Shown: positions 1 to 64,000 of the stretch, one piece after another | Layout of the letters: every line of letters begins with the position of its first letter | Position numbering within the stretch: position 1 is the first letter of the stretch | NCBI GenBank assembly: GCA_949788275.1 | Contig: OX460916.1 | Coordinates: forward strand, 2,046,001-2,110,000 | DNA: 64,000 nt | Reading direction: 5' to 3' | From: Weeksellaceae bacterium | GTDB lineage: Bacteria > Bacteroidota > Bacteroidia > Flavobacteriales > Weeksellaceae | The notes under the pieces: generated by a model | Database searches by the model: none | Seen by the model: only the letters and a program-made list of their open reading frames with translations | What the model was told of the DNA's origin: nothing | Translations under genes and position numbers: made by a program

Positions 1-1229
1 CCGACTTTTTCACCGATAAAATGTGGAAAGACCAGTCTCGCCTTGGTGCTTCTCACCGCTTAACAATGGCCACAAGTATTACACTCGCCAATTATTTCCC
101 GATTTCGATATCTTCCAACTACAATGAAATATGGACTGATAACGTGACCCGAAAGTCGTTTAATAATGTCAACAAAAAAGTAGAGACAGCCACCATAAAG
201 GGATTTAACGCTTACCGTACATTTGATATATCAACATCGATATCCACTAGTATTTACGGGACATTTATCAACAAGAATAAGGAAGCTAAAATTCAAGGAA
301 TTCGACATATAATTAGTCCAAATATTGGATTTAATTTTAATCCAAACTTCCAAGACCCGTCATGGAATTATTACAAATCCTATGAAGGAGCGAACCAAGA
401 AGAAATCTGGTATTCTCAATATCAAAATGCACTATTTGGAACATCGATTCCACCACTAACGAACAATATGAGTTTTGGGTTTAGCAACAATTTAGAATTG
501 AAGATAAAAGACGAAAAGGACCCCAAAGGCTATAAGAAGGTTAAGATTTTCGAATCCTTAAATATTAACTCTGGGTATAATTTCTCTGCAGAAAAATTTA
601 AATTGTCACCGATTTCGATTAGTGGGATGACCAGCTTATTTGAAAGAAAAGTCAATATTCAATTTGGAGCATCCATTAATCCTTATAAAATTCAACGATA
701 CATCAATGAGAGTGGAAGTGAAGTTTCTGAGTATATTGATGAAATCGGTAATTTCCAATTCACAAACATGACGATTGGAACAGGGTATACTTTCGATAAT
801 AGCACTTTTGGTGGAAAGAAATTCGATGCCAAAAACTACACAAAACAAGGAACCGTTAGAGATGAGAATTTCTATTTCGATAAAGACAATTATGCGCACT
901 ATGCGATTCCTTGGAGTCTAACAGCCAATTTGAGCTACACCTACTCAAAGGGAACAGAACGAATCGCTACCCACAACGGATCGATTAATTTTAGCGGGAA
1001 AATTTCTCCAACCCCCTACTGGGCTATATCGGTGAATTCAACCTACGATTTTGTAGAAAACGACTTTACCTATGTTCGCTTTGGTTTTGAGCGAGATTTA
1101 CGTAGTTTTAACTTATCATTCGGTTGGACTCCGATGGGACGATATAAGAGTTACGACTTCTTTATTGGAATTAAAGCTAATTTATTAAGCGACTTAAAAT
1201 ACCAAGACCGCTCACGCTTTCGATATTAA
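1..1229 (+). CDS. lptD: LPS-assembly protein LptD, C-terminal part (5' end outside window)
   Basis: The frame is open from base 3, so the gene begins upstream and only the last ~409 residues are here. The visible part is the C-terminal half of an outer-membrane beta-barrel: alternating amphipathic strands rich in Tyr, Phe, Asn and Ser, with no membrane helices, ending in aromatic-rich strands (SYDFFIGIKANLL near the end). It resembles the LptD-like protein of Flavobacteriia, which inserts lipopolysaccharide into the outer leaflet. The RidA gene 11 bases downstream is the usual neighbour of lptD in this class and supports the call. The internal ATG at 21 is not the start. Confidence 0.75.
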   Translation, partial: DFFTDKMWKDQSRLGASHRLTMATSITLANYFPISISSNYNEIWTDNVTRKSFNNVNKKVETATIKGFNAYRTFDISTSISTSIYGTFINKNKEAKIQGIRHIISPNIGFNFNPNFQDPSWNYYKSYEGANQEEIWYSQYQNALFGTSIPPLTNNMSFGFSNNLELKIKDEKDPKGYKKVKIFESLNINSGYNFSAEKFKLSPISISGMTSLFERKVNIQFGASINPYKIQRYINESGSEVSEYIDEIGNFQFTNMTIGTGYTFDNSTFGGKKFDAKNYTKQGTVRDENFYFDKDNYAHYAIPWSLTANLSYTYSKGTERIATHNGSINFSGKISPTPYWAISVNSTYDFVENDFTYVRFGFERDLRSFNLSFGWTPMGRYKSYDFFIGIKANLLSDLKYQDRSRFRY

Positions 1230-1240
1230 AAAATAAAAAT

Positions 1241-1627
1241 ATGAAGAAAATAGTTATTCATACCCCTAATGCGCCAAAAGCAATAGGACCTTATTCACAA
1301 GGTATTAAATACAATGGCTTTTTATACACGTCAGGACAAATTCCTTTCGATGTAGAAAAGGACCAATTAATTACATCAGGTATCCAAGACGAAGTAACCC
1401 AAGTGATGAAAAATGTAGCGGCTATTTTAGAAGCGGGTGGATCATCCGTTGATCAAATTGTTAAAACAACCATTTTTTTGAAAGATTTAAACGATTTTAA
1501 CGCTGTAAACGAAATCTATGCCTCCTTCTTTAAAGACACGAATTATCCAGCAAGAGAATGTGTAGAAGTAGCCCGTTTACCGCGTGATGTCAACGTAGAA
1601 ATTTCCGTGATTGCGATAGCTGTATAA
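1241..1627 (+). CDS. ridA: RidA family reactive intermediate deaminase
   Basis: This 128-residue protein has the full length of a RidA/YjgF/UK114 protein. These are cytosolic trimers that hydrolyse reactive enamine/imine intermediates released by PLP enzymes such as threonine dehydratase. Visible signatures are GPYSQG at residues 16-21, TSGQIP at 30-35, the substrate-binding Arg105 in ARECVEV and the conserved Glu120 near the C-terminus. The gene begins 11 bases after lptD and ends 9 bases before the next gene, so it is probably read from the lptD transcript. Start ATG at 1241 fits the family N-terminus. Confidence 0.93.
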   Translation: MKKIVIHTPNAPKAIGPYSQGIKYNGFLYTSGQIPFDVEKDQLITSGIQDEVTQVMKNVAAILEAGGSSVDQIVKTTIFLKDLNDFNAVNEIYASFFKDTNYPARECVEVARLPRDVNVEISVIAIAV

Positions 1628-1636
1628 CACACACTT

Positions 1637-2110
1637 ATGTTTAAAGATAGAACGGTATTCATGAATACCATTGCGGTAATCGTCGGTTTAGCAGTCACCT
1701 ACACAGTGATTCATTTCGGTATTATCGTTAATGCCCATCAATTGGGTTGGGATCAACAAGTTTTTCCAGAATGGCGTTATGTCATTAAGCACTTTTCAAG
1801 AGCCCCGCATCAAATTAAATTACAATTTTTTAGTTTAATGCTGATCACCTCTGGATTAGCTGCTTTATTGGGCGGAATAACAACAGCCATCTTGGTTAAA
1901 AGAGCCAAACAAGCCTATGCCATGTTTATTGGTTTTATATTGCTGCTTATTGCCCTTGGAGACATTGTTTTTACACCATATCATCCAACGTGGTATGAAG
2001 TTGCCATTTGTCCAGTCCTATTTCTTTTTTCTTGGATTGGTGGTCTACTTGTTGATTTGATTTATAAAAAATTTTTCAGAAAAGAAAAACCTACTAGCCA
2101 ATCTTTTTAA
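1637..2110 (+). CDS. Small four-helix membrane protein, function unknown
   Basis: A 157-residue integral inner-membrane protein with four predicted transmembrane helices (about 10-32, 63-85, 92-111 and 120-143) and a basic, Lys-rich C-terminal tail expected in the cytoplasm. A periplasmic loop around 34-60 carries several aromatic and His residues. I do not recognise the family and assign no function. It sits 9 bases after ridA and 9 bases before pdxA, so it is almost certainly co-transcribed with both. An alternative start is the ATG at codon 9, but the first ATG gives a better cytoplasmic N-terminus. Confidence 0.7.
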   Translation: MFKDRTVFMNTIAVIVGLAVTYTVIHFGIIVNAHQLGWDQQVFPEWRYVIKHFSRAPHQIKLQFFSLMLITSGLAALLGGITTAILVKRAKQAYAMFIGFILLLIALGDIVFTPYHPTWYEVAICPVLFLFSWIGGLLVDLIYKKFFRKEKPTSQSF

Positions 2111-2119
2111 ATTAAAACT

Positions 2120-3187
2120 ATGTTTGATAGAACTCAAAAAATAAAAATAGCCATTTCCATAGGTGATTATAATGGTGTTGGTGTAGAAGTTATTTTAAAA
2201 AGCTTAAAAGAGAAAGAAATTACCGATTTCTTCACGCCTATTATTTTCGCTTCAACCAAGTTAATGTCGTACCAAAAAGAACGACTAAACTTAGAGCGTT
2301 TGAATTTTCAAGGAATTCAAGACGCGAGTCAAGCGGTGGATGGAAAAATTAATATTGTTAATCTATGGAAAGACACCATTGATGTACATTATGGGAAAGT
2401 AGAAAAAATAGCTGGTGAACATGCGTATCAATCATTATATGCCGCTGCCAAAGCAGTAAAAGATGGTTTAGCAGATGTACTAGTCACCGCACCAATAAAC
2501 AAAGACAATATTCAATCTGAAGCATTTAATTTCCCTGGTCACACGGAGTTTTTAGGTGAGCTTTGGGGGGGAGATCCATTGATGTTTTTGGTGGCTGAAA
2601 AAATAAAAGTGGGCTTGGTCACTCAACACATCCCTATTCATCAAGTAGCTCAACAAATTACGAAAAAAGCGGTTCACCAAAAGATACAACAAATCCACCA
2701 ATCTTTAGTGGAGGACTATGGTTTGGAAAAACCGAAAATTGCTGTTCTTGGACTGAATCCGCATGCAGGGGATAATGGTTTATTGGGGAAGGAAGAACAA
2801 GAAATTATTCAACCTGTGATAGAACGATGCCGCAATGAAAATCAAATGGTATTTGGTCCCTACCCAGCCGACAGTTTTTTTACGCCACAAAACCTTAATA
2901 CATTCGACGCTGTATTAGCGATGTACCACGATCAAGGCCTTACGCCATTCAAAACCATTAGTTTTGATGAAGGCGTGAACTTTACGGCAGGTCTTCCCTT
3001 TATACGTACATCCCCTGATCATGGTGTTGCCTATGATATAGCTGGCAAAGGAATCGCGAGTGAAGAATCATTCACGGAAGCCCTTTTCCTCGCTGTAGAG
3101 CTCTACCGTAACCGAAAGGAGCACGGAATATTAACGGAGAATATTTTAAAGGCGTCGCCAATTAAATTGGAAAAAGGCGATAAATAA
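2120..3187 (+). CDS. pdxA: 4-hydroxythreonine-4-phosphate dehydrogenase
   Basis: PdxA oxidises 4-phosphohydroxy-L-threonine with NAD; the product decarboxylates to 3-amino-2-oxopropyl phosphate, a precursor of pyridoxal 5'-phosphate made in the cytosol by the DXP-dependent route. The 355-residue length is slightly above the ~330 of E. coli. Visible family motifs are TAPINK, the metal-binding His in FPGHTEF, the second metal His in YHDQGLTPFK and DHGVAYDIAGKG near the C-terminus. It is the last gene of the lptD-ridA-membrane protein cluster; a separate promoter follows at 3216. All key metal-site residues are present, so the enzyme should be active. Confidence 0.95.
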   Translation: MFDRTQKIKIAISIGDYNGVGVEVILKSLKEKEITDFFTPIIFASTKLMSYQKERLNLERLNFQGIQDASQAVDGKINIVNLWKDTIDVHYGKVEKIAGEHAYQSLYAAAKAVKDGLADVLVTAPINKDNIQSEAFNFPGHTEFLGELWGGDPLMFLVAEKIKVGLVTQHIPIHQVAQQITKKAVHQKIQQIHQSLVEDYGLEKPKIAVLGLNPHAGDNGLLGKEEQEIIQPVIERCRNENQMVFGPYPADSFFTPQNLNTFDAVLAMYHDQGLTPFKTISFDEGVNFTAGLPFIRTSPDHGVAYDIAGKGIASEESFTEALFLAVELYRNRKEHGILTENILKASPIKLEKGDK

Positions 3188-3215
3188 AAATTATTAAATA
3201 ACATTCAAAGATTTA

Positions 3216-3245
3216 TTTGTTTTAAACAAAAATAGATTATCTTTG
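3216..3245 (+). promoter_or_regulatory. Bacteroidetes-type promoter for the DUF177-rpmF pair
   Basis: TTTG at 3216-3219 and TATCTTTG at 3238-3245 are separated by 18 bases, matching the Bacteroidetes primary sigma consensus TTTG-N(17-21)-TAnnTTTG. Transcription should start near 3252. That rules out the upstream TTG at 3243 as a start codon and leaves ATG 3261 with a very short leader. Confidence 0.75.
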
Positions 3246-3260
3246 CAAACCCTTTGTGGT

Positions 3261-3836
3261 ATGGACAAACAAAAAAATTACAGTATTGTATTTTCTGGAT
3301 TACCTTTAGGTACAACCGATTACACCTTTGAACTATCACAGAAGTTCTTTGATTTATTTGATTTTGATCAAGACTTTCAAAACCCAGCTATTCAAGTGAT
3401 TGTTGAGTTAGAAAAAAAATCATCGATGCTTGAATTAACATTTGACGTACAGGGTACTGTAGAAGTTGAGTGTGATTTAACTGGTGATAACTTTGATCAA
3501 GTTTTTTCGAATAAAACCGAATTAATTGTTAAATTTGGAACCGAATTCGATGACAGTGACAGTGACATTTGGATTGTTCCACAAGATGAATATCAATTAA
3601 ATATCGCACAAATTCTTTTTGAATTAGCGTTATTAGCATTACCAACGAAACGTATACATCCCGATGTTCTATCTGGAAATAGCACGTCTGATATGCTGGA
3701 TATTTTGGATCAGTACAGTTTAACGGAAGAAGAAATAGAAGAAGATTTAATCGACACTTCAAAGGAAGAGGACGATGAAAACAACACGGATGAAATAGAT
3801 CCGCGTTGGGCAAAATTAAAAGATTTGAAACCTTAA
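3261..3836 (+). CDS. DUF177 (YceD-like) protein
   Basis: A 191-residue cytosolic protein of the DUF177/YceD family, whose gene precedes rpmF in most bacteria and has been linked to 23S rRNA accumulation and ribosome assembly. The middle contains the family's beta-rich core (VEVECDLTGDNF) and the C-terminal 40 residues are very acidic (EEEIEEDLIDTSKEEDDENN), typical of Bacteroidetes members. The start is set to ATG 3261 because the promoter's TATCTTTG box overlaps the longer TTG start. It is followed after 54 bases by rpmF, as in other genomes. Confidence 0.85.
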   Translation: MDKQKNYSIVFSGLPLGTTDYTFELSQKFFDLFDFDQDFQNPAIQVIVELEKKSSMLELTFDVQGTVEVECDLTGDNFDQVFSNKTELIVKFGTEFDDSDSDIWIVPQDEYQLNIAQILFELALLALPTKRIHPDVLSGNSTSDMLDILDQYSLTEEEIEEDLIDTSKEEDDENNTDEIDPRWAKLKDLKP

Positions 3837-3890
3837 GGTTTTTTAAAAGTATATATAATTTAGAATAATAAAGAAAAAAAGTAGATAGAT

Positions 3891-4088
3891 ATGGCACATC
3901 CTAAGAGAAGACAGTCGTCAACAAGAAGAGATAAACGTAGAACACACTACAAAATCGAAGCACCTCAATTAGCGATCGATAAAACATCTGGTGAAGCTCA
4001 TTTATACCACAGAGCTCACTGGTCTGACGGAAAACTATACTACAAAGGTAAAGTAGTATTAGAAAAAGGACAAGAAGTGATTGAATAA
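3891..4088 (+). CDS. rpmF: 50S ribosomal protein L32
   Basis: A 65-residue protein with the classic L32 N-terminus [16 protein letters not shown], very basic, then a short domain with H and Y residues. The CxxC...CxxC zinc ribbon of some L32 proteins is absent, so this is the zinc-free form. L32 binds 23S rRNA in the large subunit near the base of the central protuberance. It shares the DUF177 transcript and ends in a strong terminator at 4110. In many Flavobacteriia fabH follows rpmF; here it does not. Confidence 0.97.
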
Positions 4089-4109
4089 CACTCGCTTAAA
4101 AACATTTTC

Positions 4110-4145
4110 AAGCTGTTTCTCTATAAAAGAAGCAGCTTTTTTATT
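4110..4145 (+). terminator. Rho-independent terminator after rpmF
   Basis: AAGCTGTTTCT (4110-4120) pairs with AGAAGCAGCTT (4128-4138) with one G-T wobble and a 7-base loop, followed by a run of T. Confidence 0.85.
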
Positions 4146-4153
4146 TTTTTTAA

Positions 4154-4161
4154 TACCTTTG
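4154..4161 (+). promoter_or_regulatory. -7 box of the accBC promoter
   Basis: TACCTTTG matches TAnnTTTG and directly follows the rpmF terminator, so accB-accC forms its own transcription unit. The upstream -33 box lies inside a T-run and cannot be placed. The predicted start near 4168 gives a leader of about 47 bases. Confidence 0.6.
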
Positions 4162-4214
4162 GGCTTCGTTTAACAAATAAGTTACGATTTAGGTCAAATT
4201 AAAAACCGCATTAT

Positions 4215-4694
4215 ATGGATATTAAAGACATTCAGAATTTAATTAGATTTGTGTCAAAAGCAGAAGTTGCTGAGGTTAGCATTAAGCAAGAAGATATTGA
4301 GATCAAAATCAAAACTCTTCACGGCGTTGTTAATCAGCCAGCTGCAGCACAACAATTTTATATGCCTCAGGCACCTACTCAAGTTGTAGCAGGAACACCA
4401 CAACCAGCAGCAGCTGTAAGTACTGAAACTGCTCAAGCGGATGAAAACGCCAATTTTGTGACGATCAAGTCACCAATGATTGGAACGTTCTATCGCGCAG
4501 CAGGACCAGGAAAAGATGCTTTTATCACGGTTGGTGATACCATTGCTCCAGGGAAAGTACTATGTATTGTAGAGGCGATGAAATTATTCAACGAAATTGA
4601 AGCTGAAGTTTCAGGAAAAATTGTGAAAATCTTAGTCGATGACGCAAGTCCTGTAGAATATGATCAACCATTATTTTTAGTTGATCCATCTTAA
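4215..4694 (+). CDS. accB: Biotin carboxyl carrier protein of acetyl-CoA carboxylase
   Basis: AccB carries the biotin that is carboxylated by AccC and used by the carboxyltransferase to make malonyl-CoA for fatty acid synthesis. The 159-residue protein has an N-terminal helical region, an Ala/Pro/Gln linker at about 40-75 and a C-terminal biotinyl domain with EAMKLF, in which Lys123 is the biotin attachment site. The start follows the expected MDIKDIQNLIRFVSK N-terminus. accC begins 21 bases downstream, so the two are one operon. The accA/accD carboxyltransferase genes are not in the window. Confidence 0.96.
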   Translation: MDIKDIQNLIRFVSKAEVAEVSIKQEDIEIKIKTLHGVVNQPAAAQQFYMPQAPTQVVAGTPQPAAAVSTETAQADENANFVTIKSPMIGTFYRAAGPGKDAFITVGDTIAPGKVLCIVEAMKLFNEIEAEVSGKIVKILVDDASPVEYDQPLFLVDPS

Positions 4695-4715
4695 TCTAAT
4701 AAAACTTAGTATAGC

Positions 4716-6074
4716 ATGTTCAAAAAAATATTAATTGCGAATAGAGGTGAAATCGCCATGCGCGTAATTCGTACAGCGAAAGAAATGGGCATCAAAACTG
4801 TTGCAGTATATTCTACAGCCGACGAAACCTCACTGCATGTTCGCTTTGCTGATGAAGCCGTTTGTATTGGACCTGCCCCAAGTAAGGATTCTTACCTAAA
4901 AATGGCAAGTATCATTGCAGCAGCTGAAATTACAGATGCTGACGCGATTCATCCAGGGTATGGTTTCTTATCAGAAAATGCTGCTTTCTCTAAAATTTGC
5001 CAAACCAATGGAATCAAATTCATTGGTGCATCTCCAGAGCATATCGATCGTATGGGTGATAAAGCCAATGCGAAATCGACGATGAAAGAAGCAGGCGTGC
5101 CTGTGGTTCCAGGATCAGAAGGTCTTTTAGATAGCTACGAGCAAGCCATTGAAATTGCAAAAGAAATCAAATATCCAGTCATGCTGAAAGCAACTGCCGG
5201 TGGTGGTGGTAAAGGAATGCGTGCAATCTGGAAAGAAGAAGATCTTTTACACGCTTGGGAATCAGCAAGACAAGAAGCCGCTGCAGCCTTTGGAAACGAC
5301 GGTATGTACATGGAAAAACTAATCGAAGAACCACGCCACGTAGAAATACAAGTCGCTGGTGATCGTTTTGGGAAAGCATGTCACCTATCAGAACGCGATT
5401 GTTCAATTCAACGACGTAACCAAAAATTAGTAGAAGAAACTCCATCGCCGATTATGACCGATGAGTTACGTGAACGAATGGGAAATGCAGCTGTTAAAGC
5501 AGCAGAGTACATTGGCTACGAAGGGGTTGGAACAATTGAGTTTTTAGTAGACAAACACGGCGATTTTTATTTCATGGAAATGAATACCCGTATTCAAGTT
5601 GAACACCCAATTACTGAACAAGTAACTGGTTTTGATTTGGTGCGCGAGCAAATTATGTTAGCCGCTGGAGAACCTATTTCTGGGAAAAATTATTACCCAA
5701 CCATGCATTCAATTGAATGTCGTATTAATGCTGAAGATCCGTACAACGACTTCCGTCCATCGCCAGGTAGAATCACGTCGATTAATATCCCAGGAGGTAA
5801 CGGTGTCCGTGTAGACACACACGTCTATGCTGGTTACATGATCCCACCACATTACGACTCTATGATTGCCAAATTAATTGTGACCTCGCAAACACGCGAA
5901 GAAGCGATTAAGAAAATGAAACGCGCATTAGGTGAGTTTTACATTGAAGGGATAAAAACAACCATTCCATTTCACTTACAGTTAATGGATCACCCTGATT
6001 TTATCGCTGGAAACTACACCACCAAATTTATGGAAGATTTCGTTTACGACGAATCTTATGCCGATTACGAATAG
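4716..6074 (+). CDS. accC: Acetyl-CoA carboxylase, biotin carboxylase subunit
   Basis: A 452-residue ATP-grasp enzyme that carboxylates biotin on AccB using ATP and bicarbonate. Domains in order: N-terminal fold starting [21 protein letters not shown], the ATP-grasp domain with glycine-rich loop GGGGKGM at about 166-172, then [18 protein letters not shown] with the catalytic Glu/Asn/Arg set, and the C-terminal biotin carboxylase domain. Length matches E. coli AccC (449). It forms an operon with accB and ends in a strong hairpin terminator at 6098. Confidence 0.98.
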
Positions 6075-6097
6075 CATTATTCTAAGAACTATACATC

Positions 6098-6130
6098 AAC
6101 TCCTAAAGCTTGTCTTTAGGAGTTTTTTTA
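6098..6130 (+). terminator. Terminator after accC
   Basis: AACTCCTAAAG (6098-6108), a 5-base loop, and CTTTAGGAGTT (6114-6124), then a T-run: an 11-bp perfect stem. Confidence 0.9.
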
Positions 6131-6247
6131 TACCCATTTCTTAACCCTTCCTATTTTAAAGATTAAGTTCCTCCGAAAAAACTTAAAGAATGGAAAATGA
6201 AACCCTTATATTTTCCAAATAGTCTATTAAAATTTATATAAATTTAC

Positions 6248-6255
6248 TACATTTG
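6248..6255 (+). promoter_or_regulatory. -7 box of the tig promoter
   Basis: TACATTTG matches TAnnTTTG and lies 19 bases before the tig ATG. The predicted start near 6262 leaves a leader of about 13 bases, as is common in this phylum. No clear -33 TTTG is visible. Confidence 0.6.
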
Positions 6256-6274
6256 CACTCCAAATTTAAGGTAG

Positions 6275-7600
6275 ATGAATATTACTAAAAATACCACAGA
6301 CAATTTAAATGCAGTATTGACTGTGACTGTTTCTCAGGCAGATTACCAAGAGAAAGTAGACAACGTATTAAACCAATACAGAAAGACAGCAAGCATCAAA
6401 GGCTTCCGTAAAGGGCAGGTTCCAATGAGCTTCGTCAAAAAACAATACGAACAAGCTGTTATCTTTGATACGGTAAACGAATTGTTACAAAAAGGGTTAA
6501 ACGATTACATCAAAGAAGAAAAATTAGCTATTTTAGGAAACCCCGTTCCTGTAATACAAGACAATATCGACTGGACAGCTTCTGAATTAAATTTCGATTT
6601 TGAAATTGGAATTGCACCAGAATTTACTGTTGACTTATCGAAAGTAAGTGTTGACACGTACAAGGTACAAGTGGAAGAAGAGGAAGTTCAAAAATACGTG
6701 GATAACTTTTCACAACGTTTTGGATCGTTAGTTTCTTTAGACGCTGCTGAAGAAAATGCGATTATCAAAGCGGATGCGATGGTCGAAGGTGCAGAAGAAG
6801 CAAAATCGGCTTTTCTTCGTTTAGAAGAATTAAAAGACGCTTCTGCTTTTATCGGTAAAAAAGTAGGTGACGTTGTTGAAGTAAATACAAACGCAATTTA
6901 CGATACAGCTGAAGAAGCTGCACAACAATTAGGAATTGAGGTCAATGAAGAAGGAGTTCAAGTTACGTATACTTTGAAAGAAGTAAACAAGGTGAACAAT
7001 GCAGAAATGAACCAAGATTTATTTGATAAAGTTTATGGAGAAGGAACGGTTGATTCAGAAGACGCTTTCCGTAACAAAATCAAAACAGAATCAGAAAACA
7101 TGTACAACAAAGAGGCTGACAAACAAATCATCAATGATGTTGTGGCTGAATTATTAAAACAAGTACAATTTGATTTACCAACAACATTCTTAACAAAATG
7201 GTTAGAGTTTTCGAATGAAGGAATCACATCGGAAGAGCAAGCCAAAGAAGAATTAGCTAAAATTGAAAAAAGCTTACGCTACCAATTAATCGAAGCTAAA
7301 ATTGCAGAAGAAAATAGTGTTGAAGTGAACTCGGAAGAAGTTAAAGCCGCTGCTGAAGTAGCCATTACTGAACAATTAAAAATGTACGGTCAAAATGTTA
7401 TTCCAGAAGAAAGCATGAATCAAATCATCGCTGGTGCTTTATCGAATCAAGAAGAATACAACCGTTTATCTTACCAAGTATTTACCGACAAAATGTTAGC
7501 CATTTTCAAAGCCAACATTCAATTGACTGAAAAAGAAGTAACATTTGACGAATTTGTGGAAATCATCACCGCAAAGAATAAAGAATTAGAACAAGCTTAA
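6275..7600 (+). CDS. tig: Trigger factor, ribosome-associated chaperone
   Basis: A 441-residue protein with the ribosome-binding signature GFRKGQVP at about 42-49, where trigger factor docks on protein L23 at the exit tunnel. The C-terminal helical chaperone arms span about 240-430. The central region (about 150-235) should hold the FKBP-type prolyl isomerase domain, but the usual GDRVTIDFTG-type motif is not recognisable; this segment looks degenerate and the protein probably acts as a chaperone without strong isomerase activity. It precedes clpP and clpX, the usual tig-clpP-clpX order. Confidence 0.93.
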   Translation: MNITKNTTDNLNAVLTVTVSQADYQEKVDNVLNQYRKTASIKGFRKGQVPMSFVKKQYEQAVIFDTVNELLQKGLNDYIKEEKLAILGNPVPVIQDNIDWTASELNFDFEIGIAPEFTVDLSKVSVDTYKVQVEEEEVQKYVDNFSQRFGSLVSLDAAEENAIIKADAMVEGAEEAKSAFLRLEELKDASAFIGKKVGDVVEVNTNAIYDTAEEAAQQLGIEVNEEGVQVTYTLKEVNKVNNAEMNQDLFDKVYGEGTVDSEDAFRNKIKTESENMYNKEADKQIINDVVAELLKQVQFDLPTTFLTKWLEFSNEGITSEEQAKEELAKIEKSLRYQLIEAKIAEENSVEVNSEEVKAAAEVAITEQLKMYGQNVIPEESMNQIIAGALSNQEEYNRLSYQVFTDKMLAIFKANIQLTEKEVTFDEFVEIITAKNKELEQA

Positions 7601-7651
7601 CAGTTTAATTCAAATAATTCTTTTAACTTTCATTAAAATATTGAATCAACA

Positions 7652-8317
7652 ATGAAAAACGCTGGAGAAGAATTTAAGAAATATGCCGTGAAACATCAAG
7701 GAATTAGTAGCTTGACAATGGATAGCTACATCCAAAATGTTACACCTTACATTATTGAAGAAAGAAAATTGAACGTTGCACAAATGGATGTTTTCTCTCG
7801 TTTAATGATGGACCGAATTATCTTTTTAGGAACTGCTATCGACGATCAGATTGCGAATATTATTCAAGCGCAATTATTATTCTTAGAAAGTACAGATGCT
7901 ACAAAAGATATTCAAATCTATATCAACTCACCTGGAGGTGGAGTTTACGCTGGACTTGGCATCTATGATACCATGCAACTAATAAAACCAGACGTTGCCA
8001 CCATCTGTACAGGAATGGCCGCCTCAATGGGTGCTGTTCTTTTAACTGCTGGTAAAGCGGGGAAACGTTCAGCCCTTAAACACTCTCGTGTGATGATTCA
8101 TCAACCACTAGGAGGTGCACAAGGTCAGGCAACCGATATGGAAATCACATTAAAAGAAATTCTAAAGCTGAAAAAAGAATTATACGATATCCTTGCTGAT
8201 CACTCGGGCCAAACTTACGAGCAAATCGAAAAAGATGGTGAACGCGATTACTGGATGACTTCTTTTGAAGCAAAAGAATACGGAATGATTGACGAAGTTT
8301 TACTTCCTAAAAAATAA
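7652..8317 (+). CDS. clpP: ATP-dependent Clp protease proteolytic subunit
   Basis: ClpP forms the double heptameric serine-protease chamber fed by ClpX or ClpA/C. The 221-residue protein shows the catalytic Ser in [12 protein letters not shown], the catalytic His in [17 protein letters not shown] and the catalytic Asp in the following helix region. The Gly-rich [16 protein letters not shown] strand is intact. The N-terminal extension before IVEE is the usual processed propeptide. The gene follows tig by 51 bases, shares its transcript and is closed by a 16-bp terminator hairpin. Confidence 0.97.
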
Positions 8318-8332
8318 TCGTTCTAAACCCAT

Positions 8333-8368
8333 AAAAAAGGCTGTTTTCGAAAGAAAACAGCCTTTTTT
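8333..8368 (+). terminator. Strong terminator after clpP
   Basis: A perfect 16-bp stem, AAAAAAGGCTGTTTTC and its complement, with a GAAA tetraloop and T-run; symmetrical enough to work in both directions. Confidence 0.93.
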
Positions 8369-8445
8369 AGTTCCATGAAATCAATCGACAATTGATTGCG
8401 TATAAGTTTCTATCTGTTTCATTAGCATATTTTAATAAAAAGCAA

Positions 8446-8453
8446 TAAATTTG
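8446..8453 (+). promoter_or_regulatory. -7 box of the clpX promoter
   Basis: TAAATTTG matches TAnnTTTG, 13 bases before the clpX ATG at 8467. The predicted transcript would have a leader of only a few bases. clpX is separated from clpP by a strong terminator, so this promoter is needed. Confidence 0.6.
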
Positions 8454-8466
8454 CACGTTCAACATA

Positions 8467-9633
8467 ATGACTAATAATTTGGAAGATAATAAGTGTTCTT
8501 TCTGTGGGAAAAGCAGAAACGATGTCAATATTTTAGTATCGGGAATCGAAGGCAATATTTGTGAGAACTGTATAGAACAGGCACATGGTATTGTTATAGA
8601 GGAAAGTAAATTTAGTTCAGACAATGAACTTGTACAACCCTTAAATTTAAAAACGCCAAGAGAAATTAAAAACTTTTTGGATGAATATATTATTGGCCAA
8701 GATCAAGCAAAAAAGATATTAGCCGTTGCTGTTTACAACCACTATAAAAGGATTTTAAACGAAAAGAATTCGAAAAACGAAGTAGAGATTGATAAGTCCA
8801 ACGTCATCTTAGTCGGTGAGACAGGAACAGGTAAAACACTCTTAGCAAAAACTATAGCACGATTATTGAATGTACCTTTTGCTATTGTTGATGCAACCGT
8901 TCTTACAGAGGCTGGTTATGTAGGTGAAGATGTAGAGAGTATTTTAACTCGCTTATTGCAATCAGCAGATTACAATGTTGAATTGGCCGAAAAAGGAATT
9001 GTGTTTATTGATGAAATGGATAAAATTGCTCGTAAAAGCGATAACCCATCCATTACTCGTGATGTTTCAGGAGAAGGTGTTCAACAAGCTTTATTAAAAA
9101 TTTTAGAAGGAACTGTCGTGAATGTACCACCACAAGGAGGACGTAAACATCCCGATCAAAAATTTGTTGAAGTAAACACCAAAGATATCTTGTTTATCGC
9201 AGGAGGGGCATTCTCTGGAATTGAAAAACACATTGCTGACCGTTTGAAAAAACACGTGATCGGATACAAAAACGAAGAACCTAAGCATATTGAAAACTTA
9301 TTGGATGAAGTGAATGCAACCGATTTGAAAAACTTTGGAATAATTCCAGAATTGATTGGTCGTTTACCCATTATCACGTATTTAAAACCGTTGGATAAAG
9401 AAGCGATGAAAGCCATTCTTACCCAACCCAAAAATGCATTAATAAAGCAGTATGAAAAGTTATTTGAACTCGATGGTAAAACTTTAACAGTTACCGAAGA
9501 AACCTTAAATAACATTGTTGAACAAGCAAATGAATTAGGCTTAGGAGCCCGTGGATTAAGGTCTGTAAGCGAAGACGTTTTTACAGAACTGATGTACACA
9601 ATTGATGAATTACCCGACGAGGTAACTATTTAA
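8467..9633 (+). CDS. clpX: ATP-dependent Clp protease ATP-binding subunit ClpX
   Basis: A AAA+ unfoldase that recognises tagged substrates and feeds them to ClpP. The N-terminal zinc-binding domain has the four cysteines CSFC...CENC (residues ~10-38). The Walker A motif GETGTGKT, Walker [10 protein letters not shown] and arginine-finger region (LGARGLRS) follow in order, and the IGF-type ClpP-contact loop is represented by HVIGYKNE. The length of 388 is shorter than the 424 of E. coli, the loss being at the C-terminus, as is usual in this group. It has its own promoter. Confidence 0.97.
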
Positions 9634-9669
9634 TTCATTGATTATTATTTTTTTAAGATATTTTTTTAA

Positions 9670-9677
9670 TATATTTG
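9670..9677 (+). promoter_or_regulatory. -7 box upstream of the T9SS cargo gene
   Basis: TATATTTG matches TAnnTTTG, 37 bases before ATG 9715, with an AT-rich upstream tract. No clear -33 box is seen. Confidence 0.6.
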
Positions 9678-9714
9678 CACTAATATCAAACAGAACCTCT
9701 TAAACAATATAAAT

Positions 9715-11703
9715 ATGAAAAAAAATTTATTAGCTTTATTCTCAGTCGGAGCTTTAATAAGTTTAAACGCTCAGACCGCCCTAAATACATATATCGGCGA
9801 TAAAGCTGTCGTGAAAGTTGAAGCAAATACTCTGTTTTACAATGGAGGTAATTTGTCAATTGCATCCGATGTCGAAAAAACCGTTATAAACGAAGGAAAT
9901 ATCTACGTTACAAATACTTATACAAAAATTGGTACTCCATCAAAAGATGCAGGAAAAGAGTTTGTTAACGTTCATAAAGATTCGGATAAATATGGCCAAT
10001 TAATTGTAGCAGGTAATGGAACAACAAATACGTCCAATACTGGTTTCTTAACAGTTGAAAGAGCTTCTGTTAATCCAAGTTCAATCAATTATCTAAATAT
10101 GGGGATTCCTTTCCAAGGTCAAGTTGAAACTTTCAACGATATCTTCGGTGTCGCCTTTAGAGGAAATTGTGTTCTTGATAAAAGTTGTGGTCAACGCTAC
10201 AGTTCTACCTTACAAAAATGGAACAATAATAAGATTGTTTGGGATGCAGTACCTACTGCTACCAAATACCAACCAGGTTATGCCTATAATTTAAATTTAT
10301 GGAACGCGAACCTAACCTCTATTTTCCAACAAGCTCATGCTACTTCTAAACCGGTAAGCTACCGTGGACGTATTGCACCAGAGTCTGTAACCCTTTCAGC
10401 AACAACGCTTATCCCAAATTACAAAGGTGATGCAAATGCATTTTCAACTGCCAATTGGGGAAAATGGAAAAAAAATATCAATAATTACAATGAGTTTTAC
10501 GAGACCTATGTAGCCAATAATGGTGCCGTAGGTGTTGATCAATCGACCACCGCTGGTAAAAACTTTCACCAATTTGGTAATCCTTTTACGTCTAATATTG
10601 ATTTATCTAAACCAGATACCTACCTTAGAATAAACGGCCAAGCACCATCGCTATCTAATTATCTATTAACAATTTCTAAATTCACTACTGCATCCAATAT
10701 TCAATGGAACAACGAAACAGGAACTACCTATGTAGGCGAGATTGAAGCAGAACAAGTGCAGTCAGGAATGACAACCTCTTGGACAAAGAGTGGTGAAGCT
10801 TTATTGATTCGCCCATTTGAGAAATTTACAGTGAATGTAAAAGCCAAAGATGGATCTTCAGATTTAGTAGATGTCGAGTTTTTATTTAATGATCAAATAA
10901 AAACCTTCATCCAAGATAATGCAGATCTTGGTAGAAGATTAGGTGATCTTAGTCGTAGTGCTGCTTCTTTTTCACAATTAGAAGTCTATTTTACTAAAGC
11001 CAATGGCGATTATATGGGTTTCCCAATCTATTTATCTGCCTCAAATAAATTTGAGAATGGAACTATTCAAAACAATGATGGTTTAAACAATTACGCGTAC
11101 TTCTTACAAGAAGACGGAGAATCTGAAACACCAATTGCTAATTCTGAAACAACGAACAATGTTATTGCTGATAACTACGTGGGTAAACCAATTACTTTAG
11201 GTCTTACAAATGACGTTGCTACAGCAAGTGAGTATGCTTTTAAATTTAAATTATACGATGACAACATTTTTGGAGCTGTTGAATCTAATCTAGTAAATGG
11301 ACGTAAATTTTTCTTAGAAGATAGAAAAAATTCACAAGTCATTGAAATTCAAAACAACCAAGAGTATGTTTTCAATTTAAACGAGGGGGACGACTTACAA
11401 AACCGTTTTGCTGTCTACTGGCAAGAATACAATAAGTTAGGTACAAATGAAAATGAATTAAATAAATATAAAACTTTAGTTTATAAAAATAACAATTACG
11501 ATTACTTTGTACGTTTAAATAATGCTAAAAAATACGCTAATATTGAAGTCTATAATTTACAAGGTCAAAAAGTAGATGATTATAAAAATGTTGTAACAAC
11601 AAGCGATTTTAAATTAGCGAATTTAACTACAGCAGGTGTTTACATAGTTAAATTAACTTATGCTGACGGTGAAAATTTCACAACCAAAGTAATTGTAAAA
11701 TAA
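9715..11703 (+). CDS. Secreted protein with C-terminal type IX secretion sorting domain
   Basis: A 662-residue protein beginning with a Sec signal peptide (MKKNLLALFSVGALISLNAQ). The last ~75 residues are a Por-type T9SS sorting domain: IEVYNLQGQKVDDYKNV, then FKLANLTTAGVYIVKL and the final basic KVIVK. Such domains send proteins across the outer membrane by the PorK-PorV machinery, after which they are cleaved and anchored or released. The middle is repetitive in Asn, Thr and Gly and beta-rich with no enzyme motif I recognise, so it is probably an adhesin-like or structural surface protein. Downstream at 23 bases is a tiny predicted secreted membrane protein. Confidence 0.85.
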   Translation: MKKNLLALFSVGALISLNAQTALNTYIGDKAVVKVEANTLFYNGGNLSIASDVEKTVINEGNIYVTNTYTKIGTPSKDAGKEFVNVHKDSDKYGQLIVAGNGTTNTSNTGFLTVERASVNPSSINYLNMGIPFQGQVETFNDIFGVAFRGNCVLDKSCGQRYSSTLQKWNNNKIVWDAVPTATKYQPGYAYNLNLWNANLTSIFQQAHATSKPVSYRGRIAPESVTLSATTLIPNYKGDANAFSTANWGKWKKNINNYNEFYETYVANNGAVGVDQSTTAGKNFHQFGNPFTSNIDLSKPDTYLRINGQAPSLSNYLLTISKFTTASNIQWNNETGTTYVGEIEAEQVQSGMTTSWTKSGEALLIRPFEKFTVNVKAKDGSSDLVDVEFLFNDQIKTFIQDNADLGRRLGDLSRSAASFSQLEVYFTKANGDYMGFPIYLSASNKFENGTIQNNDGLNNYAYFLQEDGESETPIANSETTNNVIADNYVGKPITLGLTNDVATASEYAFKFKLYDDNIFGAVESNLVNGRKFFLEDRKNSQVIEIQNNQEYVFNLNEGDDLQNRFAVYWQEYNKLGTNENELNKYKTLVYKNNNYDYFVRLNNAKKYANIEVYNLQGQKVDDYKNVVTTSDFKLANLTTAGVYIVKLTYADGENFTTKVIVK

Positions 11704-11725
11704 ATAACTGACTTAATTTATACTT

Positions 11726-11992
11726 ATGAAAATATTTAAAACAATTGTAGTTCTTCTTTTAGCGAATCTACAAATTTTACTTGCCAATGCTGGGAACACA
11801 GTATATAGCATAGATTCAAATTCAGGAAACACTGCTCCTCCAATGCCGATGGATATGACTGCTAAAGGTGGTTCAGGAGGTCCTGGGTCACAAACAGGAC
11901 TACCTATAGACGACTATGCAATGTTATTAGTGGTAGTAGCTGTACTTATTATAGGATACCTTGTCTATTCTAAAAAATATAAAATCATCTAA
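11726..11992 (+). CDS. Small signal-peptide protein with PID-CTERM-like sorting tail
   Basis: An 88-residue protein: signal peptide at 1-22 (MKIFKTIVVLLLANLQILLA), a short Pro/Met/Gly-rich extracytoplasmic stretch (PPMPMDM...GGSGGPGSQTG), then LPIDDY, one transmembrane helix (about 67-82) and a basic tail YSKKYKII. This motif-helix-basic layout is that of a C-terminal protein-sorting signal, and the PID(D)Y motif matches what is annotated in Bacteroidetes as a PID-CTERM domain, by memory rather than by search. Almost no mature protein remains, so it may be a processing-only peptide or part of the T9SS cargo's surface assembly. It lies 23 bases after that gene and probably shares its transcript. 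Confidence 0.7.
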   Translation: MKIFKTIVVLLLANLQILLANAGNTVYSIDSNSGNTAPPMPMDMTAKGGSGGPGSQTGLPIDDYAMLLVVVAVLIIGYLVYSKKYKII

Positions 11993-12011
11993 AAAAAATA
12001 GAGTACTTTTA

Positions 12012-12042
12012 AACCTCAATCTACAGATTGAGGTTTTTTTAT
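12012..12042 (+). terminator. Terminator of the T9SS cargo/PID-CTERM unit
   Basis: AACCTCAATC (12012-12021), loop TACA, GATTGAGGTT (12026-12035), then T-run. It lies upstream of ATG 12063, which argues against the longer reading frame that runs through it. Confidence 0.9.
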
Positions 12043-12062
12043 GTTTATTAATCATTCATATT

Positions 12063-13373
12063 ATGAAGAAGAAATTTATGATCCCTATTTTATTGTGCAA
12101 TGCATCCTTATTTGCGCAATTTACAATAGATGGGCAATTTGAAAATTACAGCAACAAAAAAGTATTGGTTAAGTTATACGAAAATTCAGAACTTAAGCTG
12201 ATTCAGAATACCACAACAGATAATACCGGAAAATTTACAGCAAAGGTTCCTAAAGCGTATAATGGCTTCGTGAAAATTGATCTACCAACAGGTGAATCAT
12301 TGGCATTACTTACAGACAATAAACCCCTAAAATTTAAAACCGTTTCTGGGCAAGAATTCCAAAATCAGTTGCAAATAATTGAAGGAAAAACACATCAAGA
12401 ATTTCAGAACAATGATCTGAAAAAAACTCTTGCCGATGTCAATCAAAACGTATTTCCTTACTTAAAGAATATCTATAAGCCCGGCGATAAATTTTATCAA
12501 GCCATTTTAATGGAAGAACAACGCATTAAATCGGTTTTGTTAGAGGGTTCAACTACGGCTAATTCCTTGGTAAAATACAACCTAGAATTACAACAGTTAA
12601 TCAGCGATTCGCAGTCGGCCAAAAACCCAGAGGCGCAAAAGCAAATTCTTGACCATTTGGTAAACGATGACGAACGCTTAGAACAATCGGGTCAAATGCA
12701 AAACTTGGTGTATAACTTCCTTAACTTCGAACTAAACAATAGCGCGAATGCTACAGGTTCTATGGACGATAAGCTAAAAGCCATTACCGAACGTTTATTA
12801 AATGCAACCGACCTTCAAACCTCTCGTGGACAAGCTGTATTAGGGACGCTTTTAAATCTAGTACCTGCCGACCAGTTTAAAGATTATCATACCTTCTACA
12901 TCAACAAAGTAGAAGGATTAACCTGTACCATTACCGATGCTTTAAGCAATAAAGTAAAAGTTAGTAAAGGAATCACCGTTGGAACAGTTGTTCCGAATAT
13001 TGTCTTTGATCAAGCTGTAAAAGGCAAAAAGAGCTTATACGACATTAAGGCCAACCAAAAACTTATCGTGTTTTGGGCTTCTTGGTGTCCGGCTTGTAAC
13101 AATGAAATGCCTTACATAAAAGAGTTTTATACCAATTTTAAAAAACAAGGTGGTGAAATTGTTGCCATATCCCTTGATGTTGATCAGCACGCTTTTCAAA
13201 CAGCAACGGCTGGGTTAACGTGGTACAATTATACCGACTTGCTTAAATGGGATAGCCCGGCGGTCGAAAAATTCGGAGTCCAGTCAACCCCTACCCTGTT
13301 TCTTGTCGATAAAGACAATAAACTCATCAAAAAAGTAAATCATATTTCAGAATTAATCACTGAACATAAATAA
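12063..13373 (+). CDS. TlpA-type thioredoxin-fold protein with DUF4369-like N-terminus
   Basis: A 436-residue exported protein. The chosen start gives a signal peptide ending CNASLFAQ; the earlier in-frame start at 11961 would have to translate through a terminator and is rejected. Residues ~20-95 look like the DUF4369 beta domain common in Bacteroidetes thioredoxin-like proteins, ~110-290 are helical, and the C-terminal ~130 residues are a thioredoxin fold with WASWCPACNNEMP, active site CPAC. It is expected to act in the periplasm as a disulfide reductase or in thiol maintenance. No dedicated partner gene is adjacent. The first cysteine of the pair is intact. Confidence 0.85.
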   Translation: MKKKFMIPILLCNASLFAQFTIDGQFENYSNKKVLVKLYENSELKLIQNTTTDNTGKFTAKVPKAYNGFVKIDLPTGESLALLTDNKPLKFKTVSGQEFQNQLQIIEGKTHQEFQNNDLKKTLADVNQNVFPYLKNIYKPGDKFYQAILMEEQRIKSVLLEGSTTANSLVKYNLELQQLISDSQSAKNPEAQKQILDHLVNDDERLEQSGQMQNLVYNFLNFELNNSANATGSMDDKLKAITERLLNATDLQTSRGQAVLGTLLNLVPADQFKDYHTFYINKVEGLTCTITDALSNKVKVSKGITVGTVVPNIVFDQAVKGKKSLYDIKANQKLIVFWASWCPACNNEMPYIKEFYTNFKKQGGEIVAISLDVDQHAFQTATAGLTWYNYTDLLKWDSPAVEKFGVQSTPTLFLVDKDNKLIKKVNHISELITEHK

Positions 13374-13377
13374 CTCC

Positions 13378-13409
13378 AGAAGCTGTCGACATCGACAGCT
13401 TTTTTTTTG
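13378..13409 (+). terminator. Terminator after the TlpA-like gene
   Basis: AGCTGTCG (13381-13388) pairs with CGACAGCT (13393-13400) across loop ACAT, extended by AAG/CTT on the outside and followed by eight T. Confidence 0.9.
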
Positions 13410-13470
13410 CGGTCCACCAATGAATTTCAGTCATTCAATTCAAAGCATTCACTTCCACAAACCGCAAACT

Positions 13471-13547
13471 GCGGTAGGGATAGGAATGAAAAATCCTTTG
13501 CGAATAGCAAAGATTGACATGGATAGCCCGGTGCGTAGCAACCGCCC
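13471..13547 (-). repeat. Structured intergenic repeat, copy A1
   Basis: Read on the minus strand it begins GGGCGGT and ends ACCGC. It contains the family's mini-hairpin TGC-TAC-GCA, the conserved GGGCTATCC block, an apical stem TTTGC/GCAAA with loop TATTC, then GGAT and CCTATCCCTACCGC. Outer arms GCGGT/ACCGC pair. Immediately beyond its 3' end, ACCGCA pairs with TGCGGT (13461-13475), a short version of the hairpins seen beside other copies. Confidence 0.75.
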
Positions 13548-13583
13548 AAAAAAATAATAAATGAATGTGTAAAATGGTGTGTT

Positions 13584-13691
13584 GGGCGGCCCTTTCAGGT
13601 CAGGCTATTCGCTTTATCTTTTTTGGAAAATGAACTTATGGATTATTTTGAAACAAGGGCCAAAAAAGGATATCGCTGCTATCCTTGCCGC
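13584..13691 (+). repeat. Structured intergenic repeat, copy A2
   Basis: Begins GGGCGGC and ends GCCGC (outer stem). Mini-hairpin CCT-TTC-AGG, then CAGGCTATTCGCTTTATC, an apical stem TTTTTTGG/CCAAAAAA closing a ~30-base loop, then GGATATCGCTGCTATCCTT. Same architecture as A1, B, C and D with different paired bases. It is divergent to A1, 36 bases away. Confidence 0.8.
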
Positions 13692-13694
13692 GGC

Positions 13695-13738
13695 GTTCGT
13701 AGTATAAACGTACTTAGCCGTACGTTTATACTACGAAC
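13695..13738. repeat. Perfect 19-bp inverted repeat at the 3' end of A2
   Basis: GTTCGTAGTATAAACGTAC (13695-13713) and its exact complement (13720-13738) with a 6-base loop. It starts 3 bases after the repeat's GCCGC arm. It has no T-run, so it is not a standard terminator. Confidence 0.85.
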
Positions 13739-13818
13739 TTTGTTGATGGAAGCTGACGGGTTTTAATTAAAAAAGGGTACTGCGTCTATTATTCGTGGGA
13801 TCAACTCCATTGATACGC

Positions 13819-15363
13819 CTAGATAAGACTTTGTTTGCTCTTGTAATTAATGATCAGGAAAATACCGATAAGGATGGTGAACCCCCATAGGGAACTACCG
13901 CCATAACTAAAAAACGGTAACGGGATTCCGACCGTTGGGAACAAGCCCATAACCATGGCTATATTGATAAAGAAATGGAAAAACAAGATAGAGCCTACAC
14001 AATAGCCATAGAAGCGCGCAAAGCGATTCTGTTGCTGTTCGGCTAAATGGTATAGCCTAGCGACAAATAAGGCGTAGACAATAACGATAAACACGCTTCC
14101 TACGAATCCCCACTCCTCACCTACTGCCGTAAAAATATAATCGGTTTGTTGCTCGGGTACAAAACGTCCCTTTTTAATGGTTCCTTGATTGTATCCTTTC
14201 CCAAACATTTCACCCGAGCCGATGGCTGTTTTGGCATAGAGTAAATTGTACCCAGAGGTATCTCGGTATTTTGCCTCTCCTTCGTACAAGACCATTACCC
14301 GCTCTTTTTGGTGTTTGGGTAACTTCTCGAAAATAATGGGAGATATAAAACTAACAATACTGGTAAACAATAATAAAACAATAGAGCATACGATGCTGAA
14401 ATTCATCACATTCGCTGCCAGTCCCGACTGTAATTTGAAGGGTGATGTGGCCGTTTCTTTTTGGTACACAATTTTCATGACTACCACTGGTAAAATAGAA
14501 ATTACCGCACCAATAAGCCCAAACAAAACCGTATTGAAAAAAATGGGTTCTGAAAAGAAGAGCGATCGCATAGGAAATAAATGCCCAAAGGATTCTCTTA
14601 ATTCTTCGCTTAAGTGGGCAACGAAATAACAGATAATAATTAAGAGGACAAAGTAAATAGAAAGCCCGATTAATACCCCATAAGCTGCGTCTTCAACGTC
14701 TTTACTGTAATTAAATGATAAAATGAGTAAAGCGATGACCAAAATGATAAAACCAAAAAATAAGAGGACGTAAAATGGAATTTGAACAATGGATATAAGA
14801 AATATAAGCAGCCCAACAATGGGTGCTAGAATAATCCAGGGGTTAAGTCCTTCGCGGTATAAAGCAATACTGAACGAACAGAATATAATCACCGATCCTA
14901 GATCGGGTTGTAACATGATTAGGGTGATTGGTATAAGTAAAACCAACACCAATTTGCCAAGAAAAGAAACATTGTTTAAATTGGCATTGGAGTGATTAAT
15001 CATATTGGCGATTAACAATGCCGTACCAATTTTAGCAAACTCGGCCGGTTGTAAACTAAGTGGTCCAAACCGATACCACGCCTTGGCACCATTAATTTCT
15101 TTCCCAAAAAATAGAACACCAACCAGTAATAGACAGGATATAAGATAGATAAAGGGGCTATTAATCTCGAAAAAATTACGGTTATTACTGCTAATAATCA
15201 CTAATCCCAAGACAAAAACCATCCCTAACCCAAACCAGATGACTTGTTTAACACCTAGATCGGGGTTGACGCTGTAAACATTCATAATCCCGAAAATAAC
15301 GATAATCATTCCCAGGGTAAGAACGACCCAATCAATTCCTTGTAATAGTCGATTTTGGCTCAA
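13819..15363 (-). CDS. rodA: Rod-shape peptidoglycan polymerase RodA (SEDS family)
   Basis: RodA is the SEDS glycosyltransferase that works with PBP2 in lateral-wall synthesis. The 514-residue protein has SEDS motifs: GAKAWYRFGPLSLQPAEFAK near the N-terminal third, GEEWGFVGS and the C-terminal FFINIAMVMGLFPTVGIPLPFFSYGGSS. It is much longer than E. coli RodA (370); the extra ~100+ residues lie around 175-315, add several hydrophobic segments and separate the usual transmembrane blocks. The start ATG at 15363 overlaps the end of mrdA by 32 bases, so translation is coupled. It is the last gene of the mreBCD-mrdA-rodA operon. Confidence 0.93.
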   Translation of the reverse strand: MSQNRLLQGIDWVVLTLGMIIVIFGIMNVYSVNPDLGVKQVIWFGLGMVFVLGLVIISSNNRNFFEINSPFIYLISCLLLVGVLFFGKEINGAKAWYRFGPLSLQPAEFAKIGTALLIANMINHSNANLNNVSFLGKLVLVLLIPITLIMLQPDLGSVIIFCSFSIALYREGLNPWIILAPIVGLLIFLISIVQIPFYVLLFFGFIILVIALLILSFNYSKDVEDAAYGVLIGLSIYFVLLIIICYFVAHLSEELRESFGHLFPMRSLFFSEPIFFNTVLFGLIGAVISILPVVVMKIVYQKETATSPFKLQSGLAANVMNFSIVCSIVLLLFTSIVSFISPIIFEKLPKHQKERVMVLYEGEAKYRDTSGYNLLYAKTAIGSGEMFGKGYNQGTIKKGRFVPEQQTDYIFTAVGEEWGFVGSVFIVIVYALFVARLYHLAEQQQNRFARFYGYCVGSILFFHFFINIAMVMGLFPTVGIPLPFFSYGGSSLWGFTILIGIFLIINYKSKQSLI

Positions 15364-17242
15364 TGCTGTCTTTTTTTAGGGGTTCAATATATAATCCTTT
15401 TCGCTTTAAATAATTCACCCACTGACGTCTGTATTCGCCTTGTAGGTTACCAGCCTTCATACGCTTTACCATCTCTGGTCGTTTAATGGTATCTGTTAAA
15501 TACAATTCGGCCACCAGACTGGTCATTGGTCCAGCCCATGTTGCCCCGTAATGCCCATTTTCAACAATGGCAGCCACCACAATTTTTGGGTTCTCGGCCG
15601 GTGCGATTAAAATAAACAACGAGTGATCTTGTCCTTGTGAATTTTGTGCAGTACCTGTTTTTCCTAATTGTGTAAAATCTTTTACTTCGAAACGTCTAGC
15701 CGTCCCCATGGTAAATACATTGCGCATTCCACGAAGTACAGTGCCAAAGTATTTAGGGTCGACTAAGGTTTGTTTTTTAACGACAAAGTTGGAGTCTTTC
15801 ATAGGAATACCATCGACTTTATGAACGATATGAGGTGTGTAATAAAAACCTTGATTGGCTATGGCAGCAGCAAAGTTTGCCATTTGTAAAGGCGTTGTTG
15901 AAATATCTCCTTGTCCCATCCCGTTAAAAATGATGCGGTAAGGATTCCAAACCCCTTCGCCGAAGCGGTTATCGTAAAAATCGGAAGTAGGTATAAGCCC
16001 CTTATTCCCCACGGGTAAATCGGTTCCCATATAACGTCCAAGGCCAAAGCTATTCATAATCGATGCCCATTGATTCATTCCTACACTGTAGTTAGAACTG
16101 TCTTTCCGTACAATATCGCGGTAAGCTTCAGAAAAGTAATTATTACACGACTTTCCAATTGCTCGCTCTAAACCTTGGGGTGCAAAATACATTCCGCAAT
16201 GGCAACCAATTTTCATACGTCCATATCGAAACCCATGTTTACATACATAGGTCGTTTTTTCAGTGGTTACACCCATTTGCATCGCCGCTAATGCTGTCAT
16301 TACTTTAAAGGTTGAACCAGGTGGATAGGTTCCTTGTAATGCCCGATCGAAAGTAGGCATGGATACCGAATCATTAATTAATTCATTTCTCAATTTAGAG
16401 TTTAGATAATGATTCGGGTTAATGGTTGGAGCCGACGCTAAAGCCAATATTTCACCCGTAGTTGGGTCGATAGCCACGACTGCTCCACGTTTATTTTGAA
16501 GCATTTCTTCGGCCAATTCTTGTAGACGAAAATCTATGGTTAATTCGACCGTTTTTCCACTTTTTACTGCCCGATCATATTGACCTTCTTTGTAGGGTCC
16601 GACCACATTCATGGTACGATCTACAATCCAGTTTTTAACCCCTTTTATTCCGCGTAAATCTTTTTCATAAGATTTTTCTACTCCGGCTATACCGACTAAA
16701 TCACCGGGTTGGTAATAAGCCGAATCTGTTTTTATATAGGACGGGCTAGCTTCATTAATATACCCTAAAATATTCCCCGCCGAATTCACCATATATTTCC
16801 TTTCGGGACGTTTAATAATGCTAAACGCAGGAAATAGATAAAGTTGCTCTTGCATACGGGCATACTCTTCTCTCGAAATATTTTTCTTAAAAGGGTAAGG
16901 AAGTAATTTTTTATAATCGGGTAAAGAGGTAATGGTATGAATAATTGAATCGAACTGAAAAGGCGTAATACCGACTAGTTTAGAGAATTTATTTTTTTCA
17001 AAATCATCAAAAATTTTCGCCGGAATAACATCTAATTCGTACGAATATGAATTACTCACCAACAATTTCCCATTCCGATCGAGAATATCGCCCCGATTGG
17101 GGTAAATAATTTCTTGTTTAATGGACGTATTAAAAGCGTTTAATTTATAACGGTCTGTAAATAATTGCAAATACGCCAAACGTCCTATGAATAGTATCGC
17201 TATCAATAGGATTAAGGTGTAAACAATCATTAGCTTTTTCAT
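15332..17242 (-). CDS. mrdA: Penicillin-binding protein 2 (peptidoglycan transpeptidase)
   Basis: PBP2 cross-links new peptidoglycan in the elongasome with RodA. The 636-residue protein has an N-terminal membrane anchor (about 4-24), a pedestal domain with NRGDILDRNGKLL, and the transpeptidase domain with SxxK motif STFK (in GSTFKVMTALA), the SCNN region (SxN motif) and KTG in LGKTGTAQ. All active-site residues are present. It overlaps mreD by 4 bases at its start and rodA at its end. The length is typical of Bacteroidetes PBP2. Confidence 0.96.
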   Translation of the reverse strand: MKKLMIVYTLILLIAILFIGRLAYLQLFTDRYKLNAFNTSIKQEIIYPNRGDILDRNGKLLVSNSYSYELDVIPAKIFDDFEKNKFSKLVGITPFQFDSIIHTITSLPDYKKLLPYPFKKNISREEYARMQEQLYLFPAFSIIKRPERKYMVNSAGNILGYINEASPSYIKTDSAYYQPGDLVGIAGVEKSYEKDLRGIKGVKNWIVDRTMNVVGPYKEGQYDRAVKSGKTVELTIDFRLQELAEEMLQNKRGAVVAIDPTTGEILALASAPTINPNHYLNSKLRNELINDSVSMPTFDRALQGTYPPGSTFKVMTALAAMQMGVTTEKTTYVCKHGFRYGRMKIGCHCGMYFAPQGLERAIGKSCNNYFSEAYRDIVRKDSSNYSVGMNQWASIMNSFGLGRYMGTDLPVGNKGLIPTSDFYDNRFGEGVWNPYRIIFNGMGQGDISTTPLQMANFAAAIANQGFYYTPHIVHKVDGIPMKDSNFVVKKQTLVDPKYFGTVLRGMRNVFTMGTARRFEVKDFTQLGKTGTAQNSQGQDHSLFILIAPAENPKIVVAAIVENGHYGATWAGPMTSLVAELYLTDTIKRPEMVKRMKAGNLQGEYRRQWVNYLKRKGLYIEPLKKDSIEPKSTITRN

Positions 17243-17754
17243 ACTCCCACTTTATTTTTAAACAGTATTTTATAAATAAACACAAAGACTAATGTTAATG
17301 CTGAAGTAATCAACGTATTGATGAGCACCGTAGTAATACCTGTGAATTTAAAGTTTTCTAAAATTAACAATAAAAAATGATGTGTTAACACGAGGATCGA
17401 TAAATAAAATGTCCATTGGTAAATACTAAAACTTGAGAAACTGAAAAAATCAATTTCAAAATTCGATTTACCCGATAATAATTTAATAATACTGTATCTA
17501 AAATAAGCGATAAAGGTTGTAGCAAAAGCATGAATTCCACCTGTATTCTCAAATACATCAATGGTAAGTCCTAAAATAAAGGCTAATATAACAAGGGTGT
17601 ATCGACTCTGAGTTGCGGGATAAAACAACACAAATATAACATAGATATAAGGCTGATAATTACCTAAAAAGTTGATATGATTAAACACAAAAACCTGTAA
17701 CAAACTTATAATAGCAATCTTTACAAGACTGAATAGGAATTCTTTATTGAACAT
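17239..17754 (-). CDS. mreD: Rod-shape determining protein MreD
   Basis: A 171-residue inner-membrane protein with five to six hydrophobic helices, no charged catalytic motif, and the weak similarity typical of MreD. The assignment rests mainly on position: between mreC and mrdA, overlapping the latter by 4 bases (ATGA-type) and the former by 11. MreD bridges MreC and the PBP2-RodA polymerase in the elongasome. The conserved central QSRYTLVILAFILGLTIDVF helix resembles the family's GLxxD segment. Confidence 0.88.
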   Translation of the reverse strand: MFNKEFLFSLVKIAIISLLQVFVFNHINFLGNYQPYIYVIFVLFYPATQSRYTLVILAFILGLTIDVFENTGGIHAFATTFIAYFRYSIIKLLSGKSNFEIDFFSFSSFSIYQWTFYLSILVLTHHFLLLILENFKFTGITTVLINTLITSALTLVFVFIYKILFKNKVGV

Positions 17755-18595
17755 GATTAATGATTAAGCTATCCGACTTTTCGACTTCTTGAATTTGTTC
17801 TTTAAACAAATTAGTAACAACGTATGCGTGTGATAAATTCGCGAAATTTTGTTTCAATTGCACTTGAATTTTCAGTTCCCCCGAGACTTCATCTATCTTT
17901 TTGCTAACAACCGTACCAATCATAATTCCTTCAGGAAAAACAGGCGATTTACCATCGGTTTCAATGATATCTCCTTTTTTAACTTCAATGTATTTTGGAA
18001 TTTCTAACAATTGTACATAGCGCGCATCTTTTCCATCCCATACAAGACTTCCAAAATATTCGTTACCTCGAATACGGGCATTAATTTTAATGTCTTTGTT
18101 TAATAAAGAAATAGCTCTAGAGAAGTTTTTTCCAGCATAGGAAACAATACCTACTACACCATTATTGGTCATAATTCCATCGCCTTTTTCTACGCCATCA
18201 ACACGACCTTTATTAATGGTCAATTGGTTTTGAGATTGGGTAATTGAATTGTTAATCACTTCGGTGGGGATAAAAGAATAGGTTTGCTTGTAGCCAACGG
18301 TATCGGTTCGTACAAATTTTTTGGTACGGGCTTTATCAAGTCCTAAGTGAACAAGCTGTTCACGGAGATAAGAATTCTCTTCTTGAAGTTCTTTGTTCGA
18401 TTCGGGTAAGCGAACAAAATGAGTCACAGCAGCGACTTTCTGATTGACAAAACCAGTAAAATTAATACTGGCTTCGGCAAAAAGTGTTTCGTGATATATA
18501 TTTTTTTTAAAGACCAGAAACAATGCAAAAAATTCTAAAAAGAAGAAAATTAATAGCACACCATTTCGTCTAATAGCATTCAGAATATACTGCAT
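17744..18595 (-). CDS. mreC: Rod-shape determining protein MreC
   Basis: A 283-residue bitopic protein: one transmembrane helix (about 11-29), a coiled coil (about 62-90, ESNKELQEENSYLREQLVHLG), then the two beta-barrel periplasmic domains, with the family signatures INKGRVDGVEKGDGI, GVVGIV and the later DIIETDGKSPVFPEGIMIGTV. MreC scaffolds PBP2 outside the membrane and links to MreB through MreD. It overlaps mreD by 11 bases and follows mreB by 22. Confidence 0.95.
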   Translation of the reverse strand: MQYILNAIRRNGVLLIFFFLEFFALFLVFKKNIYHETLFAEASINFTGFVNQKVAAVTHFVRLPESNKELQEENSYLREQLVHLGLDKARTKKFVRTDTVGYKQTYSFIPTEVINNSITQSQNQLTINKGRVDGVEKGDGIMTNNGVVGIVSYAGKNFSRAISLLNKDIKINARIRGNEYFGSLVWDGKDARYVQLLEIPKYIEVKKGDIIETDGKSPVFPEGIMIGTVVSKKIDEVSGELKIQVQLKQNFANLSHAYVVTNLFKEQIQEVEKSDSLIINHVQ

Positions 18596-18617
18596 TGTAA
18601 ACTATGTTCTTTAGTCC

Positions 18618-19643
18618 TTATTTCATTAAGAAGGTGAATTTATCAATATTTTTTAGTGCGATCCCTGTACCTCGAACGACAGCTCTCAACGGATCATCGG
18701 CTAAGAACACAGGTAAACCTGTCTTTTTAGAGATACGTTGATCTAAGCCTCTAAGCATAGCGCCACCACCAGCCATATAAATACCTGTGTTGTAGATATC
18801 AGCAGCTAATTCGGGTGGAGTTTGAGAAAGGGTTTCCATAACCCCATCTTCTATTCTTAAAATCGATTTATCCAAAGCACGAGCTATTTCTCTATAGTTA
18901 ACCGTAATTTCTTTTGGTTTACCCGTAATTAAATCTCGACCTTGAACAGGCATATCATCAGGTGCATGTTCTAATTCTTCTACGGCAGCACCAACCTCAA
19001 TTTTCACACGCTCAGCTGTACGCTCACCAATGTATAAATTGTGATGGGTTCTTAAATAATAAGCAATATCATTGGTGAAAACATCACCTGCAATTTTAAC
19101 CGACTTATCACACACAATACCGCCTAAAGCAACAACAGCAATTTCAGTTGTACCACCTCCTATGTCGATAATCATATTCCCTTTGGGCTGTGTAATATCA
19201 ATTCCAACCCCAATAGCGGCAGCCATTGGTTCGTAAATTAAACGAACATCTTTTGCGTTTACACGAGCACAAGAATCTTTTACTGCACGTTTTTCAACCT
19301 CTGTAATTCCGGAAGGAATACAAATCACCATACGTAAAGAAGGTGAAAATAATTTCCCTTGAATACCAGGTATCTTTTTTATAAATTCGGTTAACATGAA
19401 TTCTGATGCCTCAAAGTCGGCAATCACACCATCTTTCAATGGACGAATCGTTTTGATATCATCATGTGTTTTACCTTGCATATGCTTGGCCTGCTCTCCT
19501 ACAGCGATCACCTTATTGGTTCGTCTATGAATCGCTACGATAGAGGGGCTATCTACAACTACTTTATTATTATGAATAATCAAAGTATTCGCAGTACCTA
19601 AGTCTATCGCTATTTCTTGTGTGAAAAAATCGAATAATCCCAT
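18618..19643 (-). CDS. mreB: Actin-like cell-shape protein MreB
   Basis: A 341-residue bacterial actin that directs lateral peptidoglycan synthesis. Visible nucleotide-binding motifs are IDLGTANTLI (phosphate 1), the IIDIGGGTTEIAVVALGG phosphate-2 block and the adenosine motif YMAGGGAMLRGLD. The N-terminal GLFDFFTQEIAIDLG is typical and starts at ATG 19643. Length matches E. coli MreB (347). First gene of the mreBCD-mrdA-rodA unit with a predicted promoter at 19693. Confidence 0.98.
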   Translation of the reverse strand: MGLFDFFTQEIAIDLGTANTLIIHNNKVVVDSPSIVAIHRRTNKVIAVGEQAKHMQGKTHDDIKTIRPLKDGVIADFEASEFMLTEFIKKIPGIQGKLFSPSLRMVICIPSGITEVEKRAVKDSCARVNAKDVRLIYEPMAAAIGVGIDITQPKGNMIIDIGGGTTEIAVVALGGIVCDKSVKIAGDVFTNDIAYYLRTHHNLYIGERTAERVKIEVGAAVEELEHAPDDMPVQGRDLITGKPKEITVNYREIARALDKSILRIEDGVMETLSQTPPELAADIYNTGIYMAGGGAMLRGLDQRISKKTGLPVFLADDPLRAVVRGTGIALKNIDKFTFLMK

Positions 19644-19692
19644 TGCTGATTAGTATCGTATTGTTTTTTTATAGTAATAAAATTATGAAATA

Positions 19693-19700
19693 CAAAAGTA
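19693..19700 (-). promoter_or_regulatory. -7 box of the mreB operon promoter
   Basis: On the minus strand TACTTTTG matches TAnnTTTG. Transcription would start near 19686, leaving a leader of about 43 bases. The -33 box is not clear. Confidence 0.55.
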
Positions 19701-19821
19701 TGATAAATTTAAGTCAATAGAAAAAGAGAAATTGAAATTTATTGCACTTAATTATTCGCTAAAGTAAACAAGTTTGCAAAGAATTAGTTTTTCTTAGGAA
19801 TATTTAACCAAAATTTATGAT

Positions 19822-21594
19822 TTATTGAATTTTAATCGCAAACGGTAAACGCATTTGAATGCCTTTTTGTTGATTAAGGGTTTTTATTTCTTGAAAAAGT
19901 TGAGCCCCTTCAGAACCTAACTCCTCAGCAATAGTTGCTTTTACACTTTTACCTTGAAACTTTTCCATCAGCTCTTCAAAACTATCCTTACGCTTAGGGA
20001 AATTTACGGTTGAATACGCATCTTCAATCTTAGCTAATTTAGAGGCGTAACCAATAGCATCTTGTAGCGTACCAAATTCGTCTACTAAACCAATTTGTTT
20101 TGCTTTAGTCCCAGACCATACTCGACCTTCACCAATCTTATCAACTTGTTCAAAGGTCATTTTACGGTTTGTCGCGACATGATTTACAAATCGTTCATAG
20201 ATATAGACAACGGATTCTTTCATTGTTTTTTCGGCAACATCAGAAAGAGGTGTTGTTAAAGATTTCAATTGGTCGGCATTGGCATTGGTTTTTACACGTT
20301 CCATATCTATACCTATATTATTGAATAACTTTTCAGCATTCGGTATCATTCCAAAAACACCTATAGAACCCGTGATTGTATTGGGTTGTGCAAAAATACG
20401 ATCCGATGCTTGAGCAATATAATAGCCCCCCGAAGCTGCAACATCACCAAAAGAAACCACAACAGGCATTTTTTTGCGTAATTTGGCAATTTCAAATAAA
20501 ATTTGTTCTGAAGCATTCGCGCTACCACCTGGAGAATTCACACGAATCACCAATGCTTTCACCTTATCATCTTTGGCAATATCCTGAATGGCCTTTACAT
20601 AGGTTTGCGATTGAATGCCATCGAAACCATCGCCTTCCGTAATCGTACCCGAAGCATATAAAACAGCTACTTTATCTTTACTCTTTGTAGCCTCTTTCAA
20701 GCTTGTATAATCTTCTAAACTCACCGTATGTTTATCCAATAATTCCTTAGTTGTTTTTCGTTTCTCTTCGGTTAAGTTCAATAGAGAAAATAAACGATCA
20801 TCATATTCAGACTCTTGAATCAATTTATCGTATAATCGATGTTTAATACCTTTTTCAGGAACAAAGGCATATAAACTATCGGTCACCAGTTGTATCTGCT
20901 GATTGGTCAATTTTCTAGATTTCGCAATACTTCCCGACACATTGGTCCAAATATCACCCAACAATTCGTTCATTTGTAAACGATTTTCATCGGATAAATC
21001 GCGACGAAGATAGGGTTCAACAGCACTTTTAAACTCACCATAACGAATCACCTGAAAATCAATCCCATATTTATCACCTGCATTCTTAAAAAACATAACT
21101 TCAGCGCTTAACCCTTGAACCAATGATCCTCCCAAAGGATTTTGAAAAAGTGAATCAGCCACTGAATTCAAGTAATAACCGACCTGACTCGCATTATTTC
21201 CATACGCATAGACAAACTTACCCGACTCTTTAAAATCTTCTAAAGCAGCCCGGAGATCACTAGCCTGGGATATTCCTCCATAAAAATTTTCCACCTTTAA
21301 ACTAATACCATCTATATCATCATCAGTTTTGGCAGATTGTATCGCTTTTAACATCGCTGGAAGAAAAACGTTACTATCCGATGACATCTTAAATAAGGAA
21401 ACCTCTTTATCCATTTCACTTTCTTGAATAGGCTCATTTAAACTAATCTCTAAAACCGATCCCTTTTTAACTTTTTTACTAGGCATTGTTAAAACGGAAT
21501 ACGCCATTAATCCAAAAAAGAGTAAAAAGAATAAACCAAAGGTTAAAAAGTTAGCCACTAAGGATGATAGAACTCTACCGAAAAAGTTTTTCAT
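19822..21594 (-). CDS. sppA: Signal peptide peptidase SppA, 67 kDa type
   Basis: A 590-residue membrane-anchored serine protease with a tandem ClpP-like fold, degrading released signal peptides at the outer face of the inner membrane. N-terminal helix at about 13-35. The general-base Lys is seen in GEFKSAVEPYLRRDLS and the catalytic Ser in VAASGGYYIAQASDRI, so both residues of the dyad are present. Length is close to E. coli SppA (618). It is transcribed divergently from folK, the common arrangement in Flavobacteriia. Confidence 0.95.
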   Translation of the reverse strand: MKNFFGRVLSSLVANFLTFGLFFLLFFGLMAYSVLTMPSKKVKKGSVLEISLNEPIQESEMDKEVSLFKMSSDSNVFLPAMLKAIQSAKTDDDIDGISLKVENFYGGISQASDLRAALEDFKESGKFVYAYGNNASQVGYYLNSVADSLFQNPLGGSLVQGLSAEVMFFKNAGDKYGIDFQVIRYGEFKSAVEPYLRRDLSDENRLQMNELLGDIWTNVSGSIAKSRKLTNQQIQLVTDSLYAFVPEKGIKHRLYDKLIQESEYDDRLFSLLNLTEEKRKTTKELLDKHTVSLEDYTSLKEATKSKDKVAVLYASGTITEGDGFDGIQSQTYVKAIQDIAKDDKVKALVIRVNSPGGSANASEQILFEIAKLRKKMPVVVSFGDVAASGGYYIAQASDRIFAQPNTITGSIGVFGMIPNAEKLFNNIGIDMERVKTNANADQLKSLTTPLSDVAEKTMKESVVYIYERFVNHVATNRKMTFEQVDKIGEGRVWSGTKAKQIGLVDEFGTLQDAIGYASKLAKIEDAYSTVNFPKRKDSFEELMEKFQGKSVKATIAEELGSEGAQLFQEIKTLNQQKGIQMRLPFAIKIQ

Positions 21595-21608
21595 TTGTAA
21601 AATATTTC

Positions 21609-21616
21609 TAAATTTG
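21609..21616 (+). promoter_or_regulatory. -7 box directly before folK
   Basis: TAAATTTG ends only 5 bases before ATG 21622. By the usual 6-7 base spacing transcription would start at or next to the ATG, suggesting a leaderless or nearly leaderless message. Confidence 0.55.
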
Positions 21617-21621
21617 TATAT

Positions 21622-22062
21622 ATGTCGTTCAATATAGCCGTTTTGTTACTAGGCACTTCATTAGGTGATAAAAATAATAATTTAAATGTTGCCAAAGCCT
21701 ATGTTTGTGAAAAGGTTGGTGAAATCATCGATTCATCCACCGTCTTAGAAACTGATGCTGTAGGTTTCACCACAGAAAATACTTTTTTAAATCAAACGAT
21801 CACCGTAGAGACTCATCTATCACCTTTCGAGCTCCTCGATACGGTTAAAGCAATTGAAAATTTGATGGGAAGAACATATACTCCCCCAAAGGAGGGTGAA
21901 AAATACATCGACCGTATCATAGATATAGATATCCTATTTTTTAACAAAATAAATTTAACATCAAAGCGCTTAACCATTCCCCATCACCAAGTAACAACAA
22001 GAGATTTTGTTAAAAAATTATTATTTATTAAGATATTAAGAGATAATTCATTAGTTTTGTAG
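21622..22062 (+). CDS. folK: 2-amino-4-hydroxy-6-hydroxymethyldihydropteridine diphosphokinase
   Basis: FolK transfers pyrophosphate from ATP to 6-hydroxymethyl-7,8-dihydropterin in folate synthesis. The 146-residue protein shows GTSLGDKNNNL (the family's GSNLGD), the central FxNQ motif as NTFLNQTI, the metal-binding IDRIIDIDILFF block and PHHQVTTRDFV. Length is a little under E. coli (159). The start is set by the N-terminus MSFNIAVLLLGTSLGD. It is divergent from sppA, and a further promoter for the OmpA protein lies inside its last bases. Confidence 0.94.
   Translation: MSFNIAVLLLGTSLGDKNNNLNVAKAYVCEKVGEIIDSSTVLETDAVGFTTENTFLNQTITVETHLSPFELLDTVKAIENLMGRTYTPPKEGEKYIDRIIDIDILFFNKINLTSKRLTIPHHQVTTRDFVKKLLFIKILRDNSLVL
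22052..22059 (+). promoter_or_regulatory. -7 box of the OmpA-family gene, inside the folK end
   Basis: TAGTTTTG matches TAnnTTTG and overlaps the last codons of folK. The predicted start near 22066 gives a leader of about 37 bases before ATG 22103. Confidence 0.5.
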
Positions 22063-22102
22063 TTCAATTCCAATTCGATGATTGTGTAAATAATTTTAAC
22101 CT

Positions 22103-23494
22103 ATGAAAAAAATTTTATTAACATTTTTATTCTTAAATATCCTCTCTGGCGGTCTTTCGGCTCAAGATAAGAAATTTAAGCAGAAAGATAAACAATTCAA
22201 TGATTGGTCAATCTCCGCTTTCGGGGGTGGCAATCTATTGCAAAATACTGACCTAGTGAGCTGGGAAAAGGGCTATTTTATGCCTGGTTTCGACTTACAG
22301 TTTCAAGTAAATAAGCAAATCACACATGCCTTTGGTCTGTCTTTACAATTTCAATATGGTAAAACAAGACAAAAAGGACATATTAGTGATATGTATTTAA
22401 CTGGTTACGATGGTTGGGCTAAAGGACGCACCGAGTATTACGGTTTAACCCTTTTAGGAGACTTAAACATTTCTAATCTTTGGAGACGTGTAGATAATCA
22501 ATCAGAATTTAATTGGTCATTACACGCCTATGCAGGTGTAGGTATCTTAGGATACGATGCGCAAAGAGATAATGTACACGGAAGTGGAAACAGCAACTAC
22601 GTAACCATTGACAAAGAAAAATTTGGTGATAAATCCATGTTTGCTCAAGTCGGTGGTGGTATTCGACACAAATTATCTCGACGAATCGATGTTGAATTAA
22701 GAGCCATGTATGTAATGACAGGTGATGAAGAATTTGACGCAAGTGGAATGCCTTTTCCAGGTCAATGGACTGCGGCAGATCGTGAAGAAGGTCGCGATGA
22801 CAATATGATTGTTACCTCTTTAGGAATTCACTATAAATTTGGAAAACACAAAGAAGCGTTACAATGGCATGCTCCAACAATTGCTGTAGCAGCAGCTAAG
22901 ACGCAACCGGTTTTCGAATGTTTAGATGAAGATAACGACGGTGTTTGTGATCAATGGGATAAATGTCCGGGTACTCCTGAAGGTATTCGTGTAGACGGTT
23001 CTGGTTGTCCATTAGATTCTGATGGTGATGGTGTTCCTGATTCAATTGATAAATGTCCTACAATTCCTGGTCCTCCAACAAATTCTGGATGTCCTGAGAA
23101 ATTAGTACAAATTTCTGGTGATGAAGTGGCTATGATGATTAATACAGCCTTAGAAGGTATCGAGTTCGACTATGATTCAGATCGTATCCGTGAAGCTTCT
23201 TACGCTAAATTAAACAATGCAGCTGAAGTATTAAAAGCAAACCCTACTTACCGTTACCATGTTGAAGGACATACTGACGCAGCAGGTGGAGTTGAATATA
23301 ACCAAAAATTATCTGAACGTAGAGCAGCTTCTGTAATCCGCTACTTAGCAAACAAAGGCGTTGATACTTCGCGTTTAGTTGCTATTGGAAAAGGTAAATC
23401 TGATTTAAAATGGGTAGAATGTAATCCTGTAGGAAACTGTCCTCCATGGAAAAACCTTGAAAACAGACGTGTTATTTTCAAAGAAATAAAATAA
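22103..23494 (+). CDS. OmpA-family outer membrane protein with TSP3 repeats
   Basis: A 463-residue protein: signal peptide (MKKILLTFLFLNILSGGLSA), an N-terminal outer-membrane barrel (about 25-250), two to three acidic calcium-binding thrombospondin type-3 repeats (DEDNDGVCDQWDKCPGTP, DSDGDGVPDSIDKCPTIPG) at about 275-325, and a C-terminal OmpA peptidoglycan-binding domain with EGHTDAAGGVEYNQKLSERRA. It anchors the outer membrane to the wall and is likely abundant, since it has its own promoter and a strong terminator. Proteins of this type are often called OmpA/P60-like in Flavobacteriia. Confidence 0.93.
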   Translation: MKKILLTFLFLNILSGGLSAQDKKFKQKDKQFNDWSISAFGGGNLLQNTDLVSWEKGYFMPGFDLQFQVNKQITHAFGLSLQFQYGKTRQKGHISDMYLTGYDGWAKGRTEYYGLTLLGDLNISNLWRRVDNQSEFNWSLHAYAGVGILGYDAQRDNVHGSGNSNYVTIDKEKFGDKSMFAQVGGGIRHKLSRRIDVELRAMYVMTGDEEFDASGMPFPGQWTAADREEGRDDNMIVTSLGIHYKFGKHKEALQWHAPTIAVAAAKTQPVFECLDEDNDGVCDQWDKCPGTPEGIRVDGSGCPLDSDGDGVPDSIDKCPTIPGPPTNSGCPEKLVQISGDEVAMMINTALEGIEFDYDSDRIREASYAKLNNAAEVLKANPTYRYHVEGHTDAAGGVEYNQKLSERRAASVIRYLANKGVDTSRLVAIGKGKSDLKWVECNPVGNCPPWKNLENRRVIFKEIK

Positions 23495-23510
23495 TTTATT
23501 TTATATAAAT

Positions 23511-23546
23511 AAAAAGGCCGATTCAATTGAATCGGCCTTTTTTTAT
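23511..23546 (+). terminator. Terminator after the OmpA-family gene
   Basis: AAAAAGGCCGATTC pairs with GAATCGGCCTTTTT around a central AATT, followed by more T; an almost perfect palindrome. Confidence 0.9.
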
Positions 23547-23687
23547 ATCCCTTATTTAAACCAAAATCGATTATAGTAGAACTCAGTCGCATCATTTATA
23601 TTTATATCGATTACAGTTGTATTGGTTTAAGACTGGTCAGCATAACCAATCACTCTATTGACGAACTACTGTATTGACTAAAAACAA

Positions 23688-23720
23688 GAAGGAGGAATAC
23701 GATTTACGTATTCCTCCTTC
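23688..23720 (-). terminator. Terminator of the exonuclease-to-mutL gene cluster
   Basis: GAAGGAGGAATACG (23688-23701) and CGTATTCCTCCTTC (23707-23720) form a 14-bp stem with a 5-base loop. On the minus strand it is followed by TTGTTTTT, 26 bases after the exonuclease stop codon. Confidence 0.8.
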
Positions 23721-23745
23721 CTGATAATAAATGCTACTGTTATCT

Positions 23746-25110
23746 TTAAAAAAGAATTAACTGATCTTTTTCAACTTTCAATAAATACGTTTTCAATAAA
23801 TTTAAAATAAAGGGACTGTCCTCTAAAGGTGTTAAAATATTTTCAATCTTATCAATCGTTTTAATCTGATGATGATATTCATAATACCCATAGCCTTTAA
23901 CAATACCGTCTTTTACAAAGAAGAACGACTTTTCAATCCCGCCACGGCCTTTATCTAAAATAAGAAAAGTAGAAGCTGGCAGAGCCAAATCATTTTCAAG
24001 ATTATCTAACCGAATATTGTATAAACGCTTAGATTCTTTCCCTAAACAAGCGCCTAAACATTCATCAACCTTATAGGCAAAGCAACTTTCCACTTGGGTC
24101 GATTTTCCTTGGTTTACTGTTTTACACAATTGGTATTTTTCCAAAATAAAATCAAGCCATTTCTCGGCCGATTCTTTCGACTCAAATCGCAATAGAGCTT
24201 CTGTTTTCCGAACCTTACCAATCTCTAATCGACCGTACTTAGTTGTTCTTCTAACGGTAAACAAACCAAAGGGCAAGAGTTCTTGTTGGGGATCTATCGA
24301 ACGGTTAAAATGGGGTTTGTTGATCGTTATTTCTTGAATCTCTTTGATATTCGCCAATAAATAACTGCCTGTTTCTTCAAATCGGATCGAATGGGTATAA
24401 CTTTTCAGTTTACTAGCTTGAACCGATTTTGAGGTAAATAATTGGCTAACCGCTAAGGCTATATTTCTACTTTTACCAATATACAACAAGACTTTTTTAT
24501 TGTTATAAAGGTAAAAAACACCAATTGTATTGGGTAAATTCTCTACAATTTTATCGTATTTCGAATTCACTTTTTTAACAGGTTTAGTTCCTGTTCTACG
24601 GGTAATTATTTTAGCGGAATCTTTAGTCAAGAGCAATTTAAATAACTCCATCGTCGCTCTAGCATCACCACTAGCACGGTGTCTATCGGTAACAATAATC
24701 CCCAAAGAATCACATAACTTACCCAAGGAATACGATGGCAAACCTGGGATAAGTTGTTCACTAAACTCAAACGTATCAATCCATTCCTTGTGGTAGTGGT
24801 ATCCCAAACGTTCGTACTCTTGATGGAGCATTCGGTAATCAAACATCACGTTATGCCCCACCAAAATACACCCATCCGTAATCTGAACGATACGCCTAGC
24901 GACTTCGTGAAACTTTGGCGCTCTAGCGACCATTTTATCTGTAATATGAGTTAACTTTTGTACAAAAGTATCTATCTTTTTTTCAGGATTTATAAGGGAA
25001 ATAAATTGATCAACAACTTCTTTTCCATCGTACTTATAAATCGCAATTTCGATGATGGATTCCTCACCTAGTTTACCTCCTGTCGCTTCAATATCTAAAA
25101 TTGCGTACAC
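23746..25110 (-). CDS. DnaQ-like 3'-5' exonuclease fused to a GIY-YIG domain
   Basis: A 454-residue protein in two parts. Residues 1-165 are a DEDDh exonuclease as in DNA polymerase III epsilon: LDIEATGG (Asp/Glu), GHNVMFDYRML (Asp), and HRASGDARAT (His/Asp). Residues ~190-270 are a GIY-YIG nuclease domain with IGVFYLYN and YIGKSRNI, as in UvrC and Cho. The C-terminal ~190 residues resemble the UvrC/Cho-associated part with several Cys (CFAYKVDECLGACLG). It is probably a DNA-repair nuclease; fusions of this order are known from Bacteroidetes genomes. It ends the minus-strand cluster, 6 bases after the HerA-like gene. Confidence 0.88.
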   Translation of the reverse strand: MYAILDIEATGGKLGEESIIEIAIYKYDGKEVVDQFISLINPEKKIDTFVQKLTHITDKMVARAPKFHEVARRIVQITDGCILVGHNVMFDYRMLHQEYERLGYHYHKEWIDTFEFSEQLIPGLPSYSLGKLCDSLGIIVTDRHRASGDARATMELFKLLLTKDSAKIITRRTGTKPVKKVNSKYDKIVENLPNTIGVFYLYNNKKVLLYIGKSRNIALAVSQLFTSKSVQASKLKSYTHSIRFEETGSYLLANIKEIQEITINKPHFNRSIDPQQELLPFGLFTVRRTTKYGRLEIGKVRKTEALLRFESKESAEKWLDFILEKYQLCKTVNQGKSTQVESCFAYKVDECLGACLGKESKRLYNIRLDNLENDLALPASTFLILDKGRGGIEKSFFFVKDGIVKGYGYYEYHHQIKTIDKIENILTPLEDSPFILNLLKTYLLKVEKDQLILF

Positions 25111-25116
25111 TTTCTT

Positions 25117-26646
25117 TTATTTTTTTCCTTTTAATGCAGCCGTTAACAGCTTCATAATCCAATCGATGATTTTGCGCGTAGCTGTTCGGCTAACGTCGCG
25201 CACCATTGGGTTATCTGTCCAATCTTTTTCTCGAACTTTTCGACTAGATTTGGGTGTTGATGGGGCATTATTGGGTTGATTATTTTCTAATTCTATTTTT
25301 CTTTTAAGCAGTTCATCAGCCGAATCGGCCTTACGATCTACGAGGTATTTATCAACCAAGGTTGATGTATTCACCAGGGCAGTTATTTCATTGGCAGATA
25401 AGATATCCATTCGTGAATTTGGCGAACGCATATGGGTATGGACCAAAGGAGTAGGAATCCCTTTCTCATCTAATGCAGTGACAAAAGCTTCACCAATTCC
25501 CAATTCCGTTATTAATTGATCCGCCTTATAATGTGTCGATATGGGATAGTTTTCAACGGCTTTTTGAATCTCTTTGCGGTCTTTGGCTGTAAATCCTCTC
25601 AATGCATGTTGTACTTTAAGTCCTAGTTGACTCAGTACACCATCGGGAACATCTCCAGGAACTTGAGTCACAAAGAACAAACCAACGCCTTTCGATCGAA
25701 TCAGTTTAACCATGGTTTCTATTTGGTTTAAAAGAGCTTTAGAAGCTTCTTTAAACATCAAGTGAGCTTCATCAATAAAGATCACTAACTTGGGTTCGTC
25801 GGCATCCCCTTGCTCGGGAAAAGTCGTATATACTTTTGTTAGTAAGCTCAACATAAAGGTAGAAAACAAATGGGGCTGTGCTTGGATATCCGTCAGGCGG
25901 ATAATGTTCACGACGCCCTTTCCTTCCTTTTGCTGAAGCAAATCGTTGACGTCAAAACTAGGCTGACCAAAAAATTGATCGGCTCCCTGTTGTTCTAATC
26001 CAACTATTTTACGAAGAATCGCACCTAATGAAGCCGGAGAGATAGTTCCATAGGTTTCATTAAGCATAGCCTTGCCTTCTTTCGAGTCGGTCACATACTG
26101 CAACACACGTCGGATATCTTGCAATGTAATCAAAGGCAACTGCTGATCCTTAGCATATTTAAAAATAATCGATATGATGCTTTCTTGCGTCTCATTTAGA
26201 GCGAGTATCTTGCTAAATAAAACAGGTCCGAACTCTTCAACGGTTGCTCTTAAACGCAGACCTGGTTCGTGCGAAATACTTAATAATTCTACCGGTGAGG
26301 CCATCGGTTGAAAGGGTAAATTCAACAAAGCTTGTCTTTGTTGGATCCTTTCATCATCCAACGCACCTGTCGCAGCAATACCTGATAGATCGCCTTTAAT
26401 ATCCATTAACAAGGTTGGAATACCTTTTAGCGATAACTGTTCTGCAATAATTTGCAACGATTTCGTTTTTCCTGTTCCCGTTGCACCAGCTATCAATCCA
26501 TGGCGATTCATCATTTTTAAAGAGATCGACACTTCGGTTTCTGTAATAACTTCACCATTTAGCATCCCTTTCCCTAAGACAATCTTATCTTTTTTATAAG
26601 AATACCTCTGTTGAATTTCATCAATAAAATTTTGGTGATTAGTCAT
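25117..26646 (-). CDS. HerA-like helicase/ATPase (DUF853 family)
   Basis: A 509-residue P-loop ATPase of the HerA/FtsK superfamily, matching the DUF853 family. Walker A GATGTGKTKS at about 53-62, Walker B KLVIFIDEAHLMF at about 285-297, followed by the sensor-like FFVTQVPGDVPDGVLSQLG. The C-terminal ~80 residues are basic and low complexity (NNQPNNAPSTPKSSRKV). Members bind DNA or act as hexameric motors, but the biological role of DUF853 proteins is poorly defined. It lies 13 bases after the EEP gene and 6 before the exonuclease, so it may act with that nuclease. No NurA-like partner is adjacent. Confidence 0.88.
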   Translation of the reverse strand: MTNHQNFIDEIQQRYSYKKDKIVLGKGMLNGEVITETEVSISLKMMNRHGLIAGATGTGKTKSLQIIAEQLSLKGIPTLLMDIKGDLSGIAATGALDDERIQQRQALLNLPFQPMASPVELLSISHEPGLRLRATVEEFGPVLFSKILALNETQESIISIIFKYAKDQQLPLITLQDIRRVLQYVTDSKEGKAMLNETYGTISPASLGAILRKIVGLEQQGADQFFGQPSFDVNDLLQQKEGKGVVNIIRLTDIQAQPHLFSTFMLSLLTKVYTTFPEQGDADEPKLVIFIDEAHLMFKEASKALLNQIETMVKLIRSKGVGLFFVTQVPGDVPDGVLSQLGLKVQHALRGFTAKDRKEIQKAVENYPISTHYKADQLITELGIGEAFVTALDEKGIPTPLVHTHMRSPNSRMDILSANEITALVNTSTLVDKYLVDRKADSADELLKRKIELENNQPNNAPSTPKSSRKVREKDWTDNPMVRDVSRTATRKIIDWIMKLLTAALKGKK

Positions 26647-26659
26647 AGTACGTCCAATA

Positions 26660-27709
26660 TTAGCTGGTTAATTTATCGGTAAAAGCGTAGTGAAGAATGA
26701 CGGGGAAATGATCCGAATGTTTCTTACGGATAACTTGGCCTTTGATCGCTTGCAGTTGTTTCGAATGAAATAAATAATCGATTCGAATGGGGAATTTAAA
26801 TCCATGAAACGTTGTCGCATTGCCTTTCCCCACCTGAATAAATGAATCGGTCAACAGCCTCGTTACCACCTCATATTCGTAAGAAATAGGTGTAGCATTT
26901 AAGTCAGTTCCAATAATAACGGGGTATTTCGATCGTTTAATATAGGGTAAAATGGCATCGAGTTGCTTTTCATGCATCTTCATTCCTTTCACCAATTTAT
27001 TTTCTATTTTCCGACTAGAAATCTCCGCTTCATCCGTTGTGGTTGACGCTATAACTTCCTTGACCATATCTTTATCGATATACATCGGTTCTAAATAGAC
27101 ATTGATAACGCGAATCGTATCATGGCCTAGATCGATATCCGCATAAGCCGCACGGCCATTACCGCTATCATCAAAATCAATTTGTTTGGTTTCTATAATG
27201 GGGTACTTACTGTATATACTTAATAAATCGTGAAATTCGGCATAATAACCTTTCAAAGCATCAGCTCTCAAGGCCTTCTGAGAAGATTCATAAGCCTCTT
27301 GAAACAGATAGATATCCACTTTATGATCGGCGATTAACCCCTCTGTTCCATCATCTCTAAACCCATGGGCATTAAAAGACATCACACTTAAGGTAGCTTC
27401 CTTTTGAGGTATATCTTTCCATTGAAAATAGGGATAGGATAAATAGATGGGATAAAACAAACCGGCAGATAACACTAATGTAATCAAAAAATGACGCCAG
27501 CTAACCAATAACCAATAGCTCAAAAAAGCCATCGCGATAACAAATAGAATTGGGAATCCGATCGTTAAAAAATTAAAATATGGAATTTGTGAAGGAGTAA
27601 AAATACGATTCAAATACACCGTGTAAATGATAACCAAGACCACAATGTGAATACTTAGCACCATTCGATTGAAATAATTTAAATTGAATTTGTTCCCCCT
27701 TGTTCCCAT
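26660..27709 (-). CDS. Endonuclease/exonuclease/phosphatase-family protein with membrane anchor
   Basis: A 349-residue protein with three N-terminal transmembrane helices (about 15-35, 40-62 and 66-88) followed by an EEP domain: SVMSFNAHG, FQEAYES (metal-binding Glu), VIIGTDLNATPIS (Asp/Asn pair) and KHSDHFPVILHYAF (catalytic Asp-His). The domain should face the periplasm. Substrate is unknown; relatives cleave phosphodiesters in nucleic acids or lipids. It abuts the rhomboid gene with a 1-base overlap and is part of the minus-strand cluster. Confidence 0.87.
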   Translation of the reverse strand: MGTRGNKFNLNYFNRMVLSIHIVVLVIIYTVYLNRIFTPSQIPYFNFLTIGFPILFVIAMAFLSYWLLVSWRHFLITLVLSAGLFYPIYLSYPYFQWKDIPQKEATLSVMSFNAHGFRDDGTEGLIADHKVDIYLFQEAYESSQKALRADALKGYYAEFHDLLSIYSKYPIIETKQIDFDDSGNGRAAYADIDLGHDTIRVINVYLEPMYIDKDMVKEVIASTTTDEAEISSRKIENKLVKGMKMHEKQLDAILPYIKRSKYPVIIGTDLNATPISYEYEVVTRLLTDSFIQVGKGNATTFHGFKFPIRIDYLFHSKQLQAIKGQVIRKKHSDHFPVILHYAFTDKLTS

Positions 27710-28581
27710 TACCTTCCTTCTTTAAATAAGAAATCTTTTTCTTCTTTAGACAAACTTTCGTAGCCCGATTTAGCTATTTTATCTAAAATAGCATCGATTT
27801 TCTTTTGCTTTTCGACCTTTTGGTGATTATAGGCATAATCATCTTTTGGCACCTGAGAGCGTTGTTTCTGACCTCGCTGTGTCGTAAATTTATGTTCTTT
27901 TTTCTTAAAGATATTGATTATTTTATCGGCGAAGTTTCCTAAAAAATCATTACCTTTTTCAAATTGCTTCATATACAAATACCCAAAAACTGCGCCGCCA
28001 AAATGAGAGATACTCCCCCCTGCGTTCGAATCGGTAATAATGTTATACAAATCAATTGCTATAAAGGCATACCCAATATAAAGAAGTGGAAATGATGTTG
28101 GAATCAGCAGCATTCGTACAGGCAATTTCGGGTTGTATGATATCAGGCCAAAAAACAAAGCATAAATCGCAGCAGAAGCGCCTATTAAGACATCCGCATG
28201 TTTATAAACCGTTGAAAATACAACATAGAATAGACCACCAGCTAGTGCACCAAACACATAAAAAGTCAGCAGATTATTACTTCTAAAAAACTTCAAAAAT
28301 AATTGGCCTACAAAATAAAGCAAGATCATATTAAGTCCTAAATGCCATAAATTACCATGCAATAAAGCATAAGTTAAAATACGCCAAGGCTTCCATAACA
28401 ATTCATCTTTATCGGACGTTAAGCCTAATAAATCGATTGATAAGATGGAGGAACCTAAAAATTTCAAAAGCAAATCGATGATCAACAAACTAAAAAACAG
28501 AAGTACGTTGATGTAAATTAACTTTGTCACAATGGTTCCTGAATTATATTTTAGTTTTAATTCGTCTAAAATAGTACTCAC
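27709..28581 (-). CDS. Rhomboid-family intramembrane serine protease (first of a pair)
   Basis: A 290-residue rhomboid with six transmembrane helices. The catalytic serine is in GASAAIYAL (about residue 152), the catalytic His in SHFGGAVFGY, and the N-terminal HGNLWHLGLNMILLYFVG matches the family's HxxxN loop. The last ~80 residues are soluble and basic (KKKEHKFTTQRGQKQR...YAYNHQKVEKQKK). It follows a second rhomboid gene at only 11 bases and overlaps the EEP gene by 1 base. Confidence 0.9.
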   Translation of the reverse strand: MSTILDELKLKYNSGTIVTKLIYINVLLFFSLLIIDLLLKFLGSSILSIDLLGLTSDKDELLWKPWRILTYALLHGNLWHLGLNMILLYFVGQLFLKFFRSNNLLTFYVFGALAGGLFYVVFSTVYKHADVLIGASAAIYALFFGLISYNPKLPVRMLLIPTSFPLLYIGYAFIAIDLYNIITDSNAGGSISHFGGAVFGYLYMKQFEKGNDFLGNFADKIINIFKKKEHKFTTQRGQKQRSQVPKDDYAYNHQKVEKQKKIDAILDKIAKSGYESLSKEEKDFLFKEGR

Positions 28582-28592
28582 GTTAATGTCGT

Positions 28593-29336
28593 TTAATTAC
28601 GTCTATATAAATTCTTTTTCCATTGTCGAATCAATAAGAATCCGATCAATGCACCTCCTAAGTGAGCAAAATGCGCAATATTATTCCATTCGTAATTCTT
28701 AAACCCTAAGAATAATTCAAGCGCAATAATCGCTGGAATAAAATATTTGGCCTTCACCCCAACCGGGAAGAAAATCAGTGCTAATTTCGCTTCTGGATAC
28801 AAGACAGCAAATGCAATTAATAGACCATAAATAGCCCCGGAAGCTCCTACCATTGGAGTAATGTAAGCATCTCTTAAACGTATGGCATCTACTTGATTTA
28901 CATATTGTCCTGAAACCAAAGTTCTATCACTTGCCAAAAGGGATAAATCGTACACTTGTTGCGGGTCGATTCCGAGTGTTTTTAAATGCCCAATAATGGT
29001 TAAGACATCGTAATAGTTAATCAAATTATACAAAGCAAACCCGCCTAAACCTGCTAGCAGGTACAATTTAATAAACTCTTTCGAGCCAATCGTATTTTCA
29101 ACGGCTGACCCAAACATATACAACGCAAACATATTGAAAAGAATATGGGTAAAATCACCATGCATAAACATGTGGGTAATTAATTGCCATACATGAAAAT
29201 TAGGGGAACCAGGGTAAAAAGCACCCAAAATAACTCTTAAATCAATGCCTTTACTCTCAAAAATAATTGTTGCTAAATAAAATAACCCATTAATAATTAA
29301 TAGATTTTTTGTCACTGCGGGTATCGTTTGGCCCAT
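28593..29336 (-). CDS. Rhomboid-family intramembrane serine protease (second of a pair)
   Basis: A 247-residue rhomboid with the HMFMHGDFTHILFNMFAL motif, catalytic Ser in GASGAIYGLLIAF and catalytic His in HFAHLGGALIGFLL. It carries an insertion between helices (about 110-150, ending DAYITPM) that the other copy lacks. It lies 3 bases after mutL and 11 before the other rhomboid, so the four genes are one transcript. Both active sites are complete, so the pair is not one live gene plus one dead copy. Confidence 0.9.
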   Translation of the reverse strand: MGQTIPAVTKNLLIINGLFYLATIIFESKGIDLRVILGAFYPGSPNFHVWQLITHMFMHGDFTHILFNMFALYMFGSAVENTIGSKEFIKLYLLAGLGGFALYNLINYYDVLTIIGHLKTLGIDPQQVYDLSLLASDRTLVSGQYVNQVDAIRLRDAYITPMVGASGAIYGLLIAFAVLYPEAKLALIFFPVGVKAKYFIPAIIALELFLGFKNYEWNNIAHFAHLGGALIGFLLIRQWKKNLYRRN

Positions 29337-29339
29337 ACT

Positions 29340-31130
29340 TTACTGTAATATTTTTTCTATATCCGTCGGGTTCATTTGCACAAAGATAGGACGACCATAG
29401 GGTGAATAATTCGGGTTTTGTAATTTAAATAGTTCCTCTACCAAGGTTTGTGCCTGTTCTGGTTTTAAACCAACGCCTTTTTTCACAGCAGAGTTTTTTG
29501 CTAAAATTTTCGCAAAAGACGACTCTATAGCTAATTCATCGTGATAGTCCAACTCATCGATAAAATCCATAAAAACGGACACGACATCTTCTTGTTGAAC
29601 ATCAACGGGGATTGAGTTAATCTGTATGGTTTCTTCATCCAACGAAATATCAAAACCAAAGGAAAGCAACTGATGCTCTACTTGGATTAGTTTTTGTCGA
29701 TCTTGGGTTGAGAGTTCTAATTCAATTGGAAAAAGCATTTGTTGAACCAAGGCGTTCTCTTTTTTAGCGTGGATGAATTTTTCAAATAGAATTTTCTGAT
29801 GAGCGCGATGCTGATCAATGATCAACAATTCACCCATATAATCCACGATAAGATATTTATTTTGCCATTGAATCACTTCTAATTTTTCATTTTTAAAAGC
29901 TTCCGATTCAAATAACTGATGCGCATGGTTGTTTTCTATTTCTAATTCAACCGCATCGTTATAAAAATCCATTGTCGCACGAATATCCGAAGGTTTTGGC
30001 GTTCTACTTTGAGTCTGTAAAAATGGATTAAAACTAGAATCGACTGATATTTCGGGCATTTTAATCTCCGTTTCATCGGTTGCTGAAGGAATAAAAGCCC
30101 AGTTGGGATCTTGATCAAAATCGAGCGAAGGCGTTATGTTAAATTGCCCTAAAGAATGCTTAATGGCTGCCCTAAGAATGGTGTAAATTAACGCTTCGTC
30201 TTCAAACTTAATCTCCGTTTTTGTTGGATGGATATTGATATCAATCTTGGAAGGTTCGATATCTAAATACAGAAAATAAGACGGTTGATGCCCAGAGGGT
30301 AATAAATTATCGAAAGCATCGACAATCGCATTGTGCAAGTAGCCGCTTTTGATATAGCGATTATTCACAAAGAAAAATTGTTCTCCACGCGATTTCTTAG
30401 CGATCTCTGGTTTACCAACAAATCCATTTATTTTTACAATTTCGGTATCTTCATCCACCGAAATAATTTGTGTTCCTAACTTTTTTCCAAATACCTGAAC
30501 CAATCGTTGCTTCAAATTTCCCCCTTTTAGATGGTAGATTTCGGCATCATTGTGATGCATATAAAAACTAATGGATTCATGGGCTAAAGCTACCCGTTGA
30601 AATTCATCTTGAATATGGCGAAATTCGACTTGATTTGATTTCAAGAAATTACGACGAGCGGGAACGTTAAAAAACAAATTCCGAACAGCTATCGACGTTC
30701 CTTCTACACAAACTACAGGGTCTTGATTGCGGACTTCTCCGGCCTCAATAATTAATTGAACCCCCAATTCATCTTCATTTCTTCGGGTTTTGGTTTCTAC
30801 TTGAGAAACCGCTGCAATAGAAGCCAAAGCTTCACCGCGAAATCCTTTGGTCGAAATGGCATAAATATCTTCGGTCGTTCTAATCTTTGATGTTGCGTGC
30901 CGTTCAAATGCCATACGAACATCTGTCGCACTCATCCCATTACCGTTATCGATTACTTGTATTAGGCTTCGCCCAGCATCTTTTATAATTAATTGGATTG
31001 AGGTTGCGCCAGCATCAACAGCGTTTTCTATCAGCTCTTTTACCACTGAAGATGGTCGCTGAACGACTTCACCTGCAGCGATTTGATTGGCTACATGATC
31101 TGGTAGTAATTGAATAATATCACCCATCAT
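29340..31130 (-). CDS. mutL: DNA mismatch repair protein MutL
   Basis: A 596-residue MutL with the GHKL ATPase motifs ELIENAVDAGATSI, DNGNGM and TKGFRGEALASIA, the PMS1-type signature in the same region, and a C-terminal dimerisation domain. The endonuclease motif is degraded: DQHRAHQKILFE replaces DQHA(x)2E(x)4E (Ala to Arg, first Glu to Gln), and the CPHGRP-type motif reads YSPYGRP without the metal-binding Cys and His. It should therefore lack nicking activity. The start at 31130 (MM) or the next codon is equivalent. Confidence 0.95.
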   Translation of the reverse strand: MMGDIIQLLPDHVANQIAAGEVVQRPSSVVKELIENAVDAGATSIQLIIKDAGRSLIQVIDNGNGMSATDVRMAFERHATSKIRTTEDIYAISTKGFRGEALASIAAVSQVETKTRRNEDELGVQLIIEAGEVRNQDPVVCVEGTSIAVRNLFFNVPARRNFLKSNQVEFRHIQDEFQRVALAHESISFYMHHNDAEIYHLKGGNLKQRLVQVFGKKLGTQIISVDEDTEIVKINGFVGKPEIAKKSRGEQFFFVNNRYIKSGYLHNAIVDAFDNLLPSGHQPSYFLYLDIEPSKIDINIHPTKTEIKFEDEALIYTILRAAIKHSLGQFNITPSLDFDQDPNWAFIPSATDETEIKMPEISVDSSFNPFLQTQSRTPKPSDIRATMDFYNDAVELEIENNHAHQLFESEAFKNEKLEVIQWQNKYLIVDYMGELLIIDQHRAHQKILFEKFIHAKKENALVQQMLFPIELELSTQDRQKLIQVEHQLLSFGFDISLDEETIQINSIPVDVQQEDVVSVFMDFIDELDYHDELAIESSFAKILAKNSAVKKGVGLKPEQAQTLVEELFKLQNPNYSPYGRPIFVQMNPTDIEKILQ

Positions 31131-31178
31131 TTTTGCTAAAAAATTATTTAGATTTGTTAAATTTAAATCTACTTTCTA

Positions 31179-31219
31179 CAAATATACAAACAAATCTAGC
31201 TTTTATGACCCATTTCAAA
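31179..31219 (-). promoter_or_regulatory. Candidate mutL promoter
   Basis: Two minus-strand boxes match TAnnTTTG: TAGATTTG at 31191-31198 and TATATTTG at 31179-31186. A TTTG at 31216-31219 lies 17 bases upstream of the first. Confidence 0.55.
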
Positions 31220-31285
31220 AGAGTTCCTTTATTTCTAGATTTGCTTCCTAATTAATTCACTCTTATTAAAGAACTTAATGCATCC

Positions 31286-32785
31286 TTAAAACCCTTTAAT
31301 GATTTCATCGACCTCATCAAATTCTTTTTCAATCACCGCATTGGGTTTGTAAGTAAATAAAGACACCACAATGATAGACAAGAGCGAACTAATAAATCCT
31401 GGAATAATTTCATACCAATCTTTAAACGGATGATCTAAGTATACCCAAAAAAGAACCGTTGTTCCGCCGACCAACATCCCCACCAAGGCGCCTTGCCATG
31501 TTGTTTTTTTCCATAGAAGTGATAACACGATCAGTGGTCCGAAAGCCGAACCAAAACCAGCCCAAGCATTTCCAACCAAATTTAAAATACTATCTTTTGG
31601 GTCTAAGGATAAAAGAACAGCTATAACAGCAACAATAAGTACCGATAATCGACTCGCTTTTAACAACTGCCCAGGAGTCGCTTTTTTATTGACAAAGGCT
31701 TTATAAATATCTTCTGTTAATGAGCTTGATGTCACTAGTAATTGGGATGAGATTGTACTCATAACGGCTGCTAAAATCGCCGTTAATAAGAATCCTGCGA
31801 TTAAGGGGTGAAATAATACCCTTGAAAAATAGATAAAAATAGTTTCGGCTTCCGTTTTGGAGCCATCGAATTTAGCCATCGTTGTTGGATCAAATTTCAT
31901 CATATAAGCAATCCCGACTAATCCAACCAATAAGGCACCTGCGACGGTAAAAATCATCCACGTCATTCCAATCGTTCTCGCCTTCTTTAAATCTTTCGCA
32001 TCGCCAATCGCCATAAAACGCACTAAGATGTGTGGTTGGCCACAATATCCTAATCCCCACGCAAGCAGTGAAAGAATACTAATCGTTGTTGTTCCTGTAA
32101 ACAAATCTAAATATGTAGGTCCTTTCGACTCGATTAACGAAAAAGTTTCTCCAACCCCTCCAATTTCATACATCACCACAATAGGTACAATAACCAACGC
32201 GAGCACCATGATTGTTCCTTGAACAAAATCGGTTAAACTAACCGCTAAAAAGCCGCCTAAAAACGTATACAAAACAACCACAAAGCTCGTGGCGATTAAA
32301 CCGGTAGTATAATCTAGTCCAAAGGCCGATTCAAACAGCTTTCCTCCTGAAACCATTCCAGCCGAAGTATACAACGTAAAAAACACCAAAATAAAAATAG
32401 CGGAAATAATTCGCAATAATTGAGATTTATCTTTGAAACGATTTTCAAAGAAAACAGGGAGTGTAATCGAATTTTGGGCAACTTCTGTATATACCCGCAA
32501 GCGAGGTGCTATAAAAATGTAATTCAAAAAAGCCCCTGTGGTAAGCCCAATCGCTATCCATGCACTCGACAAACCAGTAAAGTACATTGCACCAGGTACG
32601 CCCATCAATAACCAGCCACTCATATCGGCTGCACCAGCAGAAAGAGCCGTTACTGCTGCCCCCATTTTTCGACCACCAATTAAAAACTCTTCCGAGTTAT
32701 TCGTAGACTTCCTATACGAATAGACACCTATTGCTATCATTAACAACAAATAAGCGCCTATCGAAATATATTCATAATTGTTCAT
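31286..32785 (-). CDS. putP: Sodium/proline symporter
   Basis: A sodium:solute symporter family protein of 499 residues from ATG 32785 (starting MNNYEYISIGAYLL), with about 12-13 transmembrane helices. Key regions are AGAADMSGWLLMGVPGAMY in the second helix, GLGYCGQPHILVRFMAIGD and AVMSTISSQLLVTSSSLTEDIY (helix VIII with the sodium-site Ser/Thr). PutP imports proline with Na+. The upstream start at 32824 is rejected because the promoter box TACCTTCG is at 32805-32812. Substrate specificity is inferred from family similarity alone. Confidence 0.88.
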   Translation of the reverse strand: MNNYEYISIGAYLLLMIAIGVYSYRKSTNNSEEFLIGGRKMGAAVTALSAGAADMSGWLLMGVPGAMYFTGLSSAWIAIGLTTGAFLNYIFIAPRLRVYTEVAQNSITLPVFFENRFKDKSQLLRIISAIFILVFFTLYTSAGMVSGGKLFESAFGLDYTTGLIATSFVVVLYTFLGGFLAVSLTDFVQGTIMVLALVIVPIVVMYEIGGVGETFSLIESKGPTYLDLFTGTTTISILSLLAWGLGYCGQPHILVRFMAIGDAKDLKKARTIGMTWMIFTVAGALLVGLVGIAYMMKFDPTTMAKFDGSKTEAETIFIYFSRVLFHPLIAGFLLTAILAAVMSTISSQLLVTSSSLTEDIYKAFVNKKATPGQLLKASRLSVLIVAVIAVLLSLDPKDSILNLVGNAWAGFGSAFGPLIVLSLLWKKTTWQGALVGMLVGGTTVLFWVYLDHPFKDWYEIIPGFISSLLSIIVVSLFTYKPNAVIEKEFDEVDEIIKGF

Positions 32786-32804
32786 ACGGTTGATTAGTTT
32801 TTTT

Positions 32805-32812
32805 CGAAGGTA
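32805..32812 (-). promoter_or_regulatory. -7 box of putP (TTCG variant)
   Basis: Minus strand TACCTTCG, differing from TAnnTTTG at one base. It lies 20 bases upstream of ATG 32785 and overlaps the longer reading frame, so it supports the shorter start. Confidence 0.45.
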
Positions 32813-32868
32813 AATATTTTTCAAACACCAGAATTAATTTGGATATTTATATTTTAAAAATAATAGCG

Positions 32869-34884
32869 ATGAACTTCGATCAAAACAACCTTTTTAAGGC
32901 CACTAGCCCCTATCTATTGCAACACCAAAACAACCCCGTTTGGTGGCAAACTTGGAGTGACGAAGTCATTGAACACGCTATGGCTATCAATAAACCATTG
33001 CTGATTTCCATTGGTTATTCTGCATGTCATTGGTGCCATGTGATGGAAAAAGAGAGTTTTGAAAACGAGGACGTCGCTCAGTGGATGAACGATTATTTTG
33101 TGTGCATTAAAATTGATCGTGAAGAACGACCAGATTTAGATCACCTCTACATGAATGTTGCTCAACTCATTCATCAATCGGGGGGGTGGCCTTTGAATGT
33201 CTTTGCATTACCCAATGGGCAGCCTTTTTATGGCGGAACTTATTTTCCACAGGACCAATGGGTCGAATTAATGCAAAACATTCATAACCTCTATGTCAAT
33301 CATCCACAAAAGACAGAAGAATATGTGAATTCCATCGCCCAAGGTTTATCCAATAGTGCGTTTATCGAACTTAAAGAGCAAAATCCATTTTCATTGGAGC
33401 ACTTACGGGAGACCTTCGAATTTTGGACTCAACAGTTCGATGAAAATTGGGGAGGATTTGCTCGTGCACCCAAATTCATGTTACCCAATGCGTGGCAAAC
33501 ATTGTTGCGATATGGATACCAAACCCAGCATGAAAAAATATTAATTCAATGCAAGGTCACCCTCGATCGCATGATGTACGGTGGACTATACGACCAACTC
33601 GAAGGCGGATTTTCTCGCTATTCAGTGGATCCTTATTGGAAAGTTCCCCATTTTGAAAAAATGCTTTACGACAATGGTCAACTCCTTTCTCTCTATGCCA
33701 ATGGTTACAAGGTTTTTAAAGAAGAAAGCTATAGAACCGTTATCCATGAAACCATTGATTGGTTAAAAAACAATATGCTTGCCCCTGAAAAGGCATTTTA
33801 TTCAGCGATGGATGCGGATAGCGAAAATGTTGAAGGGAAATACTATGTATGGAGTTCGGACGATTTAAAAACGATTCTTACCACTGATTATCCGCTCTTT
33901 AACGCCTATTATCAAGTGGAAGAGTTTGGTTTATGGGAAGAAGGGCAATCGATCTTAATGCGAGCAGAAGACGATGAAGAATTTGCAAAAAAACATCAAC
34001 TCGATCTTACTGAATTCCAAGCTAAAGTTCTACACTGGAAAAGCATCCTGCTTCAACACCGAACGAAACGAGTACACCCCCAGTTAGACGATAAAATTCT
34101 TACCGCATGGAATGCCCTAACCATTACAGGCTTATGCGATGTTTATCAAGCGACAGCGGATACCGAAGCACTGGCTTTAGCGAAGAATGCGATGGCCTTT
34201 CTTAAAAAAGAGCAATGGATAGATCAACGTTTATTTCGAAATCACAAAAACAACACGGCCGATATCAATGGATTTCTTGATGACTACAGCTTACTGATTG
34301 AAGCAGCCATCAAATTATTCGAAACCACCTCTGATAGCGATTATCTTCAATTTGCAAATACGTTATGCGAACAAACCATTCTAGAATTCTACCAAAAACA
34401 AAATGGTATGTTTGCCTACAAATCTCATTTTGACACGCCTTTAGTCAACGAGACATTCGAGATCCATGACAATGTCATATCCTCGTCGAATGCGGTTATG
34501 GCGAATAACTTATTTAAATTAGGGAAGATGAATGGAGATGAAAAATTCATCGATATGGCTCGTCAAATGCTGAGTAATGTTCAAGAACAACTCCATGAAT
34601 ACCCCACGGGTTTTGCTCATTGGATTCAGCTCTACCTACACCTAACAACTCCATTTCACGAAGTTGTTATCGTTGGAAAAGAAGTCCTTCCTTACATCGA
34701 GGAATTACTTCCTTATTATTTACCCAACACCCTTCTTATTGGTAGTACAACAGAAGACCTTCCTATAACTCAAAATCGTTTAATCGAAGGAAAAACAAGC
34801 ATCCATATCTGTGAAGATTCTGCCTGTCAATTACCTATTTTCACCCCAGAAGAAGCTTTAAAAACAATCCATATCCATTTTTAA
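32869..34884 (+). CDS. Thioredoxin-domain protein of the DUF255/YyaL family
   Basis: A 671-residue protein with the family N-terminus LFKATSPYLLQHQNNPVWW followed by a thioredoxin-like domain with CHWCHVM (CxxC at about 50-53) and conserved REERPDLD; the rest is an (alpha/alpha)6 barrel resembling N-acylglucosamine epimerases. Human SPATA20 belongs to this family and its role is not known. The start is ATG 32869: the TTG at 32839 lies inside a TTAATTTG box that is probably the promoter. tag follows after 2 bases. Confidence 0.9.
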   Translation: MNFDQNNLFKATSPYLLQHQNNPVWWQTWSDEVIEHAMAINKPLLISIGYSACHWCHVMEKESFENEDVAQWMNDYFVCIKIDREERPDLDHLYMNVAQLIHQSGGWPLNVFALPNGQPFYGGTYFPQDQWVELMQNIHNLYVNHPQKTEEYVNSIAQGLSNSAFIELKEQNPFSLEHLRETFEFWTQQFDENWGGFARAPKFMLPNAWQTLLRYGYQTQHEKILIQCKVTLDRMMYGGLYDQLEGGFSRYSVDPYWKVPHFEKMLYDNGQLLSLYANGYKVFKEESYRTVIHETIDWLKNNMLAPEKAFYSAMDADSENVEGKYYVWSSDDLKTILTTDYPLFNAYYQVEEFGLWEEGQSILMRAEDDEEFAKKHQLDLTEFQAKVLHWKSILLQHRTKRVHPQLDDKILTAWNALTITGLCDVYQATADTEALALAKNAMAFLKKEQWIDQRLFRNHKNNTADINGFLDDYSLLIEAAIKLFETTSDSDYLQFANTLCEQTILEFYQKQNGMFAYKSHFDTPLVNETFEIHDNVISSSNAVMANNLFKLGKMNGDEKFIDMARQMLSNVQEQLHEYPTGFAHWIQLYLHLTTPFHEVVIVGKEVLPYIEELLPYYLPNTLLIGSTTEDLPITQNRLIEGKTSIHICEDSACQLPIFTPEEALKTIHIHF

Positions 34885-34886
34885 CC

Positions 34887-35456
34887 ATGAAAACAGTTAA
34901 CCGATGCAATTGGGTGAGTCAAGATCCACTCTACCAAGCTTACCACGACAATGAATGGGGTGTTCCCGTTTACGATGACGCCACCTTATTTGAATTTATT
35001 TTACTTGAATCTATGCAAGCTGGACTTAGCTGGATTACCGTTTTAAAAAAACGCGAACATTACAGGGCCGCTTTTGACCAATTTGATTATTTAAAAATTG
35101 CTCAATATGACGATCTAAAAGTGGAAGAATTGATGCAAAACGCAGGAATTATTCGCAACCGATTAAAAATTATGGCTGCCATTAACAATGCCCAAAAGTT
35201 TCAGCGCATTCAGGATGAATTTGGAAGTTTCTCGAACTACATCTGGGCCTATGTCGATCAAAAACCCCTTCTTAATCAATGGAAAACGATTAAAGAGGTT
35301 CCTGCAACAACTCCTTTATCTGACCAAATCAGTAAGGATTTAAAAAAACGAGGATTCAAATTTTTAGGAACCACCACGATGTACGCCTTTATGCAAGCCG
35401 TTGGAATAGTCAACGATCACGTTGAAAATTGTTTTCGATATCCCCTGCAACCATGA
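34887..35456 (+). CDS. tag: DNA-3-methyladenine glycosylase I
   Basis: A 189-residue base-excision repair glycosylase that removes 3-methyladenine. N-terminal RCNWVSQDPLYQAYHDNEWGVPVYDD is the Tag signature, followed by ESMQAGLSWITVLKKR. The zinc-snap residues are present: Cys near the N-terminus (RCNW), His in AYHD, and HVENCF at the C-terminus. The start codon is 2 bases after the DUF255 stop, so translation is probably coupled. Length matches E. coli Tag (187). Confidence 0.95.
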   Translation: MKTVNRCNWVSQDPLYQAYHDNEWGVPVYDDATLFEFILLESMQAGLSWITVLKKREHYRAAFDQFDYLKIAQYDDLKVEELMQNAGIIRNRLKIMAAINNAQKFQRIQDEFGSFSNYIWAYVDQKPLLNQWKTIKEVPATTPLSDQISKDLKKRGFKFLGTTTMYAFMQAVGIVNDHVENCFRYPLQP

Positions 35457-35504
35457 TGGATTTTTAAATAAACTTTTGTAATCTTTGCCGAAAATTTCCT
35501 TTCT

Positions 35505-36407
35505 GTGAAAATAACTTTACAACACTGGGTGATCCTCGGTATTCTTGCCCTTACATGGGGAAGTTCGTTTATCTTAATCAAACAAGGCTTGGTTGCTTTT
35601 ACGCCTTATCAAGTAGGTGCTCTACGCTTAAGTATCGCCGGAGGACTTTTGGCTATTTGGGGAATACCTAGTTTACTAAAAATACCTCGCAAAAAGATCC
35701 CTTATGTTGCTTTAGCTGGATTCTGTGGTAATTTTATTCCTATGTTTCTTTTTCCTATCGCTCAAACCCGGGTATCGAGTTCAATGGCTGGAATTTTAGA
35801 TTCTCTTGTCCCTTTGTTTATCTTGCTATTCGGTGCTTTATTTTTTAACCAACGCGGAACGCGAAATCAAGTTATTGGTGCTATGATTGGTTTCTTCGGA
35901 GCGGTCTTACTCATTGGAGGAGATGGTCTTTCTGGAGACAATAGTTTATTCCATTGTTTTCTGATTGTTCTTGCAACAGCCTTATACGGTTTAAACAGCT
36001 TAATCCTAACCACCTATTTGAACGATGTACCCTCGTTTCAATTATCGTCTTCGTTATTCACTATTTGGTTGGGTCCTTCCCTCATTATTCTTTACTTCTC
36101 AGGGTTTTTCGACATCTTTGAAGGAACGAGCATTCAATGGACGAGTTTAGGTTATGTCGCCATATTGGGTTTAATGGGAACCGCTTTAGCTATGATTTTA
36201 TTCTATCGCCTAATTCAGTCGACAGGATCGATGTTTGCCTCTATGGTCACCTACCTAATGCCAGCCGTATCGGTATTCTGGGGATTTTTGGTTGGTGAAA
36301 AAATAACTTGGATTCACTTTGCAGGCTTCGCCTTAATTTTATCAGGTGTTTATTTAACCCAAAAGAGACAGGAATCAAAACAAACCGATCCTTTAAAAGA
36401 GCTTTAA
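35505..36407 (+). CDS. EamA-type drug/metabolite transporter
   Basis: A 300-residue protein with ten transmembrane helices as two EamA repeats (about 1-140 and 150-290); typical segments are LTWGSSFILIKQGL and, in the second repeat, LMGTALAMILFYRLIQSTGSMFASM. DMT transporters export amino acids or other metabolites, but the substrate cannot be deduced here. The start is GTG at 35505, with a TAATCTTTG sequence just upstream. The stop codon is embedded in a terminator hairpin. Confidence 0.9.
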   Translation: MKITLQHWVILGILALTWGSSFILIKQGLVAFTPYQVGALRLSIAGGLLAIWGIPSLLKIPRKKIPYVALAGFCGNFIPMFLFPIAQTRVSSSMAGILDSLVPLFILLFGALFFNQRGTRNQVIGAMIGFFGAVLLIGGDGLSGDNSLFHCFLIVLATALYGLNSLILTTYLNDVPSFQLSSSLFTIWLGPSLIILYFSGFFDIFEGTSIQWTSLGYVAILGLMGTALAMILFYRLIQSTGSMFASMVTYLMPAVSVFWGFLVGEKITWIHFAGFALILSGVYLTQKRQESKQTDPLKEL

Positions 36408-36418
36408 GCTCTTTTTTT
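36395..36418 (+). terminator. Terminator overlapping the stop codon of the EamA gene
   Basis: AAAAGAGC (36395-36402), loop TTTAA containing the TAA stop, GCTCTTTT (36408-36415), then T. Confidence 0.8.
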
Positions 36419-36533
36419 GTTTCCTATTTCAGCTTAGCGCTTGTTTTAAAAGATATTAATCGATTCAATTTAGATGATTGGAAATTCACCTTCCATTGAG
36501 TATAAACTGTTTTTCAAATGACGAATGACAGCG

Positions 36534-37475
36534 TTAATTTTCCTTCAGTATCCGAAGCAGATCATCGGCTAGTTCCTTTGAAAAAGCGTCAGCTCCAGAG
36601 GCATTCATATGGGTTGAATTGTAAAATAGTGATTTCTTATAAGACAACGAGTCTGTGGAATAATCGATGAAAGGTAATTGATCGTGGGCTAAGGTATTTT
36701 TATAGCGGTTAATAATCAAATCCCTGTTCAGCATCTTGTGTTGTCCTTGAATAAATTCAGGTGCAATCACAAAAATTAACTGAATTTTTTCTGCTTCACA
36801 ACGGTTGATCATTTCATCTAACAACACATATTCATGCTGATCAAAATCAGCCGACTTAGCGGGTAGTTCATCTAGGTTCACCGACCATTGTCGGTTATAC
36901 GAGCGAAAACCTTTGTAACGGTATAACCCTTCTTTTTGTAGTTTTTGCGACTTCCTTACTTCATCTTTCCAATAGGACTGATCACGGTAACGCCATAGAG
37001 GAACGATGAAATCCAAAAGATGTGTCGATGGATAAGGTTTCAGTTGTTGATACAATGAGTCATTGAACAACATAAAGGGGACATATTGATTGGGTTGATA
37101 GAGTTTATCTATTTTTGAAAATGAAAAACTATCTAAAACCCAAACAATGGTTTTTGGAGAAGGATTGTATTTTAAAAACTGCTTGAAACGGTAGTACTGC
37201 ATACCAAACTTACTCCCATTCAAACCAAAATTATAGACCTTTTGATCCAATTTTTGCGCTAATATTTTAGGATTTACATGAATAAAAGCCCGTGAAGAGC
37301 CAAAAATAGCTAGATCGGTTTTCAGTTCGCCCTTCTTTACTTCATTCCATTGCTGGACTTCTCCGCTAAAAAGTGCTTGTTTTTTTAAATAATGGCTGTA
37401 GCCTAAATCGACTAGCGAAAGGGTAAAATAGATCCCGAGTAGTCCAATTCCTGTCAAAATAAGCTTCCGCTTCAT
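36534..37475 (-). CDS. Membrane-anchored SGNH-hydrolase-like protein
   Basis: A 313-residue protein with one N-terminal transmembrane helix (about 4-26) and a soluble domain facing the periplasm. Block I of the SGNH family appears as LAIFGSSRAFIHVNP (nucleophile in GSS), and the C-terminal STHMNASGADAFSKEL fits the block V His with a nearby Asn/Ser. Catalytic Asp is unclear, so activity is uncertain; similar proteins act in envelope polymer acetylation or in sugar O-deacylation. It overlaps the acetyltransferase gene by 4 bases, which hints at an envelope modification role, but this is inference. Confidence 0.6.
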   Translation of the reverse strand: MKRKLILTGIGLLGIYFTLSLVDLGYSHYLKKQALFSGEVQQWNEVKKGELKTDLAIFGSSRAFIHVNPKILAQKLDQKVYNFGLNGSKFGMQYYRFKQFLKYNPSPKTIVWVLDSFSFSKIDKLYQPNQYVPFMLFNDSLYQQLKPYPSTHLLDFIVPLWRYRDQSYWKDEVRKSQKLQKEGLYRYKGFRSYNRQWSVNLDELPAKSADFDQHEYVLLDEMINRCEAEKIQLIFVIAPEFIQGQHKMLNRDLIINRYKNTLAHDQLPFIDYSTDSLSYKKSLFYNSTHMNASGADAFSKELADDLLRILKEN

Positions 37476-37924
37476 GAATCTCTCAGCATTTCTATATGCG
37501 GAATATCATCTTCCAGATATTCCTCAGACACTTGTTTAAACCCTAAATTACTGTAAAATCGTACTAAATAAGCCTGAGCACTGATCCGTATTTGAGCACC
37601 TATAAAATTAGCGTGAATTATTTCAATGGCATTTTCCATTAATTGTTTTCCTAAACTCATTCCACGAAAAGCTGGGTTTGAGATGACACGACCAATGGAA
37701 GCATCTGCATAAGATATGCCTGGTCCGAGAATACGTGCATAGGCTACTACGTTGCCATTAATTTCAGCCCAAAGATGAGAAGACACAAAATCTTTATCAT
37801 CCATATCTTGGTAAAAGCATTGTTGCTCTATTACAAATACATCCAAACGCAACTGAAGAATTTTATACAGTTCTTTTGGGGTAAGCTGTTCAAATGTTTT
37901 ATAATGCCAAATAACCTGTGTCAT
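37472..37924 (-). CDS. ElaA-like GNAT acetyltransferase
   Basis: A 150-residue GNAT-fold acetyltransferase. N-terminal LTPKELYKILQLRLDVFVIEQQC is characteristic of the ElaA subfamily, the acetyl-CoA loop is SNPAFRGMSLGKQLM, and the C-terminal RFYSNLGFKQVSEEYLEDDIPHIEML is the family end. The natural substrate is not known. It starts 2 bases after the SDR stop and overlaps the SGNH gene by 4, making a tight three-gene unit on the minus strand. Confidence 0.88.
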   Translation of the reverse strand: MTQVIWHYKTFEQLTPKELYKILQLRLDVFVIEQQCFYQDMDDKDFVSSHLWAEINGNVVAYARILGPGISYADASIGRVISNPAFRGMSLGKQLMENAIEIIHANFIGAQIRISAQAYLVRFYSNLGFKQVSEEYLEDDIPHIEMLRDS

Positions 37925-37926
37925 AA

Positions 37927-38724
37927 CTAATCTAATTTTGAATATTTTGCAATCATATTTTCAAAGGCTTTTTGTGGCAATAAACCTTTCAATGTTACAG
38001 AGAGTTTTTGTAAACGTTTGCCAATATAATAATGTGGTTTTAAATTGGTTTGATGAATCAGTCGATTAACGATGGGAATTAGATCTTCGGTCGGTGTTCC
38101 GTGTTCCACTTCCGCATCAATATCTTTCACCATGGAATCGAATCGCGCTTTATAAAAAGCAGAAACAAACGTTTTTACCCGACTTTCTGCGATATTGGTT
38201 TTAATATCACCAAAATTTAAGGTAGCAATTTCAACGCCCGAATGTCTATTTTCTAAACGCGCAGCTTCTGATAAGCGATCAATAGCACTTTTAGAGGCCG
38301 AATAATACCCTCTAAAAGGCAGGCCATTGTTACTTGCAATAGATGATACATTGAGAATATGTCCTGATTTTTGCTCGCGCATACAAGGTAAAACAGCTTG
38401 CATGGTAAACAAAGAACCGTACAAATTAACATTGAACAATTGTTCTATATCGGCTTTACTGGCATCTTCAACAGCACCCAACATACCAATTCCTGCATTG
38501 TTGATCAAGACATCGATTCGGCCTTGTTCTTTTAGAATAGATGCTATACTGGTTAACACATTCTCTTTCGATGAAACATCGGTTGCCAAGTGCTTGAACA
38601 TTTCTTGACCCTTCGCTGTCCGTGAAAGTCCATATACACAATGTCCTTGCGCATGAAAATAGTTGGCCAATGTTAAACCAACTCCCGAAGAAGAACCTGT
38701 AATGACAATAACTTTCGAACTCAT
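37927..38724 (-). CDS. Short-chain dehydrogenase/reductase (SDR)
   Basis: A 265-residue Rossmann-fold oxidoreductase. Cofactor loop TGSSSGVGLTLANY (GxxxGxG), NNAGIG at about 78-83, catalytic Ser in NVSSIASNNGLPFRG and the YSASK motif (Tyr-x-x-x-Lys) are all present. The Arg after the second beta strand (SRTAKG) suggests NADPH use. The start is ATG 38724; the TTG at 38748 lies within the promoter box TAGATTTG. Substrate is unknown; the gene heads the SDR-ElaA-SGNH unit. Confidence 0.9.
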   Translation of the reverse strand: MSSKVIVITGSSSGVGLTLANYFHAQGHCVYGLSRTAKGQEMFKHLATDVSSKENVLTSIASILKEQGRIDVLINNAGIGMLGAVEDASKADIEQLFNVNLYGSLFTMQAVLPCMREQKSGHILNVSSIASNNGLPFRGYYSASKSAIDRLSEAARLENRHSGVEIATLNFGDIKTNIAESRVKTFVSAFYKARFDSMVKDIDAEVEHGTPTEDLIPIVNRLIHQTNLKPHYYIGKRLQKLSVTLKGLLPQKAFENMIAKYSKLD

Positions 38725-38745
38725 TCTCGCTTTTTTAATTTTGAG

Positions 38746-38753
38746 CAAATCTA
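38746..38753 (-). promoter_or_regulatory. -7 box of the SDR-ElaA-SGNH unit
   Basis: Minus strand TAGATTTG matches TAnnTTTG exactly. It overlaps the earlier TTG start, so ATG 38724 with a leader of about 15 bases is preferred. Confidence 0.65.
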
Positions 38754-38877
38754 GGCATTTTCATAAGTTTATCGAAAGTAGAACCAAAAAATTAATGTTT
38801 TTTGGAAAAAAAAAGCGTAGAAAATATTTGACTTCAAACCACTTAAGTTTTTTGATGATTTTTTTTTGATTGCAACG

Positions 38878-38908
38878 TTTGCATTTATCAAAAACAACCC
38901 TATATTTG
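38878..38908 (+). promoter_or_regulatory. Promoter of the tRNA-Val array
   Basis: TTTG at 38878-38881 and TATATTTG at 38901-38908, separated by 19 bases: a perfect Bacteroidetes promoter. The predicted start is near 38915, about 13 bases before the first tRNA. Confidence 0.85.
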
Positions 38909-38927
38909 CAATCCAATTACAACACAA

Positions 38928-39002
38928 GGTCTCTTAGCTCAGTTGGTTCAGAGCATCTGCCTTACAAGCAGAGGGTCACTGGTTCGAATCCAGTAGGGAC
39001 CA
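38928..39002 (+). tRNA. tRNA-Val (anticodon TAC), copy 1
   Basis: A 75-base cloverleaf: acceptor GGTCTCT/AGGGACC, D arm GCTC/GAGC, anticodon arm TCTGC-CTTACAA-GCAGA with TAC at the anticodon, TPsiC arm ACTGG-TTCGAAT-CCAGT. The discriminator is A and CCA is not encoded. It differs from the other four copies at acceptor pair 3-70 (T-A in place of G-C), a compensated double change. Confidence 0.97.
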
Positions 39003-39045
39003 CTTCAAAAGACAAAAAGAAGTCTTTCCAAAAAATCTCTTTATG

Positions 39046-39120
39046 GGGCTCTTAGCTCAGTTGGTTCAGAGCATCTGCCTTACAAGCAGAGGGTCACTGG
39101 TTCGAATCCAGTAGGGCCCA
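39046..39120 (+). tRNA. tRNA-Val (anticodon TAC), copy 2
   Basis: Acceptor stem GGGCTCT/AGGGCCC, otherwise identical to copy 1; 75 bases, discriminator A, no encoded CCA. Confidence 0.97.
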
Positions 39121-39163
39121 CTTTAAAAGACAGAAAGAAGTCTTTCCAAAAAATCTCTTTATG

Positions 39164-39238
39164 GGGCTCTTAGCTCAGTTGGTTCAGAGCATCTGCCTTA
39201 CAAGCAGAGGGTCACTGGTTCGAATCCAGTAGGGCCCA
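39164..39238 (+). tRNA. tRNA-Val (anticodon TAC), copy 3
   Basis: Identical to copy 2, with the same 43-base spacer in front apart from two base changes. Confidence 0.97.
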
Positions 39239-39281
39239 CTTTAAAAGACAGAAAGAAGTCTTTCCAAAAAATCTCTTTATG

Positions 39282-39356
39282 GGGCTCTTAGCTCAGTTGG
39301 TTCAGAGCATCTGCCTTACAAGCAGAGGGTCACTGGTTCGAATCCAGTAGGGCCCA
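39282..39356 (+). tRNA. tRNA-Val (anticodon TAC), copy 4
   Basis: Identical to copies 2 and 3; 118-base unit period. Confidence 0.97.
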
Positions 39357-39399
39357 CTTTAAAAGACAGAAAGAAGTCTTTCCAAAAAATCTCTTTATG

Positions 39400-39474
39400 G
39401 GGCTCTTAGCTCAGTTGGTTCAGAGCATCTGCCTTACAAGCAGAGGGTCACTGGTTCGAATCCAGTAGGGCCCA
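39400..39474 (+). tRNA. tRNA-Val (anticodon TAC), copy 5
   Basis: Identical to copies 2-4; followed at once by the array's terminator. Confidence 0.97.
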
Positions 39475-39481
39475 CTTTAAA

Positions 39482-39512
39482 AAAACCGCAAGAAATTCTT
39501 GCGGTTTTTTTT
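39482..39512 (+). terminator. Terminator of the tRNA-Val array
   Basis: CCGCAAGAA (39486-39494) pairs with TTCTTGCGG (39496-39504), extended by A/T pairs, then eight T. Confidence 0.9.
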
Positions 39513-39832
39513 GTTTAGCGCTATAATCTTAGAAAACGTAAAACATCTCCATAAGCCCACTGTAAGTAGAAATAAAGACATTTACTTCAAGCATTCAACA
39601 TTCACACCACCACAATTACTCCACCTTAAATCCTTCCAAAAACGTTCTTACGCATTGGTCGAAGACTATTCATCATTTAAAACCTCCTTACACTTCGAGC
39701 ATCTTCGTAAGTACACTCTTAGGAAAGATAAGGACCTAATTTCAAAAAACAGAATGGGTAAGGATTAAATTCGAAGACCTCAAACCCGAAATAATTCTCT
39801 ATTTAACTCCCTTTGAAAAAAGTAATGAGCAT
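39513..39832. other. Intergenic stretch without recognised features
   Basis: About 320 bases between the tRNA terminator and the lspA terminator. A reading frame crosses it (39499-39768) but begins inside the terminator hairpin, has no promoter or ribosome site, and its composition (many Lys, His, Ser, Phe) looks random. I see no repeat copy or RNA here. Confidence 0.5.
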
Positions 39833-39862
39833 AAAAAAGGGCCATTCGTTTGAATGGCCCTT
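39833..39862 (-). terminator. Terminator of the ileS-lspA unit
   Basis: On the minus strand AAGGGCCATTC, loop AAAC, GAATGGCCCTT followed by TTTT; 5 bases after the lspA stop codon. Confidence 0.9.
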
Positions 39863-39867
39863 GTATT

Positions 39868-40512
39868 TTAAAATTTAATTTGTCTTCCATCATTTGTGGT
39901 AAACGCTTTTTTCCTGAATAAGAATAAGCAAATACCGCCGATTGATATTGCTGTATCAGCAACATTAAAAACGGGTTGGAAAAATTTAAAGTGATTTCCG
40001 CCAATAATCGGCATCCAATCGGGCCAGTTGAACTCAACCAACGGAAAGTAAAGCATGTCGACCACACAACCTGTGAGGAAGCCAGAATACCCCTGAAAGT
40101 TAGCTTCTGAGACTCCACCATAACCAATCCAGCTTTGTAAGCCTTCATTCCAGGTGGTTCCCGTATTGAAAATGGCACCATAAAACACACAATCAATTAC
40201 GTTTCCTATTGCTCCTGCGAGCACGAATGCGACAGGGATAATAAAGTAGTTGTTGGATATTTTTCTAGACCATTGAAAGATATAGTAAATAATTCCAGTG
40301 ATTAAAAAGACTCTTAAAATTGTCAAAATAATCTTTCCTGTTACTCCGCCAAACTCCATTCCATACGCCATACCTGGATTTTCCACGAAGGCGATTTTGA
40401 ACCAACTAAACACCTCTACATCTTCACCGAGGTAAAAATTTGTTTTGACGTAAAACTTTGAAATTTGGTCAATGAGTAAAATTAAAAAGGAAATAATAAA
40501 AACTTTTTTCAA
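39868..40512 (-). CDS. lspA: Lipoprotein signal peptidase
   Basis: LspA cuts prolipoprotein signal peptides before the lipidated cysteine, in the inner membrane. The 214-residue protein has four transmembrane helices, with the catalytic aspartates in GNVIDCVFYG and FNVADTAIS. The N-terminal LLIDQISKFYVK matches the family's DQ motif. It is longer than E. coli LspA (164) because of an insertion between the two catalytic Asp regions (about 115-160), which is usual in Bacteroidetes. It follows the DksA-like gene by 9 bases. Confidence 0.95.
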   Translation of the reverse strand: MKKVFIISFLILLIDQISKFYVKTNFYLGEDVEVFSWFKIAFVENPGMAYGMEFGGVTGKIILTILRVFLITGIIYYIFQWSRKISNNYFIIPVAFVLAGAIGNVIDCVFYGAIFNTGTTWNEGLQSWIGYGGVSEANFQGYSGFLTGCVVDMLYFPLVEFNWPDWMPIIGGNHFKFFQPVFNVADTAISIGGICLFLFRKKAFTTNDGRQIKF

Positions 40513-40521
40513 AACACCAAT

Positions 40522-40902
40522 TTATCGTTGCTTATTCTTTGCTTCAATACTCAAAGTAGCATGTGGCACTAATTTCAAGCGTTCAGGATTGATTAATTTC
40601 CCGGTTACACGACAAATCCCGTAGGTTTTGTTTTCAATACGTGTTAAGGCATTGTGTAAGTCGCGGATAAATTTTTCCTGGCGAGAAGCTAATTGTGCGT
40701 TCTGCTCTTTTGACATGGTTTCTGAACCTTCTTCGAATGCTTTAAACGTAGGGGACGTATCATCAGTCCCATTCGTTCTATTATTCATAAATGTCTCTCT
40801 GATTAGTTCTAAGTCGCGAACGGCTTGATCTAATTTCTCTTGGATGATTGCTCTAAATCCCGCCAATTCTGCGTCAGAATATCTAATTTTTTCTTCAGTC
40901 AT
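40522..40902 (-). CDS. DksA/TraR-like protein with incomplete zinc site
   Basis: A 126-residue protein with the helical N-terminal coil and the C-terminal ICRVTGKLINPERL block of DksA/TraR proteins, which bind RNA polymerase's secondary channel. Only one of the four usual cysteines remains (CRVTG for CxxCG, no second CxxC), so no zinc can be bound in the normal way. Acidic residues at the coil tip expected of DksA are not obvious. Similar genes between ileS and lspA are common in Flavobacteriia, so it is probably functional in a modified form. Confidence 0.85.
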   Translation of the reverse strand: MTEEKIRYSDAELAGFRAIIQEKLDQAVRDLELIRETFMNNRTNGTDDTSPTFKAFEEGSETMSKEQNAQLASRQEKFIRDLHNALTRIENKTYGICRVTGKLINPERLKLVPHATLSIEAKNKQR

Positions 40903-40906
40903 ACTC

Positions 40907-43900
40907 TTATAGTTTAAGGATTGATATTTCAGTCTCTAAATCATTAATCTCGATGATTGTTCCGTCTGTTAGCTGATCTTGCATCACCAGTTCTTCGGTT
41001 AATGTTTCTGAACAGATGTAAGCTTTATTGGCTTGAACAGCATTTTGAAACAGGTCATCATTTTTTAAAATTAATTTTATTTTATCGGTAACTTCTAAGC
41101 CTTTCTCTTTACGAAGATTTTGAATACGATTAACTAACTCTCGAGCGATCCCTTCATTGATTAACGCATCGGTTAATTGAAGATCAAGGGCTACGGTTAA
41201 ACTAGCGTTTGAAGCGACAGTCCAGCCAGGTATATCCTTCGTTGCTATCTCGAAATCTTCGGCAGATAAAGATAAACTATTGCCATCAATAACCAAATCT
41301 ATTTTTCCGTTACGCTCTAATTTAACAATATCTTCATTTGATAACTTAGCGGTAGCAGTAGAAATGGCTTTCATCTCTTTGCCATACTTAGGGCCAAGTG
41401 TTTTAAAGTTAGGCTTAATCGACTTCACTAAGATGTCTGAAGCCTCTTCATTGGTCAACAATTGGATCTCTTTTACATTGACCTCTTGTTTTAGTAATTC
41501 AACAACGGCTTGAAGTTTATCTTTCATACGGTCGTTTAATACCGGAATAATTACTTTTTGCAAAGGTTGACGTACCCGCATATCGCTTAATTTACGAAGA
41601 GACAAAATCATGCTTGTCGCCGTTTGCGCTAAACGCGTTTGCTCTTGCAATTCTTCATTGATAATGGCTTCGTCTACTTGTGGAAATAAAGCTAAGTGAA
41701 CAGACTCTACGGCTTGCTTACCAGAAGCATCGTTTAAATCTTTAAATAAACGATCCATAAAGAAAGGAGCGATTGGAGAACCAAGGATAGCCACTGTTTC
41801 TAAAACGGTGTACAATGTTTGGTAAGCCCCAATTTTATCGTTAGAGTACTCCCCTTTCCAAAAACGTCTTCTGCTTAAACGAATATGCCAATTGGATAAA
41901 TTATCCATCACAAATTCTTGAATAGCACGAGCGGCTTTGGTTGGTTCGTATTCGGTATACAATTGATCGACCGTTTTAACCAACGTATTTAATTCCGATA
42001 AAATCCATTGATCTAATTCAGCACGTTCGCTTACGGGGATTTCTTTTTCTTGAAATGTAAATCCATCGACATTCGCGTATAAAGCGAAAAATGAGTATGT
42101 GTTGTACAATGTTCCGAAAAACTTACGTTTCACCTCATCCATTCCGGCAAGGTCAAATTTTAAATTTTCCCACGGTTGGGCATTGGCAATCATATACCAA
42201 CGCGTAACATCAGGGCCGTAGGTGGCTAATGTTTCGAAAGGATCAACTGCGTTACCCCAACGTTTCGACATTTTTTGGCCATTTTTATCCAGCACTAAAC
42301 CATTTGATACGACGTTTTTATAAGCCACCTTATCAAAAACAAGTGTACTAATGGCGTGTAAAGTATAGAACCAACCACGTGTTTGATCGACTCCTTCGGC
42401 GATAAAATCGGCAGGGAACATGGTTCCATCATCGATTAAAGCTTTGTTCTCGAATGGGTAATGCACTTGTGCATAAGGCATAGCCCCCGAATCGAACCAC
42501 ACATCGATTAAATCGGCTTCGCGTTTCATCGGTTTACCGGAAGGCGAAACCAAGGTAATATCATCGACGATATTTTTATGCAGATCGATTAAATCGTAAT
42601 TATCCTCGCTCATGTTTCCTACTTCGAATCCAGCAAATGGATTTTCTGTTTGAACACCCGCTTCCATGGCTTTTTGAATCTCAGCGACTAACTCTTCAAC
42701 CGAGCCAACGATAATTTCTTCATCGCCTTCTTCGGTGCGCCAAATTGGCAACGGGATACCCCAGTAACGCGAGCGTGATAAATTCCAGTCATTGGCATTT
42801 TCAAGCCAATTTCCGAAACGACCTTCCCCAGTTGCTTTGGGTTTCCAATTGATTCCTTTGTTTAGTTCGGTCATCCGATCGCGAACATCGGTCACTTTGA
42901 TAAACCAAGAATCCAACGGGTAGTATAGAATAGGTTTATCTGTACGCCAACAATGTGGGTAACTGTGTTTATACTTTTCGACTTTGAAGGCACGGTTTTG
43001 CTCTTTTAGGGCAATGGCTATTTCAACATCCACAGAACGTTCGGGTGCTTCACCGTCTTCATAATATTCATTTTTCACGTATTTCCCTCCATAACCTTCT
43101 GGAAGGCTAGGAACGAAGCGACCTTTTAAATCGACTAGAGGAACTGGGTTTCCATGCTCATCTAAAATCAACATAGGAGGAACACCAGCTTCTTTGGCTA
43201 CTTTTGCATCATCTGCACCAAATGTTGGAGCGGTGTGTACAATCCCCGTACCATCTTCGGTGGTCACGAAATCACCTGGAATTACTTGAAATGCGTCTTC
43301 GGCATTTTCAAAAGGTAAAGCCCATGGCAATAATTGTTCGTAACGAGTTCCGACCAATTCAGATCCTTTGTATTCGGCCAAGATTTGGAAAGGAATTTCT
43401 TTCGCACCTGGTGTATAATTGGTTAAGTCTTCCGAGTTTTCTACGCTAACATAGGGTTTACCAAATTGCTTAGCGACCAATGGCTTTCCTAAGATTACCT
43501 TGATGGGTTCGAACGTATATTGGTTATAGGTTTCTACCAATACGTAATCTATGGCTGGTCCTACGGTTAAAGCCGTATTAGAAGGCAGCGTCCATGGTGT
43601 GGTTGTCCAAGCTAAGAAAAAGACATCACCGGCGATTTCTTTCAGTAAATCGGAAGAATCTTTAATCGCTTTGAATTGAGCCACAATCGTGGTATCGGTT
43701 ACGTCCTGATACGCACCGGGTTGATTGATTTCGTGAGAAGACAGACCCGTACCAGCTTTAGGTGAATAAGGCTGAATGGTGTAACCTTTGTACATTAAAT
43801 CTTTGTTATAGATTTGTTTTAAAAGCCACCAAACCGATTCCATATATTTTGGTTTATAGGTAATGTATGGATCATCCATATCGACCCAATACCCCATTTT

Positions 43901-44317
43901 TTCGGTTAAGTCATTCCATAAATCGGTGTAACGCATCACAGTGCGTTTACAAGCCTCGTTATATTCCGTAATCGAAATTTTTGTACCGATATCATCCTTG
44001 GTAATCCCCAATTCTTTTTCAGTTCCTAATTCAACCGGCAATCCATGGGTATCCCATCCTGCTTTACGGAAAACTTGTTTTCCTTTCAGGGTTTGGTAAC
44101 GGCAAAAAATATCTTTAATAGAACGCGCTAATACATGGTGTATTCCTGGTTTTCCGTTCGCAGAAGGAGGACCTTCATAGAAAACATACGAAGCATTTCC
44201 TTCACGAGAAGTAATACTTTTTTCAAACACATTTTGTTGTTTCCACTCCTCTAACGTGTTTGACGCAACTTGAACCAAGTCCAAGTTTTTGTATTCTTTA
44301 AATTTATTTGCCATCAA
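40907..44317 (-). CDS. ileS: Isoleucyl-tRNA synthetase, IleRS2-like
   Basis: A 1136-residue class I synthetase charging tRNA-Ile; longer than E. coli IleS (938), matching the IleRS2 type. The signature after ANG reads GIHH (residues 58-61) where E. coli has HIGH, a GxHH swap reported for IleRS2 enzymes with very strong mupirocin resistance. The KMSKR loop is intact (GQKMSKRWGN), and the editing domain (around 240-400) includes TTPWTLPSNTALTVG. No C-terminal zinc cysteines are seen. Start at 44317 or the next codon. The gene heads the ileS-DksA-like-lspA unit. Confidence 0.97.
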   Translation of the reverse strand: MMANKFKEYKNLDLVQVASNTLEEWKQQNVFEKSITSREGNASYVFYEGPPSANGKPGIHHVLARSIKDIFCRYQTLKGKQVFRKAGWDTHGLPVELGTEKELGITKDDIGTKISITEYNEACKRTVMRYTDLWNDLTEKMGYWVDMDDPYITYKPKYMESVWWLLKQIYNKDLMYKGYTIQPYSPKAGTGLSSHEINQPGAYQDVTDTTIVAQFKAIKDSSDLLKEIAGDVFFLAWTTTPWTLPSNTALTVGPAIDYVLVETYNQYTFEPIKVILGKPLVAKQFGKPYVSVENSEDLTNYTPGAKEIPFQILAEYKGSELVGTRYEQLLPWALPFENAEDAFQVIPGDFVTTEDGTGIVHTAPTFGADDAKVAKEAGVPPMLILDEHGNPVPLVDLKGRFVPSLPEGYGGKYVKNEYYEDGEAPERSVDVEIAIALKEQNRAFKVEKYKHSYPHCWRTDKPILYYPLDSWFIKVTDVRDRMTELNKGINWKPKATGEGRFGNWLENANDWNLSRSRYWGIPLPIWRTEEGDEEIIVGSVEELVAEIQKAMEAGVQTENPFAGFEVGNMSEDNYDLIDLHKNIVDDITLVSPSGKPMKREADLIDVWFDSGAMPYAQVHYPFENKALIDDGTMFPADFIAEGVDQTRGWFYTLHAISTLVFDKVAYKNVVSNGLVLDKNGQKMSKRWGNAVDPFETLATYGPDVTRWYMIANAQPWENLKFDLAGMDEVKRKFFGTLYNTYSFFALYANVDGFTFQEKEIPVSERAELDQWILSELNTLVKTVDQLYTEYEPTKAARAIQEFVMDNLSNWHIRLSRRRFWKGEYSNDKIGAYQTLYTVLETVAILGSPIAPFFMDRLFKDLNDASGKQAVESVHLALFPQVDEAIINEELQEQTRLAQTATSMILSLRKLSDMRVRQPLQKVIIPVLNDRMKDKLQAVVELLKQEVNVKEIQLLTNEEASDILVKSIKPNFKTLGPKYGKEMKAISTATAKLSNEDIVKLERNGKIDLVIDGNSLSLSAEDFEIATKDIPGWTVASNASLTVALDLQLTDALINEGIARELVNRIQNLRKEKGLEVTDKIKLILKNDDLFQNAVQANKAYICSETLTEELVMQDQLTDGTIIEINDLETEISILKL

Positions 44318-44349
44318 TTTTTCTTTATTTCATTCTATATCAAGGAGTG

Positions 44350-44357
44350 CGAATATA
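44350..44357 (-). promoter_or_regulatory. -7 box of ileS (TTCG variant)
   Basis: Minus strand TATATTCG differs from TAnnTTTG at one base. It is 32 bases before the ileS start, and the same TTCG variant precedes putP and the GT117 gene. Confidence 0.45.
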
Positions 44358-44486
44358 AGAAAAATTACGCTTTGTATCTCCCTGAATGAACAATTTTCTA
44401 TCATGTTCTAAGCAAAATAGAACAATCGGTGAAACATGAGCAAACAGCCTGAGGGAACACTCATTAACACTTGTGAAGCACCAAAG

Positions 44487-44532
44487 GCCTTTCCAGCTAT
44501 AGGTTCTAAGTCGAACCTATAGCTGGAAAGGC
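44487..44532. repeat. Perfect 20-bp inverted repeat at the 3' end of copy B
   Basis: GCCTTTCCAGCTATAGGTTC (44487-44506), 6-base loop, exact complement (44513-44532). It lies 3 bases beyond the GGCGC arm of copy B, the same place as the hairpins beside A2 and C, but the sequence is unrelated to those. Confidence 0.85.
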
Positions 44533-44535
44533 TTT

Positions 44536-44644
44536 GCGCCAAGGATAGGAGCGATATCCTTTGCTGCACACCCCTATGCTGATTTTTGTAGGCATTTGAT
44601 GCAGCAAAGATTTAGCGGATAGCCTGACCCGTAGGGTGGCGCCC
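44536..44644 (-). repeat. Structured intergenic repeat, copy B
   Basis: On the minus strand it begins GGGCGCC and ends TTGGCGC (outer stem). Mini-hairpin CCC-TAC-GGG, then CAGGCTATCCGCTAAATC, apical stem TTTGCTGCA/TGCAGCAAA around a ~30-base loop, and GGATATCGCTCCTATCCTT. It lies between ileS and the DUF4836 gene with no coding sequence of its own. Confidence 0.85.
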
Positions 44645-44726
44645 AGATAAAAAAGTTTTAATTTGAAAGGAATTAACGATGCGGTTTTAAAGGATTTCGT
44701 AAATTCGTTGCTAAACACCTGCTTTT

Positions 44727-46352
44727 ATGAATTACAAACCCACTATAGCGAGCCTCCTCTTTATTTTTACCTTATTTTTTAGTTGCTCCGACAACAAAGA
44801 TTATGTTGATTATATTCCTGCTGATACCACCTTTGTACTTTCACTTAATCCGAAATCATTAGCGAGTAAAGGGAATTTTAGCGAACTGGATCAATATGCT
44901 TTTTTTGAGGTATTGGAGAAAAATTATTTGTCGACTTCGCCAGCATTGAAAGGTTTATGGACCAACATGCAATCTTCGCCTTATAATGCTGGAATAGACA
45001 TCATTAGTCCGATTTATGTTTTTGGCCAGCAAATGGACCATAAAAATATGTTTGCCCTGATAATCAACATGAAGAGCAAGAAACAATTTGAGGAAAACTT
45101 AAAACTGATCTACCAAGAGACTTTAAAGAAGACGATTGAGTTTGAAAAGAAAGACGGATACACGTTTATAAAAAACAACAATAAACCTTTTATGGCGTGG
45201 AATAAGCACCATTTTATTTATTTGGCTGGGGATTATGGCGCCTCAAAAGAAACGTATACACAGTACTTTAATCATATTACACGCTTTTCAACACCTTTAT
45301 CGAACACGGATAGTTTTAGGGATTTTACGACCAAGTCTCAAGATGTTAATTTTTGGTATACAGGTCAGTTTATTCAGGATTTTTTCAAGAATAAACGCCC
45401 CGATTCTAGTGCGATTGATCTAACAAAAAGTTCGTGGTCGAACTATATCACTTTTACCACCGACGGGATTACCTATATTCAGAAATTTCACCCGGATGCG
45501 GTAACCAAAAAACAATTGAAGGCGAAAGGATTTTGGAAAAACCGAATTAACTCGGAAATTTTCGCTTATTTCCCTGAACAATCTTATGCCCATATAGCCT
45601 TGGCTATTTATCCGGAGAATGCCCGCTATGTATGGGAAGACCAACCGTTTGTAGAGCGCTTACTAAAAGACTATTCCATTGATGCAAATCTATTGGCGCA
45701 GAGTTTTGAAGGTGAAGCCTTGGTGAGTGTTTTTGATTTTGAAACAGTGGATGTTTTTAATCAATCTGATTTTTTCGGTAAAAAAGAAAGTCTTTTGAAG
45801 AAAGTGGCTGTACCTCAATTTGCTTTGGCAGGGAGAATGAAAAATGATGCTTTTTATAAAAGTTTGTTAGCGACGTATGGGGATCAACTTCAGGCGAGCG
45901 GGTCGGGCTATGCGTTAGGCGTTTCGCCTAAATTATCGCTTTGGCTAGCCTATGAGAATAATATTTTATACATCACCAACAATCAATTGGCGATGACGCG
46001 TTTTCAGAAAAAGGAAATCGTTGAGAAAAACTTTTTAAAATCGAATTACGCCTTCAACGCCAATAACCCGCTTTTTTCGTATGTTAATTTAGATATATCG
46101 ACGTACAGTCCCGAAATACAACAATTTTTTTATAAACAAATTCCATTGGGTGAAACCCTACAAATGCAAGAATTATTAAAGAATTTTAAGTATGCAGAAT
46201 ACCGTGTAGCCGATCAATACACGAAAAATGGTAAACTCTTTTTTAAAGAAAATAAACAAAATAGTTTGGAAACCATTCTTGAAATGACGGATAAAGTTTA
46301 CGAATTACTTACCGTACCTCAACCCCTAGAAATACCTTTGAATGAAGATTAA
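44727..46352 (+). CDS. DUF4836-like lipoprotein
   Basis: A 541-residue exported lipoprotein: signal sequence with lipobox LFFSCS (Cys at about 20), then DYVDYIPADTTFVLSLNPKSLASKG, a beginning I associate with the DUF4836 family. No transmembrane helix follows. Function is unknown. The gene's end overlaps the ABC ATPase start by 11 bases, so the lipoprotein, ATPase and permease are translated together; the lipoprotein is expected at the periplasmic side of the inner or outer membrane and may be the substrate or partner of the transporter. Confidence 0.75.
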   Translation: MNYKPTIASLLFIFTLFFSCSDNKDYVDYIPADTTFVLSLNPKSLASKGNFSELDQYAFFEVLEKNYLSTSPALKGLWTNMQSSPYNAGIDIISPIYVFGQQMDHKNMFALIINMKSKKQFEENLKLIYQETLKKTIEFEKKDGYTFIKNNNKPFMAWNKHHFIYLAGDYGASKETYTQYFNHITRFSTPLSNTDSFRDFTTKSQDVNFWYTGQFIQDFFKNKRPDSSAIDLTKSSWSNYITFTTDGITYIQKFHPDAVTKKQLKAKGFWKNRINSEIFAYFPEQSYAHIALAIYPENARYVWEDQPFVERLLKDYSIDANLLAQSFEGEALVSVFDFETVDVFNQSDFFGKKESLLKKVAVPQFALAGRMKNDAFYKSLLATYGDQLQASGSGYALGVSPKLSLWLAYENNILYITNNQLAMTRFQKKEIVEKNFLKSNYAFNANNPLFSYVNLDISTYSPEIQQFFYKQIPLGETLQMQELLKNFKYAEYRVADQYTKNGKLFFKENKQNSLETILEMTDKVYELLTVPQPLEIPLNED

Positions 46353-46983
46353 TGTAGATCAATTATTACCAGACCCATTAAAGGATTTTGGATTTTCTGA
46401 ATCGGAAATATGGGCGAATACCTATTCGTTTGAAGCAGGTGCCTACTACCAAATAAATGCCTTTTCGGGCGTTGGGAAGTCGACCTTCTTAGATATTCTC
46501 TACGGTGATCGGAATGATTATTCTGGCGAAGTAACCTTTGACAATTGTTCTATTGCCGATTTTTCTGTTGCCCAATGGGTGAAGTTGAGAAGAGAGAAAT
46601 TGGCATATGTTCTCCAAGGATTGCATTTGTTTGAAGAGCTTACGCTTTTCGAGAATATTGCGTTAAAGAATTCGCTAACGAACCATCAATCGGAAGCCAC
46701 CATTATTGCTTGGATCGATCAACTGGGGCTAAGCAAGCATCTGCATCAAAAGGCGGTTAACCTATCCTATGGTCAACGCCAACGCGTAGCCGTTATTAGA
46801 GCACTTTGTCAGCCTTTTGAGTACATCCTTCTCGACGAACCTTTTAGTCATTTAGACCAAAATAACCAGGGCCTGCTCCTCGATATGATTATTACCGAGG
46901 CCAAGAAGAATAAGGCTGGCATTCTACTAACTTCACTCCATCCATTAACCGATACTCGCCTAAATCATGTTATTAAACTCTAG
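46342..46983 (+). CDS. ABC transporter ATP-binding protein (MacB/LolD-like)
   Basis: A 213-residue ATPase with Walker A FSGVGKSTF (GxGKST form), the Q-loop region YVLQGLHLF, signature LSYGQRQRVAV and Walker B YILLDEPFSHLD, all intact. The length and layout match LolD/MacB-type ATPases that power lipoprotein release or tripartite export. The N-terminus is short compared with LolD. It overlaps both neighbouring genes (by 11 and 17 bases), so the three proteins form one unit. Confidence 0.9.
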   Translation: MKINVDQLLPDPLKDFGFSESEIWANTYSFEAGAYYQINAFSGVGKSTFLDILYGDRNDYSGEVTFDNCSIADFSVAQWVKLRREKLAYVLQGLHLFEELTLFENIALKNSLTNHQSEATIIAWIDQLGLSKHLHQKAVNLSYGQRQRVAVIRALCQPFEYILLDEPFSHLDQNNQGLLLDMIITEAKKNKAGILLTSLHPLTDTRLNHVIKL

Positions 46984-48190
46984 ATCACTCATCGATAAAT
47001 TGGTTCGGAAAAACTTGAGTTTTCTTCGAATTACCAGCTTTTGTTTGTTTGCAATCGTTGGTTTTTTTATTCTACTACTCGCCTCGACCATTTATATGGA
47101 TTATGCGAAGGACTTTGGAAAAGAGAGCGGCTTATGGAAAACCAACTTTGTGGTATTGAATAAAAAGATTAGTAGTTTACAATCCATTACGGGTGAAAAA
47201 TCGACTTTTGATCAATCGGAAATAGACGAGCTAAGTAAGCAGGCTTTTGTCGAAGAACTCGGTGTCTTTAAAAGCAGTCAGTTTCCTGTAAAATTACAAT
47301 TGGGAAATATCGGTGGAATGCGTGGTTTTACCACCGACTTATTTTTGGAATCGGTTCCCGAAAATTTTATTGAGGTTGAAAATTCCGCTTGGCAATGGAC
47401 TACAGACACCCAGTACATTCCGATTATATTACCCAAGAGTTACCTCAACCTCTACAATTTTGGTTTTGCAAGCACCCAGGGCTTACCCCAATTATCGGAA
47501 AATTTATTCACCAAGATTCCTTTTCAATTGGTGTTGGGCAAAGGCGAAAATCAACAGGTTTATCCTGCCAAAATCGTCGATTTTACCACTAAAATTAATA
47601 CCATTCTAGTGCCACCTGCATTTTTAGATTGGGCTAATGAAGAGTTGGCTGCAAAGACGACCGTTGAACCATCGCGGGTTTTACTAAATACACGAATGGA
47701 TCCTGATGCCGATATGCTTCATTATTTTGAGGATAAGAATTACGATGTAAATAAAGACGAGTTAAAGAATAATGAATTGACGTATTATTTACAGTTAGCC
47801 TTTAGTGGCGTTTTGCTGATTGGATTGTTAATTGTAGGCGCTGCTCTTTGGTTAATCTTAATTAATTTTCAATTGATGATTGAGAAGAATAAGAAAAAAA
47901 CAAAAGACCTTTTTTTAATGGGGTATACATTAACTCAACTAAGTAGGCCCTATATAAAATACGCTTGTCTGTTTTTAGTCCTTAGCTATCTTGCGGCTAT
48001 TCCTTTACTGTTTATAAGCGATAGCTTTCTTCAAGAAAAACTCCAACGGTTTATATTCGTAGAACAATCGCAATGGATTAGAATGAGCTGCTATGGAATT
48101 GGATTAGTACTTCTTCTAATTCTCATCAATACCCTTTTTATAAGAACATCTATAAAATCAATTATCACCCATAAAAAAAGAGCTTCCTAG
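46967..48190 (+). CDS. ABC transporter permease, FtsX-like
   Basis: A 407-residue permease with an N-terminal transmembrane helix (about 24-45), a large periplasmic domain (about 50-270) and three more helices near the C-terminus (about 280-305, 330-355, 375-395). This is the MacB/LolE/FtsX topology. It has no extra C-terminal domain. A palindromic hairpin overlaps its stop codon. With the ATPase and the lipoprotein it looks like a mechanotransmission-type transporter; the substrate is unknown. Confidence 0.82.
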   Translation: MLLNSRSLIDKLVRKNLSFLRITSFCLFAIVGFFILLLASTIYMDYAKDFGKESGLWKTNFVVLNKKISSLQSITGEKSTFDQSEIDELSKQAFVEELGVFKSSQFPVKLQLGNIGGMRGFTTDLFLESVPENFIEVENSAWQWTTDTQYIPIILPKSYLNLYNFGFASTQGLPQLSENLFTKIPFQLVLGKGENQQVYPAKIVDFTTKINTILVPPAFLDWANEELAAKTTVEPSRVLLNTRMDPDADMLHYFEDKNYDVNKDELKNNELTYYLQLAFSGVLLIGLLIVGAALWLILINFQLMIEKNKKKTKDLFLMGYTLTQLSRPYIKYACLFLVLSYLAAIPLLFISDSFLQEKLQRFIFVEQSQWIRMSCYGIGLVLLLILINTLFIRTSIKSIITHKKRAS

Positions 48191-48204
48191 GAAGCTCTTT
48201 GATG
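48177..48204. terminator. Palindromic terminator at the end of the ABC unit
   Basis: AAAGAGCTTCCTAGGAAGCTCTTT is a 24-base palindrome that includes the TAG stop of the permease. The T-run is short, so efficiency is uncertain; it may serve both this unit and the convergent barrel gene. Confidence 0.6.
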
Positions 48205-48224
48205 TTATAAAAATGCGTTAGGGA

Positions 48225-48881
48225 TTAGAAAGAATATCCTACACCTAAAACAAATGAGTTGTTTTTAATATCTAAAGAAGAACCTTCAGAGTTTCTGTCA
48301 CCTACTTTAGTAAGTCCCATGTAGTAACGTACACCAACATTAATGTTATCGGTAACGTTATAACCTACACCAAAATTAACTCCAAAATCGATGTTTTCAA
48401 CTTCACTTTTCATATCTGTTTTTACAATTGTTTCTTTAACAACTGTTCCGTTAGATATTTTTTCTTTACTTTCATTACTTGCGTAAATGTTAAATCCAAT
48501 TTGTGGACCAGCTTCAATGTTGAAACGAGATGCACCTGGGTAATATTTAAACATTACAGGAACCGTAATATAATCTAATGTTGTTCTATCCGATGTTCTT
48601 ACTTTCCCTAAGTTGTTAACAACTTCTTCTGTTTTTAATTTACCACCAATACGAGAGTAATTAACCTCTGGTTGAATAGCCACACGTTCGTTTAATGGAA
48701 AATGAGCATATAAACCAGCTTGAAGACCTACTCTATATTCTGTGTCGTGTACGTCTTTCCCATTGAAAGAAGAAAGGTTTAAACTTGTCTTAACCCCGAA
48801 TTGAGGATCCAACGTTTTTTCTTGAGCGTTCACATTTACTAAACCAACCACCGCAGCAGCTACAAAAAATAACTTTTTCAT
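48225..48881 (-). CDS. Outer-membrane beta-barrel porin-family protein
   Basis: A 218-residue protein with signal peptide MKKLFFVAAAVVGLVNVNAQ and an eight-stranded outer-membrane barrel. The strands alternate aromatic/polar residues, with PEVNYSRIGGKL and the final SFVLGVGYSF ending in Phe, the standard barrel-assembly C-terminus. It resembles the PorT/porin family barrels common in Bacteroidetes. Function is not known; it may be a structural envelope barrel. Confidence 0.85.
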   Translation of the reverse strand: MKKLFFVAAAVVGLVNVNAQEKTLDPQFGVKTSLNLSSFNGKDVHDTEYRVGLQAGLYAHFPLNERVAIQPEVNYSRIGGKLKTEEVVNNLGKVRTSDRTTLDYITVPVMFKYYPGASRFNIEAGPQIGFNIYASNESKEKISNGTVVKETIVKTDMKSEVENIDFGVNFGVGYNVTDNINVGVRYYMGLTKVGDRNSEGSSLDIKNNSFVLGVGYSF

Positions 48882-49018
48882 TTTTTAAGAATTTAATTTT
48901 GTTTTCTGGTATATTACAACAACAATGCCAAAACACACAACTACAAGCAACTAACAAGCAATTCGCTGATAATCAACACGAAATAATAATCACGAAATAA
49001 GCGAACTGCCATTATTTA

Positions 49019-49048
49019 TCAAAAAAAGACCTCGCTATGCGAGGTCTT
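49019..49048 (-). terminator. Terminator of the 174-residue barrel gene
   Basis: AAGACCTCGC/GCGAGGTCTT (10-bp stem) with loop TAT, followed by seven T on the minus strand, 22 bases after the stop codon. Confidence 0.85.
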
Positions 49049-49070
49049 CTATATAATGTGACACTATGCC

Positions 49071-49595
49071 TTAGAATTTATAAGCGAAACCGATCGCTAC
49101 CGCATCAGCTGCTGCGTCAATATCTGTAAATTTTGCATCTAGCTTAGAGTTAATACCTTTATAAGCTGCATAGATATCAAAAGTTGATGCAGAGTAACCT
49201 ACTTTAGGTTGGTAATAAAAACCTCCTTTCCAATCGTCATTCGTTGCAAAAGCATATCCTAAATCAGCTCCTACAAAGAAGTTATCTCCTAAACCTAATT
49301 TAGCAGAAGCAGCCAATGGAATAAATCCGAAATCATCTACTTTACCTACTTTGTTTCCACCAACTTTAAGGTCTTTTCCAATAAAGTGATCGTATCCTGT
49401 TGCAATACCTAATTTAAAGTTGTTCGCTACAGGGTGTAAATAAGCAAGGTCTAAACCGATGTTAAAAGACGATACATCTGATGTATCTCCTACTGGAATA
49501 CCTACGTGCACTCCTGCTTCAACTCCTGTCGTTTGAGCTGAAACTCCTACTAATCCTGCTACTGCAAATAATGCTGTTAATACTACTTTTTTCAT
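49071..49595 (-). CDS. Small outer-membrane beta-barrel protein
   Basis: A 174-residue protein with a signal peptide ending GVSAQ and a compact barrel whose last strand is DAVAIGFAYKF, ending in Phe. It resembles OmpW/OprF-like small barrels of Bacteroidetes without any catalytic motif. It is a single-gene unit between two terminators, so it is expressed from its own promoter, which I could not place. Function unknown. Confidence 0.85.
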   Translation of the reverse strand: MKKVVLTALFAVAGLVGVSAQTTGVEAGVHVGIPVGDTSDVSSFNIGLDLAYLHPVANNFKLGIATGYDHFIGKDLKVGGNKVGKVDDFGFIPLAASAKLGLGDNFFVGADLGYAFATNDDWKGGFYYQPKVGYSASTFDIYAAYKGINSKLDAKFTDIDAAADAVAIGFAYKF

Positions 49596-49727
49596 CTTTT
49601 ATAAATTTAATTGTTGTTTTACTTTTTAATAATTTTCTAAACAGGTAATTTCAACTAACGTGCCAAAGTTTGACAATTATGTTAAACATTCACAGAATTC
49701 TGATCTAAATCATTTTTAAAAAAGGTT

Positions 49728-49766
49728 AAAAAAAACAAAGGCGACCCGTTATGGGTCGCCTTTGTT
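49728..49766 (-). terminator. Terminator of the GT117 gene
   Basis: AACAAAGGCGACCC (49734-49747) pairs with GGGTCGCCTTTGTT (49753-49766) with a 5-base loop; on the minus strand it is followed by TTTTTT. Confidence 0.9.
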
Positions 49767-49784
49767 AATTTATATTGGAGCGAA

Positions 49785-52700
49785 TTATTGCTCAACCATC
49801 TTATAGAGAATTGCTTGTTGCTTTTTGGCATAGATCGTATCAATTTCTGCCGCGACACCAATTAACTCATTTAAGAAATTAAATTGATTCATAATTTTCA
49901 CTTCATCATTATCATCTATTTTCCCATCGGCCAATAGATCTTTATACAATTGTTGGAACTTCTCTTTATAAGGACCAAAGTCTTGTTCGAAAAGCTGAAT
50001 GGCTTTTTCTTTATCACCGCGTTCGCTTAAAGCAGAGACCTCATTGTATAACGCCATCATTAAATCGTTTCTCGCCATCGCTAAGTCACTGCTAACGGTA
50101 TTGCGAAGATGAACAGGAAGGCTTTCAAAGAAGTTAATCTTGTCGTTGGTGTTCTTACGCACATAGGCAAAAAGATCCGATGCCTTTTTATCTTCACCTG
50201 CTTTTAAGTATAAACCAGCAATACGACTAACCCCGTAACCGATATCATATTGGCTCCACGCAGGAATTTCCAACATCACTTTATCCAACACAGCGACCGC
50301 TTCTTTGGTACGGCCTTCAATCAATAAATCATCGGCTAAACGAACTGCTGTATTTCTATAAGAAGACGTATAGTTACGTTCGGTAATACTAAAAGATGCA
50401 TCGGGGTTATTATAACCCGACCATTTAAACGAGTTAAACGTACGCAACAATTCTTTGGTATCAGATGCACCAATCACACCCCCTTTACCAAACTGATTGT
50501 AAATAGGCACTAATTTATAGCTTAAACCAGCCGCCATTAAGTAATCGTTCATATAAAAGGTATTTCCTGGCTCAGAGATTCCGCCGCCACTAAAGTAAAT
50601 TGAACGATCCCATTGGTAATTGGCCATCATAGACAACATCATTAAATCGGCTTTATATAAAGTGGTCGGTTTAATATCAATGGTTAAATGATCAACAATC
50701 TGATCGGCAAAACGCTTATCTACAATTCCATATTTCAACGCATTGGCTTTATTCACAGGAATGGTAATTTTAGAAACCGGTAAAAAGTTCACTGCACCCA
50801 CTTCATAGCCAAAATAATCTGCTAAAGCCAATTTCTCGGGCGATTTATTGTCCAAGATAAACGCAACCGCTTCTTTCGCTGTCATGCTATCTTTTTCAAC
50901 ATATTTCTGTAGAGGCGCTAAACTTTGGTACACTTTCAAGACTTGCGAAGGATCAATTTCAGCATCCACCAAATAAGCTGAAACCTGATCAGAAGGTAAC
51001 TGACTTAATGTCGCTAATGTTTGCCCAGACTCTGGTTTAATGAATGAATTCAATTGATCAAAAATATTCTTAATCGATCCACCCACCATAAAAATATTGT
51101 CATTGCTTCCGCTTTTATAATCCGACGGTTTTAAGTTCGACGGTAAACCAGGAGCATCATATGTTTTACGCAATAACTGCTCTATATTCCAAGGCGATTG
51201 GGCCAAGGTTAAATTCGCAATCTTCACATCATCACGGAAATTTTCAGTTTCTTGTAGTCCCCATAATGGGTAAGTATCGTTATCACCATACACAAAAAGA
51301 ACCGAATTCTGATCCAATGGATTCAGGTAATTATAGGCTAGTGAATAAGCCACCGAACGCTCCGAACGATCGTGATCATCCCAGTTCTGGAAGCCCATCA
51401 ATGCAGGAATACCAGCTAAAATAGCCACTAAACCAATCGCTAAAGCCGGTTTAACCTCACGTTCTTTTTGCAGTTTCTTCCACAACAAATAAATACCTTG
51501 CACGCCTAGTCCTACCCAAATAGAGAAGGCATAGAACGAACTCACCAACGCATAATCGCGTTCACGAGGCTCAAAAGGTTTTACCGACGTATAAATAATA
51601 ATACCAATACTTGTTAAAAAGAAGAGTGAAAGCAACGACCACCAATTCACAAAATTTCTATTTAATTGGATAAATAATCCAATTAAACCTAAAATTAAAG
51701 GCAACATATAATAGACGTTTGTTCCGTCGTTGATGTATTCTGAAGGCAATTTCGATTGATCTCCTAAACGCGGGTTATCGATAAAAGGAATTCCCGATAT
51801 CCAGTTCCCTTTCGTCACTTCAAAGTTCCCTTCCAAATCGTTTTGACGACCCGAGAAGTTCCACATAAAATAACGAACAAACATATAGTTAATCTGGTAA
51901 TCTAAGAAGTAGTTCACCTGTTGACCAAATGTAGGCGGTTCAATATCTAAGAATTCACTGAATTTTTTAAGATCAGCCACCTTTAATTGTCGGGCTTGAC
52001 GCTTTGCCATTAGTTCGGCATACACCTCTTTCGCTTGATCGTCGTTGTAAAATTTCGCATTCAATGAAAACTCAGGAAAGCCATAAACGGCCGCATAATT
52101 TTCCATCACTTCTGGGCGACCAGAATCGAACATTTTCGGAAAAAACTTCATGTACTTATCGTTATAGACGTAATCTATCCGATCGGCTACCTTCACGTAT
52201 TTCCCTAAACGATTATCTTTTGCGTATTCTACACCACGCACGGTTTTATCGTAATTGCCATTGGCATCACGTTCAATACCATCGTTGGCAATAGCAGCGG
52301 TATAAACAGGACCATACATTACAGGCCATGTACCGTATTGCTCACGATTAAAATAATCTAATACCCCTAAAGCAGTATCAGGATCATTTAAATTCATATG
52401 AGGATTCGCATTGGCGCGAATAGGAATTACCAACCAAGACGAAAAACCAATCAACATAAACACCACACACCACGAAATGGTATTGGCCAAGGCCGATCCG
52501 TATTTATGACTCGCTTTTATAATTAAATAAATAACAATAATTAACAAAAAGGCAGCGATAATTGACCCCGAATGAAACGGCATCCCCAAGTTATTCACCA
52601 CAAAAATTTCGGTTTTACCGAAAAATGACATGGTAACGGGGAAAATAATTTTAAACGTAAACGCCAAAACACCTAATGTGATTAGGTTGGCGATGACAAA

Positions 52701-53375
52701 CCCTTTTACTGTAAACTTATATTTACGAGCGTAATAGACATAACAAACCGCTGGCACAGCTAAAATAGCCATTAAGTGAACCCCTACAGAAAGACCAATA
52801 ATTAACGAAATAATCACTAACCATTTATTCCCTCTCGCGGTATCAGCCACCGGATCCCAGCGTGTAATTAACCATAAAATTAACGCTGTAAATAAAGAAG
52901 CCATGGCATACACCTCACCTTCCACAGCCGAAAACCAAAAAGTATCGCTAAACATAAACACAGCCGAACCAATTAATCCACTCCCAAGCGCAATTATTTT
53001 CTCGGTGGTTGTTAGAGCTACCGCATCAACAGAGCTAGGCTCCTGAGATGCACTAAACATTTTACGTGCATAATACGTAATGGTCCAGAAGAGTAACATC
53101 ACGGTTAAAGCACTAAAAAGCGCCGAAGTAGAATTGATTAAAATGGCATATTTACCGCCATCGCCAAAAGCTAAACCAGACCACACCGCACCAAACAACT
53201 GAAAAACAGCTGCTCCAGGCGCATGCGTCACACCCAACTTGGCCGAAGACACTATATATTCACCACAATCCCACAAACTTAGATAGCGTTCCATGGTTGC
53301 TAGGTACACAACTGCACCAATGGCAAACATAGCCCACCCTAAGATGTTGTTCCATTTTTTGAAATTAATTTCCAT
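49785..53375 (-). CDS. GT117/DUF2723-family membrane glycosyltransferase-like protein
   Basis: A 1196-residue protein. Residues ~10-330 have about ten transmembrane helices with the family N-terminus YLSLWDCGEYIVSSAKLGVTH; a second helical block lies around 555-690; the remainder is a soluble domain with helical repeats. DUF2723 (GT117) proteins are thought to be protein O-mannosyltransferase-like C-type glycosyltransferases of Bacteroidetes. The conserved DCGE near residue 35 fits the catalytic acidic residue of GT-C enzymes. It stands alone between its promoter and terminator. The donor and acceptor are unknown. Confidence 0.88.
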   Translation of the reverse strand: MEINFKKWNNILGWAMFAIGAVVYLATMERYLSLWDCGEYIVSSAKLGVTHAPGAAVFQLFGAVWSGLAFGDGGKYAILINSTSALFSALTVMLLFWTITYYARKMFSASQEPSSVDAVALTTTEKIIALGSGLIGSAVFMFSDTFWFSAVEGEVYAMASLFTALILWLITRWDPVADTARGNKWLVIISLIIGLSVGVHLMAILAVPAVCYVYYARKYKFTVKGFVIANLITLGVLAFTFKIIFPVTMSFFGKTEIFVVNNLGMPFHSGSIIAAFLLIIVIYLIIKASHKYGSALANTISWCVVFMLIGFSSWLVIPIRANANPHMNLNDPDTALGVLDYFNREQYGTWPVMYGPVYTAAIANDGIERDANGNYDKTVRGVEYAKDNRLGKYVKVADRIDYVYNDKYMKFFPKMFDSGRPEVMENYAAVYGFPEFSLNAKFYNDDQAKEVYAELMAKRQARQLKVADLKKFSEFLDIEPPTFGQQVNYFLDYQINYMFVRYFMWNFSGRQNDLEGNFEVTKGNWISGIPFIDNPRLGDQSKLPSEYINDGTNVYYMLPLILGLIGLFIQLNRNFVNWWSLLSLFFLTSIGIIIYTSVKPFEPRERDYALVSSFYAFSIWVGLGVQGIYLLWKKLQKEREVKPALAIGLVAILAGIPALMGFQNWDDHDRSERSVAYSLAYNYLNPLDQNSVLFVYGDNDTYPLWGLQETENFRDDVKIANLTLAQSPWNIEQLLRKTYDAPGLPSNLKPSDYKSGSNDNIFMVGGSIKNIFDQLNSFIKPESGQTLATLSQLPSDQVSAYLVDAEIDPSQVLKVYQSLAPLQKYVEKDSMTAKEAVAFILDNKSPEKLALADYFGYEVGAVNFLPVSKITIPVNKANALKYGIVDKRFADQIVDHLTIDIKPTTLYKADLMMLSMMANYQWDRSIYFSGGGISEPGNTFYMNDYLMAAGLSYKLVPIYNQFGKGGVIGASDTKELLRTFNSFKWSGYNNPDASFSITERNYTSSYRNTAVRLADDLLIEGRTKEAVAVLDKVMLEIPAWSQYDIGYGVSRIAGLYLKAGEDKKASDLFAYVRKNTNDKINFFESLPVHLRNTVSSDLAMARNDLMMALYNEVSALSERGDKEKAIQLFEQDFGPYKEKFQQLYKDLLADGKIDDNDEVKIMNQFNFLNELIGVAAEIDTIYAKKQQAILYKMVEQ

Positions 53376-53398
53376 TTTATTTATAACATGTTATACTG

Positions 53399-53406
53399 CG
53401 AAAATA
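53399..53406 (-). promoter_or_regulatory. -7 box of the GT117 gene (TTCG variant)
   Basis: Minus strand TATTTTCG, one base from TAnnTTTG, 23 bases upstream of the start codon. Confidence 0.45.
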
Positions 53407-53560
53407 AGATAAAATTGTTTAAAATCAGCAGTTCCATTCGACTGTTCGTAAATATTTCATCAAATCGGTTCATTTTGCTTCACCTTTCAAAAAAAAAGAA
53501 ATCGGTGTCTTCCTATCCACCTCCCCATACCAACCTAATTAGGTCTTAAAAAAAATAATT

Positions 53561-53663
53561 GGGCGGCTGCTACGCACCGGGCTATTCGCTAAATCTTTGC
53601 TGCCTAAAATTCCTGTAAAAAAATCCAATATTCGGTTGGGCAGCAAAGGATACCGCTGCTATC
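53561..53663 (+). repeat. Structured intergenic repeat, copy C, left part (split by IS110)
   Basis: Begins GGGCGGC, mini-hairpin TGC-TAC-GCA, then CCGGGCTATTCGCTAAATC, apical stem TTTGCTGCC/GGCAGCAAA, and GGATACCGCTGCTATC, where the IS begins. The missing tail CCTGCCGC is found at 55001-55008. The two outer arms GCGGC and GCCGC, now about 1.4 kb apart, are complementary, which shows that one element was interrupted. Confidence 0.85.
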
Positions 53664-53680
53664 TCTTAGGTTTGTATAAA

Positions 53681-53862
53681 TAAAAAAGATTAATAAATTA
53701 GAGTATTGTTTAATCAAGATTACAACTAGTAAAGGCGCTTTTAGCTTCTATCCAAGTTTTAAGACTTATGCAGGGATTTAATCCTTTACTAGTTTTTTAA
53801 ACAAGCTTCAAATAGAAATTTAGGAAAGACCTATTATCAGAGAATTGAAAGTGTTTAAAATG
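53681..53862 (+). ncRNA. Bridge RNA of the IS110 element (predicted)
   Basis: Two stem-loops fold by eye. The target-binding loop has a 12-bp outer stem (53724-53735 with 53783-53794). Its 5' arm is GCTTCTATC (53744-53752), matching the left target GCTGCTATC with one mismatch; its 3' arm GCAGGGAT (53770-53777) is the exact complement of the right flank ATCCCTGC; an apical AAGT/ACTT stem sits between. The donor-binding loop is closed by TTTTAAACA/TGTTTAAAA and CTTCAA/TTGAAAG. It carries ATAGAAAT (53812-53819), identical to the right IS end, and AGAGA (53839-53843), complementary to TCTCT at the left end. A 5' hairpin (53688-53715) precedes both loops. This is the architecture described for IS621 bridge RNA. 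Confidence 0.78.
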
Positions 53863-53882
53863 TAATCTTAATCATAAAAGAT

Positions 53883-54926
53883 ATGACAAATATAGAAAAA
53901 GTAACGCATTACATTGGTATTGATATCTCTAAAAAAACGTTAGATATTGCTATTTATAAACAGAATTCGTTTTTATTTCATGAGCAAATCAATAATACTC
54001 CGACCAGTCTTAAGACCTTTTTTAAGTCCCTAAATAAGAGAGGTGTAGATTTAAGTCAGAGCATTGTCTGTGCTGAATTTACAGGAGTTTATACTCAATT
54101 TTTAATCAATAGTGCTCAGTTATTGAACCTTAATTTATGGCTTGAAAACGGAAACCATATCAAAAAATCACAAGGTTTAAAACGGGGTAAAAACGATAAA
54201 GTAGATGCTCAACGAATAGCTCAATTTGCCTATAAAAATAAGGATGATTATAAAGCTTATCAAGAACCACGAGCACTAGTTAAGACGTTAAAGGAACTGA
54301 TTAATAGACGTAAGCAATTGGTTAGTTTAAAGAAACAATTATCAGGAGCTTTAGGTGAAAAAGAATATAAAAACGAGGAAGATCTTGCTCTACTTAAATC
54401 ACTGTGTGAAAACACATTGAATGGACTGGAGACTGATCTGAAACGTATTGAGCGGGAAATAGACCGATTGATAAAGTCGGACGAAAAAATGTTCAATCAA
54501 TATAAAATTATTAACTCTGTTGTCGGAATGGGACCCGTAACTGCAGCTAATATGATTATGATGACGAACGAGTTTTCAGCTTTTTTGGAAGCTAAAAAAT
54601 TTGCATGTTACGCAGGAGTAGTTCCTTTTAGCTATACGTCAGGGAGCAGTGTAAGTAGTAAGGCAAAAGTTTCTAAAATGGCTAACCACCAGATGAAAAC
54701 ACTTTTGCATATGGCAGCCATGTCTTGTATACGGAGTGAAGGGAATTTACGTGAATATTATTTACGAAAAACGGAAGAAGGAAAAAATAAAATGTCGGTC
54801 ATTAATGCTATTCGTAACAAGTTAATATTGAGAGTATTTGCATGTATTAGAGATAATCGGTTTTATGACAAAGATTATAAATATAGCACGAAATTAATGC
54901 AAAATGAAATGGCTATTCATTGTTAA
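53883..54926 (+). CDS. IS110-family transposase (bridge-RNA-guided recombinase)
   Basis: A 347-residue protein with the N-terminal RuvC-like DEDD domain: Asp in YIGIDISKKTLDIA, Glu in CAEFTGVY, and the DKVDAQRIA aspartates, separated by a coiled coil (about 125-205) from the C-terminal transposase domain GMGPVTAANMIMM...FACYAGVVPFSYTSGSSVSSKAKVSK, whose Ser-rich segment should hold the catalytic serine. Members recombine DNA with a bridge RNA encoded in the element. The reading frame is intact and of usual length, so the element is probably active. The ATG at 53883 lies 21 bases after the predicted RNA end. Confidence 0.93.
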   Translation: MTNIEKVTHYIGIDISKKTLDIAIYKQNSFLFHEQINNTPTSLKTFFKSLNKRGVDLSQSIVCAEFTGVYTQFLINSAQLLNLNLWLENGNHIKKSQGLKRGKNDKVDAQRIAQFAYKNKDDYKAYQEPRALVKTLKELINRRKQLVSLKKQLSGALGEKEYKNEEDLALLKSLCENTLNGLETDLKRIEREIDRLIKSDEKMFNQYKIINSVVGMGPVTAANMIMMTNEFSAFLEAKKFACYAGVVPFSYTSGSSVSSKAKVSKMANHQMKTLLHMAAMSCIRSEGNLREYYLRKTEEGKNKMSVINAIRNKLILRVFACIRDNRFYDKDYKYSTKLMQNEMAIHC

Positions 54927-54997
54927 TAAAAGAGAAAAAGATCAAACTAGCATTAAACGTAAAAAAAAAACATTTTTAATTTGGTGAAACCATAGAA

Positions 54998-55008
54998 ATC
55001 CCTGCCGC
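54998..55008 (+). repeat. Structured intergenic repeat, copy C, right end
   Basis: ATCCCTGCCGC completes copy C after the IS. Its GCCGC arm pairs with GCGGC of the left part. In A1 the same place reads ATCCCTACCGC. Confidence 0.8.
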
Positions 55009-55011
55009 GAA

Positions 55012-55060
55012 GCCTCGTATGTAAAAAACTCTTTTGAGAAGAGTTTTTTACATACGAGGC
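55012..55060. repeat. Perfect 22-bp inverted repeat at the 3' end of copy C
   Basis: Arms at 55012-55033 and 55039-55060 with a 5-base loop; sequence from GCCTCGTATG to its complement CATACGAGGC. It starts 3 bases beyond the repeat's arm, exactly as in copies A2 and B. Confidence 0.88.
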
Positions 55061-55123
55061 GTTTAAGGTTTAAGGTTTAAGGTTTAAGGTTTAAGGTTTA
55101 AGGTTTAAGGTTTAAGGTTTAAG
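55061..55123 (+). repeat. Nine tandem copies of GTTTAAG
   Basis: Exactly nine perfect 7-base units, starting directly after the inverted repeat. The unit number is likely to vary between isolates. No gene frame is affected; it lies about 200 bases before the guaB promoter. Confidence 0.97.
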
Positions 55124-55275
55124 CTAAAAAAACGGGATTATTCTTTGCAAATAAAAGGCAGATTATTTCAAGAAATTTTATAGAAAAAGCGGCTTGTTTT
55201 TCATCATCAAGTTCATCGAATACCGCATCGCTGAAATCGAATAGATAATTTTTAAAAAATTGAAATCCATTTTAT

Positions 55276-55306
55276 TTTGATACTAAGTTTCTATAGTCTA
55301 AATTTG
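55276..55306 (+). promoter_or_regulatory. guaB promoter
   Basis: TTTG at 55276-55279 and TAAATTTG at 55299-55306, separated by 19 bases. The predicted start is about 55313, so the ATG at 55309 would not be transcribed and guaB should start at 55321. Confidence 0.8.
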
Positions 55307-55320
55307 TAATGCAAAAAGCA

Positions 55321-56781
55321 ATGCCTCTATCAGACAAAATTCTACAAACAGGCTATACCTTTGACGATGTGTTATTGGTACCCGCCTTCTCTGAGATATT
55401 ACCGAACCAAGTGTCTCTAAAAACCCGATTAACAAACAACATCATTTTAAACATTCCCATCGTTTCTGCAGCTATGGATACTGTATCTGAAGCGGAATTA
55501 GCTATTGCGCTAGCCCGTGAAGGAGGATTATCTTTTATCCACAAAAACATGACCATTGCCGAGCAAGCGGAGCAAATAGAGCGTGTAAAACGTTCTGAAA
55601 GCGGAATGATCTCTGATCCAATTACCTTATCGAAAGATCACACTTTATTGGATGCCGAAGAATTAATGAGTCGTTACAGCATCTCTGGTCTACCAATTAT
55701 TGAAGCTGATCGTACGTTGGTTGGAATTATTACCAACCGCGATATTAAATACCGTGAAAACTTAGACGTACGTATTGAAGATGTCATGACCAAAGAAAAT
55801 ATTGTGACTTCTGATATCAATACCGACTTACAAAAAGCCAAAGAAATTTTATTAAATCACCGCATCGAGAAATTACCGATTGTTGATGATCACAATAAAT
55901 TAATTGGCTTAATTACCATTAAAGACATCGATAACTTATCAGAATACCCAAATGCATCTAAAGACAGCCAAGGACGTTTACGTGTTGGTGCTGGTGTTGG
56001 TGTAGGTGCTGATACCCTAGAACGCGTTCAGGCTTTAGTTAACCAAGGGGTAGACATTATTGCATTGGATTCCGCTCACGGACATTCTATTGGCGTAATT
56101 AATAAAGTAAAAGAAGTGCGTAATGCCTTTCCATTATTAGATATTGTTGGTGGAAACATTGTAACAGCCTCAGCGGCAAAAGCTTTAATTGACGCGGGTG
56201 CAAATGCCTTAAAAGTTGGTGTAGGCCCAGGATCAATTTGTACAACACGTGTTGTTGCTGGTGTAGGTGTTCCTCAACTTTCTGCCATTTACGATGTATA
56301 CGAATACGCTAAAACCCGCAATGTATCGGTTATTGGTGATGGTGGAATTAAGTTATCGGGCGATATTGTAAAAGCCATAGCTTCGGGCGCCAATGTGGTT
56401 ATGCTAGGGAGTTTATTCGCTGGTACAGAAGAAGCGCCAGGTGAAGAAATTATTTTCCAAGGCCGTAAGTTTAAAACCTACCAAGGAATGGGTTCTTTAG
56501 CCGCTATGAAAAGAGGTTCGAAAGATCGTTACTTCCAATCAGATGCTAAGAAATTAGTTCCAGAAGGAATCGAAGGTCGTGTTCCATTTAAAGGATCAAT
56601 TGCCGACGTCATTTACCAATTATGTGGTGGTTTACGCGCCGGAATGGGATACTGTGGTACCGCTTCAATTGACGATTTAATCAACGACGGAAAGTTGGTT
56701 CAAATTACCAACGCTGGTCTTAGCGAATCTCACCCTCATGATGTGGTGATTACCAAAGAAGCACCTAATTACTCGAATTAA
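55321..56781 (+). CDS. guaB: IMP dehydrogenase
   Basis: GuaB oxidises IMP to XMP, the rate-limiting step of GMP synthesis. The 486-residue protein has the N-terminal barrel half ([15 protein letters not shown]), two CBS domains (about 90-205), then the catalytic loop [15 protein letters not shown] with the nucleophilic Cys and the flap. All signatures are intact. The start is placed at 55321, not at 55309, because the promoter predicts transcription from about 55313. The predicted message therefore has a leader of only about 8 bases. Confidence 0.97.
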
Positions 56782-56805
56782 AACAAAATTCAATATACTT
56801 TTATT

Positions 56806-56836
56806 AAAAGCCTTAGAACATTCTAAGGCTTTTTTT
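56806..56836 (+). terminator. Terminator after guaB
   Basis: AAAAGCCTTAGAA (56806-56818), loop CA, TTCTAAGGCTTTT (56821-56833) and T-run. Confidence 0.9.
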
Positions 56837-56860
56837 GTTGGATCAATGAGATAAGATTCA

Positions 56861-56987
56861 GTTTATGGAAGATGGGTAATCCGAAAGAAGTGTTTCTATC
56901 CGTGCGAATAACTCAAATCAATCTACTGTCGTATTAAAGGTATAAAAACGGTTTAAAGTTTGTTTCGGTTTGTGGAAGATGGGTAAT
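56861..56987. repeat. Imperfect direct repeat upstream of the 57055 gene
   Basis: Two copies of a 20-base sequence (56861-56880 and 56968-56987), 19 of 20 bases identical (GTTTATGG versus GTTTGTGG, then AAGATGGGTAAT). In addition, TGCGAATAACTCAA occurs at 56903-56916 and again at 57891-57904, flanking the next gene. No function can be assigned; transposition scars or regulatory sites are possible. Confidence 0.5.
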
Positions 56988-57054
56988 TCCTTCTAACAAT
57001 AAATGGCTATTTACCCTAAAAAATTTATTTTTAAGGTATTCAAAACCATTCAAC

Positions 57055-57849
57055 ATGAAATTCTATATTTTACTTCTAGTAGGAATTATCTCGTTAAAAG
57101 GAATTGGTCAGCAACAAATGACGATTATAGATAAAAACACCAAGCGAGGGATCCCCTTTGTCCAAGCAATTGCGAATGATTCTATCTATCATTTAGCCGA
57201 CGAAAATGGTCTATTTCAATTTAAACAACCCGAAAAAATTAGTTCATTGCGTATTTTCAATGACCAATATGCTGATGTACTCAACCTCTATCCGCCTTTT
57301 GAAAGAAATTATTTTCTGACAGAACCGATCATTGAATTAAAAGAGGTAACCCTATTATCCAACTCATTTTCACCACAGAAAAAAATATTTAGACCCGAAC
57401 AATTAGACCAAAAAATATACACCTACGCATTAGTATCAACTCGCTTATTTATCACAGAAATAATAAGCGCCGACTTACACGGAAAGACCATTACCGATGT
57501 AGAACTATTTCATAAAAAAAAGAATCTCAACGGGGTAATGAAAATCAATTTTTACAATGAGAATAAAGGTCTTCCTTATCAATTAATCCACAGTCAGTAT
57601 GTGTTTTATAAAAAAGGCGAGATTCGATTAAACAAAAAGATCAACGTAAATAATCGAATCTTTATCGGCTTCTCTTGGCTAGGGCAACCGAATAAAATTG
57701 GCAATCATACAATTAATGCCTATTTTAAAGGCATAAAGATTAAAGCTCCTATTTTTACAAATCAACTATACCATGATACAGCTCCGTTTTATGAAAACAG
57801 TCAACATATTCAGAATTTATTCCCTTTATTTCAACTTAGTTACTACTAA
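57055..57849 (+). CDS. Exported protein with carboxypeptidase-regulatory-like N-terminus
   Basis: A 264-residue protein with a signal peptide (MKFYILLLVGIISLKGIGQ) followed by a region like the CarboxypepD_reg domain (IIDKNTKRGIPFVQAIANDSIYHLADENGLFQF), the beta-sandwich fold seen at the start of many Bacteroidetes surface proteins, then ~150 residues I do not recognise. No plug or barrel is present, so it is not a TonB receptor. It is flanked by the 14-base repeat TGCGAATAACTCAA. Confidence 0.7.
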   Translation: MKFYILLLVGIISLKGIGQQQMTIIDKNTKRGIPFVQAIANDSIYHLADENGLFQFKQPEKISSLRIFNDQYADVLNLYPPFERNYFLTEPIIELKEVTLLSNSFSPQKKIFRPEQLDQKIYTYALVSTRLFITEIISADLHGKTITDVELFHKKKNLNGVMKINFYNENKGLPYQLIHSQYVFYKKGEIRLNKKINVNNRIFIGFSWLGQPNKIGNHTINAYFKGIKIKAPIFTNQLYHDTAPFYENSQHIQNLFPLFQLSYY

Positions 57850-57947
57850 ATAATCCTCATGAATTGAATGCTAGATAGGAGATGTTAGATTGCGAATAAC
57901 TCAATCGATGAAAGGATATCTAAAATGGTCAAATTGGTTCATTACCC

Positions 57948-58793
57948 TTAATCCATTTCAATAGGATTATAAGGCAACGACTGTGGCGGAAACTTAATTT
58001 CTATCCCTGGGCTGCTGTAGGTTTTGGTTTGAATAAGAGATGATGGGTCTTCATGAAAATTGCGCTCTGCCTTTAAATAGAGACTTTCGGTTGTTGGGAC
58101 TATATTTTTATCATTTCTTCGATAAATCGGCATTGATTGAAGTTCGATGGCCGTGGCTAAAAAATGATAATGCATTTGATCATCGTAAAGTTCGAGAATT
58201 AAACCTGGTAAATTCTTAAAAACATAGGGACCGCTATTGATGGGAATTTCTTCGGTATACCAGGCAATCCATGTTCTTCCTCTGTAATGGCAGACTGCTT
58301 TTTTAACTGGATAATTCAGCAATTGTTTTTGCTCATCTCGAGTTAATGACCATTTAAATTCGGGCACCGTTATGGGATACATATAAGATTGAGAATAGAT
58401 TCTGTTGTAAATATGGAATGTATTTTCGTTCACATGGTTTAAAACAGTAAAACGCAATCCTATTTTTGAACTCGCCCCAAGAATTAAATTATATTCAGCT
58501 AATTTAACATGGGTGAAATGACTGTATTTTTCGACCAATGAATCGCGAACAAGGCTAAAGTAATCGAAAAACTTGGTATGGGATTCTCCGATTTGCAATA
58601 GTGCTTGGTGGTGACTTTTTAGACCACTACGGGGATTTTTTACAAACCAATAATCATAATAAATTTGTTGATGACTTTGATCGATCGTTGTAGCGCTATA
58701 CGAACTTGTTCGAATACGTGCATTGGGGTTTCCTTCGATATGTTGTCCATAGAGGATAGTGGTAAGAAGAAGAAGAAATAAAGCGATTTTCAT
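57948..58793 (-). CDS. GLPGLI-family protein (second of a tandem pair)
   Basis: A 281-residue exported protein named for its motif, here NLPGLILELYDD (GLPGLI variant with Asn). The start is ATG 58793, giving the signal peptide MKIALFLLLLTTILYGQ; the earlier TTG at 58817 would overlap the upstream gene. The C-terminus YSSPGIEIKFPPQSLPYNPIEMD matches the other copy. GLPGLI proteins are widespread in Flavobacteriia and thought to be envelope-associated, but their function is unknown. The pair is 10 bases apart and co-transcribed. Confidence 0.82.
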   Translation of the reverse strand: MKIALFLLLLTTILYGQHIEGNPNARIRTSSYSATTIDQSHQQIYYDYWFVKNPRSGLKSHHQALLQIGESHTKFFDYFSLVRDSLVEKYSHFTHVKLAEYNLILGASSKIGLRFTVLNHVNENTFHIYNRIYSQSYMYPITVPEFKWSLTRDEQKQLLNYPVKKAVCHYRGRTWIAWYTEEIPINSGPYVFKNLPGLILELYDDQMHYHFLATAIELQSMPIYRRNDKNIVPTTESLYLKAERNFHEDPSSLIQTKTYSSPGIEIKFPPQSLPYNPIEMD

Positions 58794-58803
58794 ACAATTG
58801 GAC

Positions 58804-59643
58804 TTAGGGTAATTCAATTGGGTTATAAGGACTAGATTGAGGTGGTAGATTTATTTCGACACCAGGGCTGCTGTATACTTTGGTTGATTCATGAAAATAA
58901 TGTGGGCTTTCATGGAAGGTTCTCTCAGTACTTAAAAAATCTGATTTTTTAAGGTGTATTAATCGTTTTTGTTCTTTTAAGTACATTTGTTGAGGGGAAA
59001 AATCAATCGCTTTGGTTATAAAATGGAAGTGCCCCCTATCATCATAGAGTTCTAAAATAAGACCTGGAAGGCCTTGAAAAAGATAAGGCCCATTATTTAT
59101 CGGTATTTCATTGCTATACCAAGCAGTCCACTTTCTTCCTTTATAGAAGGTTGAAGCTTTTTCAACCCGATAGTTCAAGAGTTGTTTTTGCTCGGGATGC
59201 AATAGCCAAACAAAAAATGGGATTTCTTCTGTGTACTGATAATTCCAGGTTAATAACTTGGTATAGGTGGTGCTCTTTTTTTGAGTTAAATCTTTTAAAA
59301 CAATGGAGTTATATTTTATTTTTGAGCGAACAGCAAGTGTTTGGTTTACATCGGTTGTATTCACCGTATTTTTTTTACTTAGTAAATAAAAAAGTGAATC
59401 CAGGGCGATGGAATGTACATCCATCAATTTAGATAATTCAGAATGATGTTGTAACAGTAGTGTTGTTGTTTTTTGATCTATTGCAGTCGAATCTTTTATG
59501 AACTGATAATGATAGTATATATTAACATCCGAAAATCCCAAGGGTTTTTGAACATGATGTACGGCTGAAAAGTTCATTTCTTTACCTATCTGGGGTTGTC
59601 CCTGAAGAAGAATACCGAATAAGAATATATATGGAAATTTCAT
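58804..59643 (-). CDS. GLPGLI-family protein (first of a tandem pair)
   Basis: A 279-residue paralogue with the GLPGLILELYDD motif. The start is ATG 59643 (MKFPYIFLFGILLQG, signal peptide); the earlier ATG at 59670 would put nine residues before the signal sequence. The two proteins share the pattern WTAWYSNEIPINNGPYLFQGLPGL versus WIAWYTEEIPINSGPYVFKNLPGL and the ending PPQSSPYNPIELP. Divergence is considerable, so the duplication is not recent. Confidence 0.82.
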   Translation of the reverse strand: MKFPYIFLFGILLQGQPQIGKEMNFSAVHHVQKPLGFSDVNIYYHYQFIKDSTAIDQKTTTLLLQHHSELSKLMDVHSIALDSLFYLLSKKNTVNTTDVNQTLAVRSKIKYNSIVLKDLTQKKSTTYTKLLTWNYQYTEEIPFFVWLLHPEQKQLLNYRVEKASTFYKGRKWTAWYSNEIPINNGPYLFQGLPGLILELYDDRGHFHFITKAIDFSPQQMYLKEQKRLIHLKKSDFLSTERTFHESPHYFHESTKVYSSPGVEINLPPQSSPYNPIELP

Positions 59644-59728
59644 ATGAATATTTTTTGAATGATAAAACATATGTTTTTTTAATAAGACACACCAAAACTA
59701 AATGTATTGGCGTGTCATTATCAGTAAA

Positions 59729-59959
59729 TTAGGGACATTTAATTCCTGCAAAATAATTTGCTTGATCTATCAAATCATCAAAACTAATATCATCTGTACA
59801 CAACCAAAAATCATTTCCACAATCTGTGTAAACAGGAACATAGTTTTCACATGGCAAAGGCTTGTCTACCATTATCTCATCATTAGGAAATTTTTCGTCA
59901 TTAGCAAATACAAAACTTCCAAAAAACATTAAAACTGCTACTAAAAATAGTGTTTTCAT
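59729..59959 (-). CDS. Small secreted Cys-containing peptide
   Basis: A 76-residue peptide with a clear signal peptide (MKTLFLVAVLMFFGSFVFA). The mature ~55 residues contain four Cys (CENYVPVYTDCG, WLCTDD, and IKCP at the end), consistent with two disulfides, and are acidic. No family is recognised. It stands alone downstream of a 26-base tandem repeat (59993-60044) and close to the GLPGLI pair, so it may belong to the same accessory island. Confidence 0.6.
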   Translation of the reverse strand: MKTLFLVAVLMFFGSFVFANDEKFPNDEIMVDKPLPCENYVPVYTDCGNDFWLCTDDISFDDLIDQANYFAGIKCP

Positions 59960-59992
59960 TTGTCACATTTTTTAAATTAATATAAAAACTCT

Positions 59993-60044
59993 AGTTATTG
60001 TTAGTTCAAGTTGACTCAAGTCATTGTTAGTCCAAGTTGACTTT
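59993..60044 (-). repeat. Two tandem 26-base repeats upstream of the small secreted peptide
   Basis: Two copies (59993-60018 and 60019-60044) of AGTYATTGTTAGTYCAAGTTG plus a variable end, 22-23 of 26 bases identical. They lie 34-85 bases upstream of the start codon at 59959 and could be regulatory sites. Confidence 0.5.
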
Positions 60045-60135
60045 AGATAAGCCGTCTTTTATGAATTCTATTACTAAACTAAAAAATTAAATTGCAACAA
60101 AGCACCGAAAATCAACACTTTAAGTGTTAAATTTT

Positions 60136-60339
60136 TTAAGAAACAAATCGAATTAGTCGATTATTCGAATCTATACGCCGTCCATCGCCGATGCCAATTT
60201 TATGTATCAATGGGGTTAAGAACCTAAGGCTGTCGATTGATTGAGCGCTTACGAATTTAAAAAAGGGTTCATTCATTAATTCGTCCGTTTGAAACAAGTC
60301 GACTTCTTTCAGAAACCCCACTCCATCTACTCTATTCAT
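60136..60339 (-). CDS. Uncertain short reading frame
   Basis: A 67-codon frame (MNRVDGVGFLKEVDLFQ...) with ordinary composition, lying between repeat D and the small peptide gene. A weak hairpin (AACACTT/AAGTGTT at 60113-60127) follows it. There is no recognised family, and no clear promoter or ribosome site, so it may be a gene remnant or chance. Confidence 0.25.
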   Translation of the reverse strand: MNRVDGVGFLKEVDLFQTDELMNEPFFKFVSAQSIDSLRFLTPLIHKIGIGDGRRIDSNNRLIRFVS

Positions 60340-60376
60340 TCCATATAGCCTTTGTTTGAAAAATTTCTAGGATTTT

Positions 60377-60486
60377 GCGCCAAGGATAGGAGCGGCATCC
60401 TTTGCCACGCTGTAGAAAAGGCAGTGGCTTTGGGAAATTGTTGTGGCAAAGATACAGCGGATAGCCTGACCCGTAGGGTGGCGCCC
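60377..60486 (-). repeat. Structured intergenic repeat, copy D
   Basis: On the minus strand it begins GGGCGCC and ends GGCGC. Mini-hairpin CCC-TAC-GGG, then CAGGCTATCCGCTGTATC, apical stem TTTGCCAC/GTGGCAAA around a ~33-base loop, and GGATGCCGCTCCTATCCTT. Closest to copy B in its ends. It has no long inverted repeat beside it. Confidence 0.85.
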
Positions 60487-60514
60487 ACAAACACCCACGG
60501 TTATTTTTAATTTT

Positions 60515-60551
60515 GCATAAAAAAAATCCGAAAGTAAAACTTTCGGATTTT
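60515..60551 (-). terminator. Terminator of gltA
   Basis: Minus strand AAAATCCGAAAGT, loop TTT, ACTTTCGGATTTT, followed by T. A 13-bp stem, 22 bases after the gltA stop. Confidence 0.9.
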
Positions 60552-60572
60552 GATTTATAATGTATGAGTTGT

Positions 60573-61856
60573 TTATCTGTTTTCAACAGGAACATAATCT
60601 CTGTCTGGTTCTCCTGTATATAACTGACGAGGGCGACCGATAGGTTGATTAGTTTCGCGCATTTCTTTCCACTGAGCGATCCATCCTGGTAGACGACCCA
60701 CAGCAAACATAACAGTAAACATTTCTGTAGGAATGTCTAATGCTTTGTAGATAATACCTGAATAGAAATCAACATTCGGGTATAATTTTCTTTCTACGAA
60801 GTATTCGTCTTCTAAAGCCGCTTTTTCTAAACCTTTAGCGATTTCTAAGATGGGATCATCGATTCCTAATTGCTCTAAGATGTTATCACAAGCAACTTTA
60901 ATGATGCGTGCACGCGGATCGAAATTTTTGTACACACGGTGTCCGAATCCCATTAAACGGAAAGGATCGTTTTTATCTTTTGCTTTATCAATCCATTTTT
61001 GAACATCACCACCATCGTTTTTAATGGCTTCTAACATTTCAATAACGGCTTGGTTAGCACCTCCATGTAAAGGTCCCCAAAGCGCAGAGATTCCAGAAGA
61101 AATCGAAGCGAAAAGGCCTGCATGTGAAGAACCAACTAAACGTACAGTTGACGTAGAACAGTTTTGTTCGTGATCGGCGTGTAAGATGAACAATTTATCT
61201 AAGGCATCAACCACTACAGGGTTCATAGCTAGTTCTTGTCCTGGTTTTTTGAAAAGTAATTGGTAAAAATTCTCTACGTATCCTAATTGATCGTTTGAAT
61301 AATTAACAGGTAATCCTTTTGTCTTGCGTTGACACCAAGAAGCTAAAACAGGGAATTTCCCTAATAACGTTACCGCAGCACGGTAAAGATCTTCTTCAGA
61401 GTTTACATTAACACATTTCGGATTGAATGCCGATAAAGCAGAAGTTAACGAAGCCAGAACTCCCATTGGGTGCGCTGAACTTGGAAAAGCATCTAAGATT
61501 TTAATTAAATCTTCAGAAACATAGTTATGTTCGTTGATATCAGCAACAAATTTATCCAACTCGGGTTGAGTTGGTAAATGTCCTTTAATTAAAAGATACA
61601 TTACCTCAACAAAAGAAGATTTCTCGGCTAATTGTTCAATGGGATATCCACGGTACGAAAGCTTACCTTCTTCACCGTCTAAAAACGTAATTTTAGACTC
61701 ACAAGCACCTGTATTTTTATATCCTGGATCCATTGTGATTAACCCAGTAGCACCTCTCAACGAAGAAACATCAATGGCTTTTTCATCCATCGACCCAGTT
61801 GAAACCGCAAGCTCCAACTCTTTTCCATCGTACTTTAATATTACCTTATCTGACAT
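60573..61856 (-). CDS. gltA: Citrate synthase
   Basis: Condenses acetyl-CoA with oxaloacetate to citrate in the TCA cycle. The 427-residue protein is the hexameric type II form. Active-site regions are LHADHEQNCSTSTVRLVGSSHAG (catalytic His), GHRVYKNFDPRA (His/Arg) and MFAVGRLPGWIAQWKE. The N-terminal domain SDKVILKYDGKELEL is the extra domain of this type. The gene lies 78 bases downstream of eno; no terminator is seen between them, so both may be co-transcribed from the eno promoter. Confidence 0.97.
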   Translation of the reverse strand: MSDKVILKYDGKELELAVSTGSMDEKAIDVSSLRGATGLITMDPGYKNTGACESKITFLDGEEGKLSYRGYPIEQLAEKSSFVEVMYLLIKGHLPTQPELDKFVADINEHNYVSEDLIKILDAFPSSAHPMGVLASLTSALSAFNPKCVNVNSEEDLYRAAVTLLGKFPVLASWCQRKTKGLPVNYSNDQLGYVENFYQLLFKKPGQELAMNPVVVDALDKLFILHADHEQNCSTSTVRLVGSSHAGLFASISSGISALWGPLHGGANQAVIEMLEAIKNDGGDVQKWIDKAKDKNDPFRLMGFGHRVYKNFDPRARIIKVACDNILEQLGIDDPILEIAKGLEKAALEDEYFVERKLYPNVDFYSGIIYKALDIPTEMFTVMFAVGRLPGWIAQWKEMRETNQPIGRPRQLYTGEPDRDYVPVENR

Positions 61857-61934
61857 TTTTTAGTTTAAATTATTGAACGCGTAATTTAGTATAATTTTAT
61901 TAATTCAGGACTGATTAATATCAGTTATTTCTTC

Positions 61935-63251
<1,317 letters not shown>

Positions 63252-63286
63252 TTAATGTTTCGTTTGTTCGTTTTTATAAAGTTCCC

Positions 63287-63317
63287 CAAAAATAAAGATA
63301 TTGTGCGTTGTAACCAA
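63287..63317 (-). promoter_or_regulatory. eno promoter
   Basis: Minus strand TATTTTTG at 63287-63294 matches TAnnTTTG, with TTG (63315-63317) 20 bases upstream. The leader is about 53 bases and also serves gltA if the two are co-transcribed. Confidence 0.6.
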
Positions 63318-63403
63318 CCCCAAAACGAATGTTTTCTGATTTATATATAATTTAGAATTAACAGTCCTTACAAATTAACTGATTCGATCTATACCGAAGG
63401 TTT

Positions 63404-63856
63404 TTAATTGGTAATGGTTAATAACGTTCCTGAAACGTGAACACGGTAGGTCTTTGGAGCGCGGTTAGCCACTTTTATAGGTTGCCCTGTGATTAAAATC
63501 CATTCCGAATCATCTTCTTTACACACCATTTTAATTCCGTCTTCCACTTCAAGGGTTGTATTGGTATTGGGGCAAATATGAGGGGCATTACGGTCATAAG
63601 CTTTGTAACTTCCATTACCGATATTCACCACAATTAGACCACGAGTACCCGCACCTACTCCACCAACGTAAGCCCATCCACCAGGATTATTTAAGTCCAT
63701 ATATAAAGGATAGACCGTATTTATTGTAGTACTAACTGTGTAAGTTGGGACACAACTAACCACGCCATCATCGGAAGCACAGGCAGAAAACAATAAAATA
63801 ATTGGGACAAGAAACACCTTATTTAGAATGGTTTTAATAAATTCTTTCATTTTCAT
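63404..63856 (-). CDS. Lipoprotein with Rieske-like fold lacking cluster ligands (inferred)
   Basis: A 150-residue lipoprotein with lipobox LFSACAS (Cys at about 26) after a positively charged start. The mature part GGVGAGTRGLIVVNIGNGSYKAYDRNAPHICPN, then KMVCKEDDSEWILITGQPIKVANRAPKTYRVH, follows the pattern of Bacteroidetes Rieske-like lipoproteins (YAYDRxCP...CxxCGSxW...GxP...P), but the CxH...CxxH ligands are not complete: only His and Cys in PHIC and one later Cys remain. It is therefore unlikely to bind a 2Fe-2S cluster. The call rests on pattern, not on search. Confidence 0.6.
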   Translation of the reverse strand: MKMKEFIKTILNKVFLVPIILLFSACASDDGVVSCVPTYTVSTTINTVYPLYMDLNNPGGWAYVGGVGAGTRGLIVVNIGNGSYKAYDRNAPHICPNTNTTLEVEDGIKMVCKEDDSEWILITGQPIKVANRAPKTYRVHVSGTLLTITN

Positions 63857-63876
63857 TTTGGTTTAAAAATTTTGTT

Positions 63877-63926
63877 ACCTTTGTGTGAAATAGTCCTGCA
63901 CATAACATTGGTGATGTGTAGGATTA
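63877..63926 (+). promoter_or_regulatory. Promoter box and leader hairpin before the gene at the window end
   Basis: TACCTTTG at 63877-63884 matches TAnnTTTG, then AATAGTCCTGCACAT pairs with ATGTGTAGGATTATT (15 bp with two G-T wobbles) around an 8-base loop at about 63890-63927, followed by a T-rich tract. A terminator-like hairpin this soon after the promoter suggests an RNA leader controlling the gene that starts at 63995. Confidence 0.45.
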
Positions 63927-63994
63927 TTTTATTTTTATATATCCTATCAAAGGTATATTCTTTAATAAAACTTTAATTTTAAAAAAAAATAGTT

Positions 63995-64000
63995 ATGGCA
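63995..64000 (+). CDS. Start of a gene cut by the window edge
   Basis: ATGGCA (Met-Ala) preceded by an A-rich stretch and a Bacteroidetes promoter about 110 bases upstream. Only two codons are visible, so nothing can be said about the product. Confidence 0.3.

What the first reader, a model, noticed from the sequence alone, without database searches (positions are those of the whole stretch)
53681..53862. A bridge RNA can be read directly from the IS110 left end
The region between the left IS end and the transposase forms two stem-loops of the kind described for IS621. In the first, GCTTCTATC (53744-53752) resembles the left target GCTGCTATC (8 of 9), and GCAGGGAT (53770-53777) is the exact complement of the right target ATCCCTGC. 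In the second, ATAGAAAT (53812-53819) is identical to the right IS end and AGAGA complements the left end. The AT core is shared by the two target guides and the left donor guide. This gives a testable target and donor code for a Bacteroidetes IS110 without any alignment.
Basis: partly seen in the sequence, partly recalled or inferred. Interest (0 to 1): 0.9.

Follow-up and report, generated by a model that had tools for sequence, protein, structure and literature searches.

The report
IS110 bridge RNA targeting Flavo-1 repeats
A jumping DNA element in a flavobacterium-like genome carries a small guide RNA whose two loops spell out where it lands (a repeat scattered over 100 times through the genome) and its own ends, just as in the recently discovered IS621 bridge-RNA system; it is a well-supported new member of that known kind.

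Summary
The 219 bases between the left end and the IS110 transposase (53664-53882) encode an IS621-type bridge RNA. The genome holds eight identical copies. All insert at GCT[T/G/C]C[T/A]A-TC-CCTGCCGC: the right target guide matches 8 of 8 exactly, the left guide matches 4 of 8 exactly and the rest with one mismatch. A covariance model built from 22 relatives without this element finds it in the window at E 4e-13. Across 17 diverse families all four guides match their own targets or ends better than any of 20,000 permutations, and the stems covary. New facts: the landing site is one end of the Rfam "Flavo-1" repeat (about 140 copies here). A second, only distantly related IS110 (5 copies) uses the other end of the same repeat. 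A Bacteroidetes promoter (-33 TTG, -7 TAn(n)TTTG) is split between the two ends and has correct spacing only in the circle. No transcript or recombination was tested. New member of a known kind.

The parts
53561..53661 (.). Left part of the interrupted Flavo-1 repeat (GGGCGGCTGC...GCTGCTA); it continues at 55001
   Evidence: Rfam RF01705 hit 53571-53676 minus strand, 42.2 bits; same layout in uninterrupted copies
53662..53663 (+). Core dinucleotide TC, left junction
   Evidence: Position fixed by homologous ends in relatives
53664..54998 (+). IS110-group insertion sequence IS-A (without cores)
   Evidence: Eight copies diverge at these ends
53667..53674 (+). -7 box TAGGTTTG of the predicted circle-junction promoter
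   Evidence: TAnnTTTG consensus (PMC9723704); 28-nt spacing to TTG in RE in 61 of 62 copies
53716..53869 (+). Bridge RNA structured part; outer stem 53716-53724 with 53861-53869
   Evidence: MFE fold; blind covariance model hit 53722-53846, 80.5 bits
53725..53793 (+). Target-binding loop; stem 53725-53735 with 53783-53793
   Evidence: 10 of 10 aligned pairs covary in 27 sequences
53744..53752 (+). Left target guide GCTTCTA-TC
   Evidence: Exact to 4 of 8 sites, 8/9 to the other 4
53770..53777 (+). Right target guide GCAGG-GA (+T), complement of TC-CCTGC
   Evidence: 7/7 at 8 of 8 sites
53798..53857 (+). Donor-binding loop; apical stem 53821-53824 with 53830-53833
   Evidence: 3 of 3 aligned apical pairs covary, 100% paired
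53812..53819 (+). Left donor guide ATAGAAA-T, identical to right IS end plus first core base
   Evidence: 8/8 here; 14 of 17 families 8/8
53839..53843 (+). Right donor guide AGA-GA, complement of TC-TCT of the left IS end
   Evidence: 5/5 here; own ends beat all permutations across families
53883..54926 (+). IS110 recombinase, 347 aa (DEDD domain plus Transposase_20)
   Evidence: PF01548 and PF02371; ISCro4 102 bits and IS621 97 bits in PDB
54980..54983 (+). -33 box TTTG, correctly spaced only when RE is joined to LE in the circle
54987..54991 (+). Short sub-terminal inverted repeat AAACC, partner GGTTT at 53669-53673
   Evidence: Sequence; some relatives keep AAC/GTT, AAAAC/GTTTT or TC/GA
54999..55000 (+). 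Core dinucleotide TC, right junction
   Evidence: As left core
55001..55008 (+). Right half of target, CCTGCCGC, end of the Flavo-1 repeat

Best explanation
IS-A is an IS110-group element that moves by bridge-RNA-guided recombination. After excision (inferred), the joined ends assemble a Bacteroidetes promoter that transcribes a bridge RNA of about 190 nt from near 53679. Its first loop pairs with both strands of GCTTCTA-TC-CCTGC, which is one end of the Flavo-1 repeat; its second loop pairs with the element's own joined ends ATAGAAA-TC-TCT. The recombinase joins the two at the shared core TC. The guide-target match, the structure and the ends are shown by sequence; the transcript, its binding to the protein and the recombination are inferred from IS621.
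For: Eight copies, all at guide-matching sites. Blind covariance hit, E 3.9e-13, next best 0.51. Stem covariation: 87.6% of cells paired versus 64% shuffled, score 0.736 versus 0.285, with no shuffle reaching it. Right target guide mean 6.4/7 own versus 5.0 permuted, left target guide 7.3/9 versus 6.0, 0 of 20,000. Left donor guide 7.8/8 versus 6.7 and right donor guide 4.65/5 versus 4.19, 0 of 20,000. Natural reprogramming: for example L066 has guide AAGCT and target AGCTT where its sisters have ATTCT and AGAAT. Intact target sites: 90 in this genome, 0 for the reversed control pattern; used sites lean towards the exact left-guide match (4/8 versus 13/90, p 0.03). Homologous to solved IS621 and ISCro4.
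Against: No RNA or recombination data. The left target guide fits poorly in some relatives (L053 and L108 families, and L060 at 5-6 of 9). In some families the left-junction core differs from the right in its first base, so the core rule is looser than two shared bases. The 17 families are not fully independent.
Confidence: 0.95

Rival explanations
1. The core is AT, and the right donor guide simply mispairs at the core.
For: AT is present at both ends and in three of the four guides; all eight own sites read ATC.
Against: In homologues the same position, 8 nt after the start of CATAGAA[AT] and just before CTTTA, holds TC, GC or AT; most TC copies have no AT on the left side. The right donor guide contains the TC complement in A and the matching core complement in the GC and AT families.
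Confidence: 0.07
2. The left-end RNA is only a structured leader regulating the transposase, and the site preference is set by the protein.
For: The stems lie directly upstream of the transposase start; the single-sequence fold is unexceptional.
Against: Loop positions covary with flanking target DNA across families while the stems are kept; a leader has no reason to do so.
Confidence: 0.02
3. The guide match is a by-product: the element captured part of a target repeat.
For: Targets are abundant repeats.
Against: The match is split over two separated loops on opposite strands and recurs at the same loop positions with different targets in other families.
Confidence: 0.01

Closest known systems
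IS621 and its bridge RNA (IS110 group; PMC11208160, PMC11208158)
   Same: Bridge RNA in the long left end; target loop then donor loop; four guides including the core; circle-junction promoter; targets a dispersed palindromic repeat (REP in E. coli); DEDD plus serine recombinase (97 bits to PDB 8wt6)
   Different: Core TC instead of CT; seven-base right target guide (core included); target is Flavo-1; promoter boxes of Bacteroidetes type instead of sigma-70
ISCro4 (PDB 9t56)
   Same: Best match among solved structures, 102 bits, nearly full length
   Different: Bridge RNA and target not compared here
ISPpu9, ISPpu10 and ISPa11 (REP-targeting IS110/IS1111 elements; PMC8450116, PMC11187229)
   Same: Landing in dispersed extragenic palindromes
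   Different: Other hosts; ISPa11 is IS1111 group with the RNA downstream of the transposase
ISEc21 seekRNA (PMC11187229)
   Same: IS110-type guide RNA upstream of the transposase, matching both strands of the target
   Different: Experimentally shown there; a different target
Flavo-1 RNA (RF01705)
   Same: The repeat interrupted by IS-A is a Flavo-1 copy just over the gathering score
   Different: It is the landing site, not the guide RNA; about 140 copies over the cut-off in this genome

Membership tests
IS110 group of the IS110 family | DEDD RuvC-like domain and Transposase_20 domain with conserved serine | tested here: met
   PF01548 and PF02371 over cut-off; aligned to ISCro4 over 4-325 with the SGSS motif kept
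IS110 group of the IS110 family | Long left end, short right end, RNA upstream of the transposase | tested here: met
   Left end 219 nt, right end 72 nt
IS110 group of the IS110 family | Short sub-terminal inverted repeats (2-3 bp; 7-17 bp would be IS1111) | tested here: inconclusive
   AAACC/GGTTT, 5 bp, between the two classes; relatives 0-5 bp
IS110 bridge RNA | Target loop with left and right guides matching the insertion site, core included | tested here: met
IS110 bridge RNA | Donor loop with left and right guides matching the joined ends, core included | tested here: met
   the second core base of the left donor guide is not a Watson-Crick match
IS110 bridge RNA | Conserved two-loop secondary structure | tested here: met
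IS110 bridge RNA | Promoter reconstituted at the RE-LE junction | tested here: met
   Sequence only: TTG to TTTG spacing 28 nt in 61 of 62 circles, 0 of 62 integrated flanks
IS110 bridge RNA | RNA is transcribed and bound by the recombinase; circle forms; guides direct recombination | not testable with these tools
   Needs small-RNA sequencing and recombination assays

The most novel reading that the evidence does not exclude
In this bacterial family, dispersed repeats act as shared landing pads for RNA-guided IS110 elements: lineages keep the bridge-RNA scaffold and switch loop sequences from one repeat family to another, and two distantly related IS110 systems here have converged on opposite ends of the same Flavo-1 repeat. 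The ends also co-evolve so that a Bacteroidetes promoter has the right spacing only in the excised circle.
Probability: 0.6. Interest if true: 0.6.

Novelty: new member of a known kind. Interest (0 to 1): 0.52.

Why it matters
It gives a ready target and donor code for a Bacteroidetes bridge recombinase with a TC core and a long right target guide, with many naturally reprogrammed relatives as a test set. It also gives the unexplained Flavo-1 repeat a concrete role as the landing site of two RNA-guided elements, and suggests how such a system is expressed in a phylum with unusual promoters.

Tried and rejected
Rfam gave no bridge RNA hit here; the only hit over its gathering score is the Flavo-1 target. 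The mir hits at 55010-55060 come from a long hairpin and are far below their gathering scores. The genome contigs and viral-contig scans found no close relative (the second used a relative's protein as query), and the best full-length recombinases elsewhere in 321 genomes of the family are 45% identical. Single-sequence folding gave only z -1.3. A search for the motor of Flavo-1: the only Y1 transposase gene in the genome sits in an array of a different repeat, so Flavo-1 was not tied to it. In 13 congeners the guaB upstream region could be read in 12; none shows Flavo-1 or the IS there, so no exact empty site was found; uninterrupted repeats elsewhere serve instead. A first scoring of the left donor guide picked wrong windows in four elements and was replaced. 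Small-RNA data were not available.

Full report
Setting. The window is part of a 3.34-Mb single-contig genome. The 347-aa protein at 53883-54926 is an IS110 recombinase (PF01548 and PF02371), homologous over nearly its whole length to the solved ISCro4 (102 bits) and IS621 (97 bits) enzymes. The same genome holds eight copies of this element (IS-A), identical in protein, with the same ends and length. A second IS110 (IS-B, 24% identical, five copies) is also present.

Check of the observation. Shuffles of the 182 bases gave the left target guide (8/9) 59 times in 20,000, the right target guide 16 times and ATAGAAAT 499 times; both target guides together never occurred. AGAGA alone is not informative. 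So the target-guide pair is far beyond chance even in one element.

Own copies. The eight sites are GCTTCTA-TC (4 copies), GCTTCAA-TC (2), GCTGCTA-TC (this window) and GCTCCTA-TC, all followed by CCTGCCGC. The right guide is 7/7 at all eight; the left guide is 9/9 at four and 8/9 at the rest. Ninety uninterrupted GCTNCNATCCCTGCC sites exist in the genome, against none for the reversed control. The used sites are enriched for the exact left-guide match (4/8 versus 13/90, one-sided p 0.03), a weak but consistent sign.

Homologues. 59 of 321 genomes of the family (this one included) hold matches, the others mostly at 27-50% identity. Their ends share CATAGAA[AT]-core on the right and core-CTTTA on the left, with minor variants. 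I read 62 copies with both ends. In most, the seven bases at the homologous loop position are the complement of that element's own core plus right target, at 6/7 or 7/7. Cases of reprogramming are clear: guides AGTTC, ACTTC and ATTTC go with targets GAACT, GAAGT and GAAAT; AAGCT and ATTCT go with AGCTT and AGAAT; GCAAA and ACATA go with TTTGC and TATGT. Taking 17 families with distinct RNAs and permuting targets among them, own matches beat all 20,000 permutations for the right and left target guides and for the left and right donor guides. The left target guide is poor in a few families (L053, L060, L108).

Structure. In 27 aligned left ends every pair of the target-loop stem and of the donor-loop apical stem shows compensatory changes; sliding the partners by one base cuts paired cells from 87.6% to 48-56%. 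The small apical stem of the target loop is aligned too loosely to be judged (67% paired). A covariance model built from 22 relatives without the window element finds 53722-53846 with 80.5 bits, E 3.9e-13; the next best hit in the 64 kb is E 0.51. This is the strongest single test, since the element was not in the model. The model has rough calibration, so the E-value is approximate.

Core. In relatives the position 8 bases after the start of CATAGAA[AT] and directly before CTTTA holds TC, GC or AT, and most TC copies have no AT on the left side. With TC the right donor guide AGA-GA includes the core complement; with AT it does not. The core is therefore most likely TC at 53662-53663 and 54999-55000. 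In several families the left junction has another first base than the right (for example GC left and TC right in L054, GT left and AT right in L072). The left junction then agrees with the left target guide and the right junction with the donor guide, which suggests that the left copy comes from the target and the right copy from the donor, with only the second base strictly shared. That is inference.

Landing site. The interrupted sequence is a Flavo-1 element of Rfam (RF01705, 42.2 bits against a gathering score of 42). Uninterrupted copies run GGGCGGCCGCTACGCGCCGGGCT - hairpin with variable loop - GCTGCTATCCCTGCCGC, and a second class has another middle between the same ends; IS-A always enters the right end. 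IS-B enters the left end of the same repeats in five of five copies, GGG-CT-AT[A/T]CGC, with core CT. Its own left end carries ACCGGGCT (left target guide) and AATATGAG (right donor guide, 7/8); its right target guide and left donor guide fit less well. Relatives of IS-A enter other sequences; two of these were checked and recur uninterrupted in their hosts. A Flavobacterium transcriptome study found Flavo-1 widespread but without a functional clue (PMC9723704). Landing in dispersed palindromes is known for IS621 and others (PMC11208160; PMC1525189).

Promoter. The left end begins with TAGGTTTG (53667-53674), a perfect TAnnTTTG, the -7 consensus of flavobacteria (PMC9723704). The -33 TTG-type box is from my general knowledge of Bacteroidetes promoters. 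In the joined circle a TTG in the right end lies exactly 28 bases (TTTG to TTTG) upstream in 61 of 62 copies and 16 of 17 families; no integrated copy has TTG at that place in its flank. Families whose left end is one base shorter have the right-end TTG shifted by one base in compensation. This parallels the circle-junction promoter reported for IS621 (PMC11208160) with phylum-specific boxes. The exception, L052, has uncertain ends.

Mechanism, with status. Shown by sequence: ends, target, guides, structure, covariation, promoter boxes. Inferred from IS621: excision to a circle, transcription near 53679, binding to the recombinase, strand exchange at TC. Verdict: a new, unusually well-supported member of a known kind. 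The parts a specialist may find new are the Flavo-1 link, the two distant systems on opposite ends of the same repeat, and the split Bacteroidetes promoter with compensated spacing.

Noticed in passing
L009-L013 (own genome, 5 copies): A second IS110 element (24% identical recombinase, core CT, inverted repeat AAGATA/TATCTT at its ends) inserts in the opposite end of the same Flavo-1 repeats and carries a matching left target guide ACCGGGCT in its left end.
   Followed up: partly
53667-53674 with 54980-54983; 62 copies in this genome and relatives: Promoter split between the IS ends: TTG in the right end and TAn(n)TTTG in the left end are 28 bases apart only in the excised circle, with compensating one-base shifts between families.
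   Followed up: yes
L054, L058, L064, L072 and relatives: Left and right junction cores often differ in the first base (GC/TC, AC/TC, TT/AT, GT/AT); the left tends to agree with the target guide, the right with the donor guide, suggesting strand-specific inheritance of the core.
   Followed up: partly
own genome, e.g. L014-L051: Flavo-1 (RF01705) behaves as a dispersed repeat with fixed ends and a variable hairpin loop, about 140 copies over the cut-off, with a second class of different middle (CCGCACTCGCTTTT...AAGCTCAAACAATT) between the same ends; it looks more like a mobile or REP-like repeat than an sRNA gene.
   Followed up: partly
L121 (own genome 720185-720529): The only Y1 (IS200/RAYT-like) transposase gene lies inside a long array of other repeats (GTCACCCCTAAAGGGGCTTAAAC and CCCAGAGGGATGGTAGTTTA units).
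   Followed up: no
window 55061-55122: Array of about eight GGTTTAA heptamers directly downstream of the interrupted Flavo-1 copy, following a long hairpin (about 55012-55060).
   Followed up: no
L123-L135 upstream of guaB: In the 12 congeners that could be read the region between the large membrane-protein gene and guaB shows neither Flavo-1 nor the IS, so the repeat itself probably arrived here in this lineage.
   Followed up: partly
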